Source of the DNA: Pseudemcibacter aquimaris
GTDB lineage: Bacteria > Pseudomonadota > Alphaproteobacteria > Sphingomonadales > Emcibacteraceae
NCBI RefSeq assembly: GCF_028869115.1
Contig: NZ_CP079800.1
Span: 1,488,001 to 1,552,000 of the forward strand
DNA: 64,000 nucleotides
Direction of reading: 5' to 3'
The position numbers and the translations under genes are program-made. Under the pieces are notes generated by a model, which saw only the letters and a program-made list of their open reading frames with translations, did no database searches and was not told the DNA's origin. Shown piece after piece: positions 1-64,000 of this stretch (position 1 is the first letter of the stretch; each line of letters opens with the position of its first letter).

Positions 1-195
1 CCAGACCGCCGTAACGCAGACGGTGAAGGGTATGACCCACGCCAACCGGACATTCCAGTAGGGGTGATTAAAGGGGGATCATATTTATGTGCGGCAAACT
101 TTTGCGCAAGATATAGACCTGCAGCGCGCCATGCACAGGACACCGGGTTAGGTACAAATCACATTGGTTTTAGGACGGCTGCCGATATTCTTTAA
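1..195 (+). CDS. Formylglycine-generating enzyme (SUMF1/FGE family), C-terminal fragment
   Basis: The gene enters from the left edge; only its last 64 codons are present, ending at TAA 193-195. The visible residues match the end of the FGE-sulfatase domain: a KGGSYLCAANFCARYRPAAR stretch followed by a TNHIGFRT ending. Two cysteines four residues apart in front of RYR sit where the copper-binding catalytic cysteine pair of aerobic FGE lies, so this is probably a catalytically competent enzyme rather than a Cys-less FGE-like domain. FGEs oxidise a cysteine in type I sulfatases to formylglycine. The partner sulfatase is not in the window and would be expected to the left. The family is clear; the exact substrate is inferred. 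Confidence 0.85.
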   Translation, partial: PDRRNADGEGYDPRQPDIPVGVIKGGSYLCAANFCARYRPAARHAQDTGLGTNHIGFRTAADIL

Positions 196-199
196 ATTT

Positions 200-472
200 C
201 TACATCTCATCTTTACCGTCATATGTGCAAATTGCCATAATTAATTGAAGGCATAACACTCCTACCACAGTTACTATAAAGGTTAAAATCATACCTTCGT
301 TTTCAATGATTTCTTTCAAAAATTTGATATCAAAGATGTAAATCAATACAAAGTTAAGAGTTGCTACAATGAAGCTAGTGATTTCTGGGTTTGAACCTCT
401 CATATTAAGTATAATTATTGGTAATATAACAAAACCTATAAAGTAAATTACCTGAATATAAGTAGGATCCAT
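200..472 (-). CDS. Small hydrophobic membrane protein, translationally coupled to the ammonia-lyase
   Basis: A 90-residue protein I do not recognise. It has three hydrophobic stretches (about residues 8-24, 34-48 and 60-80), consistent with a small inner-membrane protein, and an acidic C-terminus. Its ATG (470-472 on the minus strand) overlaps the stop codon of the upstream diaminopropionate ammonia-lyase in a TAATG arrangement, which argues for translational coupling and for the gene being real. It converges on the FGE gene with only four bases between the stops. The local sequence is more AT-rich than its neighbours. No function can be assigned; an accessory to amino-acid uptake or to the lyase is only a guess from position. 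Confidence 0.6.
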   Translation of the reverse strand: MDPTYIQVIYFIGFVILPIIILNMRGSNPEITSFIVATLNFVLIYIFDIKFLKEIIENEGMILTFIVTVVGVLCLQLIMAICTYDGKDEM

Positions 473-1632
473 TAGCTTCCAACGATATCCTTATAAAGTT
501 CCGGGTCGGTTGCCCCTTCGGTGCCGAATAAAAGAATACGGCTATCTGTGTTAATGCCAAGGGCAGCTCGCATTTCATCATTATCTTTGATTTCCATGAG
601 TGCCGCAATACCTGCAACACCACTTTCTCCGGCTTCGACACCATGATCACCGCCGACACCCATGGCTATAAGACGCATTGCCGATTTAATGTTATCATCT
701 GAAATGGTGATGAAATCGTCCGTGTTATCTTTCAAAATATTCCAACCGATTGTGGATGGTTCGCCGCACGATAACCCGCCCATAAGCGTTTCTACCTTGA
801 TATCCACCATGGTTGGTTTACCTGCTTTTGCACTTTGGTAAAGGCAATCTGCGGTTTCCGGCTCGACAATAACAAAACGCGGACGATGTTCTTTCCAAAT
901 AGCGGCCATATGGGCGCAAACAGCACCGGCAAGCCCACCAACACCACCTTGAACGATGATGTGGGTCGGGATTTGTTCTTCTTCCATTTGTTTGGCGATT
1001 TCATATGTCATGACCGTATATCCCGCCATAACAAATTTCGGTACATAGGTATAACCGTCATATGATGTATCGGAAATGATGTACCATTCATTTTCAATCG
1101 CGTCGTGCTTAACCCGAACGAGGCTGTCATCATAATTACCATCAACCCAAACGACCTCTGCACCCAGTAATTCTACGGCTATACCGCGGCTTTTGCTGAC
1201 GCCTTTATGCATGTAAATTTTACAATTAATGCCGCATTCATGGGCACCCCATGCAACGGATCTGCCGTGATTGCCATCGGTTGCGGTGACAACAGTGAAA
1301 TTTTTAAGTTCTTCTGCATATTTGCCTGACTTTAAATCTTCGTCTGTGATTTCCTGGCCTTGGTGCTTGGTTTGAAGATGTTCTTTAAGAACGCGAACAA
1401 CTGCGTATGCACCACCAAGTGATTTAAAACTTTTAAGCCCGAAACGTTCGCTTTCGTCCTTGAAATAAATCTTATTAACACCCAGCTCATTTGCCATGCC
1501 GTTTAAATCCTGCAGTGGGGAAGGCTGATACCCGGACCAGTTTTTTATGCTCTCGTATGCTTCTTCGAAAAGTTTTGGATTTAAGACGTGATCGGTATTT
1601 GAATACTCAGGATTATTTTTAAAATGTTGCAT
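472..1632 (-). CDS. dpaL: Diaminopropionate ammonia-lyase
   Basis: A 386-residue fold-type II PLP enzyme close in length to E. coli YgeX/DpaL (about 398). The enzyme converts 2,3-diaminopropionate to pyruvate and two ammonia. Visible landmarks are the PLP lysine K70 in RFGLKSFKSLGGAYA, the TDGNHG loop (D119, equivalent to catalytic D120), a second acidic residue in SDTSYDGY (about D192, equivalent to D189), and the phosphate-binding GGVGGLAGA loop at 229-237. All key residues are present. It follows the DUF924 gene by 12 bases and overlaps a small membrane protein at its 3' end. The substrate could also be another beta-substituted amino acid, but the active-site pattern is typical of DpaL. 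Confidence 0.9.
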   Translation of the reverse strand: MQHFKNNPEYSNTDHVLNPKLFEEAYESIKNWSGYQPSPLQDLNGMANELGVNKIYFKDESERFGLKSFKSLGGAYAVVRVLKEHLQTKHQGQEITDEDLKSGKYAEELKNFTVVTATDGNHGRSVAWGAHECGINCKIYMHKGVSKSRGIAVELLGAEVVWVDGNYDDSLVRVKHDAIENEWYIISDTSYDGYTYVPKFVMAGYTVMTYEIAKQMEEEQIPTHIIVQGGVGGLAGAVCAHMAAIWKEHRPRFVIVEPETADCLYQSAKAGKPTMVDIKVETLMGGLSCGEPSTIGWNILKDNTDDFITISDDNIKSAMRLIAMGVGGDHGVEAGESGVAGIAALMEIKDNDEMRAALGINTDSRILLFGTEGATDPELYKDIVGS

Positions 1633-1644
1633 CGATACTACCCA

Positions 1645-2205
1645 TTAAAATGATGAACCGGGTTCTTTCAGGAACTCTATTTCTTCTTTACGGGAACGTC
1701 TACCTAAAATTTTATTTCTGTGTGGATATCTGCCAAAACGGTCAATGATTGCTTTATGTTTTAATTCAAAATCATAATTATGCTCTAATCCCGGTGCGCT
1801 GAATAATAGCTCTGCCGCGCGGTGAATTTCCGCTGATTCACTATGCATAAAGGGCATATAAAGAAAGGATTTTTGATCATTGTTTAATTTTTGGTCGTAT
1901 CCTTTATCAACAGCCGATTGCGCCAACACAAGCGCAAGCGGGTCGGTCGCAAAAGATTGTTTTTTATCGCGAAACATGTTGCGTGGGAATTGATCAAGAA
2001 TGATAATTTCAGCAAGGCTATCAAGCGGATCATATCGCCAGCTAACCAGTTCCCCTGCGGCGGCACGTTTATAGATATCGTGAAATCTCGTTTTTATTTT
2101 TTTATCAAGTGCGGTGCTTTTTTTCCACCAATCTTGGGGTGTTAATTCATTAAACCAAAAATCAATAACGTCTTTTGCTGTGACTGGTGCTTTTTTCTTT
2201 GCCAT
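1645..2205 (-). CDS. DUF924 family protein
   Basis: A 186-residue protein with the complete DUF924 pattern: VIDFWFNELTPQDWW at the N-terminus, LILDQFPRN-like IIILDQFPRNMFR in the middle, a FLYMPFMHSE stretch, and a FGRYPHRNKILGR motif near the C-terminus. The family is widespread in proteobacteria, is predicted to be all-helical and TPR-like, and has no established reaction. The gene sits 12 bases upstream of diaminopropionate ammonia-lyase on the same strand, so the two are probably co-transcribed, though DUF924 genes occur in many contexts and the link need not be functional. Confidence 0.85.
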   Translation of the reverse strand: MAKKKAPVTAKDVIDFWFNELTPQDWWKKSTALDKKIKTRFHDIYKRAAAGELVSWRYDPLDSLAEIIILDQFPRNMFRDKKQSFATDPLALVLAQSAVDKGYDQKLNNDQKSFLYMPFMHSESAEIHRAAELLFSAPGLEHNYDFELKHKAIIDRFGRYPHRNKILGRRSRKEEIEFLKEPGSSF

Positions 2206-2289
2206 AATAATTACCCTAAAAATTTCTTTGGAAACTATACACTAATTTTAATGAAATAGCCTGCAAAAAATATTGAGGGTTGATGCGGG

Positions 2290-2961
2290 TTATGGAATCA
2301 CATCAGCAAAAATAAAGCCGTCTCTTTCAACGATTTCACCAACAGTTACGGGGATATCGTTTTTAAGCATTGGTCCTTTTATTACAACAGAATGGAATTC
2401 GCCGTTTTCACCGCAAGGGTCGATGTGGTCAGGCAGGTCCGCGAGTAATGCCGGCCCAAATTCGCGCCCGGCAAATGATTTATCAAGTTTTTTCGGATCA
2501 ATGCAGGTTAAAATTGATCTTAACCCGCTATCGATCATTTCATGGGCCAGTTCGGTCGTGTCTTTTTTCCACAGTGGGAATACACATTCAAGTTCTGCTT
2601 TTTCCATTTGGCGCAGGCGGTAATCACGCACATCTTCTAAGAATAAATCACCAAAAATAACGTGGGTTATGCCATCGGCTTTAAGCGTTTCAGATAACGC
2701 ACGCATCTTTTCTTCATAAATTTCATTGGTGCAGGGAGAAGGGATATATGATTTATACCCCTTAAGCCCCGTATTCTGTATTTGAATATCAAGAAGTTCT
2801 TCACGTACGCCATGCATAGAAACGCGTTTAAAGGTTTCGGTAATAGTGGTCAATGTTCCGACAATGTCAAAATCGCCGGAACTTTTTGCAATGTGATATG
2901 CGTATGCGCTGTCTTTACCGCTGCTCCAGGATACGACGGCCTTTGGTTTATTTGCTGTCAT
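2290..2961 (-). CDS. Dph6-like adenine nucleotide alpha-hydrolase (ATP-binding, PF01902/DUF71)
   Basis: A 223-residue protein of the PP-loop ATP pyrophosphatase superfamily. The nucleotide-binding loop SSGKDS lies at residues 13-18, and the family's second region with EFGPALLADLP near residues 165-176 is present. In eukaryotes and archaea this family (Dph6) amidates diphthine on EF-2, but bacteria lack diphthamide, so bacterial members act on unknown substrates through an adenylated intermediate. Its start overlaps the end of the upstream small membrane protein gene by 14 bases, so they are co-translated. The substrate cannot be inferred. Confidence 0.8.
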   Translation of the reverse strand: MTANKPKAVVSWSSGKDSAYAYHIAKSSGDFDIVGTLTTITETFKRVSMHGVREELLDIQIQNTGLKGYKSYIPSPCTNEIYEEKMRALSETLKADGITHVIFGDLFLEDVRDYRLRQMEKAELECVFPLWKKDTTELAHEMIDSGLRSILTCIDPKKLDKSFAGREFGPALLADLPDHIDPCGENGEFHSVVIKGPMLKNDIPVTVGEIVERDGFIFADVIP

Positions 2962-3214
2962 TATCCTGATCAGTATTCATAATTGGATTTCTTAATTTTT
3001 TACCCGTAACGCAAATGAAAAATCCAGCCGGAAATGCAAGAATGCCAGTAATAAATTCAAATAAAGCATCAGGTAATCCATCAACACCAACCTGTGTATA
3101 CACGAAATAGGAATAAGCCGGGCCCGCCGCAATCATAAACGCGCCAAAGCCCATCATGATGGTACGTAAAAATTTGTAACTGAATACTTTATTATCAATA
3201 TTTCTTAATGACAT
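2948..3214 (-). CDS. Small two-TM membrane protein
   Basis: An 88-residue protein with two hydrophobic segments (about residues 17-37 and 52-70) and a charged tail rich in Asp/Asn. I do not recognise the family. It begins 10 bases after the stop of flavin amine oxidase 1 and overlaps the start of the Dph6-like gene by 14 bases, so it is locked into the same transcript. The glycine- and proline-rich loop between the helices is unremarkable. A housekeeping membrane protein is as likely as a role linked to the amine oxidases. Confidence 0.6.
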   Translation of the reverse strand: MSLRNIDNKVFSYKFLRTIMMGFGAFMIAAGPAYSYFVYTQVGVDGLPDALFEFITGILAFPAGFFICVTGKKLRNPIMNTDQDNDSK

Positions 3215-3224
3215 GTTTTGGATT

Positions 3225-4817
3225 TTATCCTTTGCTTACTCGTTTATCAAGATCATCAATTGAATGCCATGCTGATTCAATCGCCGCGAAGATCCAACCG
3301 CGGTGCATAGGCACCATGCCATTACCACTGAATAGAACACGTTTTTCGCCTTCTATTAGTGCAGGGAATCTTCTTGTGATATTACGTTTTGACCACACGA
3401 CCCAAGCGGCGAGGGCATATTTCTGTTTATGCCATGCCATTGAAACGCCTTTGCCGTTATAATATTTACGGAAATAACCTGGGTGAATTTTTTCACCAAT
3501 TTCAAGACTGGTTTCAAAGCGGTCTTTAATGGATTTATTGCCCAATTTAATCGCGCCGCCACGCCGCGCGTATGATGTCAGAAGCACACCTGTTGAATTA
3601 CTGAACAGTTCATCGGACGGGTAACTAATTTCGCCACTTTCTTCAAAATCGTTGGCGGTGATACCACCGTAAATTTGTTCTTCATTTTCCCAAAATCGTT
3701 GAGAGAACTGAAGACCGTTTTTAACAATTGGTGCGGATGTTGGCGCACGTAAGCCCGCAACAACATCTTCACGGAAATCGGTTTTGATTTTGTTGAGCGT
3801 CGGGAACATTAAACATGAAATTGCGTAATCTGCTGTTACCGTTTCTTCTCGTCCTGATTTCGTATCTTTATATGTCACAGAAACGCTGCTATCAGATTGC
3901 TTGATTTCTGTAATTTCTGAATTAAGTCTGATAATGCCTTTTGGCAATGCATCGGCCATGGCAAATGGAATTTGATCCATGCCACCTTTCGGTTGGAACA
4001 TCATCGCCGGATGGTCACGGTCGATATGACGTGTGCCCATTTTAAATTTAAGCAGATCTGATAATTCATAAGGATCAGCAAGCTTACCCAAATCGGTACC
4101 AACGGACGGTGAATTTTCATAACCACGCGCCAAGTTAGCACGGTAATTAAGTTCACGGCGGTCAATTAATCCTGTCGCCTTAAGATATTCAAGTATGCGT
4201 TCTTGATCTTCTTTAGTAACGCGTTCATCAAGGAAACCGTCATTCACACATTTCGCAAGCAGTTCGGCCACATATCCAGTACGGTCAGTATCAACATCAT
4301 TTTGGCGTAGTGATTTGCCTACAAGTGGGCCTTCGCCTTTACTTTGGTAGTAATATGCTGAAAATGCCTTGTTCACGAATGGCTCAAGCTCGATACCAAG
4401 TTTTTTACAATAGTAAATTGTTGAATGATGTTCTGGCGCAATACGCCATGGGCCAACGTTCAAATATTGATTGTTGTCAAAATCACAAACCTGTCTTTCA
4501 CCGCCAACATCTTCGATCACTGTACCTTTGCGTGCTGACATACATCTGCCGCCAACGTGGTCTTTTGCCTCTAGGATTTGAACGTCATATCCTTTTTTAG
4601 TTAGCTCAAGCGCGCAGACCAGACCGGAAATACCAGCACCAAGAACGAGTACTTTTTTACCGTTCCCGTCGGTTGTCATTTTTGGTGGCTCTGTCATGGT
4701 TGATGCCATGGCGCGGTCCCATGCGGCCATAGTTGACATCATGGCTGATGTTCCCGCCATCATACCAATTCGTGTAAGAAAGTCCCGTTTTGTAAAACTG
4801 TTATTATTTTCAGTCAT
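3225..4817 (-). CDS. Flavin-containing amine oxidase, copy 1
   Basis: A 530-residue FAD-dependent amine oxidase. After an N-terminal segment TKRDFLTRIGMM plus a hydrophobic, alanine-rich stretch resembling a Tat signal (but KR instead of RR), the Rossmann dinucleotide motif GAGISG lies at residues 60-65, followed by an ILEAKDHVGGR second FAD motif. The C-terminal FAD region (LFSGNGMVPMHRGWIFAAIESAW) is intact. Family members oxidise primary or secondary amines or amino acids to imines with hydrogen peroxide. It is a tandem paralogue of copy 2 upstream. Its Shine-Dalgarno AGGGG is buried in a predicted hairpin (4823-4857). The substrate is unknown. Confidence 0.85.
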   Translation of the reverse strand: MTENNNSFTKRDFLTRIGMMAGTSAMMSTMAAWDRAMASTMTEPPKMTTDGNGKKVLVLGAGISGLVCALELTKKGYDVQILEAKDHVGGRCMSARKGTVIEDVGGERQVCDFDNNQYLNVGPWRIAPEHHSTIYYCKKLGIELEPFVNKAFSAYYYQSKGEGPLVGKSLRQNDVDTDRTGYVAELLAKCVNDGFLDERVTKEDQERILEYLKATGLIDRRELNYRANLARGYENSPSVGTDLGKLADPYELSDLLKFKMGTRHIDRDHPAMMFQPKGGMDQIPFAMADALPKGIIRLNSEITEIKQSDSSVSVTYKDTKSGREETVTADYAISCLMFPTLNKIKTDFREDVVAGLRAPTSAPIVKNGLQFSQRFWENEEQIYGGITANDFEESGEISYPSDELFSNSTGVLLTSYARRGGAIKLGNKSIKDRFETSLEIGEKIHPGYFRKYYNGKGVSMAWHKQKYALAAWVVWSKRNITRRFPALIEGEKRVLFSGNGMVPMHRGWIFAAIESAWHSIDDLDKRVSKG

Positions 4818-4822
4818 TTTGT

Positions 4823-4857
4823 GCCCCTATATTTTAAAGAAAACGTATATTAGGGGC
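4823..4857 (-). promoter_or_regulatory. Hairpin that can sequester the ribosome-binding site of amine oxidase 1
   Basis: On the minus strand GCCCCTA and TAGGGGC form a perfect 7-bp stem, extended by weaker AT pairs, around a loop of about 20 bases. The 3' arm contains AGGGG, which is the Shine-Dalgarno sequence six bases upstream of the ATG at 4817. Folding would therefore block translation start. The pairing is read directly; a regulatory role is inferred. Confidence 0.5.
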
Positions 4858-4883
4858 TATAAAAAAATATGCAAGCCTAGTGT

Positions 4884-4940
4884 TTAGCTTTGCGCCATTC
4901 TTTTATCGATGTCTTCCATGGTCAGCCACGCGCCTGCTTT
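4884..4940 (-). pseudogene. Remnant of a further flavin amine oxidase 3' end
   Basis: Read on the minus strand in the same frame as amine oxidase copy 2, this piece encodes KAGAWLTMEDIDKRMAQS followed by a stop. The C-terminus of copy 2 is EGAWLTMEDIDKRIAQS, so 16 of the last 17 residues line up with one change, and the underlying DNA also matches. It lies downstream of copy 2's own stop and is preceded by an in-frame stop, so it cannot be translated as part of that enzyme. It is either a duplicated 3' end or what is left of a third tandem gene after recombination between copies. Confidence 0.75.
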
Positions 4941-5021
4941 TTATAAATTGGTTCCGGTATGCTTCGCATCCCATGAACCATGCTCAAGGCTGTATCTCAG
5001 GCGCATGATTTTTTTATGGAA

Positions 5022-6626
5022 TTAACTTTGGGCAATACGCTTGTCGATATCTTCCATCGTCAGCCATGCGCCTTCGATTGCACCAGCCATCCAACCATCA
5101 AGAATTGGTGTGATGCCGTTACCGGAAAATAGCACGCGACGCTCACCTTTTAACAGGATCGGAAGCTTATTACGGCGTGCACGGGCGGACCAACCAACCC
5201 AACCACCAAGCGAGTATTTCTCTCTATGCCATGCAATGGACATTGCTTTGCCATTGAAATGTTTGCGGTATAAACCCGGATGAACCTTTTCACCACTTGC
5301 CACAGCAAGTTCAATGCGTTCTGCAATCGAAAGGTTACTATTTGCCACGGCAGGTGCACCAAATTCATAATCACCAAGAAGCACGCCACCAAGTGAGCTA
5401 TGCAAATCACTGGATGGGTAAGAAATGACACGGTTACCCGGAATATCGGTCTGTGTCACGCCACCATAAATCATTTCATCTTTTTCCCAGAAACGACGAT
5501 CAAATTGTAAGCCAATTTTATAAGCAGGGGCGCTGCGCGGGCTTTTAATCGCGTCAATTGTTTCTGCTGCAAAATCATTTTCAATCTGGTTAAGTACGCC
5601 AAATGGAATTGTCGTGATACAGTAATCGCCGCTTGCTGTTTCTTCTTTGCCTGTGTTGGTATCAAAATATGAAACTTGTGCGCCGTCATCGGTTTGTTCG
5701 ATTTTGGTGACTTCTTTATTAAATTTCACCATACCTTTCGGAAGGGCGTCGAACATTGCATGGGCAATACGATCCATGCCGCCGACAGCTTGGAACATAA
5801 CGGCTGGATGGTCGGCCGTGTCCCAACGGGCGCCAACGCGCACTTTTAAAAGATCAGAAAAATTATATGGTTCAGAAAATGTGCCGAAATGCATACCTGC
5901 GCCGGGATAATCTTCAAACCCGCGTGCGCGACCTGTGATGTAATTTAAATCTCTGCGGTCTAAAAGTCCGGTTGTTTTTAAATGTTCAATTAAATTATCG
6001 CGGTCTTCCGCTGTCATTTTATCATCAAGTGATCCATCAGACGCACATTTCGCCAGCAATTCATAAATATTACCGTGACGGTCGACCTCAGCATGGCGAT
6101 GTCTGATGCGTTTTCCTTTAAGTGGCCCTTCAGCCTTTTCGGAATAAATGAATGTTTGCGCGCTTTCATTGATCATTGGCTGCAGTTCAACATTCAACGT
6201 ATTACAGTAATAAAGGGTTGAATGATGTTCTTGGGCAATACGCCATGGGCCGTGGTTGATATATTGATTGTTATCGAAATCACAGACTTGCTTTTCACCG
6301 CCGATTTCTTGAATAACCGATCCTTTACGGGCTGATTGACAGCGACCACCGGCAAATGATCGTGCCTCAAGGATTTCTACATCATATCCTTTTTTGCTTA
6401 ATTCAAGCCCAAGAACCATACCAGCAAGACCAGCACCAAGAACAACAATCTTTTTGCCATTTCCATCAGTTGCCATTTTCGGTGGTTCGGTTTTATCCGA
6501 TGCAATTGATTTATCAAACGCGCCCATTGCCGCGAACATGGCCGCAGAACCACCCAGCATACCAATTGTTTGAAGAAAATCTCTTTTGCTTAAATCACCG
6601 TAAATGTTACTGCTGTTGTCGGTCAT
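5022..6626 (-). CDS. Flavin-containing amine oxidase, copy 2
   Basis: A 534-residue paralogue of the downstream amine oxidase. The N-terminus has LSKRDFLQTIGMLGG, a Tat-like segment with KR, then the FAD motif GAGLAG at residues 64-69 and EARSFAGGRCQSARKG. Long stretches such as QVCDFDNNQYI and GPWRIAQEHHSTLYYCNTL are shared with copy 1, showing a tandem duplication that has since diverged. The C-terminal FAD-binding segment LFSGNGITPILDGW is complete. It is the first gene of the minus-strand run, with a divergent promoter region at 6627-6763. Expected chemistry is oxidative deamination of an amine with oxygen; the true substrate cannot be read. Confidence 0.85.
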   Translation of the reverse strand: MTDNSSNIYGDLSKRDFLQTIGMLGGSAAMFAAMGAFDKSIASDKTEPPKMATDGNGKKIVVLGAGLAGMVLGLELSKKGYDVEILEARSFAGGRCQSARKGSVIQEIGGEKQVCDFDNNQYINHGPWRIAQEHHSTLYYCNTLNVELQPMINESAQTFIYSEKAEGPLKGKRIRHRHAEVDRHGNIYELLAKCASDGSLDDKMTAEDRDNLIEHLKTTGLLDRRDLNYITGRARGFEDYPGAGMHFGTFSEPYNFSDLLKVRVGARWDTADHPAVMFQAVGGMDRIAHAMFDALPKGMVKFNKEVTKIEQTDDGAQVSYFDTNTGKEETASGDYCITTIPFGVLNQIENDFAAETIDAIKSPRSAPAYKIGLQFDRRFWEKDEMIYGGVTQTDIPGNRVISYPSSDLHSSLGGVLLGDYEFGAPAVANSNLSIAERIELAVASGEKVHPGLYRKHFNGKAMSIAWHREKYSLGGWVGWSARARRNKLPILLKGERRVLFSGNGITPILDGWMAGAIEGAWLTMEDIDKRIAQS

Positions 6627-6763
6627 TATTATTCCTTTAACTAAAATTCATAAAATATGGCTGACACACTATAATTTCTTTGTACAAATGAACAGTAAAA
6701 AATGATAGATTTTACTCTAAAATAACTATAACGTTATTCGTAACTGCTTGAGGGAGCTTGGGG

Positions 6764-7153
6764 ATGCTTGAAGGATACGAACAGCCGGACGAAATGCCAT
6801 CAATCAATGTGGATGAACAAGGTATTGTTCATGCAGATTTCGGAACCATCCCCATTACTGCGGCGCATATTGTCTATTGCGTGCAAAAACAAAAAGAAAT
6901 AAGCGATCTGGGCAGGTGGCCTGTGATGTTAACGGGGGAAGTCGCCCATAATATTGATGGTGATGTATCAAGGATCGGCAGCACACCATGGGTCGCGGAT
7001 GCAACATCTGCCCTTGCGATTATTACAGAGAAAAAGATCACACGAATTCTGGCTAATTTTTTCATGAAAATTCAGAAAAACCCATATCCCACCAAATTAT
7101 TTGATAGTCGGGAAGAGGCATACGAATGGCTTAAAAAATTTACGACAGAATAA
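6764..7153 (+). CDS. STAS/SpoIIAA-like protein
   Basis: A protein of 129 residues from the ATG at 6764, chosen because AGGGAG lies seven bases upstream; an in-frame TTG at 6758 would cut into that site. The layout (a short beta start, a conserved RWPVMLTG strand, a DATSALAIITEKKITRILANFF helix region, and a C-terminal PYPTKLFDSREEAYEWLKKF) is that of small SpoIIAA-like/STAS domain proteins, in which the last helix carries a typical EEAxxWL pattern. Such proteins usually act by protein-protein contact and have no known ligand in this subgroup. It stands alone between divergent amine oxidase 2 and glutathione reductase. Confidence 0.6.
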   Translation: MLEGYEQPDEMPSINVDEQGIVHADFGTIPITAAHIVYCVQKQKEISDLGRWPVMLTGEVAHNIDGDVSRIGSTPWVADATSALAIITEKKITRILANFFMKIQKNPYPTKLFDSREEAYEWLKKFTTE

Positions 7154-7241
7154 TAGTATTATTTAATTATTTTCTCACCTTGACTTTATCACCTTAAGCC
7201 CCCAATTAAATTCTATTGAATTTATAAATAGGATTAATGAA

Positions 7242-8591
7242 ATGTATGATTATGATTTCTTTGTGATTGGGGCCGGTTCCGGTGGTGTTCGTTCAAGCAG
7301 AATGGCGGCCACATATGGCGCAAAAGTTGGTCTTTGTGAAGATTACCGTGTTGGCGGAACATGCGTAATACGTGGTTGCGTACCAAAGAAATTATATGTT
7401 TATGCATCAGAATATTCGAGCGCGTTTAAAGACGCAGAAGGTTTCGGCTGGTCCGCAGAACGCCCAAAGCTTGATTGGCAAAAGCTTGTTTCCAATAAAG
7501 AAGACGAAATTACAAGGCTTGAGGGATTATACGGTAAGAACCTTGATAACCATGATGTTGAAATCATTAAGGCCCGTGGTAAGTTACTAGATGCGCATAC
7601 GGTCGAATTAACCGATGAAAATGGTTCACGCACAGTGACAGCTGATAAAATTCTAATCGCAACGGGGGCATGGCCATCATTCCCGGATATTCCGGGAATT
7701 GAACATGCCATTTCATCCAATGAGGCATTTGATCTACCGGAACTGCCGAAACGAATTACTGTTGTTGGCGGTGGCTATATCGCCGTGGAATTTGCCGGTA
7801 TTTTCAATGGTTTGGGTGTTGAAACGTCGCTTTTATACCGTGGTGAAGAAATCCTTCGCGGTTTTGATCTTGAAGTCCGTAGCAAACTGCGTGATGAAAT
7901 GGTGAAAAAAGGTGTTGATGTCCGTATCAATACCAATGTCACTGAAATCAAAAAAGATGGTGATCAATATATCCTTAAGCTTACTGATGGTAACGAAATG
8001 GCCACTGATCTCGTGATGTATGCAACCGGCCGTCAGGCAAACACGAAAAACATTGGCCTTGAAGAGCTAGGCGTTAAAATGAAGCCAAACGGCGAAATTA
8101 TCGTTGATGAATATTACCGTTCAAATGTTGATAATATTTTTGCGGTAGGTGATGTGATCGGCGGAATGCAGTTAACACCAATTGCGATTAAAGAGGGCGC
8201 AGCCCTTGCAGCAACGCAGTTTAATGATACACCAACCACGGTTAATTATGACCATATTCCAACGGCGATATTCTCTCAACCGCCAATTGGCACCGTGGGA
8301 CTATCAGAGGAAGACGCACGAGAAAAATATGGTGATGACTTAAAAGTATTCCGCAGCGAATATAAATCCATGAAATTTACGCTTGCCGGTCGTGATGAAA
8401 GATCACTGATTAAAATGCTGGTGGATGGCAAGACCGATAAGGTCGTCGGCGCCCATATGATTGGCCCGGATAGCGCGGAAATTATTCAGGGAATTGCCGT
8501 TGCTATCAAGTGTGGCGCGACCAAGGCACAGTTCGATGATACCGTCGCTGTACACCCATCAAGTGCAGAAGAATTTGTTTTAATGAAGTAA
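7242..8591 (+). CDS. gor: Glutathione-disulfide reductase
   Basis: A 449-residue class I pyridine nucleotide-disulfide oxidoreductase that reduces GSSG with NADPH. The N-terminal FAD motif GAGSGG (about residues 9-14), the redox-active pair in GGTCVIRGCVPKKL, the NAD(P) motif VVGGGYIAVEFAG and the second FAD motif FAVGDV are all present, and the C-terminal HPSSAEEF carries the catalytic His-Glu pair. The GGTCVIRGCVPKK form is characteristic of glutathione reductase rather than lipoamide or mercuric reductase. Length is normal for the family (about 450). The ATG follows an AGGA about eight bases upstream. Confidence 0.93.
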   Translation: MYDYDFFVIGAGSGGVRSSRMAATYGAKVGLCEDYRVGGTCVIRGCVPKKLYVYASEYSSAFKDAEGFGWSAERPKLDWQKLVSNKEDEITRLEGLYGKNLDNHDVEIIKARGKLLDAHTVELTDENGSRTVTADKILIATGAWPSFPDIPGIEHAISSNEAFDLPELPKRITVVGGGYIAVEFAGIFNGLGVETSLLYRGEEILRGFDLEVRSKLRDEMVKKGVDVRINTNVTEIKKDGDQYILKLTDGNEMATDLVMYATGRQANTKNIGLEELGVKMKPNGEIIVDEYYRSNVDNIFAVGDVIGGMQLTPIAIKEGAALAATQFNDTPTTVNYDHIPTAIFSQPPIGTVGLSEEDAREKYGDDLKVFRSEYKSMKFTLAGRDERSLIKMLVDGKTDKVVGAHMIGPDSAEIIQGIAVAIKCGATKAQFDDTVAVHPSSAEEFVLMK

Positions 8592-8662
8592 TGCTTTATT
8601 TTCAGGGCAAAAAGCCTTATAGAAAGCATAATTTACACAAAATTTATAACGGAATTTGAAAA

Positions 8663-10051
8663 ATGACTAAAAACTGGACACCTGATAGCTGGAGATCAAT
8701 GCCAATCCGCCAGGTCCCAACTTATCCAGACGAAGCTAAGCTTGCTTCTGTCGAAGCTGAACTACGCGATCTGCCACCACTTGTATTTGCTGGTGAAGCA
8801 CGTCGTCTTAAAAAACAATTAGGTGAAGTGGCAAACGGTAATGCGTTTCTTCTTCAGGGTGGGGACTGTGCCGAAAGTTTTGCGGAGTTTCACGCTGATA
8901 AGATTCGTGACACTTTCCGTGTTCTTCTTCAAATGTCTGTTGCGCTTACATTCGCGGCATCTTGCCCGATTGTAAAAGTGGGCCGCATGGCTGGTCAATA
9001 TGCGAAACCACGTAGTTCTGACACAGAAACAAAGGGTGATGAAAGTCTTCCAAGTTACCGTGGTGATATTATTAACGGTATCGATTTTAATGAAGCGGCC
9101 CGTGTTCCTGATCCAGAACGTATGATCAAAGGATATGCGCAAGCATCATCAACATTGAACCTTCTTCGTGCTTTTGCGCAAGGTGGTTACGCGAACTTGA
9201 AAAAAGTACACCAATGGAACCTTGATTTCGTCGGTGGCGGTGAAGCCGTAGAAAAATACCAAGATATGGCTGACCGTATCGATGAAGCGATGGCATTTAT
9301 GCAGGCTTGCGGTATTAACCCGAACAGCAAAGCATTGAACTCAACTGATTTCTACGTATCACATGAAGCACTTCTTCTTCGTTATGAAGAGGCACTAACC
9401 CGTGTTGATAGTACAACAGGCGATTGGTACGACACATCAGGACACATGCTATGGATCGGTGACCGTACACGTATCCTTGGCGAAGCACATGTTGAATTCC
9501 TACGTGGTATTCAGAACCCAATCGGCCTTAAAGTCGGTCCAACAACCGACCTTGATGAACTTGTTAAAATCATTGATGAAATCAATCCAGAAGACGAAGC
9601 AGGGCGCATCACGCTGATCTGCCGCATGGGTGCAGACATCATCGAAGACAAGCTTCCAGCCGTAATTAAACGCATCGAAGAAGAAGGCAAAACAGTTGTT
9701 TGGTCATCTGATCCAATGCACGGTAACACGATTTCTGCGTCAAACGGCTTTAAAACTCGTCCGTTTGAAAATGTTCTTGCTGAAATTCGTCGTTTCTTCC
9801 GCATTCACCGCAGCATGGGTACATATGCCGGTGGTGTTCATTTTGAAATGACAGGTCAGGACGTAACAGAATGTACCGGTGGTGCAGAGGCAATTACAGA
9901 TGAGAAACTTGCCGATCGTTACCGCACACATTGTGACCCGCGTCTTAACGCGAGCCAAAGCCTTGAGCTTGCTTTCCTAATTGCGGAAGGGCTTAAGGAA
10001 GAACGTGACGAGCGTGCAAAAGAAGCTAAAAAAGCAGCAGCTGCAAGCTAA
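8663..10051 (+). CDS. Class II (plant-type) 3-deoxy-7-phosphoheptulonate synthase
   Basis: A 462-residue type II DAHP synthase, which joins phosphoenolpyruvate and erythrose 4-phosphate in the first step of the shikimate pathway. Typical signatures are visible: the WTPDSWR start, [25 protein letters not shown], the [10 protein letters not shown] metal-site motif, [18 protein letters not shown], and the [19 protein letters not shown]-terminus. The Cys in GGDCAE, His in DPMHGN, Glu in HFEMTG and Asp in CDPRLN are the metal ligands of the family. Alphaproteobacteria commonly use this class. It is followed by nadE 18 bases later, so the two may share a transcript. Confidence 0.95.
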
Positions 10052-10069
10052 GAAGAGCGACCATGCCAG

Positions 10070-11734
10070 ATGACCAGTGCATTAAAGATCGCAATTGCGA
10101 CAATAAATCCAACAGTCGGTGATATCGACGGTAACGCCACGCGCATCTTAAAGGTGCGCGAGGAAACCCCAGATGTTGATTTAATTGTTTATAGCGAACT
10201 TTGCCTGATTGGCTATCCTCCGGAAGATTTGGTTTTAAAACCCGCATTCCAGCGCGACGCGATGGATAAAACGGTCGAACTTGCGCAGGTCACCAAAGAT
10301 GGTGGCCCTGCGATGCTGATCAGTTCATTATGGGTTGAGGGTGGCAAGCTTTATAATTCATCTATCATGCTTGATAATGGCACCATTGCGGCGATCCGTC
10401 ATAAACGTGATCTGCCCAATTATGGTGTCTTTGATGAAAAGCGCGTCTTTTCACGCGGCCCATGCCCGGAACCGGTTGAATTTAAGGGTGTAAAGCTTGG
10501 CGTTCTCACTTGCGAAGATCTGTGGTGGGAAGAGGTCACGGAATATCTTACCAATAAACATAGCGATATTTTGGTTTCTCTCAATGGTTCCCCATATGAC
10601 TTACCGAAAGCGGGTGACCGCCTTACAAATGGTAAAGATCGTGTCACACAATCTGGTTTACCGCTGATATATACCAATCAGGTTGGTGGTCAGGATGAAC
10701 TGGTGTTTGATGGTGAGGCTTTCATCATGGACACAGCAGGTAACATCGTAATGCGACAACAATCATTTGTTGAAGAAACGACTGTAACCAATTGGTTTAA
10801 AGGTGAAAATGGCAAGTGGGCATGTTCACCGATGGATGTTGCAGAAAAGAACGATCGTTTAACCGATATTTATCAGGCGATGATGATTGGTGTGCGTGAT
10901 TATGTGAATAAAAACCGTTTTCCGGGTGTGATTATCGGGATGTCTGGCGGTGTGGATAGCGCGTTAAGTGCCATTGTCGCGGTTGATGCGTTGGGCGCGG
11001 ACCGTGTGCATCTTGTGATGATGCCGAGTAAATATACATCCGAAGAAAGCCTGATTGATGCATCGGATGCAGCACGCATGATGGGGTGCTCAATTGATAA
11101 TATTCCGATTAATGATGCGGTTGAAGCATTCGATAAGACATTAGAAGCATCATTTGCAGGAACAGAAGCAGATTTGACCGAAGAAAATCTTCAATCAAGG
11201 ATCAGAGCAATCATCCTGATGGGGATTAGTAATAAACACGGTAAAATGGTGCTAACAACCGGAAATAAATCTGAAATGTCAGTGGGTTACGCAACCCTTT
11301 ATGGTGATATGTGTGGCGGATATAATGCGTTAAAAGATATCTATAAGCTTGATGTATTCAAACTTTGTCATTGGCGTAATGAAAATCATCCAAATGGTGG
11401 TTTAGGTCCGCGTGGTCAGATTATGCCGACAAATATTATTGAAAAACCACCAACAGCAGAACTTCGTCCGGATCAAAAGGATGAAGACAGTCTTCCGCCA
11501 TATGAGGTTTTAGACGATATTCTGGAATGCCTGATTGAAAAAGAAATGACCAAGAAAGATATTGTTAAACGCGGTCACGATCAGGAAACAGTTGCACGTA
11601 TTCAGCATCTCCTTTATATCGCGGAATATAAACGCAGACAGTCACCACCAGGTGTAAAAATATCAGATAAGAATTTTGGCCGTGATCGCAGATATCCGAT
11701 TACAAATGGCTACAGAGATAAGAAGGTAAACTAA
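10070..11734 (+). CDS. nadE: Glutamine-dependent NAD+ synthetase
   Basis: A 554-residue two-domain enzyme. The N-terminal carbon-nitrogen hydrolase domain has the Glu-Lys-Cys triad (about E43, K112 in RHKRDLPNYGVFDE, C148 in LTCEDLWW), which releases ammonia from glutamine. The C-terminal synthetase domain has the PP-loop SGGVDS at residues 292-297 and MPSKYTS. It makes NAD from deamido-NAD, ATP and glutamine. The start at 10070 is preferred over the out-of-frame ATG at 10063; AGAAGAG lies about twelve bases upstream. It ends two bases before gltX, suggesting coupled expression. Confidence 0.95.
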   Translation: MTSALKIAIATINPTVGDIDGNATRILKVREETPDVDLIVYSELCLIGYPPEDLVLKPAFQRDAMDKTVELAQVTKDGGPAMLISSLWVEGGKLYNSSIMLDNGTIAAIRHKRDLPNYGVFDEKRVFSRGPCPEPVEFKGVKLGVLTCEDLWWEEVTEYLTNKHSDILVSLNGSPYDLPKAGDRLTNGKDRVTQSGLPLIYTNQVGGQDELVFDGEAFIMDTAGNIVMRQQSFVEETTVTNWFKGENGKWACSPMDVAEKNDRLTDIYQAMMIGVRDYVNKNRFPGVIIGMSGGVDSALSAIVAVDALGADRVHLVMMPSKYTSEESLIDASDAARMMGCSIDNIPINDAVEAFDKTLEASFAGTEADLTEENLQSRIRAIILMGISNKHGKMVLTTGNKSEMSVGYATLYGDMCGGYNALKDIYKLDVFKLCHWRNENHPNGGLGPRGQIMPTNIIEKPPTAELRPDQKDEDSLPPYEVLDDILECLIEKEMTKKDIVKRGHDQETVARIQHLLYIAEYKRRQSPPGVKISDKNFGRDRRYPITNGYRDKKVN

Positions 11735-11736
11735 TA

Positions 11737-13071
11737 ATGTCCGTAAAAGTAAGATTTGCCCCAAGTCCAACAGGGAAACTTCACGTAGGAAACGTTCGTA
11801 CTGCGATCGCAAACTGGCTTTATGCTCGTAAAATGGGTGGCGTGTTCTTTCTGCGTATCGATGATACCGATCTTGAACGTTCAACAAAAGAATATGAAGA
11901 CGGCATTTATGATGATCTTAAATGGCTTGGTCTTGATTGGGATGAGACAGCAAAACAATCAGAACGTTTTGACCGATATGACGCCGCCGTTGAGAAATTA
12001 AAGGCTGACGGACGTCTTTATCCATGTTACGAGACAGCACAAGAGCTTGAATTAAAACGTAAAATTCAACTAGGTCAAGGTAAACCACCACTTTATGATC
12101 GTGCGGCGCTGAAGCTGACCGCAGAAGAAATTGAGAAGTACGAGGCCGAAGGGCGCACTCCACACTGGCGCTTTAAATTAAATGTGCCGGGCAGAGTAGA
12201 ATGGGAAGATTGCGTTAAAGGTCATCAAAATTTTGATATCGGCGCGCTATCCGATCCGATCCTTGTGCGTGGTGATGGGACTTACCTTTATACGCTGCCG
12301 TCCGTTGTGGATGATATCGATTTCGGCATTACGCACATCATGCGCGGTGAAGATCACAGTGCAAACAGTGCTGTTCAAACGCAAGTTTTCGAAGCTTTAG
12401 GCGCAAAAGCACCTGAAATGGCGCATTTTTCACTATTAACGGGTGCAAAGGGTGAGGGGCTATCAAAACGCCTTGGTTCCGCATCCATCAAATCATACCG
12501 TGAAGATGACGGCCTAGAAGCCATGAGCATTGTTTCGCTACTCGCGCGTCTTGGTTCATCGGATGCGATTGAGCCATTTACGGATATTCAGCCGTTAATT
12601 GACGGTTTTGAATTTTCCAAATTCAGCCGCGCTACTGCGAAATTTGACCCACGCGACCTTGAGCTATTAAACGCGAAAATTCTGCATGTGACGGAATTTG
12701 ATGTGGTTAAAGACCGCCTTCCGGAAACATGCACAAAAGACATCTGGGATATGGCTCGTGCGAATATCACCAAAGTTGGTGATGTAAGTGATTGGCTTAC
12801 CATTATCAATGGTCCGGTTACGCCAGTGATCGAAGATGCTGATTTTATCGCTAAAGCGGCAGCATTACTGCCATCTGGCGATTGGGACGGGACCACATGG
12901 AAAGCATGGACAACTTCGGTTAAAGAAGAAACCGGCGCCAAAGGTAAACAGTTATTTATGCCTTTACGTCAGGCGGTTACAGGACAAAACCACGGTCCGG
13001 AAATGGGAACATTATTGCCGCTGATTGGGGCAGAACGCGTGAAGGCACGTTTAAATGGCGAACAAGCTTAA
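11737..13071 (+). CDS. gltX: Glutamyl-tRNA synthetase
   Basis: A 444-residue class I aminoacyl-tRNA synthetase. The [15 protein letters not shown] segment holds the HIGH-type signature (HVGN, residues 16-19), with [10 protein letters not shown] behind it, and GLSKRLG at 241-247 is the KMSKS equivalent. HIMRGEDH lies between them as expected. Alphaproteobacteria often carry two GltX proteins with different tRNA preferences; sequence reading alone does not say which this is or whether a second copy exists. The gene starts two bases after nadE, and its 3' end overlaps cysS by 17 bases. Confidence 0.93.
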
Positions 13072-14377
13072 AATATACAACACCCTTAACAATGTTAAGG
13101 AAGAATTTAATCCAATCGATCCAAACCACGTCAAAATGTATGTGTGTGGACCGACGGTGTATAATTATGCCCATGTGGGAAATGCCCGCCCGGTTGTTGT
13201 GTTTGATACGCTTTATCGCTTGCTTAAACATGATTATCCGAATGTGACATATGCACGCAATATCACCGATATTGATGATAAAATCATTGAAGCGAGCCTT
13301 GAAACCGGCGATGAAATTTCCACTATTACGGAAAAATACACTCGTATTTACGAAGAAGACATGGGCGCGTTAAATGCCTTTCTTCCGGATATCCGCCCAA
13401 AAGCAACCGAATATATTCAGGAAATGATCGACCTGATCAGTGATCTGATTAAAAAGGGTCATGCTTACGAGGTCGACGGTCATGTGCTATTCGAAGTATC
13501 GACAATGGCCGATTACGGCGAACTTTCCGGTAAAGATGTAAACGACCTGATTGCAGGTGCGCGTGTGAATGTCGCGGATTATAAACGCGAGGGGGCCGAT
13601 TTCGTTCTCTGGAAACCGTCCACCGACGAACAGCCAGGCTGGGAAAGCCCATGGGGCCGTGGTCGTCCGGGTTGGCATACGGAATGTTCCGCGATGATCC
13701 ATAAAAACTTTGGTGAAACAATCGATATTCATGGTGGCGGTCAGGATTTGATCTTCCCACATCACGAAAATGAAATCGCCCAAAGCAAATGTTCACATGG
13801 CGGCGCAAACCTTGCCAATTATTGGATGCATAATGGTTATTTGACCGTTGACGGTGAAAAAATGTCAAAATCACTTGGTAATTTCATCACGGTTCATGAA
13901 CTTTTGGAAGAATTCCCGGGTAAAGGGGAAGCAGTTCGTATGGCGCTTCTGACTAGTCATTATAGACAACCCGCGGATTTTAGCCGTGACGCTATTAATC
14001 AGGCAAAGAAACAGCTTGATCGTTGGTACCGCGCTGTTGAAGGTGTTAAGGCAACAGAACCAGCAGAAGCTGTTCTTGAAGCGATGCGTGATGATTTAAA
14101 TACGCCAAAAGCGATTATGGAATTAAACCAGCTTGCAAAAGATGAAAGTAATGCTGGTGCGCTTAAAGCATCCGCAGCACTCCTTGGCCTGCTTCAAAAT
14201 GATGATTGGTTTGCAGCACAAGATGTCGACTTTGATATTGATGCGCTAATTCAGGAACGCGCAGACGCCAAAGCCAATAAAAATTGGGCACGCGCCGATG
14301 AAATTCGTGATGAATTGGCCGCTGAGGGTATTACACTTCTTGATGGGCCGGAAGGCACCACATGGGAAAAGAATTAA
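13055..14377 (+). CDS. cysS: Cysteinyl-tRNA synthetase
   Basis: A 440-residue class I synthetase. [19 protein letters not shown] contains the first zinc ligand (C31) and the HIGH motif (HVGN at 40-43); GWHTECSAM supplies the second zinc cysteine, and the HHENE segment the zinc His and Glu. KMSKSLGNF is the KMSKS loop. The C-terminal region is slightly shorter than in E. coli (461). Its ATG lies inside the end of gltX (17-base overlap), so translation is probably coupled. Confidence 0.95.
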
Positions 14378-14380
14378 TCC

Positions 14381-15202
14381 ATGGCCGGGACAGATCATAA
14401 AAAGCCTTCGAAATTACAGGAAAATGGCCCTGCGATCATTTTGGTGGTACCGCAGCTTGGTGAAAATATCGGTAAGGCTGTGCGCGCGATGTATAATTTC
14501 GGGCTTACTGATCTGCGACTAGTGGCGCCGCGTGATGGTTGGCCCAATGAAGCGGCAGTTGCACCAGCGGCGGGTGCGGATATCGTTTTGGAAAAAACTC
14601 GTGTTTATGACACGACGGCAGAAGCCATTGCTGACCTGACTTATGTTTACGCCACAACGGCACGTCCACGTGACATGATTAAAGAAGTCGTGACGCCAAA
14701 AGAATGTTGCGCCCGAATGCGCAGTGCTGTTGATGTTGGTGAAAAGGTTGGCCTTTTGTTTGGTCCTGAAAAAGCGGGGCTTAAAAATGATGATATCGCG
14801 CTTTCAACCGCGATTGTGTCAGTTCCATTAAACCCGAGCTTTGCATCCATTAATCTGGCGACGGCTGTGGGGTTAATGTCGTATGAATGGTTTCAAACGG
14901 GTTCTGATATTCCGGATAGCTATACGCCAAGTCTTGATACGAAACCGGCGACTGCAGGGGAGCTACAAAAATTATTTGATCATATTGAACATGAACTGGA
15001 AGAGGCGGGCTATTTCCGTTCTGATCAACGACGTTCATTAATGCGCAGAAACTTGCGTAATATTTTCACTCGATCAGAGATGACCCACGAAGAAGTCAGC
15101 ACCATGCGCGGTGTTATTAAGGCCCTTGCCACAGGCGGCGGCCCGGGTTGGCAAGCCGAAAAAGCGGAACTTGCCAAAAAGTCCGGTAAAAGTGACGATT
15201 AA
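14381..15202 (+). CDS. trmJ: tRNA (cytidine/uridine-2'-O-)-methyltransferase TrmJ
   Basis: A 273-residue SPOUT (SpoU) methyltransferase. Motif 1 is LVVPQLGENIGKAVRAMYNFGL, motif 2 LLFGPEKAGLKNDDI, and motif 3 VSVPLNPSFASINLATAVGLMSYEW, forming the knotted S-adenosylmethionine site. The C-terminal extension after residue 190, with RSDQRRSLMRRNLRNIFTR, matches the TrmJ dimerisation helices rather than short TrmL. TrmJ methylates the ribose of tRNA position 32. It begins three bases after cysS and ends just before the rpsD promoter, so it closes the nadE-gltX-cysS-trmJ run. Confidence 0.88.
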   Translation: MAGTDHKKPSKLQENGPAIILVVPQLGENIGKAVRAMYNFGLTDLRLVAPRDGWPNEAAVAPAAGADIVLEKTRVYDTTAEAIADLTYVYATTARPRDMIKEVVTPKECCARMRSAVDVGEKVGLLFGPEKAGLKNDDIALSTAIVSVPLNPSFASINLATAVGLMSYEWFQTGSDIPDSYTPSLDTKPATAGELQKLFDHIEHELEEAGYFRSDQRRSLMRRNLRNIFTRSEMTHEEVSTMRGVIKALATGGGPGWQAEKAELAKKSGKSDD

Positions 15203-15204
15203 GT

Positions 15205-15232
15205 TTGACAAAGCCAACAGAATAGCTATATT
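15205..15232 (+). promoter_or_regulatory. Sigma-70 promoter of rpsD
   Basis: TTGACA at 15205-15210 and TATATT at 15227-15232 are separated by 16 bases. It is the closest match to the sigma-70 consensus noticed in the window. Transcription should begin near 15239, giving an rpsD leader of about 100 bases. Confidence 0.7.
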
Positions 15233-15247
15233 CCGCGCATCTCGAAT

Positions 15248-15268
15248 GACCGGGTGAGAGTCCCGGTT
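15248..15268 (+). promoter_or_regulatory. rpsD leader hairpin
   Basis: ACCGGG and CCCGGT form a perfect 6-bp stem around the short loop TGAGAGT, inside the leader between the rpsD promoter and its start codon. S4 represses its own mRNA in E. coli by binding a leader structure, so this stem is a candidate for such control, but no match to a known S4 leader was established. A tRNA T-arm resemblance (GAGTCCCGGTT) was noticed, but no cloverleaf forms. Confidence 0.4.
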
Positions 15269-15340
15269 GCGTATTTCGCCACATATTGCGATTTACGGCG
15301 CTGAGAAAACTTTAATTTAAACAAGCGATTTGGAAGAAAA

Positions 15341-15952
15341 ATGACAAAACGTACACAAGCTAAGTATAAAATCGACCGCCGTATGGGTGAAAACATCTGG
15401 GGTCGTCCAAAATCACCAGTAAACACACGCGAATACCGTCCTGGCCAACACGGCCAAGGTCGTCGTGCCAAGCTTTCTGACTATGGTATCCAGCTAATGG
15501 CTAAACAGAAGCTTAAAGGTCACTATGGTGATATCACAGAAAAACAATTTAAGCGTATCTATAAAGAAGCTGTTCGCCGTCGTGGTGATACAGGTCAAAT
15601 CTTTGTTGGTCTTCTTGAGTGTCGTCTTGACGCTGTTGTTTACCGTTCAAAATTCGTGCCGACTATTTTCTCTGCACGTCAATTCGTGAACCACGGTCAC
15701 GTTCTTGTAAACGGTAAAAAAGTAAACATCCCAAGTTACATGGTTAAAGAAGGCGATGTGATCGAGATCCGTGAAAAATCACGTCAAGGTCAACTAGTGA
15801 TCCAAGGACTTGAGAGCACAGAACGCGAAGTTCCTGAGTACATCCAATCAGAAGGTCATAAAGTGACTTTCCTACGTATCCCGACATTGGATGAAATTCC
15901 ATACCCGGTTCAAATGGAACCAAACCTAGTGGTGGAATTCTACTCTCGCTAA
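15341..15952 (+). CDS. rpsD: 30S ribosomal protein S4
   Basis: A 203-residue S4, close to the usual 205. The alphaproteobacterial form is recognisable: [24 protein letters not shown] at the start (internal part seen as [14 protein letters not shown]), then [12 protein letters not shown], and an S4 RNA-binding domain with [14 protein letters not shown] and [20 protein letters not shown]. It lacks the N-terminal zinc cysteines of some S4 proteins. It initiates 30S assembly by binding 16S rRNA. The gene is monocistronic here, with its own promoter, a leader hairpin and a strong terminator. GGAAG lies just upstream of the ATG. Confidence 0.97.
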
Positions 15953-15981
15953 TATTTAAATTAGCAACAAAAGAATTAATT

Positions 15982-16010
15982 AAGGCTGCCTTTATAGGCG
16001 GCCTTTTTTT
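15982..16010 (+). terminator. Rho-independent terminator of rpsD
   Basis: AAGGCTGCC and GGCGGCCTT pair (one G-U) around a short TTTATA loop, followed by seven Ts. It lies 30 bases after the rpsD stop. Confidence 0.85.
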
Positions 16011-16117
16011 ATGCCGAAAATCAGCATCATTTAAGAGAAGATTAATATTTCTATTTTATAACCTTCTTACGATTTTATTTGGTTGTTTTTTTAAGTAATA
16101 GGGATAGGTAATTCAAC

Positions 16118-18271
16118 ATGACAGATTTTCTAAATCGGTTCACAATCGGCAGTAGAATTAACAGTTTAATGGGGGTGTTGTTAATTTCATTAGTTGCATT
16201 TGCTGCGGCAATGCTGATGCAGTTAAGTACAACTAAAACAGAAATGGAAGATTTGTCGACACTCGCTGAATTTACACCATATGTCGGTAGTGTCATTCAT
16301 GAATTACAAAAAGAACGTGGTGCATCAGCAGGGTATATCGGTTCATCCGGTGCCTCTCAATTCGCAACTAACCTAAATACGCAAAAGGGCAGCACTGACA
16401 CGGTTATTCAAGGCTTTAAAGCGGCGGCTGCAAATTTTCCAGTGGAACGGTTCGATGAAAATTTATCAATATTGTTAAATAATGTTCAAGCGAACCTGAA
16501 TAAGCTTTCTGATGTTCGAAATGATGTGTCGGAATTAAACGCATCAACCCCGGAAATGGCCCGTTATTATACAGGAACGATCAATAGCGCCTTATCGGTA
16601 ATTAAAGAAGCCGCCCAGCTTACTACTGATTATGAAATGTTAAATAGCATTGTGGTTTATACCTCATTACTTGAGGCTAAAGAAATAGCAGGACTTGAGC
16701 GCGCAGCTGGAACAGGCAGTTATGCAGCCGGAAGGTTCAATGATGTGGCACTGGCAAATCTAATTTCATTAATTGCCAAACAAGATGCGTTCATGACTTC
16801 ATTTAATTCATTTGCATCGCAAGAAGTAAAGGATTTTTATGCACAAACAGTGGTTGGTCAGGAACTTGATCGTCACAACGAATTAAGAGAATACGCCACA
16901 TCGTCACCAGATGACCTTTCAGGAAGTGGTGCTTCTGGCACAACCGAATGGTTCAGCGTAATGACGGCAAAAATCAATAAAATCAAAGTGGTAGAAGATA
17001 AAATTTCAACCGACCTTATTGAACAATCATCTTCTGCATCAGCAGATGCATCAACATCATTTTGGTTTGGTGTTGTGGCGCTTATAGTGTTGGTGGGTAT
17101 TTCAATTGTTTTCTCAGTAATTATTGCCAGCTCAATTGTTTCGCCATTAAGAAATTTAAGAAAACGGATGCAGGCAGTGGCCAAAGGGGAACTGGATCTG
17201 GATATTCCATATATGCATTTCAAAAATGAAATTGGCAACATGGCCAATGCGCTTAATCATTTTAAAGAATCTGCACTAGAAAATATTCGAATGACAGAAG
17301 AGGCCGAAAAGAATGAACGTCGCGCGGCAGAAGAAAAAGAAAAAAGAAGATTAGAGGCAGAAGAGCTTGAAAAACAACAAGCGCGCGATAAAGAAGAACA
17401 AGAAAGACAAGCGCAAGAAGCCCAATATCAAAACCGTCTTGAGCTTGCACAAAGTTTTGAAGATCGTGTGGTTGGCATTTTGGATAGCTTATCCGGTTCA
17501 ACTGAAAATCTGAATGTTATTTCTAAAAATATGACGAAAGTTGCGGATGACACACAAGATAAATCGATGGCCGCGAGCAGCGCAACAAGACAGGCTGGTG
17601 CAAATGTGCAGGCAGTGGCAAGCGCATCAGAAGAAATGTCAGCATCCATCGCAGAAATTACAAGGCAAGTTTCTGAATCAACCGGAATTGCTAATAATGC
17701 GGTAAAAACAGCTGAATCAGCATTAACCCGTGTGAATAAGTTGACAGAAACATCGGAACGAATTGGTGAAGTGGTGCAACTTATTAATGATATCGCGGAA
17801 CAAACCAACTTGCTTGCGCTTAATGCAACGATTGAATCTGCACGTGCCGGTGAAGCGGGTAAAGGGTTCGCAGTGGTGGCAAATGAGGTAAAATCATTAG
17901 CGACCCAAACAGGCAATGCGACTGATGAAATTAGAACGCAAATTACCGAGATGCAGGATGCAACCAAAGGGGCGGTCACAGCAGTGAACGAAATCACAAG
18001 CATCATTAATCAAATTAATGATATTTCATTAAGTATTGAATCATCCGTTGAGGAACAATCATCAGCAACAAATGAAATTTCACAAAATGCAATTCAGGCA
18101 GCAACTGGTGCAGATGAGGTTGGCAGAAACATCAATGATGTGAGTCAGTCCGCCTCTGAAACAGGTGAGGCCGCACAAACTGTACTTGGTGCATCAGAAG
18201 ATTTTGCAGAACAAACCAAAGTACTAAGAAATGAAGTAGACAGCTTCCTTAGCGAAGTACGTTCAAAATAA
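16118..18271 (+). CDS. Methyl-accepting chemotaxis protein with NIT sensor domain
   Basis: A 717-residue chemoreceptor. It has an N-terminal TM helix (about 14-36), then a helical periplasmic domain of some 270 residues that carries NIT-domain (nitrate/nitrite sensing) features: [13 protein letters not shown] near the start and [14 protein letters not shown] with AAGRF further on. A second TM helix (about 313-336) leads into a HAMP domain ([18 protein letters not shown]), a long charged coiled coil, and the signalling hairpin tip with [30 protein letters not shown] in pieces. No C-terminal CheR-docking pentapeptide is visible. NIT ligands are nitrate or nitrite in the characterised cases; here the ligand is inferred only. 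Confidence 0.9.
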
Positions 18272-19614
18272 TATCTAAATGAATGGGCGAGTGGCTTTTT
18301 AACGCTTGCCCATTTATTTTTTGGAAAAATACTCGCCAATTTATAAAGCAACAATCCAGCCGTAATAATGCCCACAGAAAAGAGAATTTCTTCTGTGTTT
18401 TGAATGGTTAGATAAAAAAGTGTTACCACGGTTATCGCGATAAAAATGACAGGTGGCAATGGATAGAGCGGTATTTTAAAACCGTCATAATCATCATTAT
18501 TTCTTTTTCGCAGAATAAAGACACCAATTATTACAAATAATGAATTGATCGCCATTGTAGCGCCGGAAAAGAGTAGAATTGTTTCGAAAGTGGCGCTCCA
18601 TAAAAATATAAGAGCCAAAATTGATTGTAACCAAATTGCCGTTGCAGGAATGCCGTGCCCGTTTTTCTTTCCTAAAAACTTAACGGCGTCATAATCTTCG
18701 CCAAGCATTTGAAGTACCCTTGGTGCCGCGACCAGCATGGCACTTACGGTTGAAATAAGCAGTAATGATAATGATAATCCCATTACCGTTCCACCGACAT
18801 CCCCAAAGGCATGATTGGCCGCGATAAAACCGATTTCAAGTTCACCTGCCATTGCATCCATCGGTGCAACAGTCAAAAACACATAATTCAGCAGCAAATA
18901 ACACAGCATCACAATGCCAGTCCCGACGATAAGCACTTTGGGTAATGATTTATTTGGGTTTTCAATTTCACTGGTCAGATATGTTGCCGCATTCCAACCG
19001 GTATAAGCATAACCGACATAAATCAAACTGACTGCAAATGCGCCGCCGGTAAATAGTGATAAGTCAGATGATTTTGGCATATAGCTAACGTTCTGTGGCG
19101 TTTCCACGAACATTAAGGCCGTTACCGAAAATACGATGATCAGCAAGATTTTGCCAGTTGTGAAGAAATCCTGCAATCCGCCGCTGTTTTTATGGGTGGT
19201 TGAATGAACGGCGGTCATGCTGATGATAAGAATGGTAGCGAGCCATAAAGAATTTAACGACGGGAAAACAGAACTTAAATATTCGCCGAATGTCATGGCC
19301 GCAAGTGCCGTTGGTGCGGCAAACCCAACAGTTACGGAAATCCAGCCAGATACAAATCCCGCACCAGGATGATAAATTTCACTTAAAAAATTATATTCAC
19401 CGCCGGAACGAGGAAGGCGGGAGCCAAGTTCCGCATAACATAACGCCCCACAAAGCGACATGAGGCCACCGATCGCCCATAGCGACATAATGACAAAACC
19501 TGATCTAATATCGGCGAGCTGGAAACCAAGACTTGTGAATATGCCAGTGCCAATCATATTGGCGACAACAATTGCCATGGCGGTTGGCGTGCTGAATTTC
19601 CCCTTTGTGGTCAT
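18145..19614 (-). CDS. APC superfamily amino acid permease with an antisense-derived C-terminal tail
   Basis: A 489-residue permease with about 12 hydrophobic helices. The first helix carries the APC substrate motif [13 protein letters not shown], and [17 protein letters not shown] is also typical. It probably exchanges or imports amino acids. The last 40 or so residues, from about [11 protein letters not shown] on, are odd: they are polar, Ser/Ala-rich, and translated from the strand opposite the 3' end of the chemoreceptor gene (127-base overlap) and through the chemoreceptor's terminator hairpin. Homologues should stop near the last TM helix, so the native stop appears to have been lost. 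Upstream ATG at 19614. Confidence 0.85.
18282..18323. terminator. Terminator hairpin after the NIT chemoreceptor, inside the permease reading frame
   Basis: AATGGGCGAG and GCTTGCCCATT pair over about ten bases (one G-U) around a TGGCTTTTTAAC loop, followed by TTATTTTTT on the plus strand. It ends the chemoreceptor transcript, but also forms part of the permease coding sequence on the other strand. Confidence 0.7.
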
Positions 19615-19771
19615 ATTGATCCTTTTTGATTTTGAAGCTAGCAGTATATGTTGAGCGGGGCAAGTAAGCTTTACGAATTAGACGTGCATTTATGAAATTA
19701 TTTATTCACCACGATAAGTGGTTGCTTATGTGTGTTTTTTACGTAAACTCTTTTAAAAACAAGGAGGAAAC

Positions 19772-20191
19772 ATGGAAGCTGTCATTGATACATTAATAAT
19801 TGGATTTCCGTATTTTATTTCGCATTTCGGTCTAACGATGATTATGCTTGGGGTTAGTGTTTATATTTATGAGAAAATAACACCTTACCATGAACTTGAA
19901 CTTGTACGTGAAGGAAATAAAGCGGCGGCGATTTCCCTTGCTGCGGCCATACTGGGTCTTGCGATCCCGCTTGCAGAATGTCTTAAGGGTAGTATCAGTC
20001 TTTGGGATATATTAATATGGGGCGTTGTTATTCTTGTTGTGCAAATCCTAGCATTCTTTTTTGCAAACCTTGTAATTGATGATTTAAAAGGACGTATTGA
20101 ACGTGATGAAATCGGCGCTGCGATTTTGCTTTTTGCTGGTAAAATTTCAATTGCGCTACTGAATGCTGCGGCAATTTCAGATAAATTTTAA
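19772..20191 (+). CDS. DUF350 family membrane protein (YjfL-like)
   Basis: A 139-residue protein with four hydrophobic helices. Signatures of DUF350 are visible: a YEKITPYHELELVREGNKAAAISLAAAILGLAIPLA core and a C-terminal RIERDEIGAAILLFAGKISIALLNAAAI. The family (E. coli YjfL) is an uncharacterised inner-membrane family. AAGGAGG ten bases before the ATG is the strongest ribosome-binding site seen in the window. A GST gene follows nine bases after the stop, and the two are probably co-transcribed. Confidence 0.85.
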   Translation: MEAVIDTLIIGFPYFISHFGLTMIMLGVSVYIYEKITPYHELELVREGNKAAAISLAAAILGLAIPLAECLKGSISLWDILIWGVVILVVQILAFFFANLVIDDLKGRIERDEIGAAILLFAGKISIALLNAAAISDKF

Positions 20192-20200
20192 GGAAAAACC

Positions 20201-20839
20201 ATGCTGACAATTTATGGAAATAAAACATTCAATGTTGTGAAGGTCGTGATGGCAGCAGAAGAGATCGGCCTTGATTATGAATATAAGATGATTGATTTTA
20301 CCACTGGGGAAATGAAATCGCCGGAATATTTAAAAATTCACCCATTTGGTAAGGTTCCAGCCATAGAACATAATGGTACTGCTATTGTTGAAAGTAATAA
20401 TATTTGTCGTTATCTGGCAAATATTGGGGGTAAAAAATTATATTCAGATGATCCATTAGCTGCCGCCAAAATCGATGAAATGATTGATTTTATCGGCTAT
20501 CACGCCGGGCACACCATCACGACATATTTTTATCAGGAAATTGTCAAAAAAGCATTTCATAAGGCAGAACCTAATAAAGACAGTATCGCAAAAGCAAAAG
20601 AAACTCTTGATGGTCAATTACCATTCATTGATGAAAAACTTGGTAGTACTGAATTTATCTGTGGCGATAACATTACGATTGCGGATTGTGTGGCCTTTGG
20701 CATGGTTATGGTTCATGAATATACGAGCCTGGATATTAGCGAATATGAAAATATTTGTCGTTGGTATGACATGATGAAACAAAGACCATCATATGCCGCG
20801 ATGATGGAACATATTCCTGGGGGCTATGATTTCGGGTAA
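20201..20839 (+). CDS. Glutathione S-transferase family protein
   Basis: A 212-residue GST. The thioredoxin-like N-terminal domain has the cis-proline segment FGKVPAIEHNG and the glutathione gamma-glutamyl contact VESNNICRYL (normally ESxxI). The helical C-terminal domain has the N-capping box ITIADCVAFG with Asp. The catalytic residue is not certain: YGNKTFNVVKV places a Ser/Thr/Asn cluster near residue 7-11, as in theta/beta-like bacterial GSTs. The substrate is unknown. It is packed between DUF350 and a serine protease gene that starts five bases after its stop. Confidence 0.88.
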   Translation: MLTIYGNKTFNVVKVVMAAEEIGLDYEYKMIDFTTGEMKSPEYLKIHPFGKVPAIEHNGTAIVESNNICRYLANIGGKKLYSDDPLAAAKIDEMIDFIGYHAGHTITTYFYQEIVKKAFHKAEPNKDSIAKAKETLDGQLPFIDEKLGSTEFICGDNITIADCVAFGMVMVHEYTSLDISEYENICRWYDMMKQRPSYAAMMEHIPGGYDFG

Positions 20840-20843
20840 TTGA

Positions 20844-21710
20844 ATGAGAAGTTTTTTATCGTTTCTTATATTGTTTATTGTGGTTGCTATCGGGGAATTT
20901 TCAAAAGACCCTGATTATAAAAAACCGCGTGTTGCGCCGCCACCTGCGGGTGGTCCATCGGCACCACCAATGCCCGATATAAACCCGGAAGGGCGAGGTG
21001 AGCTTGAACCGCCATCAGCATTTGATCCAACCATTGAAATTGCAGAAGATGTTAAAAGGCCGAGTGCGCAATATACCGGCACAGCCTTTTCTATTGATAA
21101 TCGTGGACTTTGGGTAACGGCGAAGCATGTCACCCATGGCTGTGATCAATTAATGTTATTGCGCCCGCATAGAAGAGCACTTAACGTTGAAGCATTATCA
21201 GAACACCGCCGCGCCGATGTTGCTATTTTAAGAACCGATGGTGGATACGGGGCGTTTCCTGTGAATTATGAAACCCCGGAATATGATCAGGAAGGATTTC
21301 ATTTTGGCTTTCCACGTGGTGAACCGGGTGATGTATATTCAAAATTAATCGGAAGACGCATCATTAAAACAACTGGTATAAACCGTGGTAAAGAACCCGT
21401 TCTTGTCTGGGCAGAGAAAATAAGAGTACCCGACAGCAATGAAAGCCTAGGTGGGATTAGTGGCGGACCAATTTTAAATAGTGACGGTAGCGTTGTGGGC
21501 GTACACATCGCCGGGTCGGTCAGAAGAGGGCGTTCATTCTCGTCATTACCCAGAACGATTAATCAGTTGTTAGATCAGAATGATATTACATTGAATAATC
21601 AGTTATCAACACCACCAAAATCCATGCTTAATCAGTCTGATTTTGATGATTTGGGCGATGATTTACGTAAAAATCTACAGGTAGCGCAGGTCATTTGTAG
21701 AACTAATTAA
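20844..21710 (+). CDS. Secreted or membrane-anchored trypsin-like serine protease
   Basis: A 288-residue protein. Residues 3-17 are hydrophobic (signal peptide or anchor), then comes a proline-rich linker (about 28-60). The protease domain has the full triad: H95 in WVTAKHVTHGC, D125 in RRADVAILR, and S206 in LGGISGGPIL. It resembles the PF13365 (trypsin-like peptidase 2) fold. There is no PDZ domain, so it is not a DegP-type protease. C100 and a C-terminal cysteine (CRTN) could form a disulfide in the periplasm. It starts five bases after the GST gene. Confidence 0.85.
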   Translation: MRSFLSFLILFIVVAIGEFSKDPDYKKPRVAPPPAGGPSAPPMPDINPEGRGELEPPSAFDPTIEIAEDVKRPSAQYTGTAFSIDNRGLWVTAKHVTHGCDQLMLLRPHRRALNVEALSEHRRADVAILRTDGGYGAFPVNYETPEYDQEGFHFGFPRGEPGDVYSKLIGRRIIKTTGINRGKEPVLVWAEKIRVPDSNESLGGISGGPILNSDGSVVGVHIAGSVRRGRSFSSLPRTINQLLDQNDITLNNQLSTPPKSMLNQSDFDDLGDDLRKNLQVAQVICRTN

Positions 21711-21765
21711 GTAAATTATAATTATTTAAAATAGTTATTGCTAAAAGAAATTCGCGTGACAGGTG

Positions 21766-21780
21766 TAATTTGTTATGATA
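21766..21780 (+). promoter_or_regulatory. Extended -10 promoter before the small Cys-containing gene
   Basis: TGTTATGATA contains TGn-TATGAT, an extended -10 element. It includes the upstream in-frame ATG at 21775, which argues that translation starts at the later ATG (21814). No convincing -35 is seen. Confidence 0.4.
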
Positions 21781-21813
21781 TTTTATATATTAACTAACAA
21801 ATTCGAGGACGTC

Positions 21814-22044
21814 ATGCGTAAGAAGGATATTGGTGGGCATACGCTTGAATTGCTTCATGATGGAAAAATTAACGAAGCGATTGATGCATTTCACGATGAA
21901 TGCGATGACCTAACTGATTGTAAATATAGTAATAATAAAGAAAAATGTGTAAAACTTTGTTTGTTACCGAAACTAAGCTATTTGGATATTTGTGCAAATA
22001 ATCCTGAATTAAAAGGTGTATTGCACAAATTGCATAATCAATAA
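21814..22044 (+). CDS. Small cysteine-containing cytosolic protein, unknown
   Basis: A 76-residue protein from the ATG at 21814, chosen because GAGGA lies about seven bases upstream and the earlier ATG (21775) falls in a likely -10 box. It is mostly helical and charged, with five cysteines (HDECDDLTDC, KCVKLC, DICANN) in a C-x5-C-x8-C-x3-C type spacing, suggesting metal or disulfide chemistry. There is no signal peptide, so it should be cytosolic. I do not recognise the family. It has its own promoter and a bidirectional terminator behind it. Confidence 0.6.
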   Translation: MRKKDIGGHTLELLHDGKINEAIDAFHDECDDLTDCKYSNNKEKCVKLCLLPKLSYLDICANNPELKGVLHKLHNQ

Positions 22045-22067
22045 AAAGGCGCTTTTTTAAGCGCCTT
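22045..22067. terminator. Bidirectional terminator
   Basis: AAGGCGCTT and AAGCGCCTT pair perfectly around a short T-rich loop. On the minus strand the stem is followed by TTTTT, so it mainly ends the serine hydrolase gene; on the plus strand it closes the small Cys-containing gene. Confidence 0.8.
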
Positions 22068-22083
22068 GATTATTTTGAAATTA

Positions 22084-23340
22084 TTATTGGTTGACGACAT
22101 CTGCGGCTAATTGTTCTGCGATCTTTCTAAAATCCCAAAATTCATCAGTTTTTGAATTAATATTTACTGCTATGGCAAGGTCGTGTTCTGGATAAATAAC
22201 GAGCCATGATTGTGCGCCTCTTGAAATGCCGCCATGATTTATGCCGATTGTTCCATTTAAGTCATCATGAACGGCATTATAAACACGCCAACCGAGCGCA
22301 TATTTTTCGTTATTCACTTCACCGTTTGGCAGTTTTTGTGGTGTCCAGAATGTATTTCTCGTTTTTTCCTGAATAAAGTCACCATTCATAAAGCCACCAG
22401 CAAGTCTTACTAAATCTGTTGATGTTGATAAAAAGCCACCACCTGCAAGCCTATGGCTTAAATCCACATCTCCCCATTCTGTCACTTGATTAGATGCACC
22501 ATCATTATTCCAGTAAAATTTTGCTTTATTTTTTGATGAGATTGCATATTCTGCTTCTGTATTATGCATTTCTAATTCTGAAAAAACTTGAGTTTTCATT
22601 ACATCAAGATACGGTTTATTTGTTGCGGATTGCATAACGGCGCTCAGTAAAACTGTGCTAAAGGTTGTGTAATGAAAATTTGTGCCGGGTTCGAACATTA
22701 AATCTGAACCATCAAAAATTTCGAGTGCTTCAATCACATCTTCGTATCTTGTTGAAAGTGATGTTGATTTATAAAGTCCAATGAGATCACCATTATCAGA
22801 ATATCCAGGAAGCCCCGCCATGTGTGAAGCCAGTTGTCGTGGTGTTATGTTTTCCCAATCCGGATTTGGTAAATTTTTCATATATTTTGAAATTGGTGCG
22901 TCCAATTGAATGATGCCTTCGTCAACAAGCCTTGCTAGTCCTGCTGATGTAATAGCTTTCGCGGTGCTGCCGATCCTATACTTGGTATTCGGTGTTGCTG
23001 GTATTTCTGCCTCTACATCGGCCCATCCTGTTGCACCAGACCATATGACCTCATTTTTATGGAATATTGATGCGGATAGGGAAGGCGCATTGATCGACTG
23101 GCGGTGCTCTTCTAATAAATCTATCCAGTTTTCCCCCAGTTCGGCTGTAATTTCATTTGAAAATTTTTCCATTTTGGGTGCGTTTTCGGGAATTTCGAAA
23201 TGCAGTGACGGCGGCATCGGTAAAAACCCATTATATGCGGCATACATATAAAATGGTGATAAGAACCACATCAAAATCAATGCAATAAATAAACTAATCG
23301 ATTTAATGGGGTGTTTTTTTAAAATTAAAATTGGTTTCAT
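22084..23340 (-). CDS. Serine hydrolase, beta-lactamase class C/PBP4* family
   Basis: A 418-residue protein with an N-terminal membrane anchor or signal (about 15-36) and a penicillin-binding-like domain. The SxxK motif is S125-T-A-K128 in YRIGSTAKAI, the second motif is FHYTTFS (a Tyr in the place of YxN), and the third is GINHGGISRG (HxG). The region GLPGYSDNGDL and the family's HMAGLPGY stretch are also present. Such proteins are usually D-aminopeptidases, esterases or transpeptidase-like enzymes rather than true beta-lactamases. A periplasmic membrane-bound role is inferred. Confidence 0.85.
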   Translation of the reverse strand: MKPILILKKHPIKSISLFIALILMWFLSPFYMYAAYNGFLPMPPSLHFEIPENAPKMEKFSNEITAELGENWIDLLEEHRQSINAPSLSASIFHKNEVIWSGATGWADVEAEIPATPNTKYRIGSTAKAITSAGLARLVDEGIIQLDAPISKYMKNLPNPDWENITPRQLASHMAGLPGYSDNGDLIGLYKSTSLSTRYEDVIEALEIFDGSDLMFEPGTNFHYTTFSTVLLSAVMQSATNKPYLDVMKTQVFSELEMHNTEAEYAISSKNKAKFYWNNDGASNQVTEWGDVDLSHRLAGGGFLSTSTDLVRLAGGFMNGDFIQEKTRNTFWTPQKLPNGEVNNEKYALGWRVYNAVHDDLNGTIGINHGGISRGAQSWLVIYPEHDLAIAVNINSKTDEFWDFRKIAEQLAADVVNQ

Positions 23341-23466
23341 GTTTCATCCATCTGTTAAAAATAATGATCAGATTGTGAAAAACATGCGCTCTAGTCTTTT
23401 CAGAAATAAAAAATATTCACCATTTTTGAAAATCAATGTGAATTTTTGAAAATAATCAGTGGATGA

Positions 23467-24495
23467 TTATTCTTTTGCTTTGAATTCTCTAGGGGATTTT
23501 CCGGTTTCATTACGGAAGGCACGGTTAAATGATCCGACAGAGCCATACCCCAAATCCATCGCAATAGTAAGAATTTGTGTTGATGCTTCATTTTCATCTT
23601 TTAAGCGTTCGCAAGCTTCTTTAATGCGGTATTCATTTAAATATGTGGAAAAATTGCGGTATCCAAGGCAACTGTTAATTAAATAACGAAGCTGGTGTTC
23701 TGGTATAGATAATGTGTAAGAAAGATTTTTAATGCTTAGGTTTTCTTGGCGGTAACCGCCTTCACTCATAAATTTATTTAACGCGTTATAGTGCGCCTTA
23801 TATTTATTGGGGATGTCATTTATATTTGGGTTCTTATTACTATCTGGAACAATAAGAATGTCCGAAAGGGACGGGGAAATCAATATCCGCCCCATATAGG
23901 CAATAAGAATAAAGAAACCAATTGAAATCAATGCACTAAAGGCTGGTGTATGACGTATGCTGTCGTCAAATATTTCGCTATAAGCAATGATTGAAAAGAT
24001 TAAGCATGTGATGCCAGTGAACCAAACCCTAAACTTTCTGCGTTGATCCATAAGATCATCGTTTAATCCGCTGATTGCCATGTAAATACAGTGGAATAAT
24101 AGAAATAACGATATCCAGTGAACCATCACATGATAAAAACCATCACCATCGGTAAAACCAAAGAAAATAATGTTTCCGGCAAAGATCCCCGCGAATAAAT
24201 ATTTCATTATTTTCTTAGCGGGAAACTGATTAAACAATGGATATATAACGAGCCAAAAGGCAAATGCCATGTAATCAGTAAAGATCAGTAAGATATTACG
24301 TAAAAAACCATATTGTTCATCGGCAATTGGTGCGGATAACAATAAATAGGATGCAATACAAAGACCCAATAATAATATGTTCTTATATCGGCTAAAGCTA
24401 TTTGGCCTAATCAAAATGGTAAAAAACATAAATAACTGACCGACCGCCGCGACGCGGAAAAAAATATCGGTAACAGTTGTAATGTTAAAATCCAT
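23467..24495 (-). CDS. AraC family regulator with membrane-embedded N-terminal half
   Basis: A 342-residue protein with about seven hydrophobic helices in residues 1-205, then a cytosolic linker and a C-terminal AraC-type HTH domain. The DNA-binding part shows LSIPEHQLRYLINSCLG, the family's second helix region ILTIAMDLGYGSVGSFNRAFRNETGKSPREF. This layout (7TM plus AraC) occurs in signal-sensing regulators from Bacteroidetes and alphaproteobacteria. Its target may be the serine hydrolase just downstream on the same strand, but that is only positional. Confidence 0.85.
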   Translation of the reverse strand: MDFNITTVTDIFFRVAAVGQLFMFFTILIRPNSFSRYKNILLLGLCIASYLLLSAPIADEQYGFLRNILLIFTDYMAFAFWLVIYPLFNQFPAKKIMKYLFAGIFAGNIIFFGFTDGDGFYHVMVHWISLFLLFHCIYMAISGLNDDLMDQRRKFRVWFTGITCLIFSIIAYSEIFDDSIRHTPAFSALISIGFFILIAYMGRILISPSLSDILIVPDSNKNPNINDIPNKYKAHYNALNKFMSEGGYRQENLSIKNLSYTLSIPEHQLRYLINSCLGYRNFSTYLNEYRIKEACERLKDENEASTQILTIAMDLGYGSVGSFNRAFRNETGKSPREFKAKE

Positions 24496-24519
24496 TTTAT
24501 GTCTTTATTCCCTTGCGAT

Positions 24520-24918
24520 TTAAAAGAATTCGTAGGCTTCTTTATTTTCGCCCTCATATTTATAAATGGCAAGTTTATTACCATCCGGATCACGGAAATA
24601 CGCCATATAAAATTTACCGCCGCGCTCACCAGGGCCGCCATCACAAGTGGCACCATTTTCAAGCATCAAATCATAAATGCGGTGAACATCATCACGTGCT
24701 GCAACGGGAAAGGCAAACATAACGCCATTGCCAACGGTCGCAGGGTTTCCATTATAGGGAACACCGATTGCAAATGATGGTTTTCCTTGTCCCGTTGTCC
24801 AAAGAACGAAATCATCAAGTTCCACCTGTCGTTTTGCACCAATTTCAGCAAAAAGTGTGTCGTAAAACTGGCTTGATTTTTCAATGCTGCTGACACCAAC
24901 CATTGTGTAACCGATCAT
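24520..24918 (-). CDS. VOC (glyoxalase/bleomycin resistance) family protein
   Basis: A 132-residue single-module pair of beta-alpha-beta-beta-beta repeats. It begins MIGYTMVGVSSIEKSSQFYD and has PSFAIGVPYNG, then MAYFRDPDGNKLAIYK at the C-terminal end with the metal-ligand Glu position replaced by Lys/Ala. The family covers glyoxalases, extradiol dioxygenases and resistance proteins; nothing here identifies a substrate. It stands 24 bases upstream of the membrane AraC gene on the same strand. Confidence 0.85.
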   Translation of the reverse strand: MIGYTMVGVSSIEKSSQFYDTLFAEIGAKRQVELDDFVLWTTGQGKPSFAIGVPYNGNPATVGNGVMFAFPVAARDDVHRIYDLMLENGATCDGGPGERGGKFYMAYFRDPDGNKLAIYKYEGENKEAYEFF

Positions 24919-25009
24919 TTTTAAGTCCTTATAATTATTGTTAAATCAAAACTGTTTTATTTTGTTTTAATAACACGTTCAAGTTTTTAAGATACAGATT
25001 TGATTATGA

Positions 25010-25018
25010 TGCTATAAT
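25010..25018 (+). promoter_or_regulatory. Extended -10 promoter of the TolB-like gene
   Basis: TGCTATAAT is a perfect extended -10 element (TGn followed by TATAAT), 33 bases before the chosen ATG. No -35 consensus is seen at the usual distance. Confidence 0.5.
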
Positions 25019-25050
25019 CGTAATGAATTCATTTGTTAGGGGCAATGGCA

Positions 25051-25938
25051 ATGAAAACCATTTCCAAACTGATAAGCATATTTTTAATTTGGATTGCGGT
25101 TCTTACAATTCAAATCAGCATCTCATATGCAACAGATTACCATATCCACCCTCAAGTTTCCCCGGATGGTAAAAGCGCAGCTTATTATTATATTAATGCG
25201 GATTTTACCGTACGAGAGATTAGAAAAATTGACTTTGAAACCAATGACTTAAATCAGTTTCATGATTTTGAGGGAAGTAATCCGGCATATTCGCCCGATG
25301 GAAAGGGTTTGGCATTTGCGGCTCGCGTGCCAGATGGTTCAAAAATTGTTATTGGTGATGTGATTACGGGAAAACAAGAAACAATATTTAAAAGCAGTGA
25401 CCGCGTTATGCACACATATTGGTCACCGGATGGCCAAAAAATTTCATTCATATTGAATACCGATGAAGGTACTGATATCTGGATGATAAGACGCGATGGA
25501 ACTGACCTGACACGGATTACAGAAACAGTTGAAAATGAATTTCACCCGAAATGGAGCCACGATGGCAACTATCTTGTATATGATACAGGACCAAATGATA
25601 TGCGCACCATCAACAGAATTGATGTGAATAGCGGTGAAAGTGTGGTGATGGTTCCTGCAACGACTGGCTGGGGTGTTGGTGTGCCGTCATTTTCCAATGA
25701 TGATAGTAAACTGGTTTATGAACGTTACCCACTTGATGGGTCGCAGGAAGATAGATCATTATGGATCATGGACGTGAACACACAAAAAAGCTATCAACTA
25801 GCCGAAGGTAATGGAATAGGCGGTTCTGCTTGGCTACCGGATGATAGCGGGTTACTATATCATCAGATAATAGATGATTATTCCATATTTAAAATTAATG
25901 TTGACGGAACAGGGCGTATCAACCTTTTGAAGAAGTAA
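25051..25938 (+). CDS. Exported TolB-like beta-propeller protein (PD40 repeats)
   Basis: A 295-residue protein from the ATG at 25051, which has TAGGGG upstream at good distance and begins a clear signal peptide (MKTISKLISIFLIWIAVL, cleavage near SYA-TD). The mature part repeats the PD40 pattern: SPDGKSAAYY, SPDGKGLAFAA, SPDGQKISFI, SHDGNYLVYD, SNDDSKLVYE and LPDDSGLLYH. These are the blades of a six-bladed propeller like that of TolB or DPP4 N-terminal domains. There is no peptidase domain. It probably acts in the periplasm as a binding scaffold; the ligand is unknown. Confidence 0.8.
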   Translation: MKTISKLISIFLIWIAVLTIQISISYATDYHIHPQVSPDGKSAAYYYINADFTVREIRKIDFETNDLNQFHDFEGSNPAYSPDGKGLAFAARVPDGSKIVIGDVITGKQETIFKSSDRVMHTYWSPDGQKISFILNTDEGTDIWMIRRDGTDLTRITETVENEFHPKWSHDGNYLVYDTGPNDMRTINRIDVNSGESVVMVPATTGWGVGVPSFSNDDSKLVYERYPLDGSQEDRSLWIMDVNTQKSYQLAEGNGIGGSAWLPDDSGLLYHQIIDDYSIFKINVDGTGRINLLKK

Positions 25939-25953
25939 TTAAGGCAATTTTGC

Positions 25954-26712
25954 ATGACCTGCGCGATAAGAGAGTATCAAGATACGATTGAAACCCACAC
26001 ACATGATGATTTTCATCAAGTGGTTATTCCGTTTACGGGTGGGCTTGAAATCGATATCGAAGGTAGGCAAGGCATTATCGCTGGCCGTGAGATTGGTATC
26101 GTGGTGCAGGGGGAGCGTCATTCTTTTCGTGCGGATGATGATAATCGGTTTTTGGTATTGGATATTGAAAATCAGGCTGACCCTGAAATAGAGCGTCTTT
26201 GGCAAATCGCGGTTGATAAACCATTTTTAAAATTATCGGAAGCATCATTAAGCCTTACGAATTATGCCAGGTTTAATTCACATGTTGCGAAATCTGATAA
26301 ATTATTACGATTATGGCAGTCGCTTTTTATTCAATCATTATCCAGTGAAATTGATAATGGTATTGATCATATTCCAGAGCGTTTAAAAAAAGTTCTCCAT
26401 TATATCGAAATGAATTATGCGACCCAGATTTCAAATAAGGATCTCGCGGATGTGGCCTGTCTTTCATCATCACAGCTTCATCATGTTTTTCAAAGTACAC
26501 TTGGAACATCGCCACAAAAATATGTAACGGAACGCAAACTTTCTGCGGCAAAGCAATTAATGTTAAAGGGGATGTCACTCGCGCATATTGCGGATGAGGT
26601 GGGCTTTGCTGATCAAGGATCATTTAGTCGTGCTTTCAAACAGCACCATGGTATTTCACCCGGTGCATGGCGAAAACAAGAGCTTGCGTTAAAAAGTCCG
26701 GAATTTGGGTAA
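25954..26712 (+). CDS. AraC family transcriptional regulator with cupin N-terminus
   Basis: A 252-residue regulator. Residues 1-110 form a cupin-like sensor domain (THDDFHQVVIPFTGGLEIDIEG), and residues 150-245 the two helix-turn-helix motifs (SNKDLADVACLSSSQLHHVF and LAHIADEVGFADQGSFSRAFKQ) ending GISPGAWR. Such proteins usually sense a small molecule and activate a neighbouring gene. The gene directly downstream, a YddG-like exporter, starts 57 bases later and is the natural candidate target. The plus-strand TolB-like gene ends only 15 bases before it. Confidence 0.88.
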   Translation: MTCAIREYQDTIETHTHDDFHQVVIPFTGGLEIDIEGRQGIIAGREIGIVVQGERHSFRADDDNRFLVLDIENQADPEIERLWQIAVDKPFLKLSEASLSLTNYARFNSHVAKSDKLLRLWQSLFIQSLSSEIDNGIDHIPERLKKVLHYIEMNYATQISNKDLADVACLSSSQLHHVFQSTLGTSPQKYVTERKLSAAKQLMLKGMSLAHIADEVGFADQGSFSRAFKQHHGISPGAWRKQELALKSPEFG

Positions 26713-26768
26713 AGATATAATGCCAAATCAATGAAATACTTAATCATAATTTTGATTAAGGATATTTC

Positions 26769-27662
26769 ATGCAATTAAAGGCAACATTAATCGGCAGTAT
26801 CGCGATTTTTTTATGGTCGGTGCTCGCGTTATTTACATCAATTACCGGTGCAATTCCCGCGTTTCAGTTATTGTTTTTAACATTTCTGATTGGCGGTTTG
26901 GTTGGACTAGGCTTTCTTATTAAAAAAGGCGTGGTACTTGATGATATTAAATCCCATCCAATGAAAGTATGGCTGATCAGTATTGGTGGGCTTTTTGGCT
27001 ATCATTTTTTCTATTTTACCGCACTTGGTAAAGCACCGGTTGCGGATGCTAGCTTGATTGCGTATCTGTGGCCGCTGTTAATCGTGCTTTTGTCGCCGTT
27101 GGTGCTTAAAGACAAGCTACGCTGGTATCATCTTGGTGGCGCGATGCTTGCATTTTCCGGTGCTGCCTATCTGCTTATATCAAAGGGTGAGTTTTTATTT
27201 TCATCTGATTTTGCGGTTGGGTATTTAATGGCCTTTTTTAGTGCATTAATTTGGTCTGTTTATTCCATCTTAAACCGCACGATCAATAAAGTCGGCACGG
27301 AAATGGTGGCGTTTTTTTGTCTTGGGACAGCACTTCTTGGTGGAATATGTCATGTGATATTGGAAACATGGGTTTCGCCGGATGTTTATCAATGGCTTGC
27401 CATTGCTGCGCTTGGTGTGGGGCCTGTGGGCGCTGCATTTTACGCGTGGGATTATGGCACCAAACACGGAAATATCAGGTTACTTGGTGTTTTTTCATAT
27501 GCGGCACCACTGTTAAGCACCATCATATTAACCGTAACCGGACATGCAGTGTTCACGTGGGGCTTGATGACGTCATGCCTGCTAATTGTCGGTGGCGCAT
27601 TGCTCGCATCGATCGATGTTTTTAAATTGAACATAAAAAAGGCGCCGGGTAGGGCGCCTTGA
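26769..27662 (+). CDS. DMT superfamily exporter, YddG-like (EamA)
   Basis: A 297-residue transporter with ten TM helices in two EamA repeats. The fourth helix region KAPVADASLIAYLWPLLIVL is typical of the YddG (aromatic amino acid exporter) branch, and VGPVGAAFYAWDYGTKHGNIRLLGV matches its second repeat. It probably exports aromatic or other amino acids or related compounds; the substrate is inferred from family only. The cupin AraC regulator lies directly upstream. The 3' end of the reading frame enters the terminator hairpin. Confidence 0.85.
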   Translation: MQLKATLIGSIAIFLWSVLALFTSITGAIPAFQLLFLTFLIGGLVGLGFLIKKGVVLDDIKSHPMKVWLISIGGLFGYHFFYFTALGKAPVADASLIAYLWPLLIVLLSPLVLKDKLRWYHLGGAMLAFSGAAYLLISKGEFLFSSDFAVGYLMAFFSALIWSVYSILNRTINKVGTEMVAFFCLGTALLGGICHVILETWVSPDVYQWLAIAALGVGPVGAAFYAWDYGTKHGNIRLLGVFSYAAPLLSTIILTVTGHAVFTWGLMTSCLLIVGGALLASIDVFKLNIKKAPGRAP

Positions 27663-27666
27663 TTTT
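27639..27666. terminator. Bidirectional terminator between the exporter and grxD
   Basis: AAGGCGCC and GGCGCCTT pair perfectly around GGGTAG. On the minus strand the stem is followed by six Ts, ending the purine-bolA-grxD transcript; on the plus strand ATTTTT follows within two bases. Confidence 0.85.
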
Positions 27667-27683
27667 TGATTTAATAAAATCAA

Positions 27684-28016
27684 TTAATTTTTTGGCTCGA
27701 TACCGTTGCTTTCGAAATGAGCAACCAATTCACCATTTGCGGCCATTTCACGAACGATGTCGCAACCGCCAACAAATTCACCCTTCACATAAAGTTGCGG
27801 GATTGTTGGCCAATCGGAAAATTGTTTAATACCTTCACGAAGACTTTCGTCCTGAAGAACGTTATGTGTTGTATATTCCACATTAAAGTAATTCAGAATT
27901 TCAACAACTGTTGCTGAAAATCCGCATTGTGGGAACATGGCATCGCCCTTCATATAAAGAACAACGTCATTATTTTCGATATCATTTTTAATTCTGTCAA
28001 ATACTGGATTTGTCAT
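27684..28016 (-). CDS. grxD: Monothiol glutaredoxin Grx4
   Basis: A 110-residue monothiol glutaredoxin with the CGFS active site (C31) in [16 protein letters not shown], the [19 protein letters not shown] cis-proline and glutathione contact segment, and normal length. CGFS glutaredoxins bind a [2Fe-2S] cluster in a glutathione-bridged dimer and trade it with BolA proteins. The bolA gene lies 17 bases upstream in the same transcript, matching the known partnership. It closes the purine operon. Confidence 0.95.
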
Positions 28017-28033
28017 CTTTTTATACCCTGTAA

Positions 28034-28267
28034 TTATTCTGGTACAGAAGTCTGCAATGATAATGCATGCAGTTCTTCACCAACTTTACCTTTTAAGGCC
28101 TTATAAACCATTTGGTGTTGTTGTACCCTGTTTTTGCCTTCAAACTCTTTTGAAACGACGTGCGCGGCAAATTGACTACCGTCACCGCGCATATCTTGTA
28201 CCTGTACCTTTGCATCAGGAAGAATTTCCAAAATCATTGTTTCAATTTCTGGTGACGTTAGCGCCAT
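28034..28267 (-). CDS. BolA family protein
   Basis: A 77-residue BolA/IbaG-type protein: it begins with a short helix ([21 protein letters not shown]), has the strand [28 protein letters not shown] (in two parts), and the conserved C-terminal [12 protein letters not shown]. The conserved histidine in the HALS segment can ligate the Fe-S cluster shared with CGFS glutaredoxin. It lies between purL (12 bases) and grxD (17 bases), so a role in Fe-S trafficking with Grx4 is the natural reading. Confidence 0.92.
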
Positions 28268-28279
28268 TATAAATTTCTC

Positions 28280-30502
28280 CTAATTTTCTTTGGACATATA
28301 GTTTGGCATCCATGCATCATGAACGTCAAGCATGTCACTTACTGATATAGTCATTTGGCCCTGAATATCAAGGGCATCACCACCAACAGTACCAAGAGTT
28401 TCAATTGAAACGCCTGCATTTGCTGCTGCAGCCTTAACTGCATCCGCTTTATCAGCAGGTACAGAAAGAACATAACGGGCCTGATCTTCACCAAAACCAT
28501 ATGCGTGGGCAGGGATGTCACCGTTGTTAATTGCAACAGACATACCTTTGCCAGATGAAATTGCCATTTCAGCAAGGGCAACGAAAAGACCACCGTCAGA
28601 AATATCATGACACGCTGTTACATTCTCGTCTTGAATTTGTGAACGGACGAAATCGCCGTTCTTCTTTTCAAGTTCAAGATCAACAGGTGGTGGTGCACCT
28701 TCTTCGCGGCCTTCGATGATTGTAAGATACTGTGAACAGCCGATATGACCGTTGCTGTCACCCACAAGCATGATTTGATCGCCATCATTTTTCGGTGCGA
28801 TTGTTACCATTTTGCTCAAATCTTTAAGCAGGCCAACACCACCAATTGCCGGTGTCGGGTGAATGCCCTTACCATTGGTTTCGTTATAAAGTGAAACGTT
28901 ACCACTGATCACTGGGTAATCAAGAACGGTACATGCTTCACGCAGGCCATCAATGGCACCAACGAATTGGCCCATGATATCCGGACGTTCCGGATTACCG
29001 AAGTTAAGACAATCTGTAATCGCCATTGGTGTTGCACCAACGGCCGTTACATTACGCCATGTTTCCGCAACCGCTTGTTTGCCGCCCTCGAACGGATCGG
29101 CATATACATAACGCGGTGTACAGTCAGTTGAAATGGCAAGTGCCTTTTGGGTTTCGTGAACACGAACAACCGCCGCATCACCACCCGGAAGTTGGATTGT
29201 ATCCGCCATCACCTGATGGTCATATTGTTCCCAAATCCATGCACGTGATGACATATTCGCCGACCCGAGAATTTTAAGAAGCGCTTCACCCATATCCGCA
29301 GGGGCATCAACAGATGCCGGGTCAATTGTTTCCGCAGGTTCTGTTTTAACCCATGGGCGGTCATATTCTGGTGAATTATCAGCAAGTGGCTGTGTCGGAA
29401 TATCCGCAACAGTTTTACCCTGCCAATTTAGCGTAAGGTTACCCGTATCCGTAATTTCACCAATCACAGCAAAATCAAGATCCCATTTTACGAAGATCGC
29501 TTTTGCTTCTTCAACGCGATCAGGTTTTAGAACCACAAGCATACGTTCCTGACTTTCCGAAAGCATCATTTCGTATGGTGTCATGCCTTCTTCGCGTTGT
29601 GGAACCTCGTCAAGGTTAATGGTGAAACCAACGCCGCCACCAGATGCCATTTCAACGGATGATGATGTAAGACCAGCTGCACCCATATCCTGAATAGCAA
29701 CAACCATGTCTGTTGACATTAATTCAAGACAGGCTTCGATCAGAAGTTTTTCTGTGAATGGGTCACCCACTTGCACTGTAGGGCGTTTTTCTTCACTGTC
29801 TTCTGTGAATTCAGCAGACGCCATTGTCGCACCGTGAATACCGTCACGACCAGTTTTTGAACCCACATAAATAACAGGGTTACCAACACCCGCCGCCGCA
29901 GATAGGAAGATTTTATCCTGATCCGCAAGACCAACAGCCATCGCGTTTACAAGGATGTTACCATCATATGATGGATGGAAATTTGTTTCACCGCCAACGG
30001 TCGGTACACCAACACAGTTACCGTATCCGCCGATACCTTCAACAACACCACTTAATAGATGGCGTGTTTTATGGTGTTCCGGACGACCAAAACGAAGCGC
30101 ATTCATATTGGCGATCGGACGTGCACCCATTGTGAATACGTCACGAAGGATACCGCCAACACCGGTTGCTGCACCTTGGTATGGTTCAATATATGATGGA
30201 TGGTTGTGGCTTTCCATTTTGAAAATGGCCGCTTGGTTATCACCAATATCAATCACACCCGCATTTTCACCAGGACCATGAATAACCCATGGGGCCTTGG
30301 TCGGTAATGTTTTAAGATGCAGTTTTGATGATTTGTATGAGCAATGCTCACTCCACATAACAGAGAAAATCCCAAGTTCCGTAAGTGTTGGCTCACGGTC
30401 AAGGATTTTGATCATCAATTGGTGCTCATCTTCCGATAGACCGTGTTCTTTCACCAGATCTTCGGTAATTTCAGGGTTATTTTCCCAAATAATTTCAGTC
30501 AT
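28280..30502 (-). CDS. purL: Phosphoribosylformylglycinamidine synthase, large subunit
   Basis: A 740-residue small-type PurL, which works with separate PurS and PurQ. The ATP-binding region has [13 protein letters not shown], the [11 protein letters not shown] segment and the [19 protein letters not shown] loop; the second half has [10 protein letters not shown] and [11 protein letters not shown]. It converts FGAR, ATP and ammonia (tunnelled from PurQ) to FGAM in purine synthesis. Length is normal for alphaproteobacterial PurL (about 735-745). It is 10 bases downstream of purQ. Confidence 0.97.
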
Positions 30503-30512
30503 AGTCTTACCC

Positions 30513-31202
30513 TTAATTTAATGAATTGATGATGCTTTCGAAGAAACCGCGACCGTCACGGCCACCTTGTTCGTCTTCGATTAATCTTTCAGGGTGAGGC
30601 ATCATGCCAAGCACATTACCGCGTTCATTCATAATACCGGCGATGTTGTGCTGTGAACCGTTCGGGTTGGCGTCCGCTGTCGCTTCGCCCGCTTTATTCA
30701 CATAACGAAATGCGATCTGGCCGTTATCTTCAAGGCGGGCCAATGTTTCATCATCGGCGAAATAGTTTCCGTCATGATGGGCAACTGGAATGTTAATCAC
30801 CTGACCGTTAGAATATGCATTTGTGAATGTTGTGTCGGCATTTTCCACTTTTAACTGAACCGTTTTACAAACGAATTTCAGTGAACGGTTACGCATAAGC
30901 GCACCCGGAAGAAGACCCATTTCAGTTAAAACCTGAAAACCGTTACAAACACCGATAACATTACCGCCGCGTTCCGCGTGGGCGGCAACGGCCTTGATCG
31001 CCGGTGAACGTGCGGCCATTGCACCACAACGTAAGTAATCACCAAAAGAAAAACCGCCTGGAAGGGCGATTAAATCAACATTTGGAATTTCAGTATCTTG
31101 GTGCCAAATCTCGTGTGGGCGCTCGCCCGTGATTTTTTCAAGCGCGTCAAACATATCCCGATTACAGTTGGAAGCAGGGAAGGTAACAACAGCTGATTTC
31201 AT
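30513..31202 (-). CDS. purQ: Phosphoribosylformylglycinamidine synthase, glutaminase subunit
   Basis: A 229-residue class I glutamine amidotransferase. The nucleophile is C86 in [10 protein letters not shown], and the His-Glu pair is in MMPHPERL near the C-terminus. It provides ammonia to PurL. The gene lies 27 bases after purS and 10 bases before purL, in the conserved purC-S-Q-L order. Confidence 0.97.
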
Positions 31203-31229
31203 TTTATAAATCCTTGTTTGTGGACCCGA

Positions 31230-31469
31230 TTACTCAATATCAATTGAATAATTTTCAATAACCATATTGGCGAGAAGTTTTTTGCACATCTCTTCAACGT
31301 TTGCTTCTGCTGTGGCTTTATCAGTTTCGGCAAGGTCAAGTTCGATGTATTTGCCCTGACGGACATCATCTACGCCATCAAATCCTAATGAATCGAGTGC
31401 GTGTTGAATGGCTTTCCCTTGTGGGTCAAGAACACCATTTTTTAGGGTAATATGAACTCGTGCTTTCAC
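31230..31469 (-). CDS. purS: Phosphoribosylformylglycinamidine synthase, PurS subunit
   Basis: A 79-residue PurS, which bridges PurL and PurQ. The pattern KARVHITLKNGVLDPQGKAI, LGFDGVDDVRQGKYIELDL and MCKKLLANMVIENYSI is complete and of standard length. It lies 37 bases downstream of purC. Confidence 0.95.
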   Translation of the reverse strand: MKARVHITLKNGVLDPQGKAIQHALDSLGFDGVDDVRQGKYIELDLAETDKATAEANVEEMCKKLLANMVIENYSIDIE

Positions 31470-31506
31470 GGTTTTTCCTTTTCAAATTATCTATAAGTAA
31501 TAAAAT

Positions 31507-32250
31507 TTATTCTTCGTCTTCGACTTCAAGAGAGATACCAAGGCGGCGTGCCACTTCCTGGTATGCTTCTTCAACACCGCCAAGATCACGGCGGAAGCGG
31601 TCTTTATCCATTTTTTCGCCAGTCTCATAATCCCAAAGACGGCAGTTATCCGGGCTAAATTCATCAGCAAGAACGATGAAATGTCCATCTTCACCGTCGG
31701 TCAAGCGGCCAAATTCAAGTTTGAAATCAATCAGTTCAAGACCGATCGCAGCAAACAAACCACGCAGGAACACGTTGATTTTCGCTGTCATATCCATGAT
31801 TTCAATAAGCTCGTCTTCTTGGGCAAGCTCAAGCGCAAGAATATGATTTTCCGGGATCAGTGGATCGCCAAGATCATCATCTTTAAGCGAGAATTCAATA
31901 ATCGGGTTCGGAAGGCGCGTGCCTTCTTCGATGCCAAATGTTTTGGCCATTGAACCGGCAACCGTGTTACGCACGATGACTTCAAGCGGAATAATATCCA
32001 CTGAATGACAAAGTTGTTCGCGGTCAGACATACGTTCGATGAAATGTGTTGGAATTCCAAGTTGCGACAGGCGGATCATAATAAGTTCAGTAACCTTATT
32101 ATTGATGATACCTTTACCGGCAATTGTTCCTTTTTTCACATTGTTGAATGCGGTTGCATCGTCTTTAAAATATTGAATGATGGTGTTTGGCTTCGGGCCT
32201 TTATAAAGAATTTTGGCCTTGCCTTCATAGAGCATTTCTTTTTGTGACAT
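31507..32250 (-). CDS. purC: Phosphoribosylaminoimidazole-succinocarboxamide synthase
   Basis: A 247-residue SAICAR synthetase from the ATG at 32250, which has AAGGAC at proper distance and begins with the usual [11 protein letters not shown] after a few residues; an upstream in-frame TTG adds a non-conserved extension. Signatures include [31 protein letters not shown]-like segment (here [10 protein letters not shown]) and [10 protein letters not shown]. It forms SAICAR from CAIR and aspartate. It is the first gene of the purC-S-Q-L-bolA-grxD run and diverges from the DUF1476 gene. Confidence 0.96.
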
Positions 32251-32447
32251 GTTCGTCCTTAAGGCTTTAAATTTACGCAGAATCAAGCGAGGACAATCTA
32301 TCCCATGTGGCGCTTAAAAACAATCAGATAGGAGGCTTTAAAATATTTTTTTTTATATTATATAAAAAACGTGGAAATCATTCGCGAAATGCCGTAAAAG
32401 GCATGATGTATTAATAAATTATTTTGCCATTATAGGAGCACAAATCG

Positions 32448-32771
32448 ATGTCACAGTTTGATGATCGTGAAAAAGCCGCAGAAAATAAATTCTCCCATGA
32501 TAAAGAGCTTGAGTTCAAAGCAACAGCAAGACGCAATAAACTTCTTGGCCAATGGGCTGCGAAGCTTATGGGAATGGAAGGCGAAGCAATCGACGCATAC
32601 GCCAAACAAGTTGTAGAAAGTGATTTCGAAGAAGCAGGCGAAGAAGACGTATACCGCAAAATCGCCGGCGATTTCGAAACTGCCGAAGTTGAACAATCAG
32701 AACACCAAATTCGCCGCGAAATGGAAGACCTGATGTCAAAAGCAATCGAACAGATTAAATCTGAAGTTTAA
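32448..32771 (+). CDS. DUF1476 protein, alphaproteobacterial F1-ATPase inhibitor zeta
   Basis: A 107-residue helical protein with the DUF1476 pattern: FDDREKAAENKF at the start, RRNKLLGQWAAKLMG in the middle, and EVVESDFEEAGEEDVYRKI. In Paracoccus this protein (zeta) inhibits ATP hydrolysis by F1. It occurs almost only in alphaproteobacteria and is often next to purC, as here. TAGGAG lies upstream of the ATG. Confidence 0.93.
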   Translation: MSQFDDREKAAENKFSHDKELEFKATARRNKLLGQWAAKLMGMEGEAIDAYAKQVVESDFEEAGEEDVYRKIAGDFETAEVEQSEHQIRREMEDLMSKAIEQIKSEV

Positions 32772-32798
32772 GATTTAAATTTTAGAAGAATTTTAGAA

Positions 32799-32831
32799 GC
32801 CGCTCTCATTTATTTGAGGGCGGTTTTTTTT
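32799..32831 (+). terminator. Terminator of the DUF1476 gene
   Basis: CCGCTCTCA and TGAGGGCGG pair (one G-U) around a TTTATT loop and are followed by eight Ts. Confidence 0.85.
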
Positions 32832-32843
32832 GTTGTTCTTTAC

Positions 32844-32903
32844 TGTCATACTCGGACTTGTTCCGAGTATCTCGAGACCCTCGGAACAAGTCCGAGGGTG
32901 ACG
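32844..32903. repeat. GTCAT-type intergenic palindrome (REP-like)
   Basis: CTCGGACTTGTTCCGAG at 32851-32867 is the exact reverse complement of 32880-32896; a spacer of TATCTCGAGACC lies between, and GTCATA and GGTGAC flank the arms. Each arm is itself a near-palindrome. The whole can fold into a long 17-bp stem. This is the usual form of alphaproteobacterial intergenic palindromes built on a GTCAT-CGGACTTG core. No transposase is nearby. Confidence 0.75.
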
Positions 32904-32913
32904 GTTCGATAAT

Positions 32914-32950
32914 GAAAAAAAGCGTGACCGGAATGGCCACGCTTTTAATT
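32914..32950 (-). terminator. Terminator of purB
   Basis: AAAAGCGTG and CACGCTTTT pair around ACCGGAATGGC. On the minus strand the stem is followed by a run of seven Ts. Confidence 0.75.
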
Positions 32951-32959
32951 CTCTCTTTT

Positions 32960-32989
32960 GTCATACCCCGATCAAGTCGGGCAATGACA
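32960..32989. repeat. Short GTCAT-type palindrome
   Basis: GTCAT and ATGAC at the ends, with CCCGA and TCGGG inside, form a nested inverted repeat around TCAAG. It shares the GTCATAC start and the CGATCAAGTCGGG core with REP-like elements of alphaproteobacteria. It lies between the purB stop and the purB terminator. Confidence 0.6.
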
Positions 32990-33002
32990 GAATAATTAAG
33001 TA

Positions 33003-34298
33003 TTACTCACCAAACACGCGACGGAAAATCGTGTCAACGTGCTTCGTATGGTAACCCATGTCAAACTTGTCGTCGATTTCGGCGTCGGATAGCTTCGCTG
33101 AAACTTCTGGGTCGGCTTTAAGTTCGGCTGCGAAATCTGCGCCTTGTTCCCAAACCTTCATCGCGTTGCGCTGCACAAGACGGTAACTGTCTTCGCGGCT
33201 AACGCCAGCCTGTGTTAATGCAAGCAGTACGCGTTGCGAATTATGAAGGCCGCCAAGCTTATCCATGTTGGCTTGCATGTTTTCAGGATAAACAACAAGT
33301 TTGTCCATCACACCCGTTAGACGCGCAAGCGCGAAATCAAGTGTTACTGTTGCATCAGGGCCGATCATACGTTCAACGGATGAATGTGAAATGTCACGCT
33401 CATGCCAAAGGGCAACGTTTTCCATCGCAGGCATCGCCATACCGCGTACAAGACGGGCAAGACCGGTAAGGTTTTCCGTAAGGATCGGGTTACGTTTATG
33501 TGGCATTGCGCTTGAACCCTTTTGACCTTTTGAGAAAAACTCTTCCGCTTCAAGAACTTCTGTACGTTGTAAGTGACGCACTTCAACCGCAAGGCGTTCA
33601 ATGGATGATGCCACAACACCAAGTGTGCAGAAGAACATTGCATGACGGTCACGTGGGATAACTTGTGTTGATACCGGCTCAGCCGCAAGGCCCATTGCTT
33701 TTGCCACATGTTCTTCAACACGTGGGTCGATGTTTGCGAATGTACCAACCGCACCGGAAATGGCACATGTTGCGATCTCTTCGCGGGCATTTTTAAGACG
33801 GGTTAAGTTACGGTCAAATTCCGCGTATGCTTCCGCCATTTTAAGGCCAAATGTTACCGGTTCCGCGTGGATACCGTGTGAACGGCCGATACAAACATCC
33901 ATTTTGTGTTCGTATGCGCGGCGCTTTAGAACCTCAAGTAATTTTTCAACGTCATCAATCAGAATGTCCGCTGCTTTTACAAGCTGAATATTAAGACATG
34001 TGTCAAGTACGTCTGATGATGTCATGCCCTGGTGAACGAAGCGGGCTTCCGGGCCGATATATTCAGCAAGGGATGTTAGGAAAGCAATCACGTCATGCTT
34101 TACTTCTTTTTCAATTTCATCGATGCGGTCGATGTCGAAGTTACCCTTTTCCCAAATGGTTTTTGCACTTTCTTTTGGAATTACACCAAGTTCAGCAAGG
34201 GCATCACAGGCGTGTGCTTCGATTTCGAACCAGATTTGAAAACGTGATTGTGGTTCCCAAATATCTGCCATTACCTGGCGGGAATAACGTGGAATCAT
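33003..34298 (-). CDS. purB: Adenylosuccinate lyase
   Basis: A 431-residue fumarase/aspartase superfamily lyase from the ATG at 34298; AGGAAAG sits just upstream and MIPRYSRQVMADIW is the usual start. The three signature regions are present: HDVIAFLTSLAEYIG with MTSSDVLDT, the RSHGIHAEPVTFG segment with the catalytic His, and the signature loop KGSSAMPHKRNPI with the catalytic serine. It acts twice in purine synthesis (SAICAR and adenylosuccinate cleavage). It is separate from the purC operon but close by. Confidence 0.96.
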   Translation of the reverse strand: MIPRYSRQVMADIWEPQSRFQIWFEIEAHACDALAELGVIPKESAKTIWEKGNFDIDRIDEIEKEVKHDVIAFLTSLAEYIGPEARFVHQGMTSSDVLDTCLNIQLVKAADILIDDVEKLLEVLKRRAYEHKMDVCIGRSHGIHAEPVTFGLKMAEAYAEFDRNLTRLKNAREEIATCAISGAVGTFANIDPRVEEHVAKAMGLAAEPVSTQVIPRDRHAMFFCTLGVVASSIERLAVEVRHLQRTEVLEAEEFFSKGQKGSSAMPHKRNPILTENLTGLARLVRGMAMPAMENVALWHERDISHSSVERMIGPDATVTLDFALARLTGVMDKLVVYPENMQANMDKLGGLHNSQRVLLALTQAGVSREDSYRLVQRNAMKVWEQGADFAAELKADPEVSAKLSDAEIDDKFDMGYHTKHVDTIFRRVFGE

Positions 34299-34451
34299 TG
34301 TATCTTTCCTAGAGTAAAAAATTACAGTTGAATTTATGAAAGAGGCCATAGCAGGGATTCAAGATCAGGGCAAGGTTTATTGTGAAATTTGACAGGGGAA
34401 TGCGTTTGGTACAATCTGTTTAGATCAAAATAACAATCGGGAGAGAATATC

Positions 34452-35582
34452 ATGTCAGAAATGAATAGAAGAGAACTACTGGGTGCTGCAGCAACCGTTG
34501 CTGCGGTTGGTACTGTCGCCAGCGCCGCCAAGGCACAAGCCCCCGCGGTCATGAGCAGTTATAAACCGCTTGTGGTCGGAGCGCATAACGGTCACCGATT
34601 GAAAAATGAAAATGGTGAAACCGGGGTTGAAATCGCATTTCGCATGATGGGGGAAGGTGCGGACGTACTGGACGCGACAATTCATTGTAATAACTTACCC
34701 GAAATTTCAGAAGAGGACACATCGGTGGGGTATGGCGGTCTTCCGGATGCTAATGGTGATGTGACGCTTGATGCCTGCTGTATGCATGGGCCGTTAAAAC
34801 GTGCCGGTGGTGTTGCTTATATACAAGGAGTACGCACACCATCCTGGGTCGCCAAAGATGTGATGATGAAAACGAACCATCATTTGCTCGCGGGGCAAGG
34901 TGCATTGGATTTCGCCCGCGAACATGGCCATAAAATCGAAGGTGACCTTAACAGTGAACGTTCATTCAAACGTTATCTTGAATGGAAAAAACGTGTTGAA
35001 GAAGAGGGGGACACAAGAACATTCGCCGAACTTGATCTGGATTTTATTGAAAAGAAAGGTTTCGATGTTGCCTATCAAATGGCGGAAGAGGGGCGCATTG
35101 ATATTGAACATATCCACGGCACCATCAACACAAACGCCATGAATCATAAGGGCGAAATTTGCGGTAACACAACCACATCCGGCCGTAGTTTCAAGGTTCC
35201 CGGCCGTGTTGGCGATAGCCCGATCCTTGGCGCAGGGCTTTATGTTGATAACGAGGTCGGCGCCGCCGGTTCAACGGGACTAGGGGAAATGAACCTTTAT
35301 CACCTATGTTCATTCCTGATCGTCGAAAAAATGCGTGAAGGAATGCATCCAAAAGATGCGGGTATGTATGCCCTGAACCGCATTAAAGATTTCTGCATGG
35401 GCAACGAACGTTACATGAATGATAAAGGCGAGATCAGATTTAACCTGCAATTTTATGTGCTGGATAAAAAAGGAAGATACGCCGGCGTTGCCATGCGTGG
35501 CGGCGAAGGACGCTTTTTTGCCGTCTGTGATGAAAACGGCGGCCGTCATGAATTGATGGATAGCATTTATATGAATGATTAG
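34452..35582 (+). CDS. Exported glycosylasparaginase (isoaspartyl peptidase family, Ntn hydrolase)
   Basis: A 376-residue protein with a Tat signal (NRRELLGAAATVAAVGTVASAAKAQA, twin Arg at 6-7), then an N4-(beta-N-acetylglucosaminyl)-L-asparaginase domain. SVGYGGLPDANGDVTLDA is the conserved alpha-chain motif. The autocleavage site is before T224 in IHGTINTN; most relatives have Asp before this threonine, here Gly. After it come GRSFKVPGRVGDSPILGAGLY and VGAAGSTGLGE. It would hydrolyse the GlcNAc-Asn bond of glycoasparagine, or beta-aspartyl bonds, in the periplasm. Whether Gly223 affects self-cleavage is open. Confidence 0.88.
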   Translation: MSEMNRRELLGAAATVAAVGTVASAAKAQAPAVMSSYKPLVVGAHNGHRLKNENGETGVEIAFRMMGEGADVLDATIHCNNLPEISEEDTSVGYGGLPDANGDVTLDACCMHGPLKRAGGVAYIQGVRTPSWVAKDVMMKTNHHLLAGQGALDFAREHGHKIEGDLNSERSFKRYLEWKKRVEEEGDTRTFAELDLDFIEKKGFDVAYQMAEEGRIDIEHIHGTINTNAMNHKGEICGNTTTSGRSFKVPGRVGDSPILGAGLYVDNEVGAAGSTGLGEMNLYHLCSFLIVEKMREGMHPKDAGMYALNRIKDFCMGNERYMNDKGEIRFNLQFYVLDKKGRYAGVAMRGGEGRFFAVCDENGGRHELMDSIYMND

Positions 35583-35591
35583 TATAGAATG

Positions 35592-35620
35592 GTCATTCCC
35601 GCGAAAGTGGGAATTCATCA
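35592..35620. repeat. GTCATTCCCGC-type REP-like palindrome
   Basis: ATTCCCGC, GAAA, GTGGGAAT form a hairpin within GTCATTCCCGCGAAAGTGGG and ATTCATCA. This is the common form of a short intergenic palindrome found throughout alphaproteobacteria. It lies between the glycosylasparaginase gene and an orphan AT-rich gene. Confidence 0.6.
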
Positions 35621-35654
35621 TTAATAAAATAGATATTTAATGTCAGGAGGGGGC

Positions 35655-36284
35655 ATGGATTTAGATGTCATTCATAAGATTTTAGAAATAGAAGAGTCGG
35701 AAAATATTGCAATTTACGGTGTTGTTATAGCATTGCTAGGATTGTTTTGGAGTATCTTCGAACATAAAATTGCAAGAAAAGAGGATAGAGCCAAACAAGA
35801 AGCATTTGAGCAAAATCTCATTAGTGCAATTGGACAAGAGTTAAAAATAAATGCACAAAGTTTTTATGCAGCGTATTTATCTCCTGATATTATTCTTAGG
35901 AATGCTAAAGAAACAATGCATGTTCCTACCAAAATTTCTTCTGATTTAATATATCAATCTAATGCCTCACAGATTCCCGTTTTTAATAGCAAAGTTTCAT
36001 CATCATTGATACACGCTTACGCTAAAATGAGAGTCGAAGAAGGAGTCGCTTTGGATCAACTAAATAAGTATATTTCTGCTGAAGGAAAGGATATAAAAAA
36101 GAAAGAAGATGAAGCAAAAAACACTTTCATTCACTCAAGTATTTGTGCTGCAGTGGCATGTGCAGAAGCATTAGAGGAGTTATATTTATGCAACAATGAA
36201 GATGTTGAACCTCAAATTCAGGTAATTCTTGATTTGAGTAAAGAATTAAGTATAGGAAAATTCTACGGAATTGAAAATTATTAG
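35655..36284 (+). CDS. Membrane-anchored hypothetical protein, AT-rich
   Basis: A 209-residue protein from the ATG at 35655, chosen because AGGAGG lies four bases before it (an ATG at 35640 has no site). It has one TM helix at about residues 18-35 (YGVVIALLGLFWSIF) followed by a basic stretch, a helical middle and Glu/Lys-rich regions. Its base composition is lower in GC than its neighbours. I do not recognise the family. It is bordered by a REP-like palindrome upstream and converges on ridA with two bases between the stops, which suggests recent insertion into a housekeeping region. Confidence 0.55.
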   Translation: MDLDVIHKILEIEESENIAIYGVVIALLGLFWSIFEHKIARKEDRAKQEAFEQNLISAIGQELKINAQSFYAAYLSPDIILRNAKETMHVPTKISSDLIYQSNASQIPVFNSKVSSSLIHAYAKMRVEEGVALDQLNKYISAEGKDIKKKEDEAKNTFIHSSICAAVACAEALEELYLCNNEDVEPQIQVILDLSKELSIGKFYGIENY

Positions 36285-36286
36285 TA

Positions 36287-36670
36287 CTATTTACACGCAA
36301 TCACTTCAACCTCAAGAAGCCATGCTTCGTCATAAATATCAGCGATGATGACAGTCAGCGCAGGGGTGCGGTCCCCAAGCATTTCGTTTCTAACACGGCT
36401 GTTTTCATCGCGATATTCCCGGGAAGACAGAAATGTCGTGTGTTTGACGATATTATCGAACGTCATCCCCGCCTCATTTAATTGATGTTCAATATTCTGC
36501 CACGTCAGGCGCGCTTGACCCGCAAAATCCGTCGGTACGTTACCATCCGCATTAACAGGAATTTGCCCGCTTATATAAAGTGTTCTTTTCGCATCAACGA
36601 CCTCTACGGCTTGTGAATATCCGCCTTCTGGTAATTGTGCTTTTGGTGAATTAATGGAACGCGTTTTCAT
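36287..36670 (-). CDS. RidA family protein
   Basis: A 127-residue YjgF/YER057c/UK114 protein starting at the ATG 36670, which has AAAGG about ten bases upstream; a GTG at 36682 overlaps the moaB stop and is less likely. The pattern YISGQIPVNADGNVP, LNEAGMTFDNIVKHTTFL and the C-terminal WLLEVEVIA are present. The usual catalytic Arg that binds the substrate carboxylate is the RTPAL(T)V region, seen here as RTPALTVIIA. RidA proteins deaminate reactive enamine/imine intermediates released by PLP enzymes, which fits the PLP-rich gene content of the window. It follows moaB with overlap. Confidence 0.88.
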   Translation of the reverse strand: MKTRSINSPKAQLPEGGYSQAVEVVDAKRTLYISGQIPVNADGNVPTDFAGQARLTWQNIEHQLNEAGMTFDNIVKHTTFLSSREYRDENSRVRNEMLGDRTPALTVIIADIYDEAWLLEVEVIACK

Positions 36671-36678
36671 GGCCAAAA

Positions 36679-37206
36679 TCACCTTTCTTTAAGTCTCGGC
36701 ATCATTTCTGCGAAATTGCAGGGGCGGAAGCGGATGTCTAATTGTTCGGAAAAGATGTGGTTCCATGCGTCTTTACAGGCGCCGGGGGAACCGGGAACGG
36801 CAAACATGTATGTTCCATTGGCAACGCCGCCCGTGGCGCGGCTTTGGATTGTGGATGTGCCGATGATCCCCATGCTGATATGGCGGAAATATTCGCCGAA
36901 CCCTTCGATTTCTTTTTCATAAAATTCATGGAAAATTTCCGGGGTGATGTCACGGCCGGTTAATCCGGTGCCGCCCGTTGAAATGATCACCTGAACATCA
37001 TCATTTTCCAGCCAATCAGAAAGCTGCGTGCGCAGATCGTCTTTATCGTCCTTAATAATCGCGCGGTCGATTAATGTGTGGCCCGCTGCAGTTAATTTAT
37101 CCACGAGCACCTGACCTGATTTATCAGTTTCAAATGTGCGGGTGTCAGATAATGTCAAAATCGCAATATTTAACGGAAGAAATTCAATTGTTTCATCAAT
37201 GGCCAT
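36679..37206 (-). CDS. moaB: Molybdenum cofactor biosynthesis protein B
   Basis: A 175-residue MoaB (MogA-like adenylyltransferase fold). The signatures NIAILTLSDTRT, IISTGGTGLTGRDITPE, RHISMGIIGTSTIQSRATGGVANGTYMFAVPGSPGACKDAW (in parts) are intact. It adenylylates molybdopterin before molybdenum insertion, or supports that step. It is 25 bases after the lytic transglycosylase gene and is followed by ridA. Confidence 0.93.
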   Translation of the reverse strand: MAIDETIEFLPLNIAILTLSDTRTFETDKSGQVLVDKLTAAGHTLIDRAIIKDDKDDLRTQLSDWLENDDVQVIISTGGTGLTGRDITPEIFHEFYEKEIEGFGEYFRHISMGIIGTSTIQSRATGGVANGTYMFAVPGSPGACKDAWNHIFSEQLDIRFRPCNFAEMMPRLKER

Positions 37207-37231
37207 GATTATATCTTTTTATGATTATGCA

Positions 37232-39010
37232 TTAATTATTGTTTTGCGCGGTTTGAATATTATCCTGACCCAAATATTTCGGCCATTCGCCCGATGCCAC
37301 GGCATCAAGGGATGGGATATCTTGCCCCATACGCATGCGGTAAATCCACATGTTTGATAATACCCGTTCAATATAAAGACGGGTTTCACGGAACGGGATG
37401 CTTTCAATATATAAAAGCGGGTCATTCTGGAAATTAATGTTTTTGTCCCATTTTTGCATGTTACCCGGGCCAGCGTTATATGCGGATAAGGCCTTAAACA
37501 AATCACCATCGGCGAATTGTTTGCTCATCATCGTTTTCATATATTTTTGCCCAAGGAACATGTTATAGCGCGGGTCATCAAGCTTGATACGCTGTAATCT
37601 TCTATCCTGTGACATATCGCCCGCGGCACCCATCATAAGCTGCATCAATCCACGTGCGCCAACACGGCTTTTCGCCCAGCTGTTAAAGGCGCTTTCCTGT
37701 CTGATCATGCCGAATAAAAGCGCACGGTCGAGCGTGTAGCCACCTTCCGGTGTGATGTATGGAATGGGGTATAATGAACTGTCCAGTGATGCGATGCGTT
37801 TTTGCGTTTCAATGCGGCCAATGTTTAATTGTGTTGCTGCAAGCCCAAGACGCGCCGCAAGGCCAAGTAACGCACCATGCTGGCTATCGCGGGTTTGTTC
37901 CATGGCGACGCTTAATTCCTGATCAGCAAGCGTGTTTTCACCAACTTGCGCAAGGGCAATGGCGCGGTGAACACTGGAAAGACCGTCAATTTCGCGGTAA
38001 TCGCTGTTTGTAAATTCCGGTGCGGACCAATCAAAGTTTGGATCAACACCAAGCTGACGTGCAGCAAGGATACCGTAAAATGTTTTATCAAAACCTGCCG
38101 CAATTTTTAACATGCGTGATACTTCAGCGGGTCTTCTGCATGCAAGGTAAGAACGCGCCGCCCAGAAACCACCAGCTGCCGCCGTCCAGTCACCAGCAAC
38201 ATTTGATTTTGCCACATGTTCAAAATGTTCGGCGGCAATGGAACATTCACCAAGGCGCCATGCGGCAAGCCCCGCAATCCAGTCATTCTGTGAAATATAT
38301 TGTCGTGACCTAGAACCGATTTGTGCCAGCGCCAGTGCCTTACTATCACGGCCCGATAGAAAATATGTATTAGCAATTTTCGATAGATGATTATCAATTT
38401 CACGCTCGCTTAATATGCCGCGTTCGCTAAAGGCCCAAAGACGCTTTTCCGCACGTTCCGGATTTTGTTGACGCAGATAACGTGCAATAACACGGTTAAG
38501 TTCGGCAACATCACGGCGTTCTTGTCTTTTTCTTTCTTGTTCCTCGGTCGGGATGGCGGCTTTTTTCTTTTCGGCTTCTATTTTTGCGCGTTCAATATCG
38601 GCGCGGGAAGGGGGCGTTGGTTTTTCCGCCGGGAATGCGTATGCCTTGCCGGTCATGGGGCGCATCATGCCGCCCGGGCGGCCCTTGTTTTTACGTACAC
38701 CAAGGTCATAAATGCGCTGCGCACCAGGATGATCGCCATAATTGGACATCCATTCTTTAAGTTCAGAATATTTGGATATATAGGCGGTCGCATGCATATA
38801 ACGTTGATAATAAACATGGCCCATCAGTATTTTATTTTCCACGCGTTTTATGGCGCGGTCCGCTTTTTTCCAATTACCGCGATTTTGTTCATAAAAAATC
38901 GTTTCGTAATTTTCAACATCGTCGGCGCTTAATGGCGAAAGGTCCATGTCTTGCGCGAAAACGTGACTAAAATTCAGCGTGAATAGAATAATGAGAAGCT
39001 TTTTTATCAA
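37232..39010 (-). CDS. Soluble lytic murein transglycosylase (Slt family)
   Basis: A 592-residue exported protein. A signal peptide (MIKKLLIILFTLNFSHVFAQ) precedes a long helical superhelix and a C-terminal SLT domain. The catalytic glutamate is E439 in MIRQESAFN, followed by SRVGARGLMQLM and later NIxAG-type LSAYNAGPGN. The enzyme cleaves peptidoglycan glycan strands, giving 1,6-anhydro-muropeptides that the AmpD-like amidase and dipeptide epimerase elsewhere in this window could process. The start is three bases after the UDG stop, so the two genes are transcriptionally coupled. Confidence 0.92.
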   Translation of the reverse strand: MIKKLLIILFTLNFSHVFAQDMDLSPLSADDVENYETIFYEQNRGNWKKADRAIKRVENKILMGHVYYQRYMHATAYISKYSELKEWMSNYGDHPGAQRIYDLGVRKNKGRPGGMMRPMTGKAYAFPAEKPTPPSRADIERAKIEAEKKKAAIPTEEQERKRQERRDVAELNRVIARYLRQQNPERAEKRLWAFSERGILSEREIDNHLSKIANTYFLSGRDSKALALAQIGSRSRQYISQNDWIAGLAAWRLGECSIAAEHFEHVAKSNVAGDWTAAAGGFWAARSYLACRRPAEVSRMLKIAAGFDKTFYGILAARQLGVDPNFDWSAPEFTNSDYREIDGLSSVHRAIALAQVGENTLADQELSVAMEQTRDSQHGALLGLAARLGLAATQLNIGRIETQKRIASLDSSLYPIPYITPEGGYTLDRALLFGMIRQESAFNSWAKSRVGARGLMQLMMGAAGDMSQDRRLQRIKLDDPRYNMFLGQKYMKTMMSKQFADGDLFKALSAYNAGPGNMQKWDKNINFQNDPLLYIESIPFRETRLYIERVLSNMWIYRMRMGQDIPSLDAVASGEWPKYLGQDNIQTAQNNN

Positions 39011-39012
39011 TA

Positions 39013-39834
39013 TTATAATTCCCTGAGTTTTGCTTTAATATCGAGCAAGTCATGCCAAGTTTGTTTTTTAAACTGTGGCTGACGGATAAGGTATGCCGGA
39101 TGATAAATCGGTACGATTGGAACCTTGGTACCGGAAACATCATATTCCTGCCATTTGCCGCGTAATTTTGTGATGCCTGTTTGTGTGCCCAAAAGCGCAT
39201 TTGCGGACGTGCCACCAATTGAAATGATGATTTTTGGCTGCAACAATTCAATATGTCTTTTTAAAAACGGTAAACATAAATCACATTCCGCGTCCGTTGG
39301 TTTGCGGTTGCCGGGTGGGCGCCACGGTACTACATTGGTGATGTAAAAATCATTTTCACGGCTCATTTCAATGGCCGCAAACATTTTATCAAGTAACTTT
39401 CCGGCTTCACCAAGGAATGGTTTTCCAATGCGGTCTTCGTCTGCGCCGGGTGCTTCACCAATTACCATTACCTTACTTTCGGCATTTCCATCGCAAAAGA
39501 CGGTATTTGTTGCCGTTTTTTTAAGGCTGCATCCATCAAATTCAAGAATCGCACTCTTTAATTCATCAAGTGAATTGCACGCTTTCGCGACCTCAGTCGC
39601 AAGGGCGATTGTTTCCGTTTGTGATGCAAGCGGTGCTGATTGCGCGGCCGCATTTTGGGGTGTTTTGACTTGTGAAGAAACTTGTGCAGTTTGTTGTTTT
39701 ATTTGAATTTTATCTGTTTCAGTGAACCAGTTAATCGGTTCTTCCGTAATGGTTTCATCAACCCCCCATTCCACATAGCATTTCAGCAGTGAAACAGGAT
39801 CAATTTGGTCTTCAGATGTATTCAAATTATTCAT
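39013..39834 (-). CDS. Uracil-DNA glycosylase family protein (SPO1-type)
   Basis: A 273-residue protein. The first 90 residues are a low-complexity Gln/Ser/Thr-rich stretch. The glycosylase domain has the water-activating motif GEAPGADEDR at 126-135, TNVVPWRPPGNRKPT, and HPAYLIRQ near the C-terminus. Only two cysteines (C102, C114) lie near the usual Fe-S region, so the [4Fe-4S] cluster of family 4 enzymes may be incomplete or absent in this alphaproteobacterial subtype. It removes uracil from DNA. It shares a transcript with the lytic transglycosylase. Confidence 0.85.
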   Translation of the reverse strand: MNNLNTSEDQIDPVSLLKCYVEWGVDETITEEPINWFTETDKIQIKQQTAQVSSQVKTPQNAAAQSAPLASQTETIALATEVAKACNSLDELKSAILEFDGCSLKKTATNTVFCDGNAESKVMVIGEAPGADEDRIGKPFLGEAGKLLDKMFAAIEMSRENDFYITNVVPWRPPGNRKPTDAECDLCLPFLKRHIELLQPKIIISIGGTSANALLGTQTGITKLRGKWQEYDVSGTKVPIVPIYHPAYLIRQPQFKKQTWHDLLDIKAKLREL

Positions 39835-39899
39835 GACGTAATTATATAGCAGAGAATTTAAAAATTAATTATATTATTTCTATAATTATGTTTTTTTGT

Positions 39900-39908
39900 T
39901 GCTATAAT
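39900..39908 (+). promoter_or_regulatory. Extended -10 promoter of the CDF gene
   Basis: TGCTATAAT is a perfect extended -10 element 29 bases before the CDF start, in a very AT-rich divergent spacer with the UDG gene. Confidence 0.5.
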
Positions 39909-39936
39909 TACGGCAATTAAAGGATTTATTTTTTAA

Positions 39937-40875
39937 ATGGCATCTAAACACTCGTCGAAAACGGTCATTCTTGCCGCGCTTATCGGCAATTTCATGATCT
40001 TCGTCACAAAACTTGGGGCGGCACTTTACACCAATTCATCTGCAATGTTTTCAGAAGCGATCCACAGTATTGTTGACTGTGGTAATCAGGTTCTTTTGCT
40101 TTACGGTATTAAAAAAGCAAGCCGTAAGGCAGACCGTGATCACCCGTTTGGTTATGGCAAGGAACTTTATTTCTGGTCATTTGTTGTCGCGATGCTCATT
40201 TTCGCGGTTGGCGCGGGCGTGTCATTATATGAAGGGTTTCATAAAATTATGGAACCCGAAGAAATCCGCAGTATCCACATCAACTATATCGTTCTGACGG
40301 TTGCGATCTGTTTCGAAGCATACCCATGGAAAATGGCTTACGATGAATTTAACGCAAGACGCGGTAAACGCGGCTTGGTTGATGCCGTAATCCGCAGTAA
40401 AGACCCGAGTTTGTTTGCTATTCTTTTTGAAGATACTGCTGCAATGCTTGGCCTTTTCACTGCACTTATCGGCCTGTTTATCGGTGATTTCTTCGGTATT
40501 CCAGAGGCCGACGGCGCTGCATCAATCGTAATTGGTCTTATCCTTGCGGCGACGGCAGCGGTCCTTGCCATTGAATGTAAAGGCTTACTGATTGGGGAGG
40601 CCGCCGACCAACAAGTGATTGATAGTATTGAAAATCTTATGGAAAAGCACGCAGCCGTTGAATCTGTTAACGAAGTCCTGACCATGCATTTTGGCCCGAC
40701 AGATATTCTTTTGAACCTAAGTATCGATTTCAGGGACGAGATTTCCGCTGGCGATGTGGAACAAATCATCACCGATTTCGAAATTCAAATCAAAGAAATG
40801 CATCCGGATATCAAACGCATCTTCATCGAAGCCCAATCAAGACGCGGCCATTTCATGAATTCCCAGTTGGAATAG
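39937..40875 (+). CDS. Cation diffusion facilitator family transporter (ZNT9-like)
   Basis: A 312-residue CDF protein with six TM helices and a cytosolic C-terminal domain. The metal site in helix 2 is HSIVDCGNQ (His-x3-Asp) and in helix 5 EDTAAMLGL. DHPFGYGKE between helices 2 and 3 is the family motif. The C-terminal ferredoxin-like domain includes VNEVLTMHFGPTDILLNLSIDF, as in the SLC30A9/ZNT9 subgroup. It likely exports zinc or another divalent metal with proton antiport. It lies 82 bases upstream of the ArsR/Cys-rich peptide pair on the same strand. Confidence 0.88.
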   Translation: MASKHSSKTVILAALIGNFMIFVTKLGAALYTNSSAMFSEAIHSIVDCGNQVLLLYGIKKASRKADRDHPFGYGKELYFWSFVVAMLIFAVGAGVSLYEGFHKIMEPEEIRSIHINYIVLTVAICFEAYPWKMAYDEFNARRGKRGLVDAVIRSKDPSLFAILFEDTAAMLGLFTALIGLFIGDFFGIPEADGAASIVIGLILAATAAVLAIECKGLLIGEAADQQVIDSIENLMEKHAAVESVNEVLTMHFGPTDILLNLSIDFRDEISAGDVEQIITDFEIQIKEMHPDIKRIFIEAQSRRGHFMNSQLE

Positions 40876-40903
40876 AATTTTTCATTTAACGATGAATCTA
40901 GTA

Positions 40904-40932
40904 TTGACTTATTTATTCATTTGCATTATTGT
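40904..40932 (+). promoter_or_regulatory. Promoter of the arsR-Cys-rich peptide operon
   Basis: TTGACT at 40904-40909 and TATTGT at 40927-40932 are 17 bases apart, giving a fair sigma-70 promoter. Its -10 is overlapped by the inverted repeat at 40919-40938. Confidence 0.5.
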
Positions 40933-40938
40933 GCAAAT
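40919..40938. promoter_or_regulatory. Probable ArsR operator
   Basis: ATTTGCA and TGCAAAT form a perfect 7-bp inverted repeat separated by TTATTG, sitting on the -10 element and 20 bases upstream of the arsR start. Location and symmetry fit autorepression by the ArsR dimer, but binding is inferred. Confidence 0.5.
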
Positions 40939-40957
40939 ATGCATTTGAGGTAATATC

Positions 40958-41254
40958 ATGAATGAAGAATTAGTGTTTAAGGCGCTTGGCGATCCTAACC
41001 GAATGAAAATTTTAAATACGTTGTGTGACCGGGACTGTCCATGCAGTGTCGGTGAGGTCGCATGTTGTTGTACCGTGGATATGTCCGTGGTCAGCCGTCA
41101 TTTAAGCACATTAAAGAATGCGGGGATTATAACCGCTGAAAAACGAGGTAAAGAAGTTTTTTACCACGTAAACAGGTCTGATGTCGCAGCGCTTTTGCGT
41201 GATATTGCGGACAGACTTGAAAAACCATGTTGTTCAAACAATAGGAGAAATTAA
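40958..41254 (+). CDS. ArsR family metal-responsive regulator
   Basis: A 98-residue winged-helix protein. Conserved parts are FKALGDPNRMKIL, the HTH helix SVVSRHLSTLKNAGI, and the wing KRGKEVFYHVNR. Cysteines lie in CDRDCPCSVGEVACCCTVDMS, directly in front of and in the first recognition helices, and a CC pair near the C-terminus (EKPCCSNN). The CCC run is denser than the single CxC pair of ArsR or CadC type sites. It should repress its own operon and release on binding a thiophilic metal or metalloid such as Cu, Zn, Cd or As; which one is not readable. GAGG precedes the ATG by seven bases. It overlaps the next gene as TAATG. Confidence 0.88.
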   Translation: MNEELVFKALGDPNRMKILNTLCDRDCPCSVGEVACCCTVDMSVVSRHLSTLKNAGIITAEKRGKEVFYHVNRSDVAALLRDIADRLEKPCCSNNRRN

Positions 41255-41373
41255 TGACAACAGAAGACAAAAAAAAATGCAATTGTAATTGCGATAACAA
41301 TTGTTGTGATTGTGATAACTGTAATTGTGATGGTTGTGACTGTAAATGTTGCAAAGATTGCAACTGTTCATAA
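41254..41373 (+). CDS. Metallothionein-like cysteine-rich peptide
   Basis: A 39-residue peptide beginning MTTEDKKKCNCNCDNNCC and ending CNCS. It has 14 Cys (positions 9, 11, 13, 17, 18, 20, 23, 25, 28, 30, 32, 33, 36, 38), arranged as CxC, CC and CxxC pairs, with Asp, Asn and Lys as the main other residues and no His, aromatic or hydrophobic core. That is the composition of a metallothionein, but it does not match the BmtA/SmtA (His-containing) type I recall. Its ATG overlaps the arsR stop in TAATG, and AGGAGA lies upstream, so it is translated from the arsR message. It probably binds Cu, Zn, Cd or Hg in thiolate clusters in the cytosol. The repeated TGTGATTGTGATAAC codons show internal repetition. 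Confidence 0.8.
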   Translation: MTTEDKKKCNCNCDNNCCDCDNCNCDGCDCKCCKDCNCS

Positions 41374-41409
41374 AAAAGGCGCTTATCACCCTGCACGGTG
41401 ATAAACGCC
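41374..41409. terminator. Hairpin after the Cys-rich peptide gene
   Basis: GGCG-TTATCACC and GGTGATAA-CGCC pair with bulges around a CTGCAC loop. The T-run is on the minus strand; on the plus strand it would act as an mRNA 3' end hairpin or a weak terminator. Confidence 0.5.
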
Positions 41410-41451
41410 CGAACGGTTCAATGAACCATCCTTTGGTTTATTAATTATAGG

Positions 41452-41485
41452 AACTGGCAGGGGTAATTTCAACCTGCCAGTTTTA
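41452..41485. terminator. Second terminator hairpin
   Basis: AACTGGCAGG and CCTGCCAGTT form a 10-bp perfect stem followed by TTTTATTCTTTTT on the plus strand. It ends the arsR-peptide transcript, and faces the small membrane protein gene on the other strand. Confidence 0.75.
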
Positions 41486-41668
41486 TTCTTTTTGGCTTCC
41501 TGATTTATAACTAAGCCATGAAAACGGAACAAACCATACTGCAATAAGCATATATTTTACTGTTTCGTTATATGTGGTGCCGTCCAACATATAATCCGCG
41601 AAAATTATAAGCCCCGCGAATACGAGGGATACAAGAATGATCAGTAATGAGTTTCTATTCTGTTTCAT
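41483..41668 (-). CDS. Small two-TM membrane protein
   Basis: A 61-residue protein from the ATG at 41668 (upstream in-frame starts would add a non-hydrophobic extension crossing the palindrome at 41692). It has two hydrophobic helices (RNSLLIILVSLVFAGLIIF and MLIAVWFVPFSWLSY) and short charged ends. I do not recognise the family. It is divergent from the beta-barrel gene and shares a 136-base spacer with it that holds a 37-bp palindrome. Confidence 0.45.
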   Translation of the reverse strand: MKQNRNSLLIILVSLVFAGLIIFADYMLDGTTYNETVKYMLIAVWFVPFSWLSYKSGSQKE

Positions 41669-41691
41669 AAAATAAGCTCTTTCAAAAATTT

Positions 41692-41728
41692 CATGTAACG
41701 GTAAGTAACGGTTACGTACTGTAACATG
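41692..41728. promoter_or_regulatory. 37-bp imperfect palindrome with GTAAC half-sites
   Basis: The segment from CATGTAAC to GTAACATG matches its reverse complement at most positions, with centre GTAACGGTTAC and repeated GTAACGG/GTAAG units. It sits between two divergent genes, where an operator for a dimeric or tetrameric regulator would lie. Its regulator is not known. Confidence 0.5.
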
Positions 41729-41804
41729 GTTGCTATTCAATGGTCTATGGATAATTTTGAACATGGGGCAGGGAAAGATCGGTTTAAATTTTTAAGGAGT
41801 TATT

Positions 41805-42431
41805 ATGAACAAAACCATCTTTTCTTTTTTTATTGTTCTTATGTTTTCAGTGACACAATCATTCGCGCAGGAAAATAACAAGAATTTTGTATTTCTTGGT
41901 GGAACAACCAGCATTTATGATCAACACACATCAAACCTTACCCTTGGGGTAGAGGGTGTTTATATGCGAAAAATATGGCGAGGGCTCGCCATTGGTGCCG
42001 GTGCAAATATTGATTTTGGTCTTCCAAGCGTATCGGGAAGCGGTTCCGTTGATGCCTTTGATAACGGTACGGTAACCCATCCGGCATACGATTATGAAAA
42101 TAAAAGATCATTTCAAAAATACAGTATTTCGGCACTCGTTGGTGGCGTGTTCGACCATTCAAATGGCAGCAGGACGGCATTGCTAGTCGGTCCGGAATAC
42201 GGAAAAATTGATTTTAAAACCAATTTTAATCAAACATTCGCTGACGGCAGCAGCAATAAAAGCAGCAATAGCCGTGATGAAGATCATTTTTCATTACGCG
42301 CGGGTGTTTATCATCAATTCAAGGATAGTCAGTGGATCGTCGGATTAAACGCGAGATATGGGTTTTTATCTGATTTCAGTGATGTTGATCATTATATGCA
42401 GGTTGGCTTATCCGCAGGATATGCGTTTTGA
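41805..42431 (+). CDS. Outer-membrane beta-barrel protein, porin-like
   Basis: A 208-residue protein with a signal peptide (MNKTIFSFFIVLMFSVTQSFAQ) and a mature part of alternating strands: repeated aromatic and glycine residues, FVFLGGTTSIYDQ, and a final GLSAGYAF ending in Phe, which is the beta-barrel C-terminal signal recognised by BamA. Size and pattern fit an eight-stranded opacity-type barrel. No function is known. AAGGAG lies just before the ATG. It converges on the amidase gene with no spacer. Confidence 0.65.
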   Translation: MNKTIFSFFIVLMFSVTQSFAQENNKNFVFLGGTTSIYDQHTSNLTLGVEGVYMRKIWRGLAIGAGANIDFGLPSVSGSGSVDAFDNGTVTHPAYDYENKRSFQKYSISALVGGVFDHSNGSRTALLVGPEYGKIDFKTNFNQTFADGSSNKSSNSRDEDHFSLRAGVYHQFKDSQWIVGLNARYGFLSDFSDVDHYMQVGLSAGYAF

Positions 42432-43088
42432 TTACATCTCTTTTGGTGGCGTTTCTTTACGAAGCCCAGTTTCCTGAATGAAACGATCCCACGGAAAATG
42501 GGCCCCAGGGTCCATTTTCCTTGGTACTTGTTTGTTTGGATCATTATCGGCGGGAACCATTCGTGTATCCAGATCTTCGTGCCCTTGTGTGTATTTGATG
42601 GATGGATATTCCGCCTTCAAACGATTGGTTAGGGCAATCAGCGCGTCAATCTGTGCATCCGTATAGGGTTCCTGCATAACCTGATGATCGCTATGGTACC
42701 AGTTTGGATAACGACCAAGGTTTATAAGTTCCACACTTAATGTTTTGCTATTCCAGCCGGATGTGTGATGGGCGATACGGTTGTCGGGAACATATTGTTC
42801 GATCGTTCCGTCGCGATCGATGTAATAATGTCCGGATGCGCCAGTGCCGCTTTCTTCGTATAAAACACGTTCACCATATTCACGAGCCTCAGCAAGGTCG
42901 GTTAATTCTGTTGCGTGAATGACAATCATATTAAGCTCTTCTGTGGTGCGGGCATTCAAGTTAGCCCAGTATGGAAGCTTATTATCTGTAATATGTGGTT
43001 CTTCACCGCCGAACGGCCAATACGAACAGCCCTGAAGCAATAGTAAAATTGATGTTATCGTTAATACATTTTTGCAGGCTGATTTCAT
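42432..43088 (-). CDS. N-acetylmuramoyl-L-alanine amidase lipoprotein (Ami_2, AmpD-like)
   Basis: A 218-residue lipoprotein: MKSACKNVLTITSILLLLQGC has a lipobox LLQGC, with lipidation at C21. The amidase_2 domain has MIVIHATELTD (first zinc His), GHYYIDRDGTIEQYVPDNRIAHHTSGWN (second His), LSVELIN and the last zinc motif region YTQGHEDLDTRMVPADNDPN, with the DPG(AHFPW) segment. Zinc ligands His-His-Asp are all present. It would cleave muropeptides between MurNAc and L-Ala in the periplasm or outer membrane. It pairs logically with Slt and with the dipeptide epimerase at 47135. It converges on the barrel gene with no intervening base. Confidence 0.9.
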   Translation of the reverse strand: MKSACKNVLTITSILLLLQGCSYWPFGGEEPHITDNKLPYWANLNARTTEELNMIVIHATELTDLAEAREYGERVLYEESGTGASGHYYIDRDGTIEQYVPDNRIAHHTSGWNSKTLSVELINLGRYPNWYHSDHQVMQEPYTDAQIDALIALTNRLKAEYPSIKYTQGHEDLDTRMVPADNDPNKQVPRKMDPGAHFPWDRFIQETGLRKETPPKEM

Positions 43089-43281
43089 AACTAGATATAA
43101 TCCTTGAACTTTCTGTTTTTCTCTATTTCTATTATTAGAACATTTTTTCAGTAATTAAATGAAAATATCTGCAAAATACTATATAATAGAAAAACATTTT
43201 ATAATTTCGCTACATAATTGTTTATATTTTCGTAACTAATTTTATTTATAACTTTTCTAAACTACTTGTTACTTAATTGTA

Positions 43282-43623
43282 ATGTTGGAGAGTATATTGA
43301 AATTACAATCTGAGGGTTTAAAGGAATTTCTACCAGCAGCCATGTGCTTGGTTCTTTCCTTTATATTTTTACTGATCATGAATTTTACGCCAAACGGGAA
43401 AACGGAATTAGCCGTGATCTTCCCACCTGGTACATCTTCGGAAACTGTCTTTTTAAAAACCATTGAAGCTGGCGGCTATGCCACTGGCAAGGGTGGGTTT
43501 GAAAACATTGCACTCTTCATCGTTGATGATCTGGATACTCAGAAACAGGTAATTGAAAATTTATATGACCTCGGTGCCCTAGTGGTGATTGATGGTATAG
43601 CGTCGGCTGGATGCTTTTCTTAA
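43282..43623 (+). CDS. Small single-TM membrane protein next to the chemoreceptor
   Basis: A protein of 113 residues from ATG 43282, or 108 from the TTG at 43297, which has GGAGAG upstream and may be the real start. One TM helix (about residues 18-36) is followed by a 75-residue periplasmic or cytosolic domain with VIFPPGTSSETVFLKTIEAGG and FIVDDLDTQKQVIENLYDLGALVVID. I do not recognise the family. The chemoreceptor gene follows 32 bases later. It may be an accessory sensory subunit. Confidence 0.55.
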   Translation: MLESILKLQSEGLKEFLPAAMCLVLSFIFLLIMNFTPNGKTELAVIFPPGTSSETVFLKTIEAGGYATGKGGFENIALFIVDDLDTQKQVIENLYDLGALVVIDGIASAGCFS

Positions 43624-43655
43624 AATCGTAACGTTAACAATAAAAAGGAAATTCC

Positions 43656-45209
43656 ATGAATGAATTAACGAAGTTACAATTAACCGTCTCAAAATATATT
43701 TTGATGTCGATATGGGCTTTAACGGGGGTTATTTTTGTTTCTGGTTATATTCTTGGGGCGTCAAACTGGTTAATCATTACAGTGGCGGCGATCCTTGTAT
43801 CTGTCGCAACACATGTTTCATGGAAAAAAGGGGCGGGGTCAAGGTCATACCGTTATATGAGTGCGGTTGTGCTTCCAATTTTAATTGCATTCTGGTTATA
43901 TTTATACAGCGGTCATCCATGGCAAATTGATATTCATATGTCATTTTTTGCGGCACTGGCGCTGACGGCGATTTATTGTGATAAAGATGCAATTCTAGTG
44001 TCCGCAGGAACAATTGCTGTCCATCATTTACTGCTTAATTTCATTTTGCCGAGTGCGGTTTTCCCCGATGGGGGTGATTTCTTGCGTGTCGTACTTCACG
44101 CGGTGATTGTCGTTATTGAAACAGGTTTCCTTTATTATATGGCAATGCAGTTAGAGGCAGCCTTCGGATTATCAGAACAAGCCGTTAAATCAGCGCAGGA
44201 AGAAGCGGAAAAAGCAACAGAAGCAATGCAGCTTGCAGAAGAACAAAGCCAAAAAATTAGTCAGACATTAACTGAGCTTGAAGAAACGCAAGCGCAAGCA
44301 GACAGCTTGATGTCTGAACAAGATAAAATGCAGGATAGCGCGAAAAGAAACCGCAAGGAACAGCTTGTCACAATGGCGAATGAGCTTGAAAAAACATTGC
44401 AAACGGCGTCGGACAATTTGGTGCAATATTCACAAAGCTTGCAAACAAGTGCGGGTGAGCTTTCCGAACTTTCAACCATTGAACAAAAACATTCAGAAGA
44501 AGCCGTGCGTGCTGTAACTGCAAGTTCCGGCGAAATTCAATCTGTTGCATCCGCGGTTGAAGAACTGTCATCATCCATTCAGGAAATTACCCGTCAGGTT
44601 GATACAACAACCCAATTTTCATCGGAGGCCGTTGAATTCGCGCAAAAAACAAGTCAGACAATTCAAAACCTGTCAGATCAGGCAGCAAAAATTAATGATG
44701 TTCTTGGGATTATTTCCGATCTATCGGAACAAACCAATTTGTTAGCCCTTAACGCAACAATCGAGGCCGCAAGAGCGGGTGACGCAGGTAAAGGGTTTGC
44801 TGTTGTGGCGAGTGAGGTTAAAAACCTTGCGACACAATCAGCTGCTGCGACTGAAGATATTGCGAAACAAATCACGGCGATGCAGGATGCAGTGAAAGAA
44901 TCCGTTACATCAATCGAAGAAATTGCGAACCTGATTAACAAGAGTAACGAAAGCACCGTAAATATTTCAAATTCCATTCAGGAACAAAATACAGTTGCTG
45001 GCGAAATTTCCAGAAGCGCGCAAAACGCATCGACCAGTATGATTGAAACAACCAATAACATTGAAAAAATTCAGGAACTAACCGGAAGAAACAGTACAGT
45101 CAGTAATGAAATTGAAGGGGTTGTTTCAAATATATCAACGCAATCTGATGTCTTAAACACAGATCTTAAAGACATTGTTGATGGCTTGAGAAAACAGACG
45201 GAAGATTAA
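43656..45209 (+). CDS. Methyl-accepting chemotaxis protein with six-TM N-terminus
   Basis: A 517-residue chemoreceptor. The first 170 residues form about six hydrophobic helices (an integral membrane sensor, no large periplasmic domain). A Gln/Glu-rich coiled coil (about 180-240) follows, then the cytoplasmic signalling domain with the tip [40 protein letters not shown] (in parts). There is no HAMP domain in the canonical place. It probably senses a membrane-linked signal such as electron transport or lipid state. AAGGAAA precedes the ATG. Confidence 0.9.
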
Positions 45210-45232
45210 TTTTTCTTTTATGACATGTATTT

Positions 45233-45266
45233 AGGGGTGGTTATGTTGATAATCACCCCTTTTTAT
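45233..45266 (+). terminator. Terminator of the chemoreceptor gene
   Basis: AGGGGTGGTTA and TAATCACCCCT pair around TGTTGA, followed by TTTTTATTT. Confidence 0.85.
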
Positions 45267-45366
45267 TTGGGTGGTAAAAATATTTCTTTATCATCAATTC
45301 GTAATTGTTCTTGTCATATTCTTGCATTAGATTAACCGGATAAAAGATATCCATCCGGGAAAAAGA

Positions 45367-47133
45367 ATGAGCAAAAATAAGAATAAAGAAAAGAAAAACC
45401 CTTACTCAAATTTACCAGACAACAGATTTTGGAAAACGGGTGTAAAAGAGCGTCAACCACAACAATTTTACGAGGATCTCTGGAAGCCAAAATTCAAGAT
45501 TAAAAAACAATCTAATATTGTTGCAGCCGGATCATGTTTTGCACAGCACGTGGGGAAATGGTTAAGTGATAAGGGGTATTCATTTTATGCATCCTCGTTG
45601 GATAGTCTTCATAACTTTTCATTTGCATTTGGAAATATTTATACGTGTGCGTTGTTACGTGAATTATTGGAAGCGGCCCTTGGAAAATGTGACCTTTCTA
45701 ATATAGTGCATCAAGAAAATGGACGGTGGTTTGATCTGCTTCGTCCAGTATTTAACGAGGATGGCTACGAGAGCAAAGATGCATTAGTTGCATCCAGAGA
45801 AGAAGCATTTGGTGAAATGCTTGAAAGCATAAAAAATGCAGAAGTTTTTATTTTTACACTTGGTTTAACGGAAAGCTGGATTGACAATGATGGTGTTGTT
45901 TATCCAATGTGTCCGGGTACGCTTTGTGGTGAATTCGATAAGAAAAAATATTCTTTTAAAAATTATTCATTTGAAGAAAATATTGATGAACTAGAACAGG
46001 TTCTTGAGCTTATAAAATCCGTTAACAGTAAAATTAATGTGCTGCTCACCGTTTCGCCGGTTCCACTTACCGCGACGGCATCGCAAAATCATGTGCTAAG
46101 TGCGACTACATATTCAAAGTCCATTTTACGAAGCGTTGCAGAAAGAATGAAAGAAAAACATTCGAATGTTGATTATTTCCCGTCTTATGAGATCATAAAT
46201 TCGGTTGCAAACAAGGGTATTTTCTTTGAAGAGAATTTACGTAGTGTAACGCCAAACGGTGTTTCATATGTGATGTCACATTTTGAAGCCGGAATATCAC
46301 CATATGAATTCAAAAAGGCACTAAAGAAACAACAAAAAGAAGCAGAATTTTTTGGCTCTCCAAATGTCGGTGGCTCTCAATTAAATGGCGATGCGGTTTG
46401 TGAAGAAGAAACCCTTGAAGGCCAAAGAAATAGTGCGGTATCAAGTGATCCTGTGAAATTTTTCCTTATTGGCGATAGTCATATGGGGTTCTTGTCGAAA
46501 TGTTTTGCCAAAAGAAATATCAGCCACTGTGGTGGTGCATTGATGAATGGTTCTGCATGGGAAGATGGTTTGTTTCACCTTACCGATGAAGACTACATTG
46601 TGATGTTAGAAAACAAGGGCGCGCGCCATTTTTGGGAAAATGCAATTGAAACAGTAAAAAATACCGAAAAACAAACCGGTAAAAAACCAATCATCGTTAC
46701 CAATGTTGGCTATCAAACACATAGGTCAATGGCAAAACTCATTAGATGGTTTAAAACCAATAATTTAGGGGATGAGTTTAACCTGGAGGAAACATTGAAA
46801 TATTTTTCCGGGCGTTATGATAAACATATTCAATTTTTGCAAAATTTGGTGGAGGCTGGCTTTAAAGTGATTGCGTTACCTGATCCACCAATTTTTAAGA
46901 ATATTTCCGGTATGGAAAAGAGGGATTCATATATGTTCTTGTATGAGAGCGTCTATGATAAATTCCTGGAAAAAATTGGCGTTAAAATATTCAATGTCCG
47001 AGAATGGCGTGAGAAAACAAAAGGATTAAGCAAAGATATCCATATTTTTAAGGATGGTGAACCGGACTGGATTCATGGCAGCCCGGCTTATTATCAGGAA
47101 CTAGTTGATAAGATTGTAAAAACTTATTCTTAA
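45367..47133 (+). CDS. GSCFA-domain protein fused to a second SGNH-like hydrolase domain
   Basis: A 588-residue cytosolic protein (no signal peptide). The N-terminal part begins with basic residues and has the GSCFA motif at 55-59 (VAAGSCFAQHVGKWL), then FTLGLTESWID and PMCPGTLCGEF, all typical of the GSCFA family (SGNH-like fold). From about residue 365 a second unit starts with FFLIGDSHMG (GDSH at 369-372), has IIVTNVGYQTHRS, and ends with DWIHGSPAYY (D567 and H570), the SGNH catalytic Asp-His pair. The two SGNH-like units in one chain suggest an esterase or acyltransferase acting on a sugar or polysaccharide. Substrate unknown. Confidence 0.75.
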   Translation: MSKNKNKEKKNPYSNLPDNRFWKTGVKERQPQQFYEDLWKPKFKIKKQSNIVAAGSCFAQHVGKWLSDKGYSFYASSLDSLHNFSFAFGNIYTCALLRELLEAALGKCDLSNIVHQENGRWFDLLRPVFNEDGYESKDALVASREEAFGEMLESIKNAEVFIFTLGLTESWIDNDGVVYPMCPGTLCGEFDKKKYSFKNYSFEENIDELEQVLELIKSVNSKINVLLTVSPVPLTATASQNHVLSATTYSKSILRSVAERMKEKHSNVDYFPSYEIINSVANKGIFFEENLRSVTPNGVSYVMSHFEAGISPYEFKKALKKQQKEAEFFGSPNVGGSQLNGDAVCEEETLEGQRNSAVSSDPVKFFLIGDSHMGFLSKCFAKRNISHCGGALMNGSAWEDGLFHLTDEDYIVMLENKGARHFWENAIETVKNTEKQTGKKPIIVTNVGYQTHRSMAKLIRWFKTNNLGDEFNLEETLKYFSGRYDKHIQFLQNLVEAGFKVIALPDPPIFKNISGMEKRDSYMFLYESVYDKFLEKIGVKIFNVREWREKTKGLSKDIHIFKDGEPDWIHGSPAYYQELVDKIVKTYS

Positions 47134-47134
47134 T

Positions 47135-48106
47135 CTATCCCCATAATGCCGGGGTCGGGGTGCTTACGATCCCGCCTTCGGCATATTCAAGGCCATTTTC
47201 AACATCATCTTTAAGGAATAATGGACCGTCCAGATCAATGAAGTCGCAATGCTGACCGACAACAAAACTCGGTGCCATGGAAAGCGATGATCCAGTCATA
47301 TTGCCAACCATTAATCCTTTACCGTCACGATTAGCAAGGCGGATAATTTCAAGCGCATCGGTTAAGCCACCACATTTATCAAGTTTGATGTTAATCACAT
47401 CATAGCGTCTGGCGTTAACCTCATATTCACTGCTATCAAGGCAGCTTTCATCTGCGCCAAGGGGGACTTCTGATTTAAAACCTTCTAATTCTTCGTCCTT
47501 ACCACGGGCCAGGGGTTGTTCAATCATGGCCAGTCCCAGTTTTTTACAATGCGGGATATATTCTTTTAATTCTTCGAATGTCCAACCCTGATTGACATCG
47601 GTAATGAGCGTGGCATCTGGACGTGCCGCGCGGATGGCTTCTAATCTTTCAATCGGGGCATCACCGGATAATTTGATTTTTAAATTTGGATATTTTGAAT
47701 ATTCAGCGGCACGTGCGGCCATATTTTCCGGTGTGTCAATACCAACGGTGGCAACAGTGGATAATGGTTTTATCGGATTAATATTCAGCAGATCAAAAAT
47801 ACTCTTACCAGCAAGCTTGCATTTTAAATCCCAAAATGCGCAGTCAATGGCGTTTCTAGCGCCGCCACGTGGCAAAAATTCATTGACTTGTTCATGCGTG
47901 ATATTATCAAAAATGATGTCTTCAATCTGCTTTGTCATGCTTTCTGGTGTTTCATCTTCGTAATAGATGCCTAACGATTCACCGTGGCCTTTTACGCCGT
48001 CCTGTTCAAGGGTAACGCGTATCGTGTCAGCCGTGTTAAATGTATATCCCGTAATGACAAATGGGTATTTAAGGGGGAATTGGTGAGTTTTAATATCAAT
48101 AAGCAT
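47135..48106 (-). CDS. L-Ala-D/L-Glu (dipeptide) epimerase, enolase superfamily
   Basis: A 323-residue enolase superfamily enzyme. The catalytic Lys pair is KIK at 143-145 and K241 in INIKLDKCGG; metal ligands are D170 (DVNQGW), E196 (IEQPL) and D219 (GADES). The conserved end FIDLDGPLFL is the specificity segment of dipeptide epimerases. It interconverts L-Ala-D-Glu and L-Ala-L-Glu during murein peptide recycling. It is divergent from a DUF819 transporter-like gene with an 88-base spacer. This supports a peptidoglycan recycling theme along with Slt and the amidase. Confidence 0.88.
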   Translation of the reverse strand: MLIDIKTHQFPLKYPFVITGYTFNTADTIRVTLEQDGVKGHGESLGIYYEDETPESMTKQIEDIIFDNITHEQVNEFLPRGGARNAIDCAFWDLKCKLAGKSIFDLLNINPIKPLSTVATVGIDTPENMAARAAEYSKYPNLKIKLSGDAPIERLEAIRAARPDATLITDVNQGWTFEELKEYIPHCKKLGLAMIEQPLARGKDEELEGFKSEVPLGADESCLDSSEYEVNARRYDVINIKLDKCGGLTDALEIIRLANRDGKGLMVGNMTGSSLSMAPSFVVGQHCDFIDLDGPLFLKDDVENGLEYAEGGIVSTPTPALWG

Positions 48107-48194
48107 TTTTATACATTCCTAAATAAATTACTTGGCAAATGGTAATCATATTGAGTAGGGTTTCAACATAAAAATTCGGGAGGAATAATAAAAA

Positions 48195-49328
48195 ATGACA
48201 TTGATATCCGCTGATAATAATTTTGCACTTTGGGCTGTGATGTTGTTGATGGTTGCACTTGCATTTAGGCTTGAAAAAACAACCATTGGGCAAAAAATTT
48301 CCGGCACGATCATGGTTATTACATTTGGTGCAGTGCTTGCCAATTTTAAAATCATTCCTGCGAGCAACGGTGTATTTAACAGCATAAATTCAGTGGGTGT
48401 TCCAATTGCGATTGTGCTGCTGCTCTTTAATGCGAACCTAAAGAAAATATTTAAAGAATCCGGCCCGACATTGATTGCCTTTATATTCGGTGCGATTGGT
48501 ACAACGCTTGGCACCGTTATTGGGGTGATGTTGTTGCCACTTGGTGAATTTGAAGCGGAACTAGCCGGAATCTTTAGCGCAACATTCATTGGTGGTTCCG
48601 CCAATTTCGTTGGGGTTGCTAATGCAATCGATTTTAAAGAAGAAAGCATTATGGCCGCCAGTATTGCTGCGGATAATGTTGTGGGGGTATCGTTTATGGC
48701 ATTGCTTATCGCGATCCCGAGCATGCAATTCATGGCAAAGAAATTTAATTATGATCCTGCGGGCACGGAATATGATGACGATGATGAAATCGCCGCCGCC
48801 GAAGAGCCGCCATTTGCCATTGAACGTGCTGTCTTTTCACTTGGGATTGCATTTTTTATCGTTGTATTAAGTGATATTATTTCCGGTTTTATTGGCTATC
48901 CTCCGATAAGGCTTTTAATTCTGACGGCACTTACGGTCGCAATGGCGACATTGGCCCATGAAAAAATTGCGAAATTATCGGAAGCTTTCCCAATTGGTAT
49001 TGCGATTATGTATTTGTTCCTTGGCGCCGTTGGGGCGAGCGTTGACATAATGACTATGATTGAAAGTGGAATGTTGCTTGCGCTATTTGCATTTATCATT
49101 TTATCAACGCATTTAATTGTTATTTTAACGCTTTCCAAAATTTTCAAGCTGGGATTGCCAGAAGCATTGGTTGGGTCAAACGCCTGTATTCTTGGCCCAC
49201 CGACAGCGGCAGCAATGGCAGGGGCCATGGGGTGGAAAACCCTCGTTACGCCGGCGGTTCTTTGTGGTACATTTGGTTACGCAACAGCGAATTTTGTTGG
49301 TGTGTTTCTTTATGGAATTTATGGATAA
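48195..49328 (+). CDS. DUF819 family integral membrane protein
   Basis: A 377-residue protein with about ten TM helices. The DUF819 pattern is clear: FSATFIGGSANFVGVANAI, AASIAADNVVGVSFMALL and the C-terminal half motif LPEALVGSNACILGPPTAAAMAGAMGWKTLVTPAVLCG. A polar acidic loop (DDDDEIAAAEEPP) joins the halves. DUF819 proteins look like transporters with an inverted repeat, but no substrate is proven. The divergent neighbour is a dipeptide epimerase, so murein peptide or amino acid transport is a testable guess. Confidence 0.85.
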   Translation: MTLISADNNFALWAVMLLMVALAFRLEKTTIGQKISGTIMVITFGAVLANFKIIPASNGVFNSINSVGVPIAIVLLLFNANLKKIFKESGPTLIAFIFGAIGTTLGTVIGVMLLPLGEFEAELAGIFSATFIGGSANFVGVANAIDFKEESIMAASIAADNVVGVSFMALLIAIPSMQFMAKKFNYDPAGTEYDDDDEIAAAEEPPFAIERAVFSLGIAFFIVVLSDIISGFIGYPPIRLLILTALTVAMATLAHEKIAKLSEAFPIGIAIMYLFLGAVGASVDIMTMIESGMLLALFAFIILSTHLIVILTLSKIFKLGLPEALVGSNACILGPPTAAAMAGAMGWKTLVTPAVLCGTFGYATANFVGVFLYGIYG

Positions 49329-49403
49329 AAACTAAGAGAAAGTATGCCATTTGACATTTTGGTATTTTCAATGATAGGCTCTCGCACAGTGTAAGGAGTA
49401 TGT

Positions 49404-51074
49404 GTGATTAGTTATATTAAGATAGTAAAATATTTTCTGTTTCTGCTTTTCATAAGCAGCCTATCCACACACGCACAAGATACTCCATTAAGCCTTACTC
49501 AAGAAGAAAGAAACTGGTTACGCGATAACCCGGAAATTCTTGTTGCAACTGACCCAACCATGCAGCCAATGGAATTTATTGGCCCCAACGGGGAAATCAG
49601 CGGTATTGCGGGTGATTATTTAAAACTAATGGGTGAACGACTTGGGGTTCAATTCAAATGGGCTGGCAATAATAATTGGGCCGAGGGATTAGAAAAAATC
49701 CATGCGGGCGAAGCCCATATGGTTTCCGGCGCCAATAATACCCCGGATAGACGTGAATTTCTTTCTTTCACAGACAGTTATTTTAAAGTGTCGATCGTGA
49801 TTTTCTCACGTATTGACAGGGAATCTTTTGGTAATATGGATGCCTTGTCGGGGCGTACCATTTCCCAAGTTAAGGGCTTTTCCCTTTCCAGATTAATCAG
49901 GCAAGAATATCCAGAAATCAATATTATTGAGGCAGAAACAACCGTTGAAGCTTTACAAATGGTTGCTGATGGTGATGTCGATGCCTATGTGGGGAATATA
50001 TCTGTCGCCGCTTATTATATTTCTGAAGCGGGTCTTCATGAATTGGTTGTTGTTGGCGGTGCGCCTTATAGTGGTGCCAATGCAATGGCCGCGAGAAAAG
50101 ATCTGCCATTACTTGCAAGTTCATTACAAAAAGCAATGAGCAGCATTACGCCAATTGAAAAGGCGGAAATTTCCCGCAAATGGTTATCACTAAATTACAA
50201 TATTACCGATGGTTGGGATTATGTTGTTCGCTGGGGGCCATTTGTTTTAATCATTATATTGGCGATATTATATCGTAATTACAGTTTGCAACAAGAAATT
50301 CGCATGCGTAAAGCGGCGCAGTCTGAATTGGCGCTTTCGCGTGAAAAAGAAACAATCGCAAGATTGGATGCGGAAAAAGCGAACAATGCCAAATCAAACT
50401 TCCTTGCGAATATGTCCCATGAATTAAGGACACCATTAAATGCGATTATCGGTTTTTCAGAAACAATGTCCGGTGGCGTATATGGTGAAATCAAAGAACC
50501 CAAATATATTGAATATCTGTCAGATATTAGAGATAGCGGTAAACACCTTGAAAAAGTGATTGATGATATTCTTGATTTGTCGAAAATCGAGGCTGGGAAA
50601 TGGGAGCTTAACAATACTGAATTTTCACTAACGGAATGTGCAGAAACGGCAATTATGATGCTGGAAATTCAGGCAGAAAGCAAAGGGATAACTTTAAAAC
50701 TTGAAAATTTAACGGACGAAGATGACGTTAGAATTAATGGTGATAAAAACACATATAAACGCGTGCTTATTAATCTGCTTTCCAATGCGGTGAAATTTAC
50801 AAATAAAGATGGCTTAATCATTTGCCGCATTGAAAAAACGCCTTCCGGGCAAGTAATGCTATCTGTCATTGATGACGGGGTGGGTATTAAGAAAGAAGAT
50901 ATTGAAACTGTGCTTACGCCATTTGGTCAGGTTCATGATATCAATCAGAAAAATAAGGCAGGAACGGGGCTTGGTTTACCGATTGTAAAACAGATTGTTG
51001 AGCTTCATGGTCATACGTTTGATTTAAAAAGTGATTTTGGTAAGGGCACAACCGCATCTGTTATTATTGGGTAA
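49404..51074 (+). CDS. Sensor histidine kinase with periplasmic SBP_bac_3 domain
   Basis: A 556-residue hybrid sensor from GTG 49404, with AAGGAG five bases upstream. A signal/TM segment (6-24) precedes an extracytoplasmic SBP_bac_3 domain (about 45-265; GEISGIAGDYLKLMGERLGV, WAEGLEKIHAGEAHMVSGANNTPDRREFLSF), a TM helix (about 276-292), then HisKA with H339 in ANMSHELRTPLN and the HATPase with NLLSNAVKFT, DDGVGI and GTGLGL. There is no receiver domain. It senses an amino acid-like ligand in the periplasm (BvgS/EvgS type design). No response regulator gene is adjacent, so it is an orphan kinase here. Confidence 0.9.
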   Translation: MISYIKIVKYFLFLLFISSLSTHAQDTPLSLTQEERNWLRDNPEILVATDPTMQPMEFIGPNGEISGIAGDYLKLMGERLGVQFKWAGNNNWAEGLEKIHAGEAHMVSGANNTPDRREFLSFTDSYFKVSIVIFSRIDRESFGNMDALSGRTISQVKGFSLSRLIRQEYPEINIIEAETTVEALQMVADGDVDAYVGNISVAAYYISEAGLHELVVVGGAPYSGANAMAARKDLPLLASSLQKAMSSITPIEKAEISRKWLSLNYNITDGWDYVVRWGPFVLIIILAILYRNYSLQQEIRMRKAAQSELALSREKETIARLDAEKANNAKSNFLANMSHELRTPLNAIIGFSETMSGGVYGEIKEPKYIEYLSDIRDSGKHLEKVIDDILDLSKIEAGKWELNNTEFSLTECAETAIMMLEIQAESKGITLKLENLTDEDDVRINGDKNTYKRVLINLLSNAVKFTNKDGLIICRIEKTPSGQVMLSVIDDGVGIKKEDIETVLTPFGQVHDINQKNKAGTGLGLPIVKQIVELHGHTFDLKSDFGKGTTASVIIG

Positions 51075-51077
51075 TCA

Positions 51078-51560
51078 TTAATCCGCAAGCCATTTATACA
51101 TAACAAGGGCGTCCACAAATCCTTCGCGGGGATGTTTAAATGCCTTAGGCACACGGCCGACTGTATCAAAACCCAGTTTTTCCCATAATTTTATCGCACC
51201 AACATTGGTGGAAATGACAAAATTAAATTGCATGGCTTTATAACCTAATCGTCTGGCTTCGTTTTGGGAATGGATGCACATTTTGGTGGCGACCCCTTTA
51301 CCGCGTGCCGCTGATGACACCATATAACCACAATTACACACATGTCTTGTGTAATTGGTGGTGATATAATAGGTGCCGAGTATTTCACCATTTTCTTCAA
51401 AGACATAAGTCTTTTTTGTGCGCTTTAACCAGATGAAGAAAGCTTCTTGCTTTGGTGTGTCGGGGTTATAGGCATAAGTATCGCCCTTATTCACCACTTC
51501 GAAAAATATTGGCCAAATTTTTTCCCAATCATCATCTGTTGCTTCACGGATATGGGTCAT
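51078..51560 (-). CDS. GNAT family N-acetyltransferase
   Basis: A 160-residue GNAT. It starts THIREATDDDWEKIWPIF and has YITTNYTRHVCNCGYMVSSAARGKGVATKMCIHSQNEARRLGYKAMQFNFVIS (in parts), with the acetyl-CoA pyrophosphate loop (R/Q)xxG as RGKGVA. The tail IKLWEKLGFDTVGRVP is the usual GNAT ending. The acceptor is unknown; GNATs of this shape often act on amines or phosphinothricin-like amino acids. It overlaps the end of the MBL gene by four bases and closes that operon. Confidence 0.88.
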   Translation of the reverse strand: MTHIREATDDDWEKIWPIFFEVVNKGDTYAYNPDTPKQEAFFIWLKRTKKTYVFEENGEILGTYYITTNYTRHVCNCGYMVSSAARGKGVATKMCIHSQNEARRLGYKAMQFNFVISTNVGAIKLWEKLGFDTVGRVPKAFKHPREGFVDALVMYKWLAD

Positions 51561-52462
51561 TGAAATACATCCAGATCATTTGCTGATACGATTTTTCCAT
51601 TATAGCCTGCTTCCATAACTTCTTCGGCAAGGCGGTTGTCTTCCTCATCCCAGTAAAGTTGGTGATAAAGCACTAGAACGCGTGGCTTTGCTTTATTGGC
51701 AATATCCGCGATTTCCGACGGTAATGTATGAAAAGATTTATGATAAATTTGCCATTCTTCTGATCTTTTGCTTAAAGCGCGTTCTGATATAATTTCATGA
51801 ACAAGAATATCAGCGTCGGTGGCAGCATCAATGATTGCCTCGCTATATGCGGTGTCACCGGATATCACTGCTGTTTTTCCTGTGCTTTTTTCAGTAAATT
51901 TGTAACCGTATGCATGTTCCCATGAACCGTGGGGGACTTTGATGGCTTCAACGATGACATTGTCGTCCTCAAATATTGTTCCGGACGCCGAAAATTCAGT
52001 TGTTTCTACTTTATAGCCATTAAGATTTGCTGGCTGTGAACCATTAATACGCATATCAATGTCTTCGGAATAGGCGCTAATTATGGTATCTGCCATATGT
52101 TTTGAACCGGGCGGGCCGAATAGTTTAAGGGGGTGCTCACGCCTTAATACCCACGGTGCCAAAATCATATTGGATAGACCAGCCGTATGATCCGAATGAA
52201 GATGAGTAAGAAAAAGCATATCAAGGTTTGATGCTTTTAATTCCGGATGTGTTTTTGATGCTTCGATGGCTTTTCTAACCATACCGGCGCCACTATCCAC
52301 GATATATGCTTTGCCGCCTGATAATACTGCGACGCCTGGTCCTGATCTTTCTGGTTTCATAACTGGGGTGCCTGTACCCAGAATAACGACTTTCAATCCT
52401 TCAGCAATTGCATGTTGGGAAATGAAAAAAGTAACCAGAACCGTAAGAAATGATTTAAGCAT
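51557..52462 (-). CDS. Exported metallo-beta-lactamase fold hydrolase (RNase Z/arylsulfatase-like)
   Basis: A 301-residue protein from the ATG at 52462, which begins a signal peptide (MLKSFLTVLVTFFISQHAIAEG); a longer in-frame start would remove it. The MBL domain has VILGTGTPVMKPERSGPG at its start, then the HxHxDH metal site FLTHLHSDHTAG, the VISGDTAYS segment with its Asp, and YHKSFHTLP and VLVLYHQLYW for the remaining His ligands. This pattern fits the periplasmic arylsulfatase/RNase Z-like branch. It overlaps the stop of the Tat-linked PLP enzyme by eight bases, so the two are translated together. Confidence 0.85.
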   Translation of the reverse strand: MLKSFLTVLVTFFISQHAIAEGLKVVILGTGTPVMKPERSGPGVAVLSGGKAYIVDSGAGMVRKAIEASKTHPELKASNLDMLFLTHLHSDHTAGLSNMILAPWVLRREHPLKLFGPPGSKHMADTIISAYSEDIDMRINGSQPANLNGYKVETTEFSASGTIFEDDNVIVEAIKVPHGSWEHAYGYKFTEKSTGKTAVISGDTAYSEAIIDAATDADILVHEIISERALSKRSEEWQIYHKSFHTLPSEIADIANKAKPRVLVLYHQLYWDEEDNRLAEEVMEAGYNGKIVSANDLDVFQ

Positions 52463-53546
52463 TAAAATAATCCCTGTAAGGGTGAATTGCTGGTGCGCCG
52501 CCAGTGTGTAAGAATACAAGATCGCGTGCGTTTTCCAATCTTTCCATTCTTAGCATATCAATCATGCCTGACATGCCCTTGCTTGTATAAACCGGGTCAA
52601 GGATGATGCCTTCGCTTTCAGCGATCATTTTAAGGGCGGCTATGCCTGCATCTGTTGGGTATCCGTAAGCCTGTCCGTAATATTTATCTTCGACGATAAT
52701 TTCATCATCCTTAACAAGCCCAGGTGTTCCAAGCATTTCGCATCCTTCGTCGACAATTTGTCTAATGCGGTTTTTAAGTGGTGCAGCAGGGGCGGCAACG
52801 GAAATGGCGATCACTTTCGTTGTTCTGTTCCCAAAATATCGCAGTCCGGTTAATAGGCCTGCTGCGGTCCCGCAGCTTCCTGTTGCTGTGAAAATATGAC
52901 TTGGGGAAATGCCCATCTCGTTCCACTGGGAAATAAGTTCACGTGCAGCATCCACATACCCCATGGAACCAATTGCGTTTGATGCGCCGGATGGGATGTT
53001 ATATGGATTTTTACCTTGTGCAGTTAGGTCAGCAATAACCTTTTCAACGACGGGACCGCGACCTTCTGCGCCCGCTAGATGAATATGCGCACCCATTAAG
53101 CGGTCCATAAGGTAATTACCACTATCTTTTAGTCTGTCTTCCATTTCTGGTACTGGGTTCGATAGAATGACGTGAACTTCTAGGCCGATTTTTTTTGCCC
53201 CTGATACGGTTTGACGCACATGGTTTGATTGTAATCCGCCTTGTGTCACTACGGCCTTAGCACCATTTTTAACGGCTTCAGCGAGGGAAAATTCAAGTTT
53301 TCTTGTTTTATTGCCGCCATGCGCCAGTTCCATGACATCATCACGTTTAATATATAAATCAGGACCACCCATTAATTGGGTCAAGTTTTCCATTTTATTG
53401 CACGCTGTGGGCAGGGTGGTTAACTTGATACGCGGGATTTGATTAAAGTTTTTGCTGGTTTCTGCGAATGCCTTAGCGGAAAATGTTGTTGCGGCAAGTG
53501 TTGCAAGACCTGCTGTTTTAAGCATATCACGTCGATTTTGTTTCAT
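52455..53546 (-). CDS. D-cysteine desulfhydrase/ACC deaminase family PLP enzyme with Tat signal
   Basis: A 363-residue fold-type II PLP enzyme with an N-terminal Tat signal: MKQNRRDMLKTAGLATLAAT, twin Arg at 5-6, and a likely cleavage near AFAE. The catalytic part has the PLP lysine in HGGNKTRKLEFSL, VTQGGLQSNHVRQTVSGA, FTATGSCGTAAGLLTGLRYFG and a C-terminal FLHTGGAPAIHPY. It is a paralogue of the enzyme encoded just upstream, which lacks the signal. Exported PLP enzymes of this family are unusual, since Tat export of folded PLP holoenzyme is needed. Possible substrates are D-cysteine, L-cysteate or ACC-like amino acids. Confidence 0.85.
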   Translation of the reverse strand: MKQNRRDMLKTAGLATLAATTFSAKAFAETSKNFNQIPRIKLTTLPTACNKMENLTQLMGGPDLYIKRDDVMELAHGGNKTRKLEFSLAEAVKNGAKAVVTQGGLQSNHVRQTVSGAKKIGLEVHVILSNPVPEMEDRLKDSGNYLMDRLMGAHIHLAGAEGRGPVVEKVIADLTAQGKNPYNIPSGASNAIGSMGYVDAARELISQWNEMGISPSHIFTATGSCGTAAGLLTGLRYFGNRTTKVIAISVAAPAAPLKNRIRQIVDEGCEMLGTPGLVKDDEIIVEDKYYGQAYGYPTDAGIAALKMIAESEGIILDPVYTSKGMSGMIDMLRMERLENARDLVFLHTGGAPAIHPYRDYFNA

Positions 53547-53557
53547 TTAATTATCCC

Positions 53558-54562
53558 TTATAAAAAATATTTTGCGTATGGATGTAATGCTGGTGCACCC
53601 CCGGTATGGAGGAAGACCATGTCTTTTGCGTCCTTAAGTTCCCCTTTTTCAATTAAATCAATCATGCCTGCCATTGTTTTTCCTGTGTATACCGGGTCAA
53701 GCAATATACCTTCTAATTTCGCGATTAATTTAACCGCATCATTGGCTTCATCGGTGGGATAGGCATATGCCTTACCATAATAGGCGTCCTTAACAATGAT
53801 ATCATCATCAGCGATTAAATCGTCAGGCAATTCGATAACATCATGAATTTGATTTAAAATATCTTTTACATCGGCGATTTTTCGTTCTTCTGGCTGGCTG
53901 ACGGATACGCCGACGACTTTGGTGGATTTGTTACCGAAATACCGTAGTCCCGCGAGCAAACCGCCATGTGTGCCGCAGCTTCCGGTGCCAACGAAAATGT
54001 GGCTTGGATTGATTTCCATATTTTCCCACTGGATCATCATTTCACGGGCGCATGCCATATATCCAAGGCTTCCAACCCCGTCAGACGCGCCCATGGGCAC
54101 AAGATAAGGTTTTTTGCCATCTGCGGTTAATGCATCCTTTACATCCTGCATTTTTTGCACACAGGCATCATCATCGCCATCAACAATATGGATTTTCCCG
54201 TCCATAATAACATCCATTAAATAATTACCGGATGCGGCCAGCTCATCTTTTAATTCCGGAACGGGTATATTAAGGATCGCATGGCTTTCGATGCCAAGAC
54301 GCGCCGCACCTGAAATGGTTTGACGGACATGATTTGATTGAATGCCGCCCATCGTAATTACGGTGTCATATCCTTGCGCGAGCATATTCGCGAATACATA
54401 TTCGAGCTTTCTTGTTTTATTGCCGCCATGGGCAAGGTCCATGACATCATCACGTTTAACATAAATATCTGGACCACCAAGATGTTTGGTTAAATTCGCC
54501 ATTTTATAAAACGATGTTGGTAATGACGTTAAGGGCAGGCGTTGTGCTTCTTCGAATTTCAT
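53558..54562 (-). CDS. D-cysteine desulfhydrase/ACC deaminase family PLP enzyme, cytosolic
   Basis: A 334-residue cytosolic paralogue of the downstream gene. The PLP lysine is in HGGNKTRKLEYVF, and the typical VITMGGIQSNHVRQTISGAA, VGTGSCGTHGGLLAGLRYFG and FLHTGGAPALHPYAKYF are present. Members include D-cysteine desulfhydrase, L-cysteate sulfo-lyase and ACC deaminase; motif inspection does not separate these. It leads a four-gene minus-strand operon (PLP enzyme, Tat-linked PLP enzyme, exported MBL, GNAT). The ATG at 54562 has AGGAA about eight bases upstream. Confidence 0.88.
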   Translation of the reverse strand: MKFEEAQRLPLTSLPTSFYKMANLTKHLGGPDIYVKRDDVMDLAHGGNKTRKLEYVFANMLAQGYDTVITMGGIQSNHVRQTISGAARLGIESHAILNIPVPELKDELAASGNYLMDVIMDGKIHIVDGDDDACVQKMQDVKDALTADGKKPYLVPMGASDGVGSLGYMACAREMMIQWENMEINPSHIFVGTGSCGTHGGLLAGLRYFGNKSTKVVGVSVSQPEERKIADVKDILNQIHDVIELPDDLIADDDIIVKDAYYGKAYAYPTDEANDAVKLIAKLEGILLDPVYTGKTMAGMIDLIEKGELKDAKDMVFLHTGGAPALHPYAKYFL

Positions 54563-54684
54563 GTATTCCTCATTATTTTTTTATAGAATAGTAGCCACTT
54601 ATTTTGTAAATTTAAATAGATTAATTGACCATACATATAAAAATAAGTTACCAATAAGTAACATTCATTTTCGGGAGCATAAAA

Positions 54685-56334
54685 ATGGAACGTGAATTTA
54701 TGGAATATGACATCGTTATTGTGGGTGGGGGACCAGCGGGCTTGTCATCTGCAATACGTTTCAAACAGTTATGCGAGAAAGAGGGCAAGGATTATTCTAT
54801 TTGCGTGCTTGAAAAAGGTTCCGAAATTGGCGCACATATTCTATCGGGCGCGGTAATTGATCCGATTGCATTAAATGAATTAATCCCGGATTGGAAAGAA
54901 AAGGGCGCACCGCTTGAAGTTCCCGTGACCGATAACCAACATTGGGCATTGAGCGAGACGGGCAAAACATCACTTCCGCATATTCTAATGCCGCCATTAT
55001 TAAGCAACAAAGGGAATTATATCGTTAGTCTTGGCAATTTAAGCCGCTGGCTTGCGGAACAGGCGGAAAATATGGGGATTGAAATTTTTCCTGGCTTTGC
55101 CGCTGCAGAGGTTCTTTATCATGATGATGGTTCCGTAAAGGGGATCGCAACAGGTGATATGGGGGTTTCGGCCGATGGTTCACAAAAAGATAGCTATATG
55201 CCGGGCATGGAATTACATGCGAAATACACATTTTTTGCAGAAGGTGTTCGTGGATCATTGTCCAAAGAAGTTATCAATAAATATGACCTTAGAAATGGAC
55301 GTGAACCACAAACATATGGCATAGGCATTAAAGAATTATGGGAAATTGATCCAGAAAAACACAAACAAGGTCTTGTTATCCATACGCAAGGTTGGCCGCT
55401 TAATTCAGATACTGTTGGTGGTGGTTTTTGTTATCATCTAGATAATAATCAGGTGGCTATTGGTTTTGTTGTGGGACTTGACTATGCAAATCCGTATCTT
55501 TCGCCATTTGAAGAAATGCAGCGCTATAAAACCCATCCCGCATTAAAAGATATGTTTGATGGCGGTAAACGTATTTCATATGGCGCACGCGCGATAAATG
55601 AAGGCGGGCTTCAATCAGTACCAAAGTTATCATTCCCCGGTGGTGCATTAATTGGATGTTCTGCAGGGTTCGTGAATGTGCCGCGCATTAAAGGAAGCCA
55701 CAATGCTATGAAAAGTGGCATGTTAGCGGCTGAAGAAGCTTTTAAGGCGTTGGAAAATGAAAGTGGAAACGAACTTTCTGGTTACGAAGAAGCCTTTAAT
55801 AACAGTTGGATACATAAAGACCTTAAACGTGTTAGAAACGCAAAACCGGCTATTCATAAGTTTGGTGCCTTTTGGGGAACAATGTACGCCGGATTTGATA
55901 TGTGGATGAATAATATCGGTCTTGGTTTCTTGCTTCCATGGACGTTTAGCCATGATAATGATCACGAATGTTTAAAGCCAGCGGCAGAATGTGAAAAAAT
56001 AGATTATCCAAAGCCCGATGGTAAAATTACATTTGATAAACTTTCATCGGTCTTTTTATCCAATACAAATCACGAAGAAGACCAGCGGTGTCATTTGACC
56101 TTGAAAGATGACAGTGTTCCGGTAAATGTAAATCATAAAATTTATGATGGGCCGGAAGCACGTTTTTGTCCTGCGGGCGTATATGAATTTCTTGACGAAG
56201 GCGAAGGTGTAAAATTACAAATTAATTCGCAAAACTGCGTCCATTGTAAAACCTGTGATATTAAAGACCCAAGCCAGAATATTAACTGGGTCACACCGGA
56301 AGGTGGCGGCGGACCAAATTATCCGAATATGTAA
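54685..56334 (+). CDS. Electron-transfer flavoprotein:ubiquinone oxidoreductase
   Basis: A 549-residue ETF-QO, which passes electrons from ETF (fed by acyl-CoA, sarcosine and other dehydrogenases) to ubiquinone. The FAD motif [15 protein letters not shown] lies at 9-23, followed by [17 protein letters not shown]. The C-terminal [4Fe-4S] domain has [10 protein letters not shown] and [17 protein letters not shown], giving the four cluster cysteines. The membrane contact region [18 protein letters not shown] is normal. It fits the amine and amino-acid catabolic gene content of the window. Another ATG six codons later is possible. Confidence 0.94.
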
Positions 56335-56415
56335 ATCTTTTTTTCATTATTGGGTTTTAAGAAAAACTACGATAATATCGAAAATGAAATAATCTCAAGG
56401 GTATTTGGTTACTTA

Positions 56416-58101
56416 ATGAAAAATAAAATTGCCATATTTTTAGCGGCTCTGATCGCTATTATTCCGACATACTTAACTGCACAGGAATTTCAAATTGATG
56501 ATTCTGATCGTCCGTTTGGTGAATATTTAACCGCGCGTCATGCACTTTTTAATCATCAATATGATGTTGCCGCGGAAAATTACTTGCATGCGGTAAGGCT
56601 TGATCCGGAAAATGTTGAGCTACTTCAATTTTCTATGAATGTGTTTGTTGCTGCGGGTAGGTTTGAAGATGCGCTTGATAATGCCAATAAATTACGTGAA
56701 TTAAACGAAGAAAACGATGTTTCGAATTTAATTCATTTTTTTGATCTTGTTAGAAATAAAAATTATGAGGAAGCGCTGCCAACGATTGATGGTCTTGCAA
56801 GTACGGGTATCATGAATTTGGTGAAGCCAATTTTTAAAAGCTGGATTTATGCAGAGCAGGGCAATTTTGAAGAAATCTCGAAAATCGCCGAAAGTTATGA
56901 AGGAGAAGATGGCAGTTTTAACTTCTTTAATTTCTTTCAGATGGGCTTAATTTATGAATATATCGGTGAACTGGAAAAAGCGGAAAGCTATTATTCACGT
57001 GGCCTAGCGGAACGAGGGTTAACGAACCTTCGTGCGGTTGAGGCATACTCAAAAATCTTAAGAAAACTTGGTAAATTGGAAGAGGCAGAACTAGCCCTTA
57101 ATCAATATATTGAAACAGCGCCAGGTAATGAAAATCTAAAATCAGAACTTGATGCCTTGCACAACAATGAAGCTTCCACACCTTTGGTTAGTTCATTAGA
57201 AGAAGGTTATGCTGAATTATTTTATACCGTCGCGACAATTCTAATGCAGGATAATGTAAAAGGAATAGCTACGAACTTCTTGCAATATGCACTTGTATTT
57301 AAAACGGAATTTCCGCTTGCTCATTTTATGCAGGCGCAGATTTTTGAAAGCGATGAATATTATAATGGGGCGGCGGATCAGCTCGCTCGTATTAAAAATG
57401 ATAGCCCGCTTTATTTTCAATCAAAGTTACAGCGTGCGTGGCTATTTGATGAAATGGACCGTTCTGAAGAAACGATTGCTGCGCTTCGTGAAATTGAAAA
57501 AGAATATCCAAACAATCGCGAAGTGTTAAATTCAATAGCAGAGTTTTACCGCCTTCATGAACGATTTGCAGAAGCCATTCCTGCCTATACAAAAGTGATA
57601 GAAACAATTGAAAATGAAACTGAACGTGATTGGATTGTTTATTATACGCGCGGTATTGTTTTTGATCAGGAAAAACGTTGGCCGGAAGCGGAGAGTGATT
57701 TTAAAAAAGCGCTTCAGTTAAGGCCCGAACAGCCAATGGTATTAAATTACCTTGCTTATTCATGGGTGGATCAGGGCGTTAATTATGAACTTGCCAAAAA
57801 AATGCTAATCCGGGCCGTGGAGCTTCGCCCCAATGATGGATATATCGTGGATAGTCTTGGTTGGGCGCTTTATAAAATGGGTGATGAGGAGGAAGCCGTT
57901 GAAGTTTTAGAACGTGCGGCGCAACTTCAAACGCAGGATTGGGCAATTAATGATCATTTAGGCGATGCATATTGGACAGTTGGCCGTAAAAACGAGGCTC
58001 GTTTTCAATGGCGACACGCGCTTTCGTTGTCTCCCGATGAAAGTGATGCGGAAGTTATTAAGTCCAAAATTGAAAATGGTTATGTAAAACCGGACTTTTA
58101 A
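56416..58101 (+). CDS. Exported TPR repeat protein
   Basis: A 561-residue protein from the ATG at 56416 that begins a signal peptide (MKNKIAIFLAALIAIIPTYLTAQ). The rest is a stack of tetratricopeptide repeats, such as YDVAAENYLHAVRLDPENVELL, ERFAEAIPAYTKVIE, RWPEAESDFKKALQLRPEQP and PNDGYIVDSLGWALYKMGDEEEAVEVLERA (in parts). An in-frame TTG 66 bases earlier would bury the signal. Such TPR proteins next to ispE are common in alphaproteobacteria; they likely scaffold an envelope process. ispE starts ten bases after it. Confidence 0.82.
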   Translation: MKNKIAIFLAALIAIIPTYLTAQEFQIDDSDRPFGEYLTARHALFNHQYDVAAENYLHAVRLDPENVELLQFSMNVFVAAGRFEDALDNANKLRELNEENDVSNLIHFFDLVRNKNYEEALPTIDGLASTGIMNLVKPIFKSWIYAEQGNFEEISKIAESYEGEDGSFNFFNFFQMGLIYEYIGELEKAESYYSRGLAERGLTNLRAVEAYSKILRKLGKLEEAELALNQYIETAPGNENLKSELDALHNNEASTPLVSSLEEGYAELFYTVATILMQDNVKGIATNFLQYALVFKTEFPLAHFMQAQIFESDEYYNGAADQLARIKNDSPLYFQSKLQRAWLFDEMDRSEETIAALREIEKEYPNNREVLNSIAEFYRLHERFAEAIPAYTKVIETIENETERDWIVYYTRGIVFDQEKRWPEAESDFKKALQLRPEQPMVLNYLAYSWVDQGVNYELAKKMLIRAVELRPNDGYIVDSLGWALYKMGDEEEAVEVLERAAQLQTQDWAINDHLGDAYWTVGRKNEARFQWRHALSLSPDESDAEVIKSKIENGYVKPDF

Positions 58102-58110
58102 GAGAAAACT

Positions 58111-58962
58111 GTGCTGGCACCCGCAAAAATCAATTTAGACTTGTTAATCACCGGAAGACGGGAAGATGGCTATCATCTTTTGGATAGTCTTGTGGTTTTT
58201 ACGGAATTTGGTGATGAGTTATATATTGAAAAGTCGGATAGTCTTTCATTAGACATAACAGGACCTTTTTCAAATGGGTTAACAGTAAATGAAGATAATC
58301 TTGTTTTAAGGGCAGCGAAATTGATTGCCGAAGAAGCAAAAATTCAACCGAATTTTAAATTCCATCTTGTTAAAAATCTTCCGGTTTCATCAGGGATCGG
58401 CGGCGGTTCTAGTGATGCTGCGGCCGCGATCAAACTCATAATTGAATTATTTAATCTCGAGATTTCAGATGAACGATTGAATGAAATTGGATTAAAACTT
58501 GGTGCGGATATACCGGTTTGTTTATTGGGACAAACGTCACACATGAGTGGCATTGGTGAAAAATTGGTGCCCTTTGATATTAAAGATGATCTTTATTTAT
58601 TGCTTGTTAATCCAAGTATATCGGTTTCTACGCCTGAAATTTTTAAAGAATACAAAATTGAAAATCATGAATTTGATAAAGAAAGACATTTTTCGAAAAA
58701 TGAGGTTCATTTACCATTCATATTAGATGCATTAAATAACAGCCATAATTCATTGCAAAGCGCTGCGGTTAGTAAAAAGTCTGTCATTCAAGATGTGATT
58801 TCAGCGATTGATACAACCGAAGGATTGCTACTAAGTAGAATGAGCGGAAGCGGGGCAACTTGCTTCGGTATATATTCTTCAGAAAAAGACTGTCACAATG
58901 CGTATGAATTGATTATAAAAGAAAAAAATAATTGGTGGGTTAAATCGACTAAGGTTATTTAA
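58111..58962 (+). CDS. ispE: 4-diphosphocytidyl-2-C-methyl-D-erythritol kinase
   Basis: A 283-residue GHMP kinase starting at GTG 58111 with AAGAGA before it. LAPAKINLDLLITGRREDGYH at the start has the substrate-binding Lys; the ATP loop is LPVSSGIGGGSSDAAAAI (about 89-107); the third motif is SRMSGSGATCFGIY. It phosphorylates CDP-ME in the MEP isoprenoid pathway. It follows the TPR gene by nine bases and ends 77 bases before the polysaccharide export gene. Confidence 0.95.
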   Translation: MLAPAKINLDLLITGRREDGYHLLDSLVVFTEFGDELYIEKSDSLSLDITGPFSNGLTVNEDNLVLRAAKLIAEEAKIQPNFKFHLVKNLPVSSGIGGGSSDAAAAIKLIIELFNLEISDERLNEIGLKLGADIPVCLLGQTSHMSGIGEKLVPFDIKDDLYLLLVNPSISVSTPEIFKEYKIENHEFDKERHFSKNEVHLPFILDALNNSHNSLQSAAVSKKSVIQDVISAIDTTEGLLLSRMSGSGATCFGIYSSEKDCHNAYELIIKEKNNWWVKSTKVI

Positions 58963-59039
58963 TAATAAATCTTATTTTACGATTTGAATAAATTCTGCTA
59001 ACGTCGCGGAAAAATAAGGAAAACAGGAATACATTCAAT

Positions 59040-61838
59040 ATGTCCAATATTCTTGCATATGGAAGAAATATCGCTCTCATTTTAATTGGCTATTTGTTGC
59101 TTTTAAGCAATGTTTTTGCACAATCTTTAGATCAAAATATATTTGATCAGATTAGACAGCAAACAGGTGCCAGCAATCAGACGACTAGAATTCAATCGCC
59201 GTTAGACCAGTTACGTGCGCAAGATTATATGGATAAACTTAATCAGCAATTGATGGAGCGCCGGGCACAAGGCCCTTCTGTTATTGAACAAGGGTATAAT
59301 GCTCGCCAAACTAATTTAGGTGGCGAGAATGCAACTGTTTCCCAATTTGGTTATAATATTTTTGACAGACTTCCAATGCCGGATGAAATGATAACTGGTG
59401 CCGTGCCAGATAGTTATGTTATTGGCGTTGGTGATCAGTTTGTTATCAGTTTTAAAGGTTCAAAAGAAGAGGTAGTCCAAACGCAGGTTGACCGTGAAGG
59501 TCGTTTGATTATTCCAACCTTGCAGCCATTGTTGGCTGCTAATATGACTTTTGGTGCCTTAAAAGATGAAATTAAAAAGCAAGTTTCTGAAAGTCTTATT
59601 GGCACAGAAGTATATTTGTCACTGGCAACATTAAGACAGATTTCTGTTCTTGTTGTTGGCGAGGTATATAACCCGTCGATTGTCAGAACAACCAGTCTTT
59701 CTAGTCCAATTGAAGTGTTATTACATGTTGGTGGTGTTAAAAAGACAGGATCATTAAGAAATATTACCTTGCAGCGCGGTGATGAAAGAATACCAATTGA
59801 TTTATATGATATACTTGATGGTATTAATCCTTCTATCATAAACCTTAAGGATGGCGACCGCATTATTGTGCCGACAATTGGCTCGACAGTCGCAATTGGC
59901 GGTAATGTAATTCGTCCGGCGATTTATGAACTTCCGGACGGAAAAAAAATTATTTCATCTAGTGAAGCTCTTGATCTTGCGGGTGGTCCAATCAGACCAA
60001 AAGGCAATGCATATACTCATATCAGGTATAACGATAGCGGACGCCAACTTTATGAAAAAATGGATCTGAATGGTAACATTTCAAATGGTGAGATGGTTAT
60101 TGTCAACCTGTTTGATAATTCAGAAGAAGGGCGGGTGACGCTTCTAGGACATGTTAAAACGCCTGGTATTCGCTCAGTATCAGAATATTCAAATGTTAAA
60201 GATTTACTAGGGTCTGTTAAAAATCTTGGCGAAAACCCGCATCTTTTATTTGGCGTAATTATTCGCACTGATCAAGTTACCAATACACGACAATTCCTAT
60301 CGTTTAATGTGCATGGGGTTCTTTATAATCAGGAAAATGTCGATCTTGTTGATGAAGATAAGGTGATAATCTTTGGCCGAAATGAAATTGAATTCCTGTC
60401 TTCGGATATTGTTCGCTCTGTAATTTATAATAATGAATATGATCAGTTTGAGTTCTTGCAAGATGGTGCTGTAAATAATTATTATTGTAAACCGGTTGAC
60501 CGTTTAGCTAGGCTGATAGCTTCTTCAAAATCTAATCGTTTCGCAACTGCCACAAGAGCGGTTTATGTTGGAAGCGAAGGTGTTTCTAACGGTTTGGGCG
60601 TTGATAATAATTCCCTCTCAAGAACAGATGTTCTTAACAATATGGAACTTGAAAGTCTTCAGGATAGAAGAATTGAAACCATTTCCGGAATTTCGGATTT
60701 CACCAATGCGGATATTATTCGTAATGCTGAACTCGAAGCGCAGATGGAAGAAGATCGCCGTTTTAGAGTAAATAATTTTTGTCCAGCAATATATGTGGAT
60801 GAAGAAAATCTACTACCGTTTGTTTTAGAACATATTATCTCTGTAGAAGGCGCGATCAGACTTCCTGGTGTTTTACCGATTAGCCCAGATACACGTGTTG
60901 ACCTGGTGATGTCCACGGTTGGCGGGCCATCAAATGACGCGGATCTTTCCAAAATTGAAATCAGCAGACTTTCAATTGACGAAGTTGATAACAGCAGGCG
61001 TCTTGATTGGGATTATGTTGATGCCTCGATTAATGATTTAAGCACGGTCAAATTAAACCCAGGCGGCGGTATGCGTGTTAGTAGTCTTTATACCAATTTT
61101 GAAGATGGCGCAGTACTTTTAACCGGTGAAGTGATGGAACCGGGAGTTTACACCATTAGAAAAGGTGAAAAATTATCTTCTCTTATCCGCCGTGCAGGTG
61201 GGCTTACAGCACAAGCATATCCATATGGCGCAATATTTACCCGTGAACGTGTGAAAAATATGCAACGCGCAGAAATGAAACAAACAGCGGACAGACTTCA
61301 ATCTGCGATGGTTTCTGCATTCGTAAAAAAGAATATTGATGCTAACGGTGTTGTTGCGGTGCAGCGTATGGTCGCGGAAATGGCCGAACAAGATTTTCTT
61401 GGCCGTGTGGTGATTGAAGCCGATCCTGTTATTCTCTCATTAGATCCAGTAAAGGATATTGTTCTTGAGGCTGGAGATTCTCTTTATATGCCGAAGCGTC
61501 CAAACTTTATTGTGACGGTTGGCGACGTATTAAACCCAAGTGCGCTTCAGTTTATTCCTGGTAAAGGATTAGAAAGTTACCTTCAGGAAGTTGGTGGCTT
61601 TACACAATCGGCTGACGAAGACCGCGTCTTTGTCGTATATCCGAATGGCGTTTCCAAGCCAATTAGCCTTGCTTCTTGGGGCGGTGATAGAAATCTAAGT
61701 CTGCCGCCGGGGTCTGCTATTGTCGTTCCGACGGACCTAAGTCCGTATGACGGTATTACATTGATTAGTGAAATTGGTGATATTTTCAGAAATCTTGCCG
61801 TTTCTGCCGCATCCATTGCCGTACTTGTCAGAAATTAA
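59040..61838 (+). CDS. Polysaccharide export outer-membrane protein with six SLBB domains
   Basis: A 932-residue exported protein. A signal peptide ends near SNVFAQ (residue 28). A Poly_export (Wza-type) domain lies at about 120-200 (DSYVIGVGDQFVISF), followed by six SLBB units: VLVVGEVYNPSIV, VAIGGNVIRPAIYEL, VTLLGHVKTPGIRSV, ISVEGAIRLPGVLPI, VLLTGEVMEPGVYTI and VTVGDVLNPSALQF. The tail ends in a hydrophobic segment (AASIAVLVRN) that could span the outer membrane. It should form the outer-membrane gate for exopolysaccharide. It is far longer than Wza (about 380) because of the extra SLBB repeats. The next gene is a YjbH-family protein. Confidence 0.9.
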   Translation: MSNILAYGRNIALILIGYLLLLSNVFAQSLDQNIFDQIRQQTGASNQTTRIQSPLDQLRAQDYMDKLNQQLMERRAQGPSVIEQGYNARQTNLGGENATVSQFGYNIFDRLPMPDEMITGAVPDSYVIGVGDQFVISFKGSKEEVVQTQVDREGRLIIPTLQPLLAANMTFGALKDEIKKQVSESLIGTEVYLSLATLRQISVLVVGEVYNPSIVRTTSLSSPIEVLLHVGGVKKTGSLRNITLQRGDERIPIDLYDILDGINPSIINLKDGDRIIVPTIGSTVAIGGNVIRPAIYELPDGKKIISSSEALDLAGGPIRPKGNAYTHIRYNDSGRQLYEKMDLNGNISNGEMVIVNLFDNSEEGRVTLLGHVKTPGIRSVSEYSNVKDLLGSVKNLGENPHLLFGVIIRTDQVTNTRQFLSFNVHGVLYNQENVDLVDEDKVIIFGRNEIEFLSSDIVRSVIYNNEYDQFEFLQDGAVNNYYCKPVDRLARLIASSKSNRFATATRAVYVGSEGVSNGLGVDNNSLSRTDVLNNMELESLQDRRIETISGISDFTNADIIRNAELEAQMEEDRRFRVNNFCPAIYVDEENLLPFVLEHIISVEGAIRLPGVLPISPDTRVDLVMSTVGGPSNDADLSKIEISRLSIDEVDNSRRLDWDYVDASINDLSTVKLNPGGGMRVSSLYTNFEDGAVLLTGEVMEPGVYTIRKGEKLSSLIRRAGGLTAQAYPYGAIFTRERVKNMQRAEMKQTADRLQSAMVSAFVKKNIDANGVVAVQRMVAEMAEQDFLGRVVIEADPVILSLDPVKDIVLEAGDSLYMPKRPNFIVTVGDVLNPSALQFIPGKGLESYLQEVGGFTQSADEDRVFVVYPNGVSKPISLASWGGDRNLSLPPGSAIVVPTDLSPYDGITLISEIGDIFRNLAVSAASIAVLVRN

Positions 61839-61864
61839 TAGCTTAACTTTTAAAGGGGCATATT

Positions 61865-64000
61865 TTGCATAAAACACTTAAATATGCCCTTTTGAGCTCA
61901 TGCTTTTTACCCTCTCTTTCAAATTATGCATATGCAGAAGATGATGGAACACGTGGTGTTTATGGCGGTGCAGGTTTGCTTGAAATGAGAAATGCGCGCT
62001 TTGCGTCTGATGGTGAAATTTCCATTGGTGCAGGGTTAATTGATAGTGACAAAACCTATTATGCAAATTGGCAGGCAACCCCATGGTTTGAAACAACGTT
62101 ACGATACACCGATCTTGATAATGCTCACATTGATAAAGCACTTGATATTAAGCTTAGAATTCTTGATGAAGGTGATATTAGACCGGCAATAGCCATTGGC
62201 CTACAAGACTTACTTGGCAATGGATTAAGTAGTGGTGAATATATTGTTGCTAGCAAAAGAATTTCAAATTTTGATATTACCGCCGGATTTGGTTTTGGAA
62301 ATCTCGCGCACCGGGCAAAAATAAATAATATTTTTAAAATATTCGGTGACAGGTTTAATAACAGAGAGTTTGTGGATAATGGTTCAGAAAAACTGCGGTT
62401 CGATGATTATTTTTCCGGTGACCGGATGGGTTTTTTCTGGGGGGTAGAATATAATACACCGATAAAAAAATTAACTGCAAAAGTTGAATATTCCACGTTT
62501 GATAAATCCAAAACAGATGGTTTCGAAGATTATATTAGCAAAACGGCCTTTAATTTCGGCTTTAATTATAAGGCGAAAGAATGGCTTGAAATCGGTGGCG
62601 GTTTATTACATGGAAATCAGCTTTCCTTAAATCTGACCTTAAAACAAAATCTTCATAAACCAATGAAATTGGGTTTTGCTGAGGGACAACGCCCAGATGA
62701 AATCCGCACACGTGAAATTAGCAATTCACCAACGTCATCAAGAGATTTTAAAGATTATAATGATCAGGATATTATTTTTGAACGCTTAAACCGCCTTGGG
62801 TTTACGGTTGAAAAGCTTGAAGTTAATCAAGATCATTTATATTTAACGTTGTTTAAATCCGGTGAAGAGCAAGTTTCCAAACTAATGCTATTTGGCGCTC
62901 TCTTGGAAAAATATCCTGCCATCACATTAAGGTTTAGTGATCGTTCAGAAAATAGAGTGACGATTTATAGAAGTGACACACCTGGACAGCGTTCACTAGA
63001 AACATTTAAGAACAGCAGCCTTTATCAAAGAGAGCAGAATGCTGGTTCAGAAAATGCTACCCTCTTAAATAATGAAGTTTTAGCGGGACTTTCTAAACGC
63101 AATTTAAAACCCCACTCGGTAGAAATTATTGGTAATGAAGCTACAATTGTAAAAGGTGTGGGGCCATATACTGAACTTCCGAAAAATATTGGCCGCGTAG
63201 GGCGTTATCTAACGATATCAATGCCAGATAATATCGAAAGATATAATATCGTAACTCAAAATGACGGGGTAACGGTTTCCAATGTTTCTGTATTAAGAAA
63301 AGATATCGAAAATCTTGCTGGATATAATGGAAGCCCAGAAGAGGCGTTAGCAAACGCTCGCTTTAAAGAGCCAAACCATGTTTCTGCTAAGCAAGTCAAA
63401 AGCATTGAATATGGAATTTTTCCAGAAGTTATTTCCCATTTCGGCTCAACAAAAGATGATCATTTTAAAGCAGACGTAAATCTTAGAGCCTTTATTGGCT
63501 TTAATGTAACGCAGTCATTAAAATTATATGCAGAAGGAAAGCAGCATTTAATCGGTGATCTAGATCTAATTCCTGATACGCAGAGCACGAATGTCCCGCA
63601 CGTTCGCAGTGACATTGGCAAATATTCAGCAGAGGCAACAACAGCCATCAGGCGATTGAATGTTGAATATACATCTAATCCATTAAAGAATATTTATGCT
63701 CGTGTAACAGCGGGTCATTTGGAAGATATGTATAGTGGTATCAGTGGAGAGTTTTTATATAGTCCCTATAATGCCAGCATTTCTTTAGGTATAGATATTA
63801 ATTATGTAAAACAGCGTGATTATGACCAGTTATTTTCGATGAGAAATTATGAAACGGTCACTGGGCACGCGAACCTTTATTATATCAATAAGAAATATGA
63901 TATTACGACAAAACTAAGTGCGGGGCGTTACCTTGCAAAAGACTGGGGTGCGACACTAGATGTCGCGAGAGAGTTTGATAATGGAATTACCATTGGTGCT
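61865..64000 (+). CDS. YjbH-family exopolysaccharide biosynthesis protein, truncated by the window edge
   Basis: An open frame of 712 codons runs from TTG 61865 to the last base with no stop. AAGGGG eight bases upstream supports the TTG start; the first residues form a signal sequence (LKYALLSSCFLPSLSNYAYA), in which LSSC may be a lipobox. RGVYGGAGLLEMRNARFASDGEIS and QATPWFETTLRYT are typical of the YjbH (PF06082) family, a large outer-membrane protein needed for exopolysaccharide production. The later part is beta-strand rich and ends DVAREFDNGITIGA, as expected for a barrel region. It is directly downstream of the SLBB export protein. Confidence 0.85.
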   Translation, partial: MHKTLKYALLSSCFLPSLSNYAYAEDDGTRGVYGGAGLLEMRNARFASDGEISIGAGLIDSDKTYYANWQATPWFETTLRYTDLDNAHIDKALDIKLRILDEGDIRPAIAIGLQDLLGNGLSSGEYIVASKRISNFDITAGFGFGNLAHRAKINNIFKIFGDRFNNREFVDNGSEKLRFDDYFSGDRMGFFWGVEYNTPIKKLTAKVEYSTFDKSKTDGFEDYISKTAFNFGFNYKAKEWLEIGGGLLHGNQLSLNLTLKQNLHKPMKLGFAEGQRPDEIRTREISNSPTSSRDFKDYNDQDIIFERLNRLGFTVEKLEVNQDHLYLTLFKSGEEQVSKLMLFGALLEKYPAITLRFSDRSENRVTIYRSDTPGQRSLETFKNSSLYQREQNAGSENATLLNNEVLAGLSKRNLKPHSVEIIGNEATIVKGVGPYTELPKNIGRVGRYLTISMPDNIERYNIVTQNDGVTVSNVSVLRKDIENLAGYNGSPEEALANARFKEPNHVSAKQVKSIEYGIFPEVISHFGSTKDDHFKADVNLRAFIGFNVTQSLKLYAEGKQHLIGDLDLIPDTQSTNVPHVRSDIGKYSAEATTAIRRLNVEYTSNPLKNIYARVTAGHLEDMYSGISGEFLYSPYNASISLGIDINYVKQRDYDQLFSMRNYETVTGHANLYYINKKYDITTKLSAGRYLAKDWGATLDVAREFDNGITIGA

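Follow-up and report, generated by a model that had tools for sequence, protein, structure and literature searches.

The locus described here lies in Pseudemcibacter aquimaris, within a window of 64,000 nucleotides (contig NZ_CP079800.1, positions 1,488,001 to 1,552,000), a term used throughout for the whole stretch of DNA that was analyzed. Two short genes follow one another on its plus strand. The first, arsR (40958..41254), codes for a regulator of the ArsR/SmtB family of 98 aa, which is recognized by NF033788 (75.1 bits, against a cut-off of 55) and by PF01022. The second (41254..41373) codes for a Cys-only metallothionein-like peptide, MTTEDKKKCNCNCDNNCCDCDNCNCDGCDCKCCKDCNCS, whose 39 residues include 14 cysteines (36%), arranged in seven CxC, two CC and five CxxC motifs, and include neither histidine nor aromatic residues; its assignment as a gene draws on the translation, on its relatives and on a codon comparison. 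The translation and the motif counts thus bear out the peptide as the sequence-only reading of this DNA had described it, and the good Shine-Dalgarno sequence claimed there is found as well: a predicted ribosome-binding site, AGGAGA (41243..41248, plus strand), stands 5 nt upstream of the ATG and is identical in all five loci compared below. An imperfect tandem repeat of 21 nt, i.e., seven residues, runs through the peptide gene in 3.3 copies (41281..41349, plus strand; TRF score 61, 72% matches) and spans 69 of its 120 bases. Two ORFs of 89 and 51 aa on the minus strand overlap the peptide gene.

An ArsR query against the GTDB contig collection returned seven loci, of which four (L003-L006) are close orthologues and three (L007-L009) are distant. 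The titles of the four name Emcibacteraceae in two cases and Alphaproteobacteria in the other two. Each shares a 100-base stretch with one of four genomes in the whole-genome sample (labeled G below); these loci lie in those genomes and are therefore not finds independent of them. In all four, the DNA directly 3' of arsR contains a Cys-rich ORF, 28-34 residues long and with eight cysteines, so that such an ORF stands behind the same ribosome-binding site in all five congeneric loci (the window and L003-L006) in which the DNA 3' of an orthologous arsR can be read. The TAATG overlap with arsR, on which the earlier reading had also relied, is present in the window, where the arsR stop TAA occupies 41252-41254 and the ATG of the peptide gene begins at 41254, but none of the other four loci shares it. 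The arsR stop lies 10-13 nt upstream of the peptide ATG in L003 and L004 (TCATAA) and in L006 (TCATGA), and in L005 a shifted arsR end makes the two genes overlap by ATGA. In the L005 arsR (3001-3297) this ATGA is created by a one-base difference near the 3' end, either biological or an assembly error, which replaces CCS at the C-terminus of the protein by HVVHERRYK.

Alignment of the five peptides (A1) leaves eight Cys columns and one Asp invariant, within a core of the form CxC-x(2-3)-CxC-x2-CDC-xCC. All 40 cells of the eight columns hold Cys, and both TGT and TGC are used in six of the columns; residues other than Cys are partly conserved among the five peptides too. Between L005 and L006, all 11 changes in the 17 core codons are synonymous. 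Summed over the ten pairs, pN/pS amounts to 0.15 for the core, 0.31 for all aligned codons and 0.15 for arsR codons 1-88, figures that come from five sequences, are uncorrected, have saturated synonymous sites and combine pairs which share branches and are not independent. The frame, whose conservation in related genomes the sequence-only reading had proposed to check, is thus kept in four of the four readable relatives, and the rates of synonymous and non-synonymous change, which would be equal in an idle frame, differ in the core. Since the relatives keep its cysteines, the peptide ORF is, by the evidence of its codons, a real gene under purifying selection.

A chance or remnant ORF is an extremely improbable explanation and was rejected. 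The peptide is short and repetitive and has no database match, as such an ORF might be, but its frame recurs in the relatives, with selection on its cysteines and a conserved ribosome site and ATG, and its composition was not reached in shuffled sequence. The Cys-richest runner-up among the 785 window ORFs of at least 25 aa has five cysteines in 25 aa. When the window was dinucleotide-shuffled 20 times, with ATG as the one start codon considered, the best ORF reached a Cys fraction of six in 25, and the next eight in 34. The ORF was likewise shuffled 20,000 times at the dinucleotide level, and none of the products held an open stretch with at least 14 cysteines in any of the six frames. The added length of the window peptide consists of Cys-rich residues that flank the conserved core on both sides. 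Because four of the five members have eight cysteines, an expansion in the lineage of the window is indicated, with a probable rise in its copy from about eight to 14 cysteines, partly via the in-frame 21-nt repeat.

A hairpin of 32 nt, GGCGYTTAT-N6-GC-N6-ATAAACGCC, follows the peptide gene at 41378..41409, 4 nt past the stop, and occupies a like position, 4-10 nt past the stop, in five of five loci (L003:3387-3418, L004:2427-2458, L005:3400-3431, L006:3400-3431). Each of the 60 cells of its stem is paired; ten of the 12 pairs are invariant, and two are changed on both sides, the outer part of the stem being strongly conserved. Of 500 shuffles, seven reached the covariation score, 130 the number of two-sided pairs and 270 the number of pair types, frequencies which render the covariation suggestive rather than overwhelming. 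The hairpin occurs as a single copy in the window genome, and its consideration as a genome-wide repeat was rejected on this account. With no more than one mismatch it is found in five of the 13 genomes of the genus, the very five that have a readable full unit of arsR and peptide gene; the best match in G031 has three mismatches, as do the other matches in the genus. The minus strand of the hairpin has the form of an intrinsic terminator. That it serves solely as the terminator of the convergent amidase gene further on is a weakened proposal, because its close matches (0-1 mismatch) occur only with the full unit and are absent from three congeners without the unit; it may still act in its minus-strand terminator form. 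By this distribution the hairpin belongs to the arsR-peptide unit, where it may act as a terminator for opposing transcription or as a stability element of the peptide mRNA. A second hairpin, predicted by folding, precedes a T-rich stretch (41450..41484, plus strand) and is a likely plus-strand terminator; the minimum-energy fold of 41374-41500 has -46.5 kcal/mol, with a z of -5.3.

Short ORFs rich in Cys codons can serve as attenuators, and the peptide ORF might accordingly be a regulatory leader, whereby translation of its Cys codons beside the hairpin senses the supply of cysteine or a metal and controls the RNA behind it. The precedent of attenuators built from short, Cys-codon-dense ORFs and the hairpin with compensated changes just past the stop in all five loci speak for such a leader, which is nonetheless a very improbable one: the next sizeable ORF 3' of the unit lies on the minus strand in all five loci and differs among them, being an ORF of 93 aa in the window, a rhodanese-like one in L003, one of 374 aa in L004 and the amidase in L005 and L006, so that there is no conserved plus-strand target. 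The plus-strand ORF for an outer-membrane beta-barrel (PF13505), which the window has between the unit and the amidase gene (41805-42431), is not seen at that place in the other loci, and the partial conservation of residues other than Cys is also not what a leader calls for. As to the DNA behind the unit itself, the 93-aa minus-strand ORF of the window (41483-41764) resembles, by eye, DNA in the interval between the CDF and amidase genes of G020 (L032), a genome without the unit. The ORF behind the unit in L003 (3494-3949) was judged rhodanese-like by eye, and a similar rhodanese-like stretch, broken by stops, lies in the same interval of G020.

The gene frame common to the genus consists of a UDG gene (minus strand), a CDF exporter gene (plus strand), the arsR-peptide unit and, further on, the amidase gene (minus strand). 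At an E value of 1e-20, six genomes out of 396 in the order gave an arsR orthologue, each of them belonging to the genus of the window, and the seventh orthologue is that of G029 (L039 2-103), truncated by the contig start; the arsR of G024 (L015 1501-1647) is truncated by the contig end. Thus, arsR is present in seven of the 13 genomes of the genus, and the peptide gene stands next to it in five of the five that are readable. The two genomes with a cut arsR, G024 and G029, yielded no peptide at any other place, which says little for draft genomes. The CDF gene is present in 11 of the 13 and lies 5' of arsR in the window, in L003-L006 and in G029 (L039), with an extra ORF between the two in L004 and L005; in G024, the ORF that precedes arsR is a different one, the CDF gene being located on another contig. 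Three genomes (G020, G022 and G026) have a readable CDF-amidase interval which contains neither arsR nor the peptide gene nor the hairpin, the peptide having been sought there with the A1 profile and by eye in the three forward frames. A tblastn search with the window peptide matched the window alone and missed even the known relatives, and the absence therefore rests on the profile and on reading. Since arsR, the peptide gene and the hairpin are missing jointly from this interval, gain or loss seems to affect the unit in its entirety, and the CDF gene is not a fixed partner. The position next to a CDF exporter, to which the sequence-only reading had drawn attention, accordingly stands for the window, where the genes adjoin, but the CDF gene is general to the genus and is no fixed neighbor of the unit; as a fixed functional partner it was rejected, the relation being one of adjacency.

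The same arrangement bears on the possibility that the peptide is a metal chaperone for ArsR or for the CDF exporter, which delivers or removes an ion, rather than a bulk store. Its gene is directly behind arsR in all five loci, with the CDF gene upstream in all five (at a remove of one ORF in L004 and L005), and PMC10612145 cites work on cyanobacteria in which a metallothionein takes zinc away from its sensor. Congeners that have the CDF gene and lack the unit, along with the arsR of G024 that has no adjoining CDF gene, argue against a chaperone, and additional cysteines, 14 in place of eight, make more sense for capacity than for docking. On balance this role is unlikely, and a storage role for the peptide is preferred.

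Upstream of arsR, a promoter for the unit is predicted at 40904..40932 (plus strand), TTGACT-17-TATTGT, with nine of the 12 consensus bases. Taken alone it is weak, because nine sites of that score were found where 6.7 are expected from shuffles; the pattern TTG-N20-TATTGT occurs at the same place in seven of seven upstream regions of orthologous arsR genes. Over the -10 element lies an inverted repeat, ATTTGCA-TTATTG-TGCAAAT (40919..40938), which is the predicted ArsR operator and whose core is kept in the seven loci. This core, a 16-nt palindrome, TTTGCATTATTGTGCA, extends across the end of the -10 element and is identical in all seven arsR promoters, and the full 7-6-7 repeat is perfect in five of them, the right end being TGCATAT in L003 and L006. 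Allowing up to three mismatches, the window contains four matches to the core against 4.1 expected by chance, namely the perfect site, its reading on the opposite strand and one match each with two and three mismatches. A second good match is absent within the window, which also counts toward seeing the relation to the CDF gene as one of adjacency. A repressor bound to the predicted operator would block the promoter of the arsR-peptide unit.

ArsR has cysteines at positions 23, 27, 29, 36-38, 91 and 92. It passes NF033788, a generic metalloregulator model, and no more specific NCBIfam model. Its best solved relative in a profile search is SmtB, whose alpha-5 zinc ligands we take to be D104, H106, H117 and E120; the profile alignment places R73, D75, R86 and K89 of ArsR at these positions, and by this alignment ArsR is without zinc ligands of the SmtB alpha-5 type. 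C29, C37 and C38 are shared without exception by the six sequences of the ArsR alignment (A2), and a C-terminal CC pair is present in four of the five genus members, L005 being the exception. No ars genes were found among the scanned neighbors in the window (Pfam, NCBIfam) nor, by eye, among the ORFs of L003-L006. The invariant cysteines of ArsR itself and the lack of alpha-5 ligands favor a soft, thiol-bound inducer; our guess would be a soft ion such as Cd(II), Pb(II), As(III) or Cu(I), in preference to a dedicated zinc system.

Sensing through cysteines would also suit a different substrate, with the peptide as a buffer of thiols or sulfane sulfur which stores or scavenges reactive sulfur, and with ArsR responding to persulfide or oxidants. 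All of the candidate ligands are Cys, the NCBIfam model of BigR, a sulfite sensor, matches ArsR with 34 bits, and a rhodanese-like ORF stands behind the unit in L003, together with the interrupted one in the unit-less G020. Yet the BigR match is far under the 155 bits that this model requires, and the generic metalloregulator model does clear its threshold; no rhodanese-like ORF is next in the window, L004, L005 or L006 (the relatives having been judged by eye); and clusters of CxC and CC suit metal thiolates. A sulfur buffer is therefore quite unlikely.

The peptide, which the earlier reading had called undescribed, has no match in Pfam (up to E 10) or NCBIfam for any of the five members, nor in the PDB (HMMER), and in this respect the claim holds. 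The handling of composition bias by HMMER may weaken Cys-rich matches; PDB queries with rat MT2 and SmtA recovered their own families. PHROGs matched one of the five members, at E 0.86, and Rfam gave no window matches at gathering scores. The profile of the SmtA/BmtA family, PF02069, matched nothing in the genome of the window up to E 1, in a search which matched four of 14 control genomes (Synechococcus included), one of them over the cut-off. No report of the peptide was found in the listed titles and abstract openings of open-licence papers. Among genomes, the peptide profile A1 at E 0.01 matched four of 396 of the order, all congeners, and none of 388 of the phylum, in samples drawn from larger groups. 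At this threshold it misses the copy of the window itself owing to its insertions, which limits these negatives, since strongly altered relatives would escape as well. Used alone, up to E 1, the window peptide matched two of 32 genomes of the family, itself and one at E 0.475, and neither plasmids nor viral contigs gave a match (in one search with the BLAST low-complexity filter and one with an exact pattern). Among the genomes sampled, the peptide was thus found in a single alphaproteobacterial genus.

The ArsR profile A2 matched two of 385 genomes of the class at 1e-18 (the window and L022) and five of 369 of the phylum at 1e-16 (the window and L042-L045). In these loci and the distant ones (L002, L007-L009, L022 and L042-L045), a scan covered small ORFs (20-90 aa) whose Cys content was 12% or more; several Cys-rich ORFs were noted in L002, L008 and L042-L044, the richest being one of eight cysteines in 35 aa in L043 that overlaps the 5' part of arsR, and no CxC-rich ORF was judged present behind arsR in any of the loci. 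In L007 (3001-4135, a deltaproteobacterium MAG), an ArsR of about 52% identity overlaps a 49-residue ORF with CC pairs, which is not among the ORFs listed by the scan. A methyltransferase-like ORF follows in L007, with several cysteines at its own end; for the 25 NCBIfam families listed, out of 66, it stays below every cut-off.

Control of metallothionein genes by ArsR-family repressors is established: SmtB-SmtA of Synechococcus and BxmR-BmtA of Oscillatoria are both described in this way in PMC8790569, the latter as an operon, which the unit described here would also be. Both systems likewise combine an ArsR/SmtB repressor and a small Cys-rich protein with an inverted repeat in the promoter. 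Differences are found in the arrangement, with smtA divergent from smtB according to PMC7387436 and PMC8790569 and the present peptide gene downstream of arsR in the same direction, as well as in the peptide. SmtA (in a sequence lacking the last residues) has nine cysteines, together with histidine and aromatic residues, and its fold is given as a zinc finger in PMC10612145, whereas the present peptides have 8-14 cysteines and that of the window no histidine. The five peptides do not show the His ligands of SmtA/BmtA, having no His in the window, L003 and L004 and one each in L005 and L006; a recent review states that almost all studied bacterial metallothioneins contain His (PMC12193353). Membership in the SmtA/BmtA family was not detected by profile, and to the reach of such searches there is no detectable relation of the peptide to SmtA or PF02069.

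The spacing CxC-x3-CxC-x2-CxC, seen in four of the five peptides, is instead that of the Cys-only beta domain of rat MT2 (PDB 4mt2) and not of SmtA; the window peptide is without it. When each peptide was shuffled 100,000 times, this spacing, which was noticed post hoc, turned up 69 times for L006 and 2,688 times for the window. Rat MT2 gives no HMMER sequence match, and the peptides are acidic while MT2 is basic; the likeness in spacing to the animal domain is taken as convergence. Two further bacterial proteins invite comparison. MymT of Mycobacterium tuberculosis, according to PMC10612145, also is a bacterial metallothionein outside the usual sequence pattern; it is regarded as a copper metallothionein and belongs to another phylum. 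Zrd of Pseudomonas aeruginosa is recently reported as a small metal protein built on Cys, previously uncharacterized and governed by a metal sensor, and differs in its two predicted zinc-ribbon domains and in its control by CadR (PMC12301328). The Cys-only peptide of the present locus has no family model in the libraries searched.

All five peptides are small and have their cysteines in CxC, CC and CxxC clusters, the sequence hallmark of the metallothionein class, bearing in mind that a Cys-rich composition alone is not proof of a metallothionein. The peptide is most likely a metal-trapping protein, and we infer the binding of metal from its composition and context, as we do the repression, its release and the ion concerned. 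Probably, the two genes form a self-regulated metal-buffer unit, in which an ArsR-repressed thiolate buffer would be a metallothionein by function. ArsR, seated on the palindrome over the -10 element, would keep the unit repressed until a thiol-loving metal or metalloid ion binds to its cysteines and releases it. The derepressed mRNA would then yield more ArsR together with the Cys-rich peptide, whose thiolate clusters would take up the surplus ion until repression is restored. The growth from about eight to 14 cysteines should raise the capacity of the window copy.

A broader proposal is advanced tentatively, at somewhat less than even odds: the peptides may represent a new family of bacterial metallothioneins, single-domain and free or nearly free of His, so far of one genus, which would have arrived independently at a spacing like that of the animal beta domain, would answer to an ArsR whose sensor site is new and consists of Cys throughout, would have their capacity set by in-frame expansion of a seven-residue repeat (eight to 14 Cys) and would have a conserved hairpin built into the unit. 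Bacterial metallothioneins have been described from few lineages. The case of a peptide of 28-39 residues that has no family model in the libraries searched suggests that such small metal-buffer genes may escape notice, and that the DNA behind arsR could be a place to find them. The five orthologues, ranging from eight to 14 cysteines, would offer a natural series on the relation between the number of cysteines and metal capacity.
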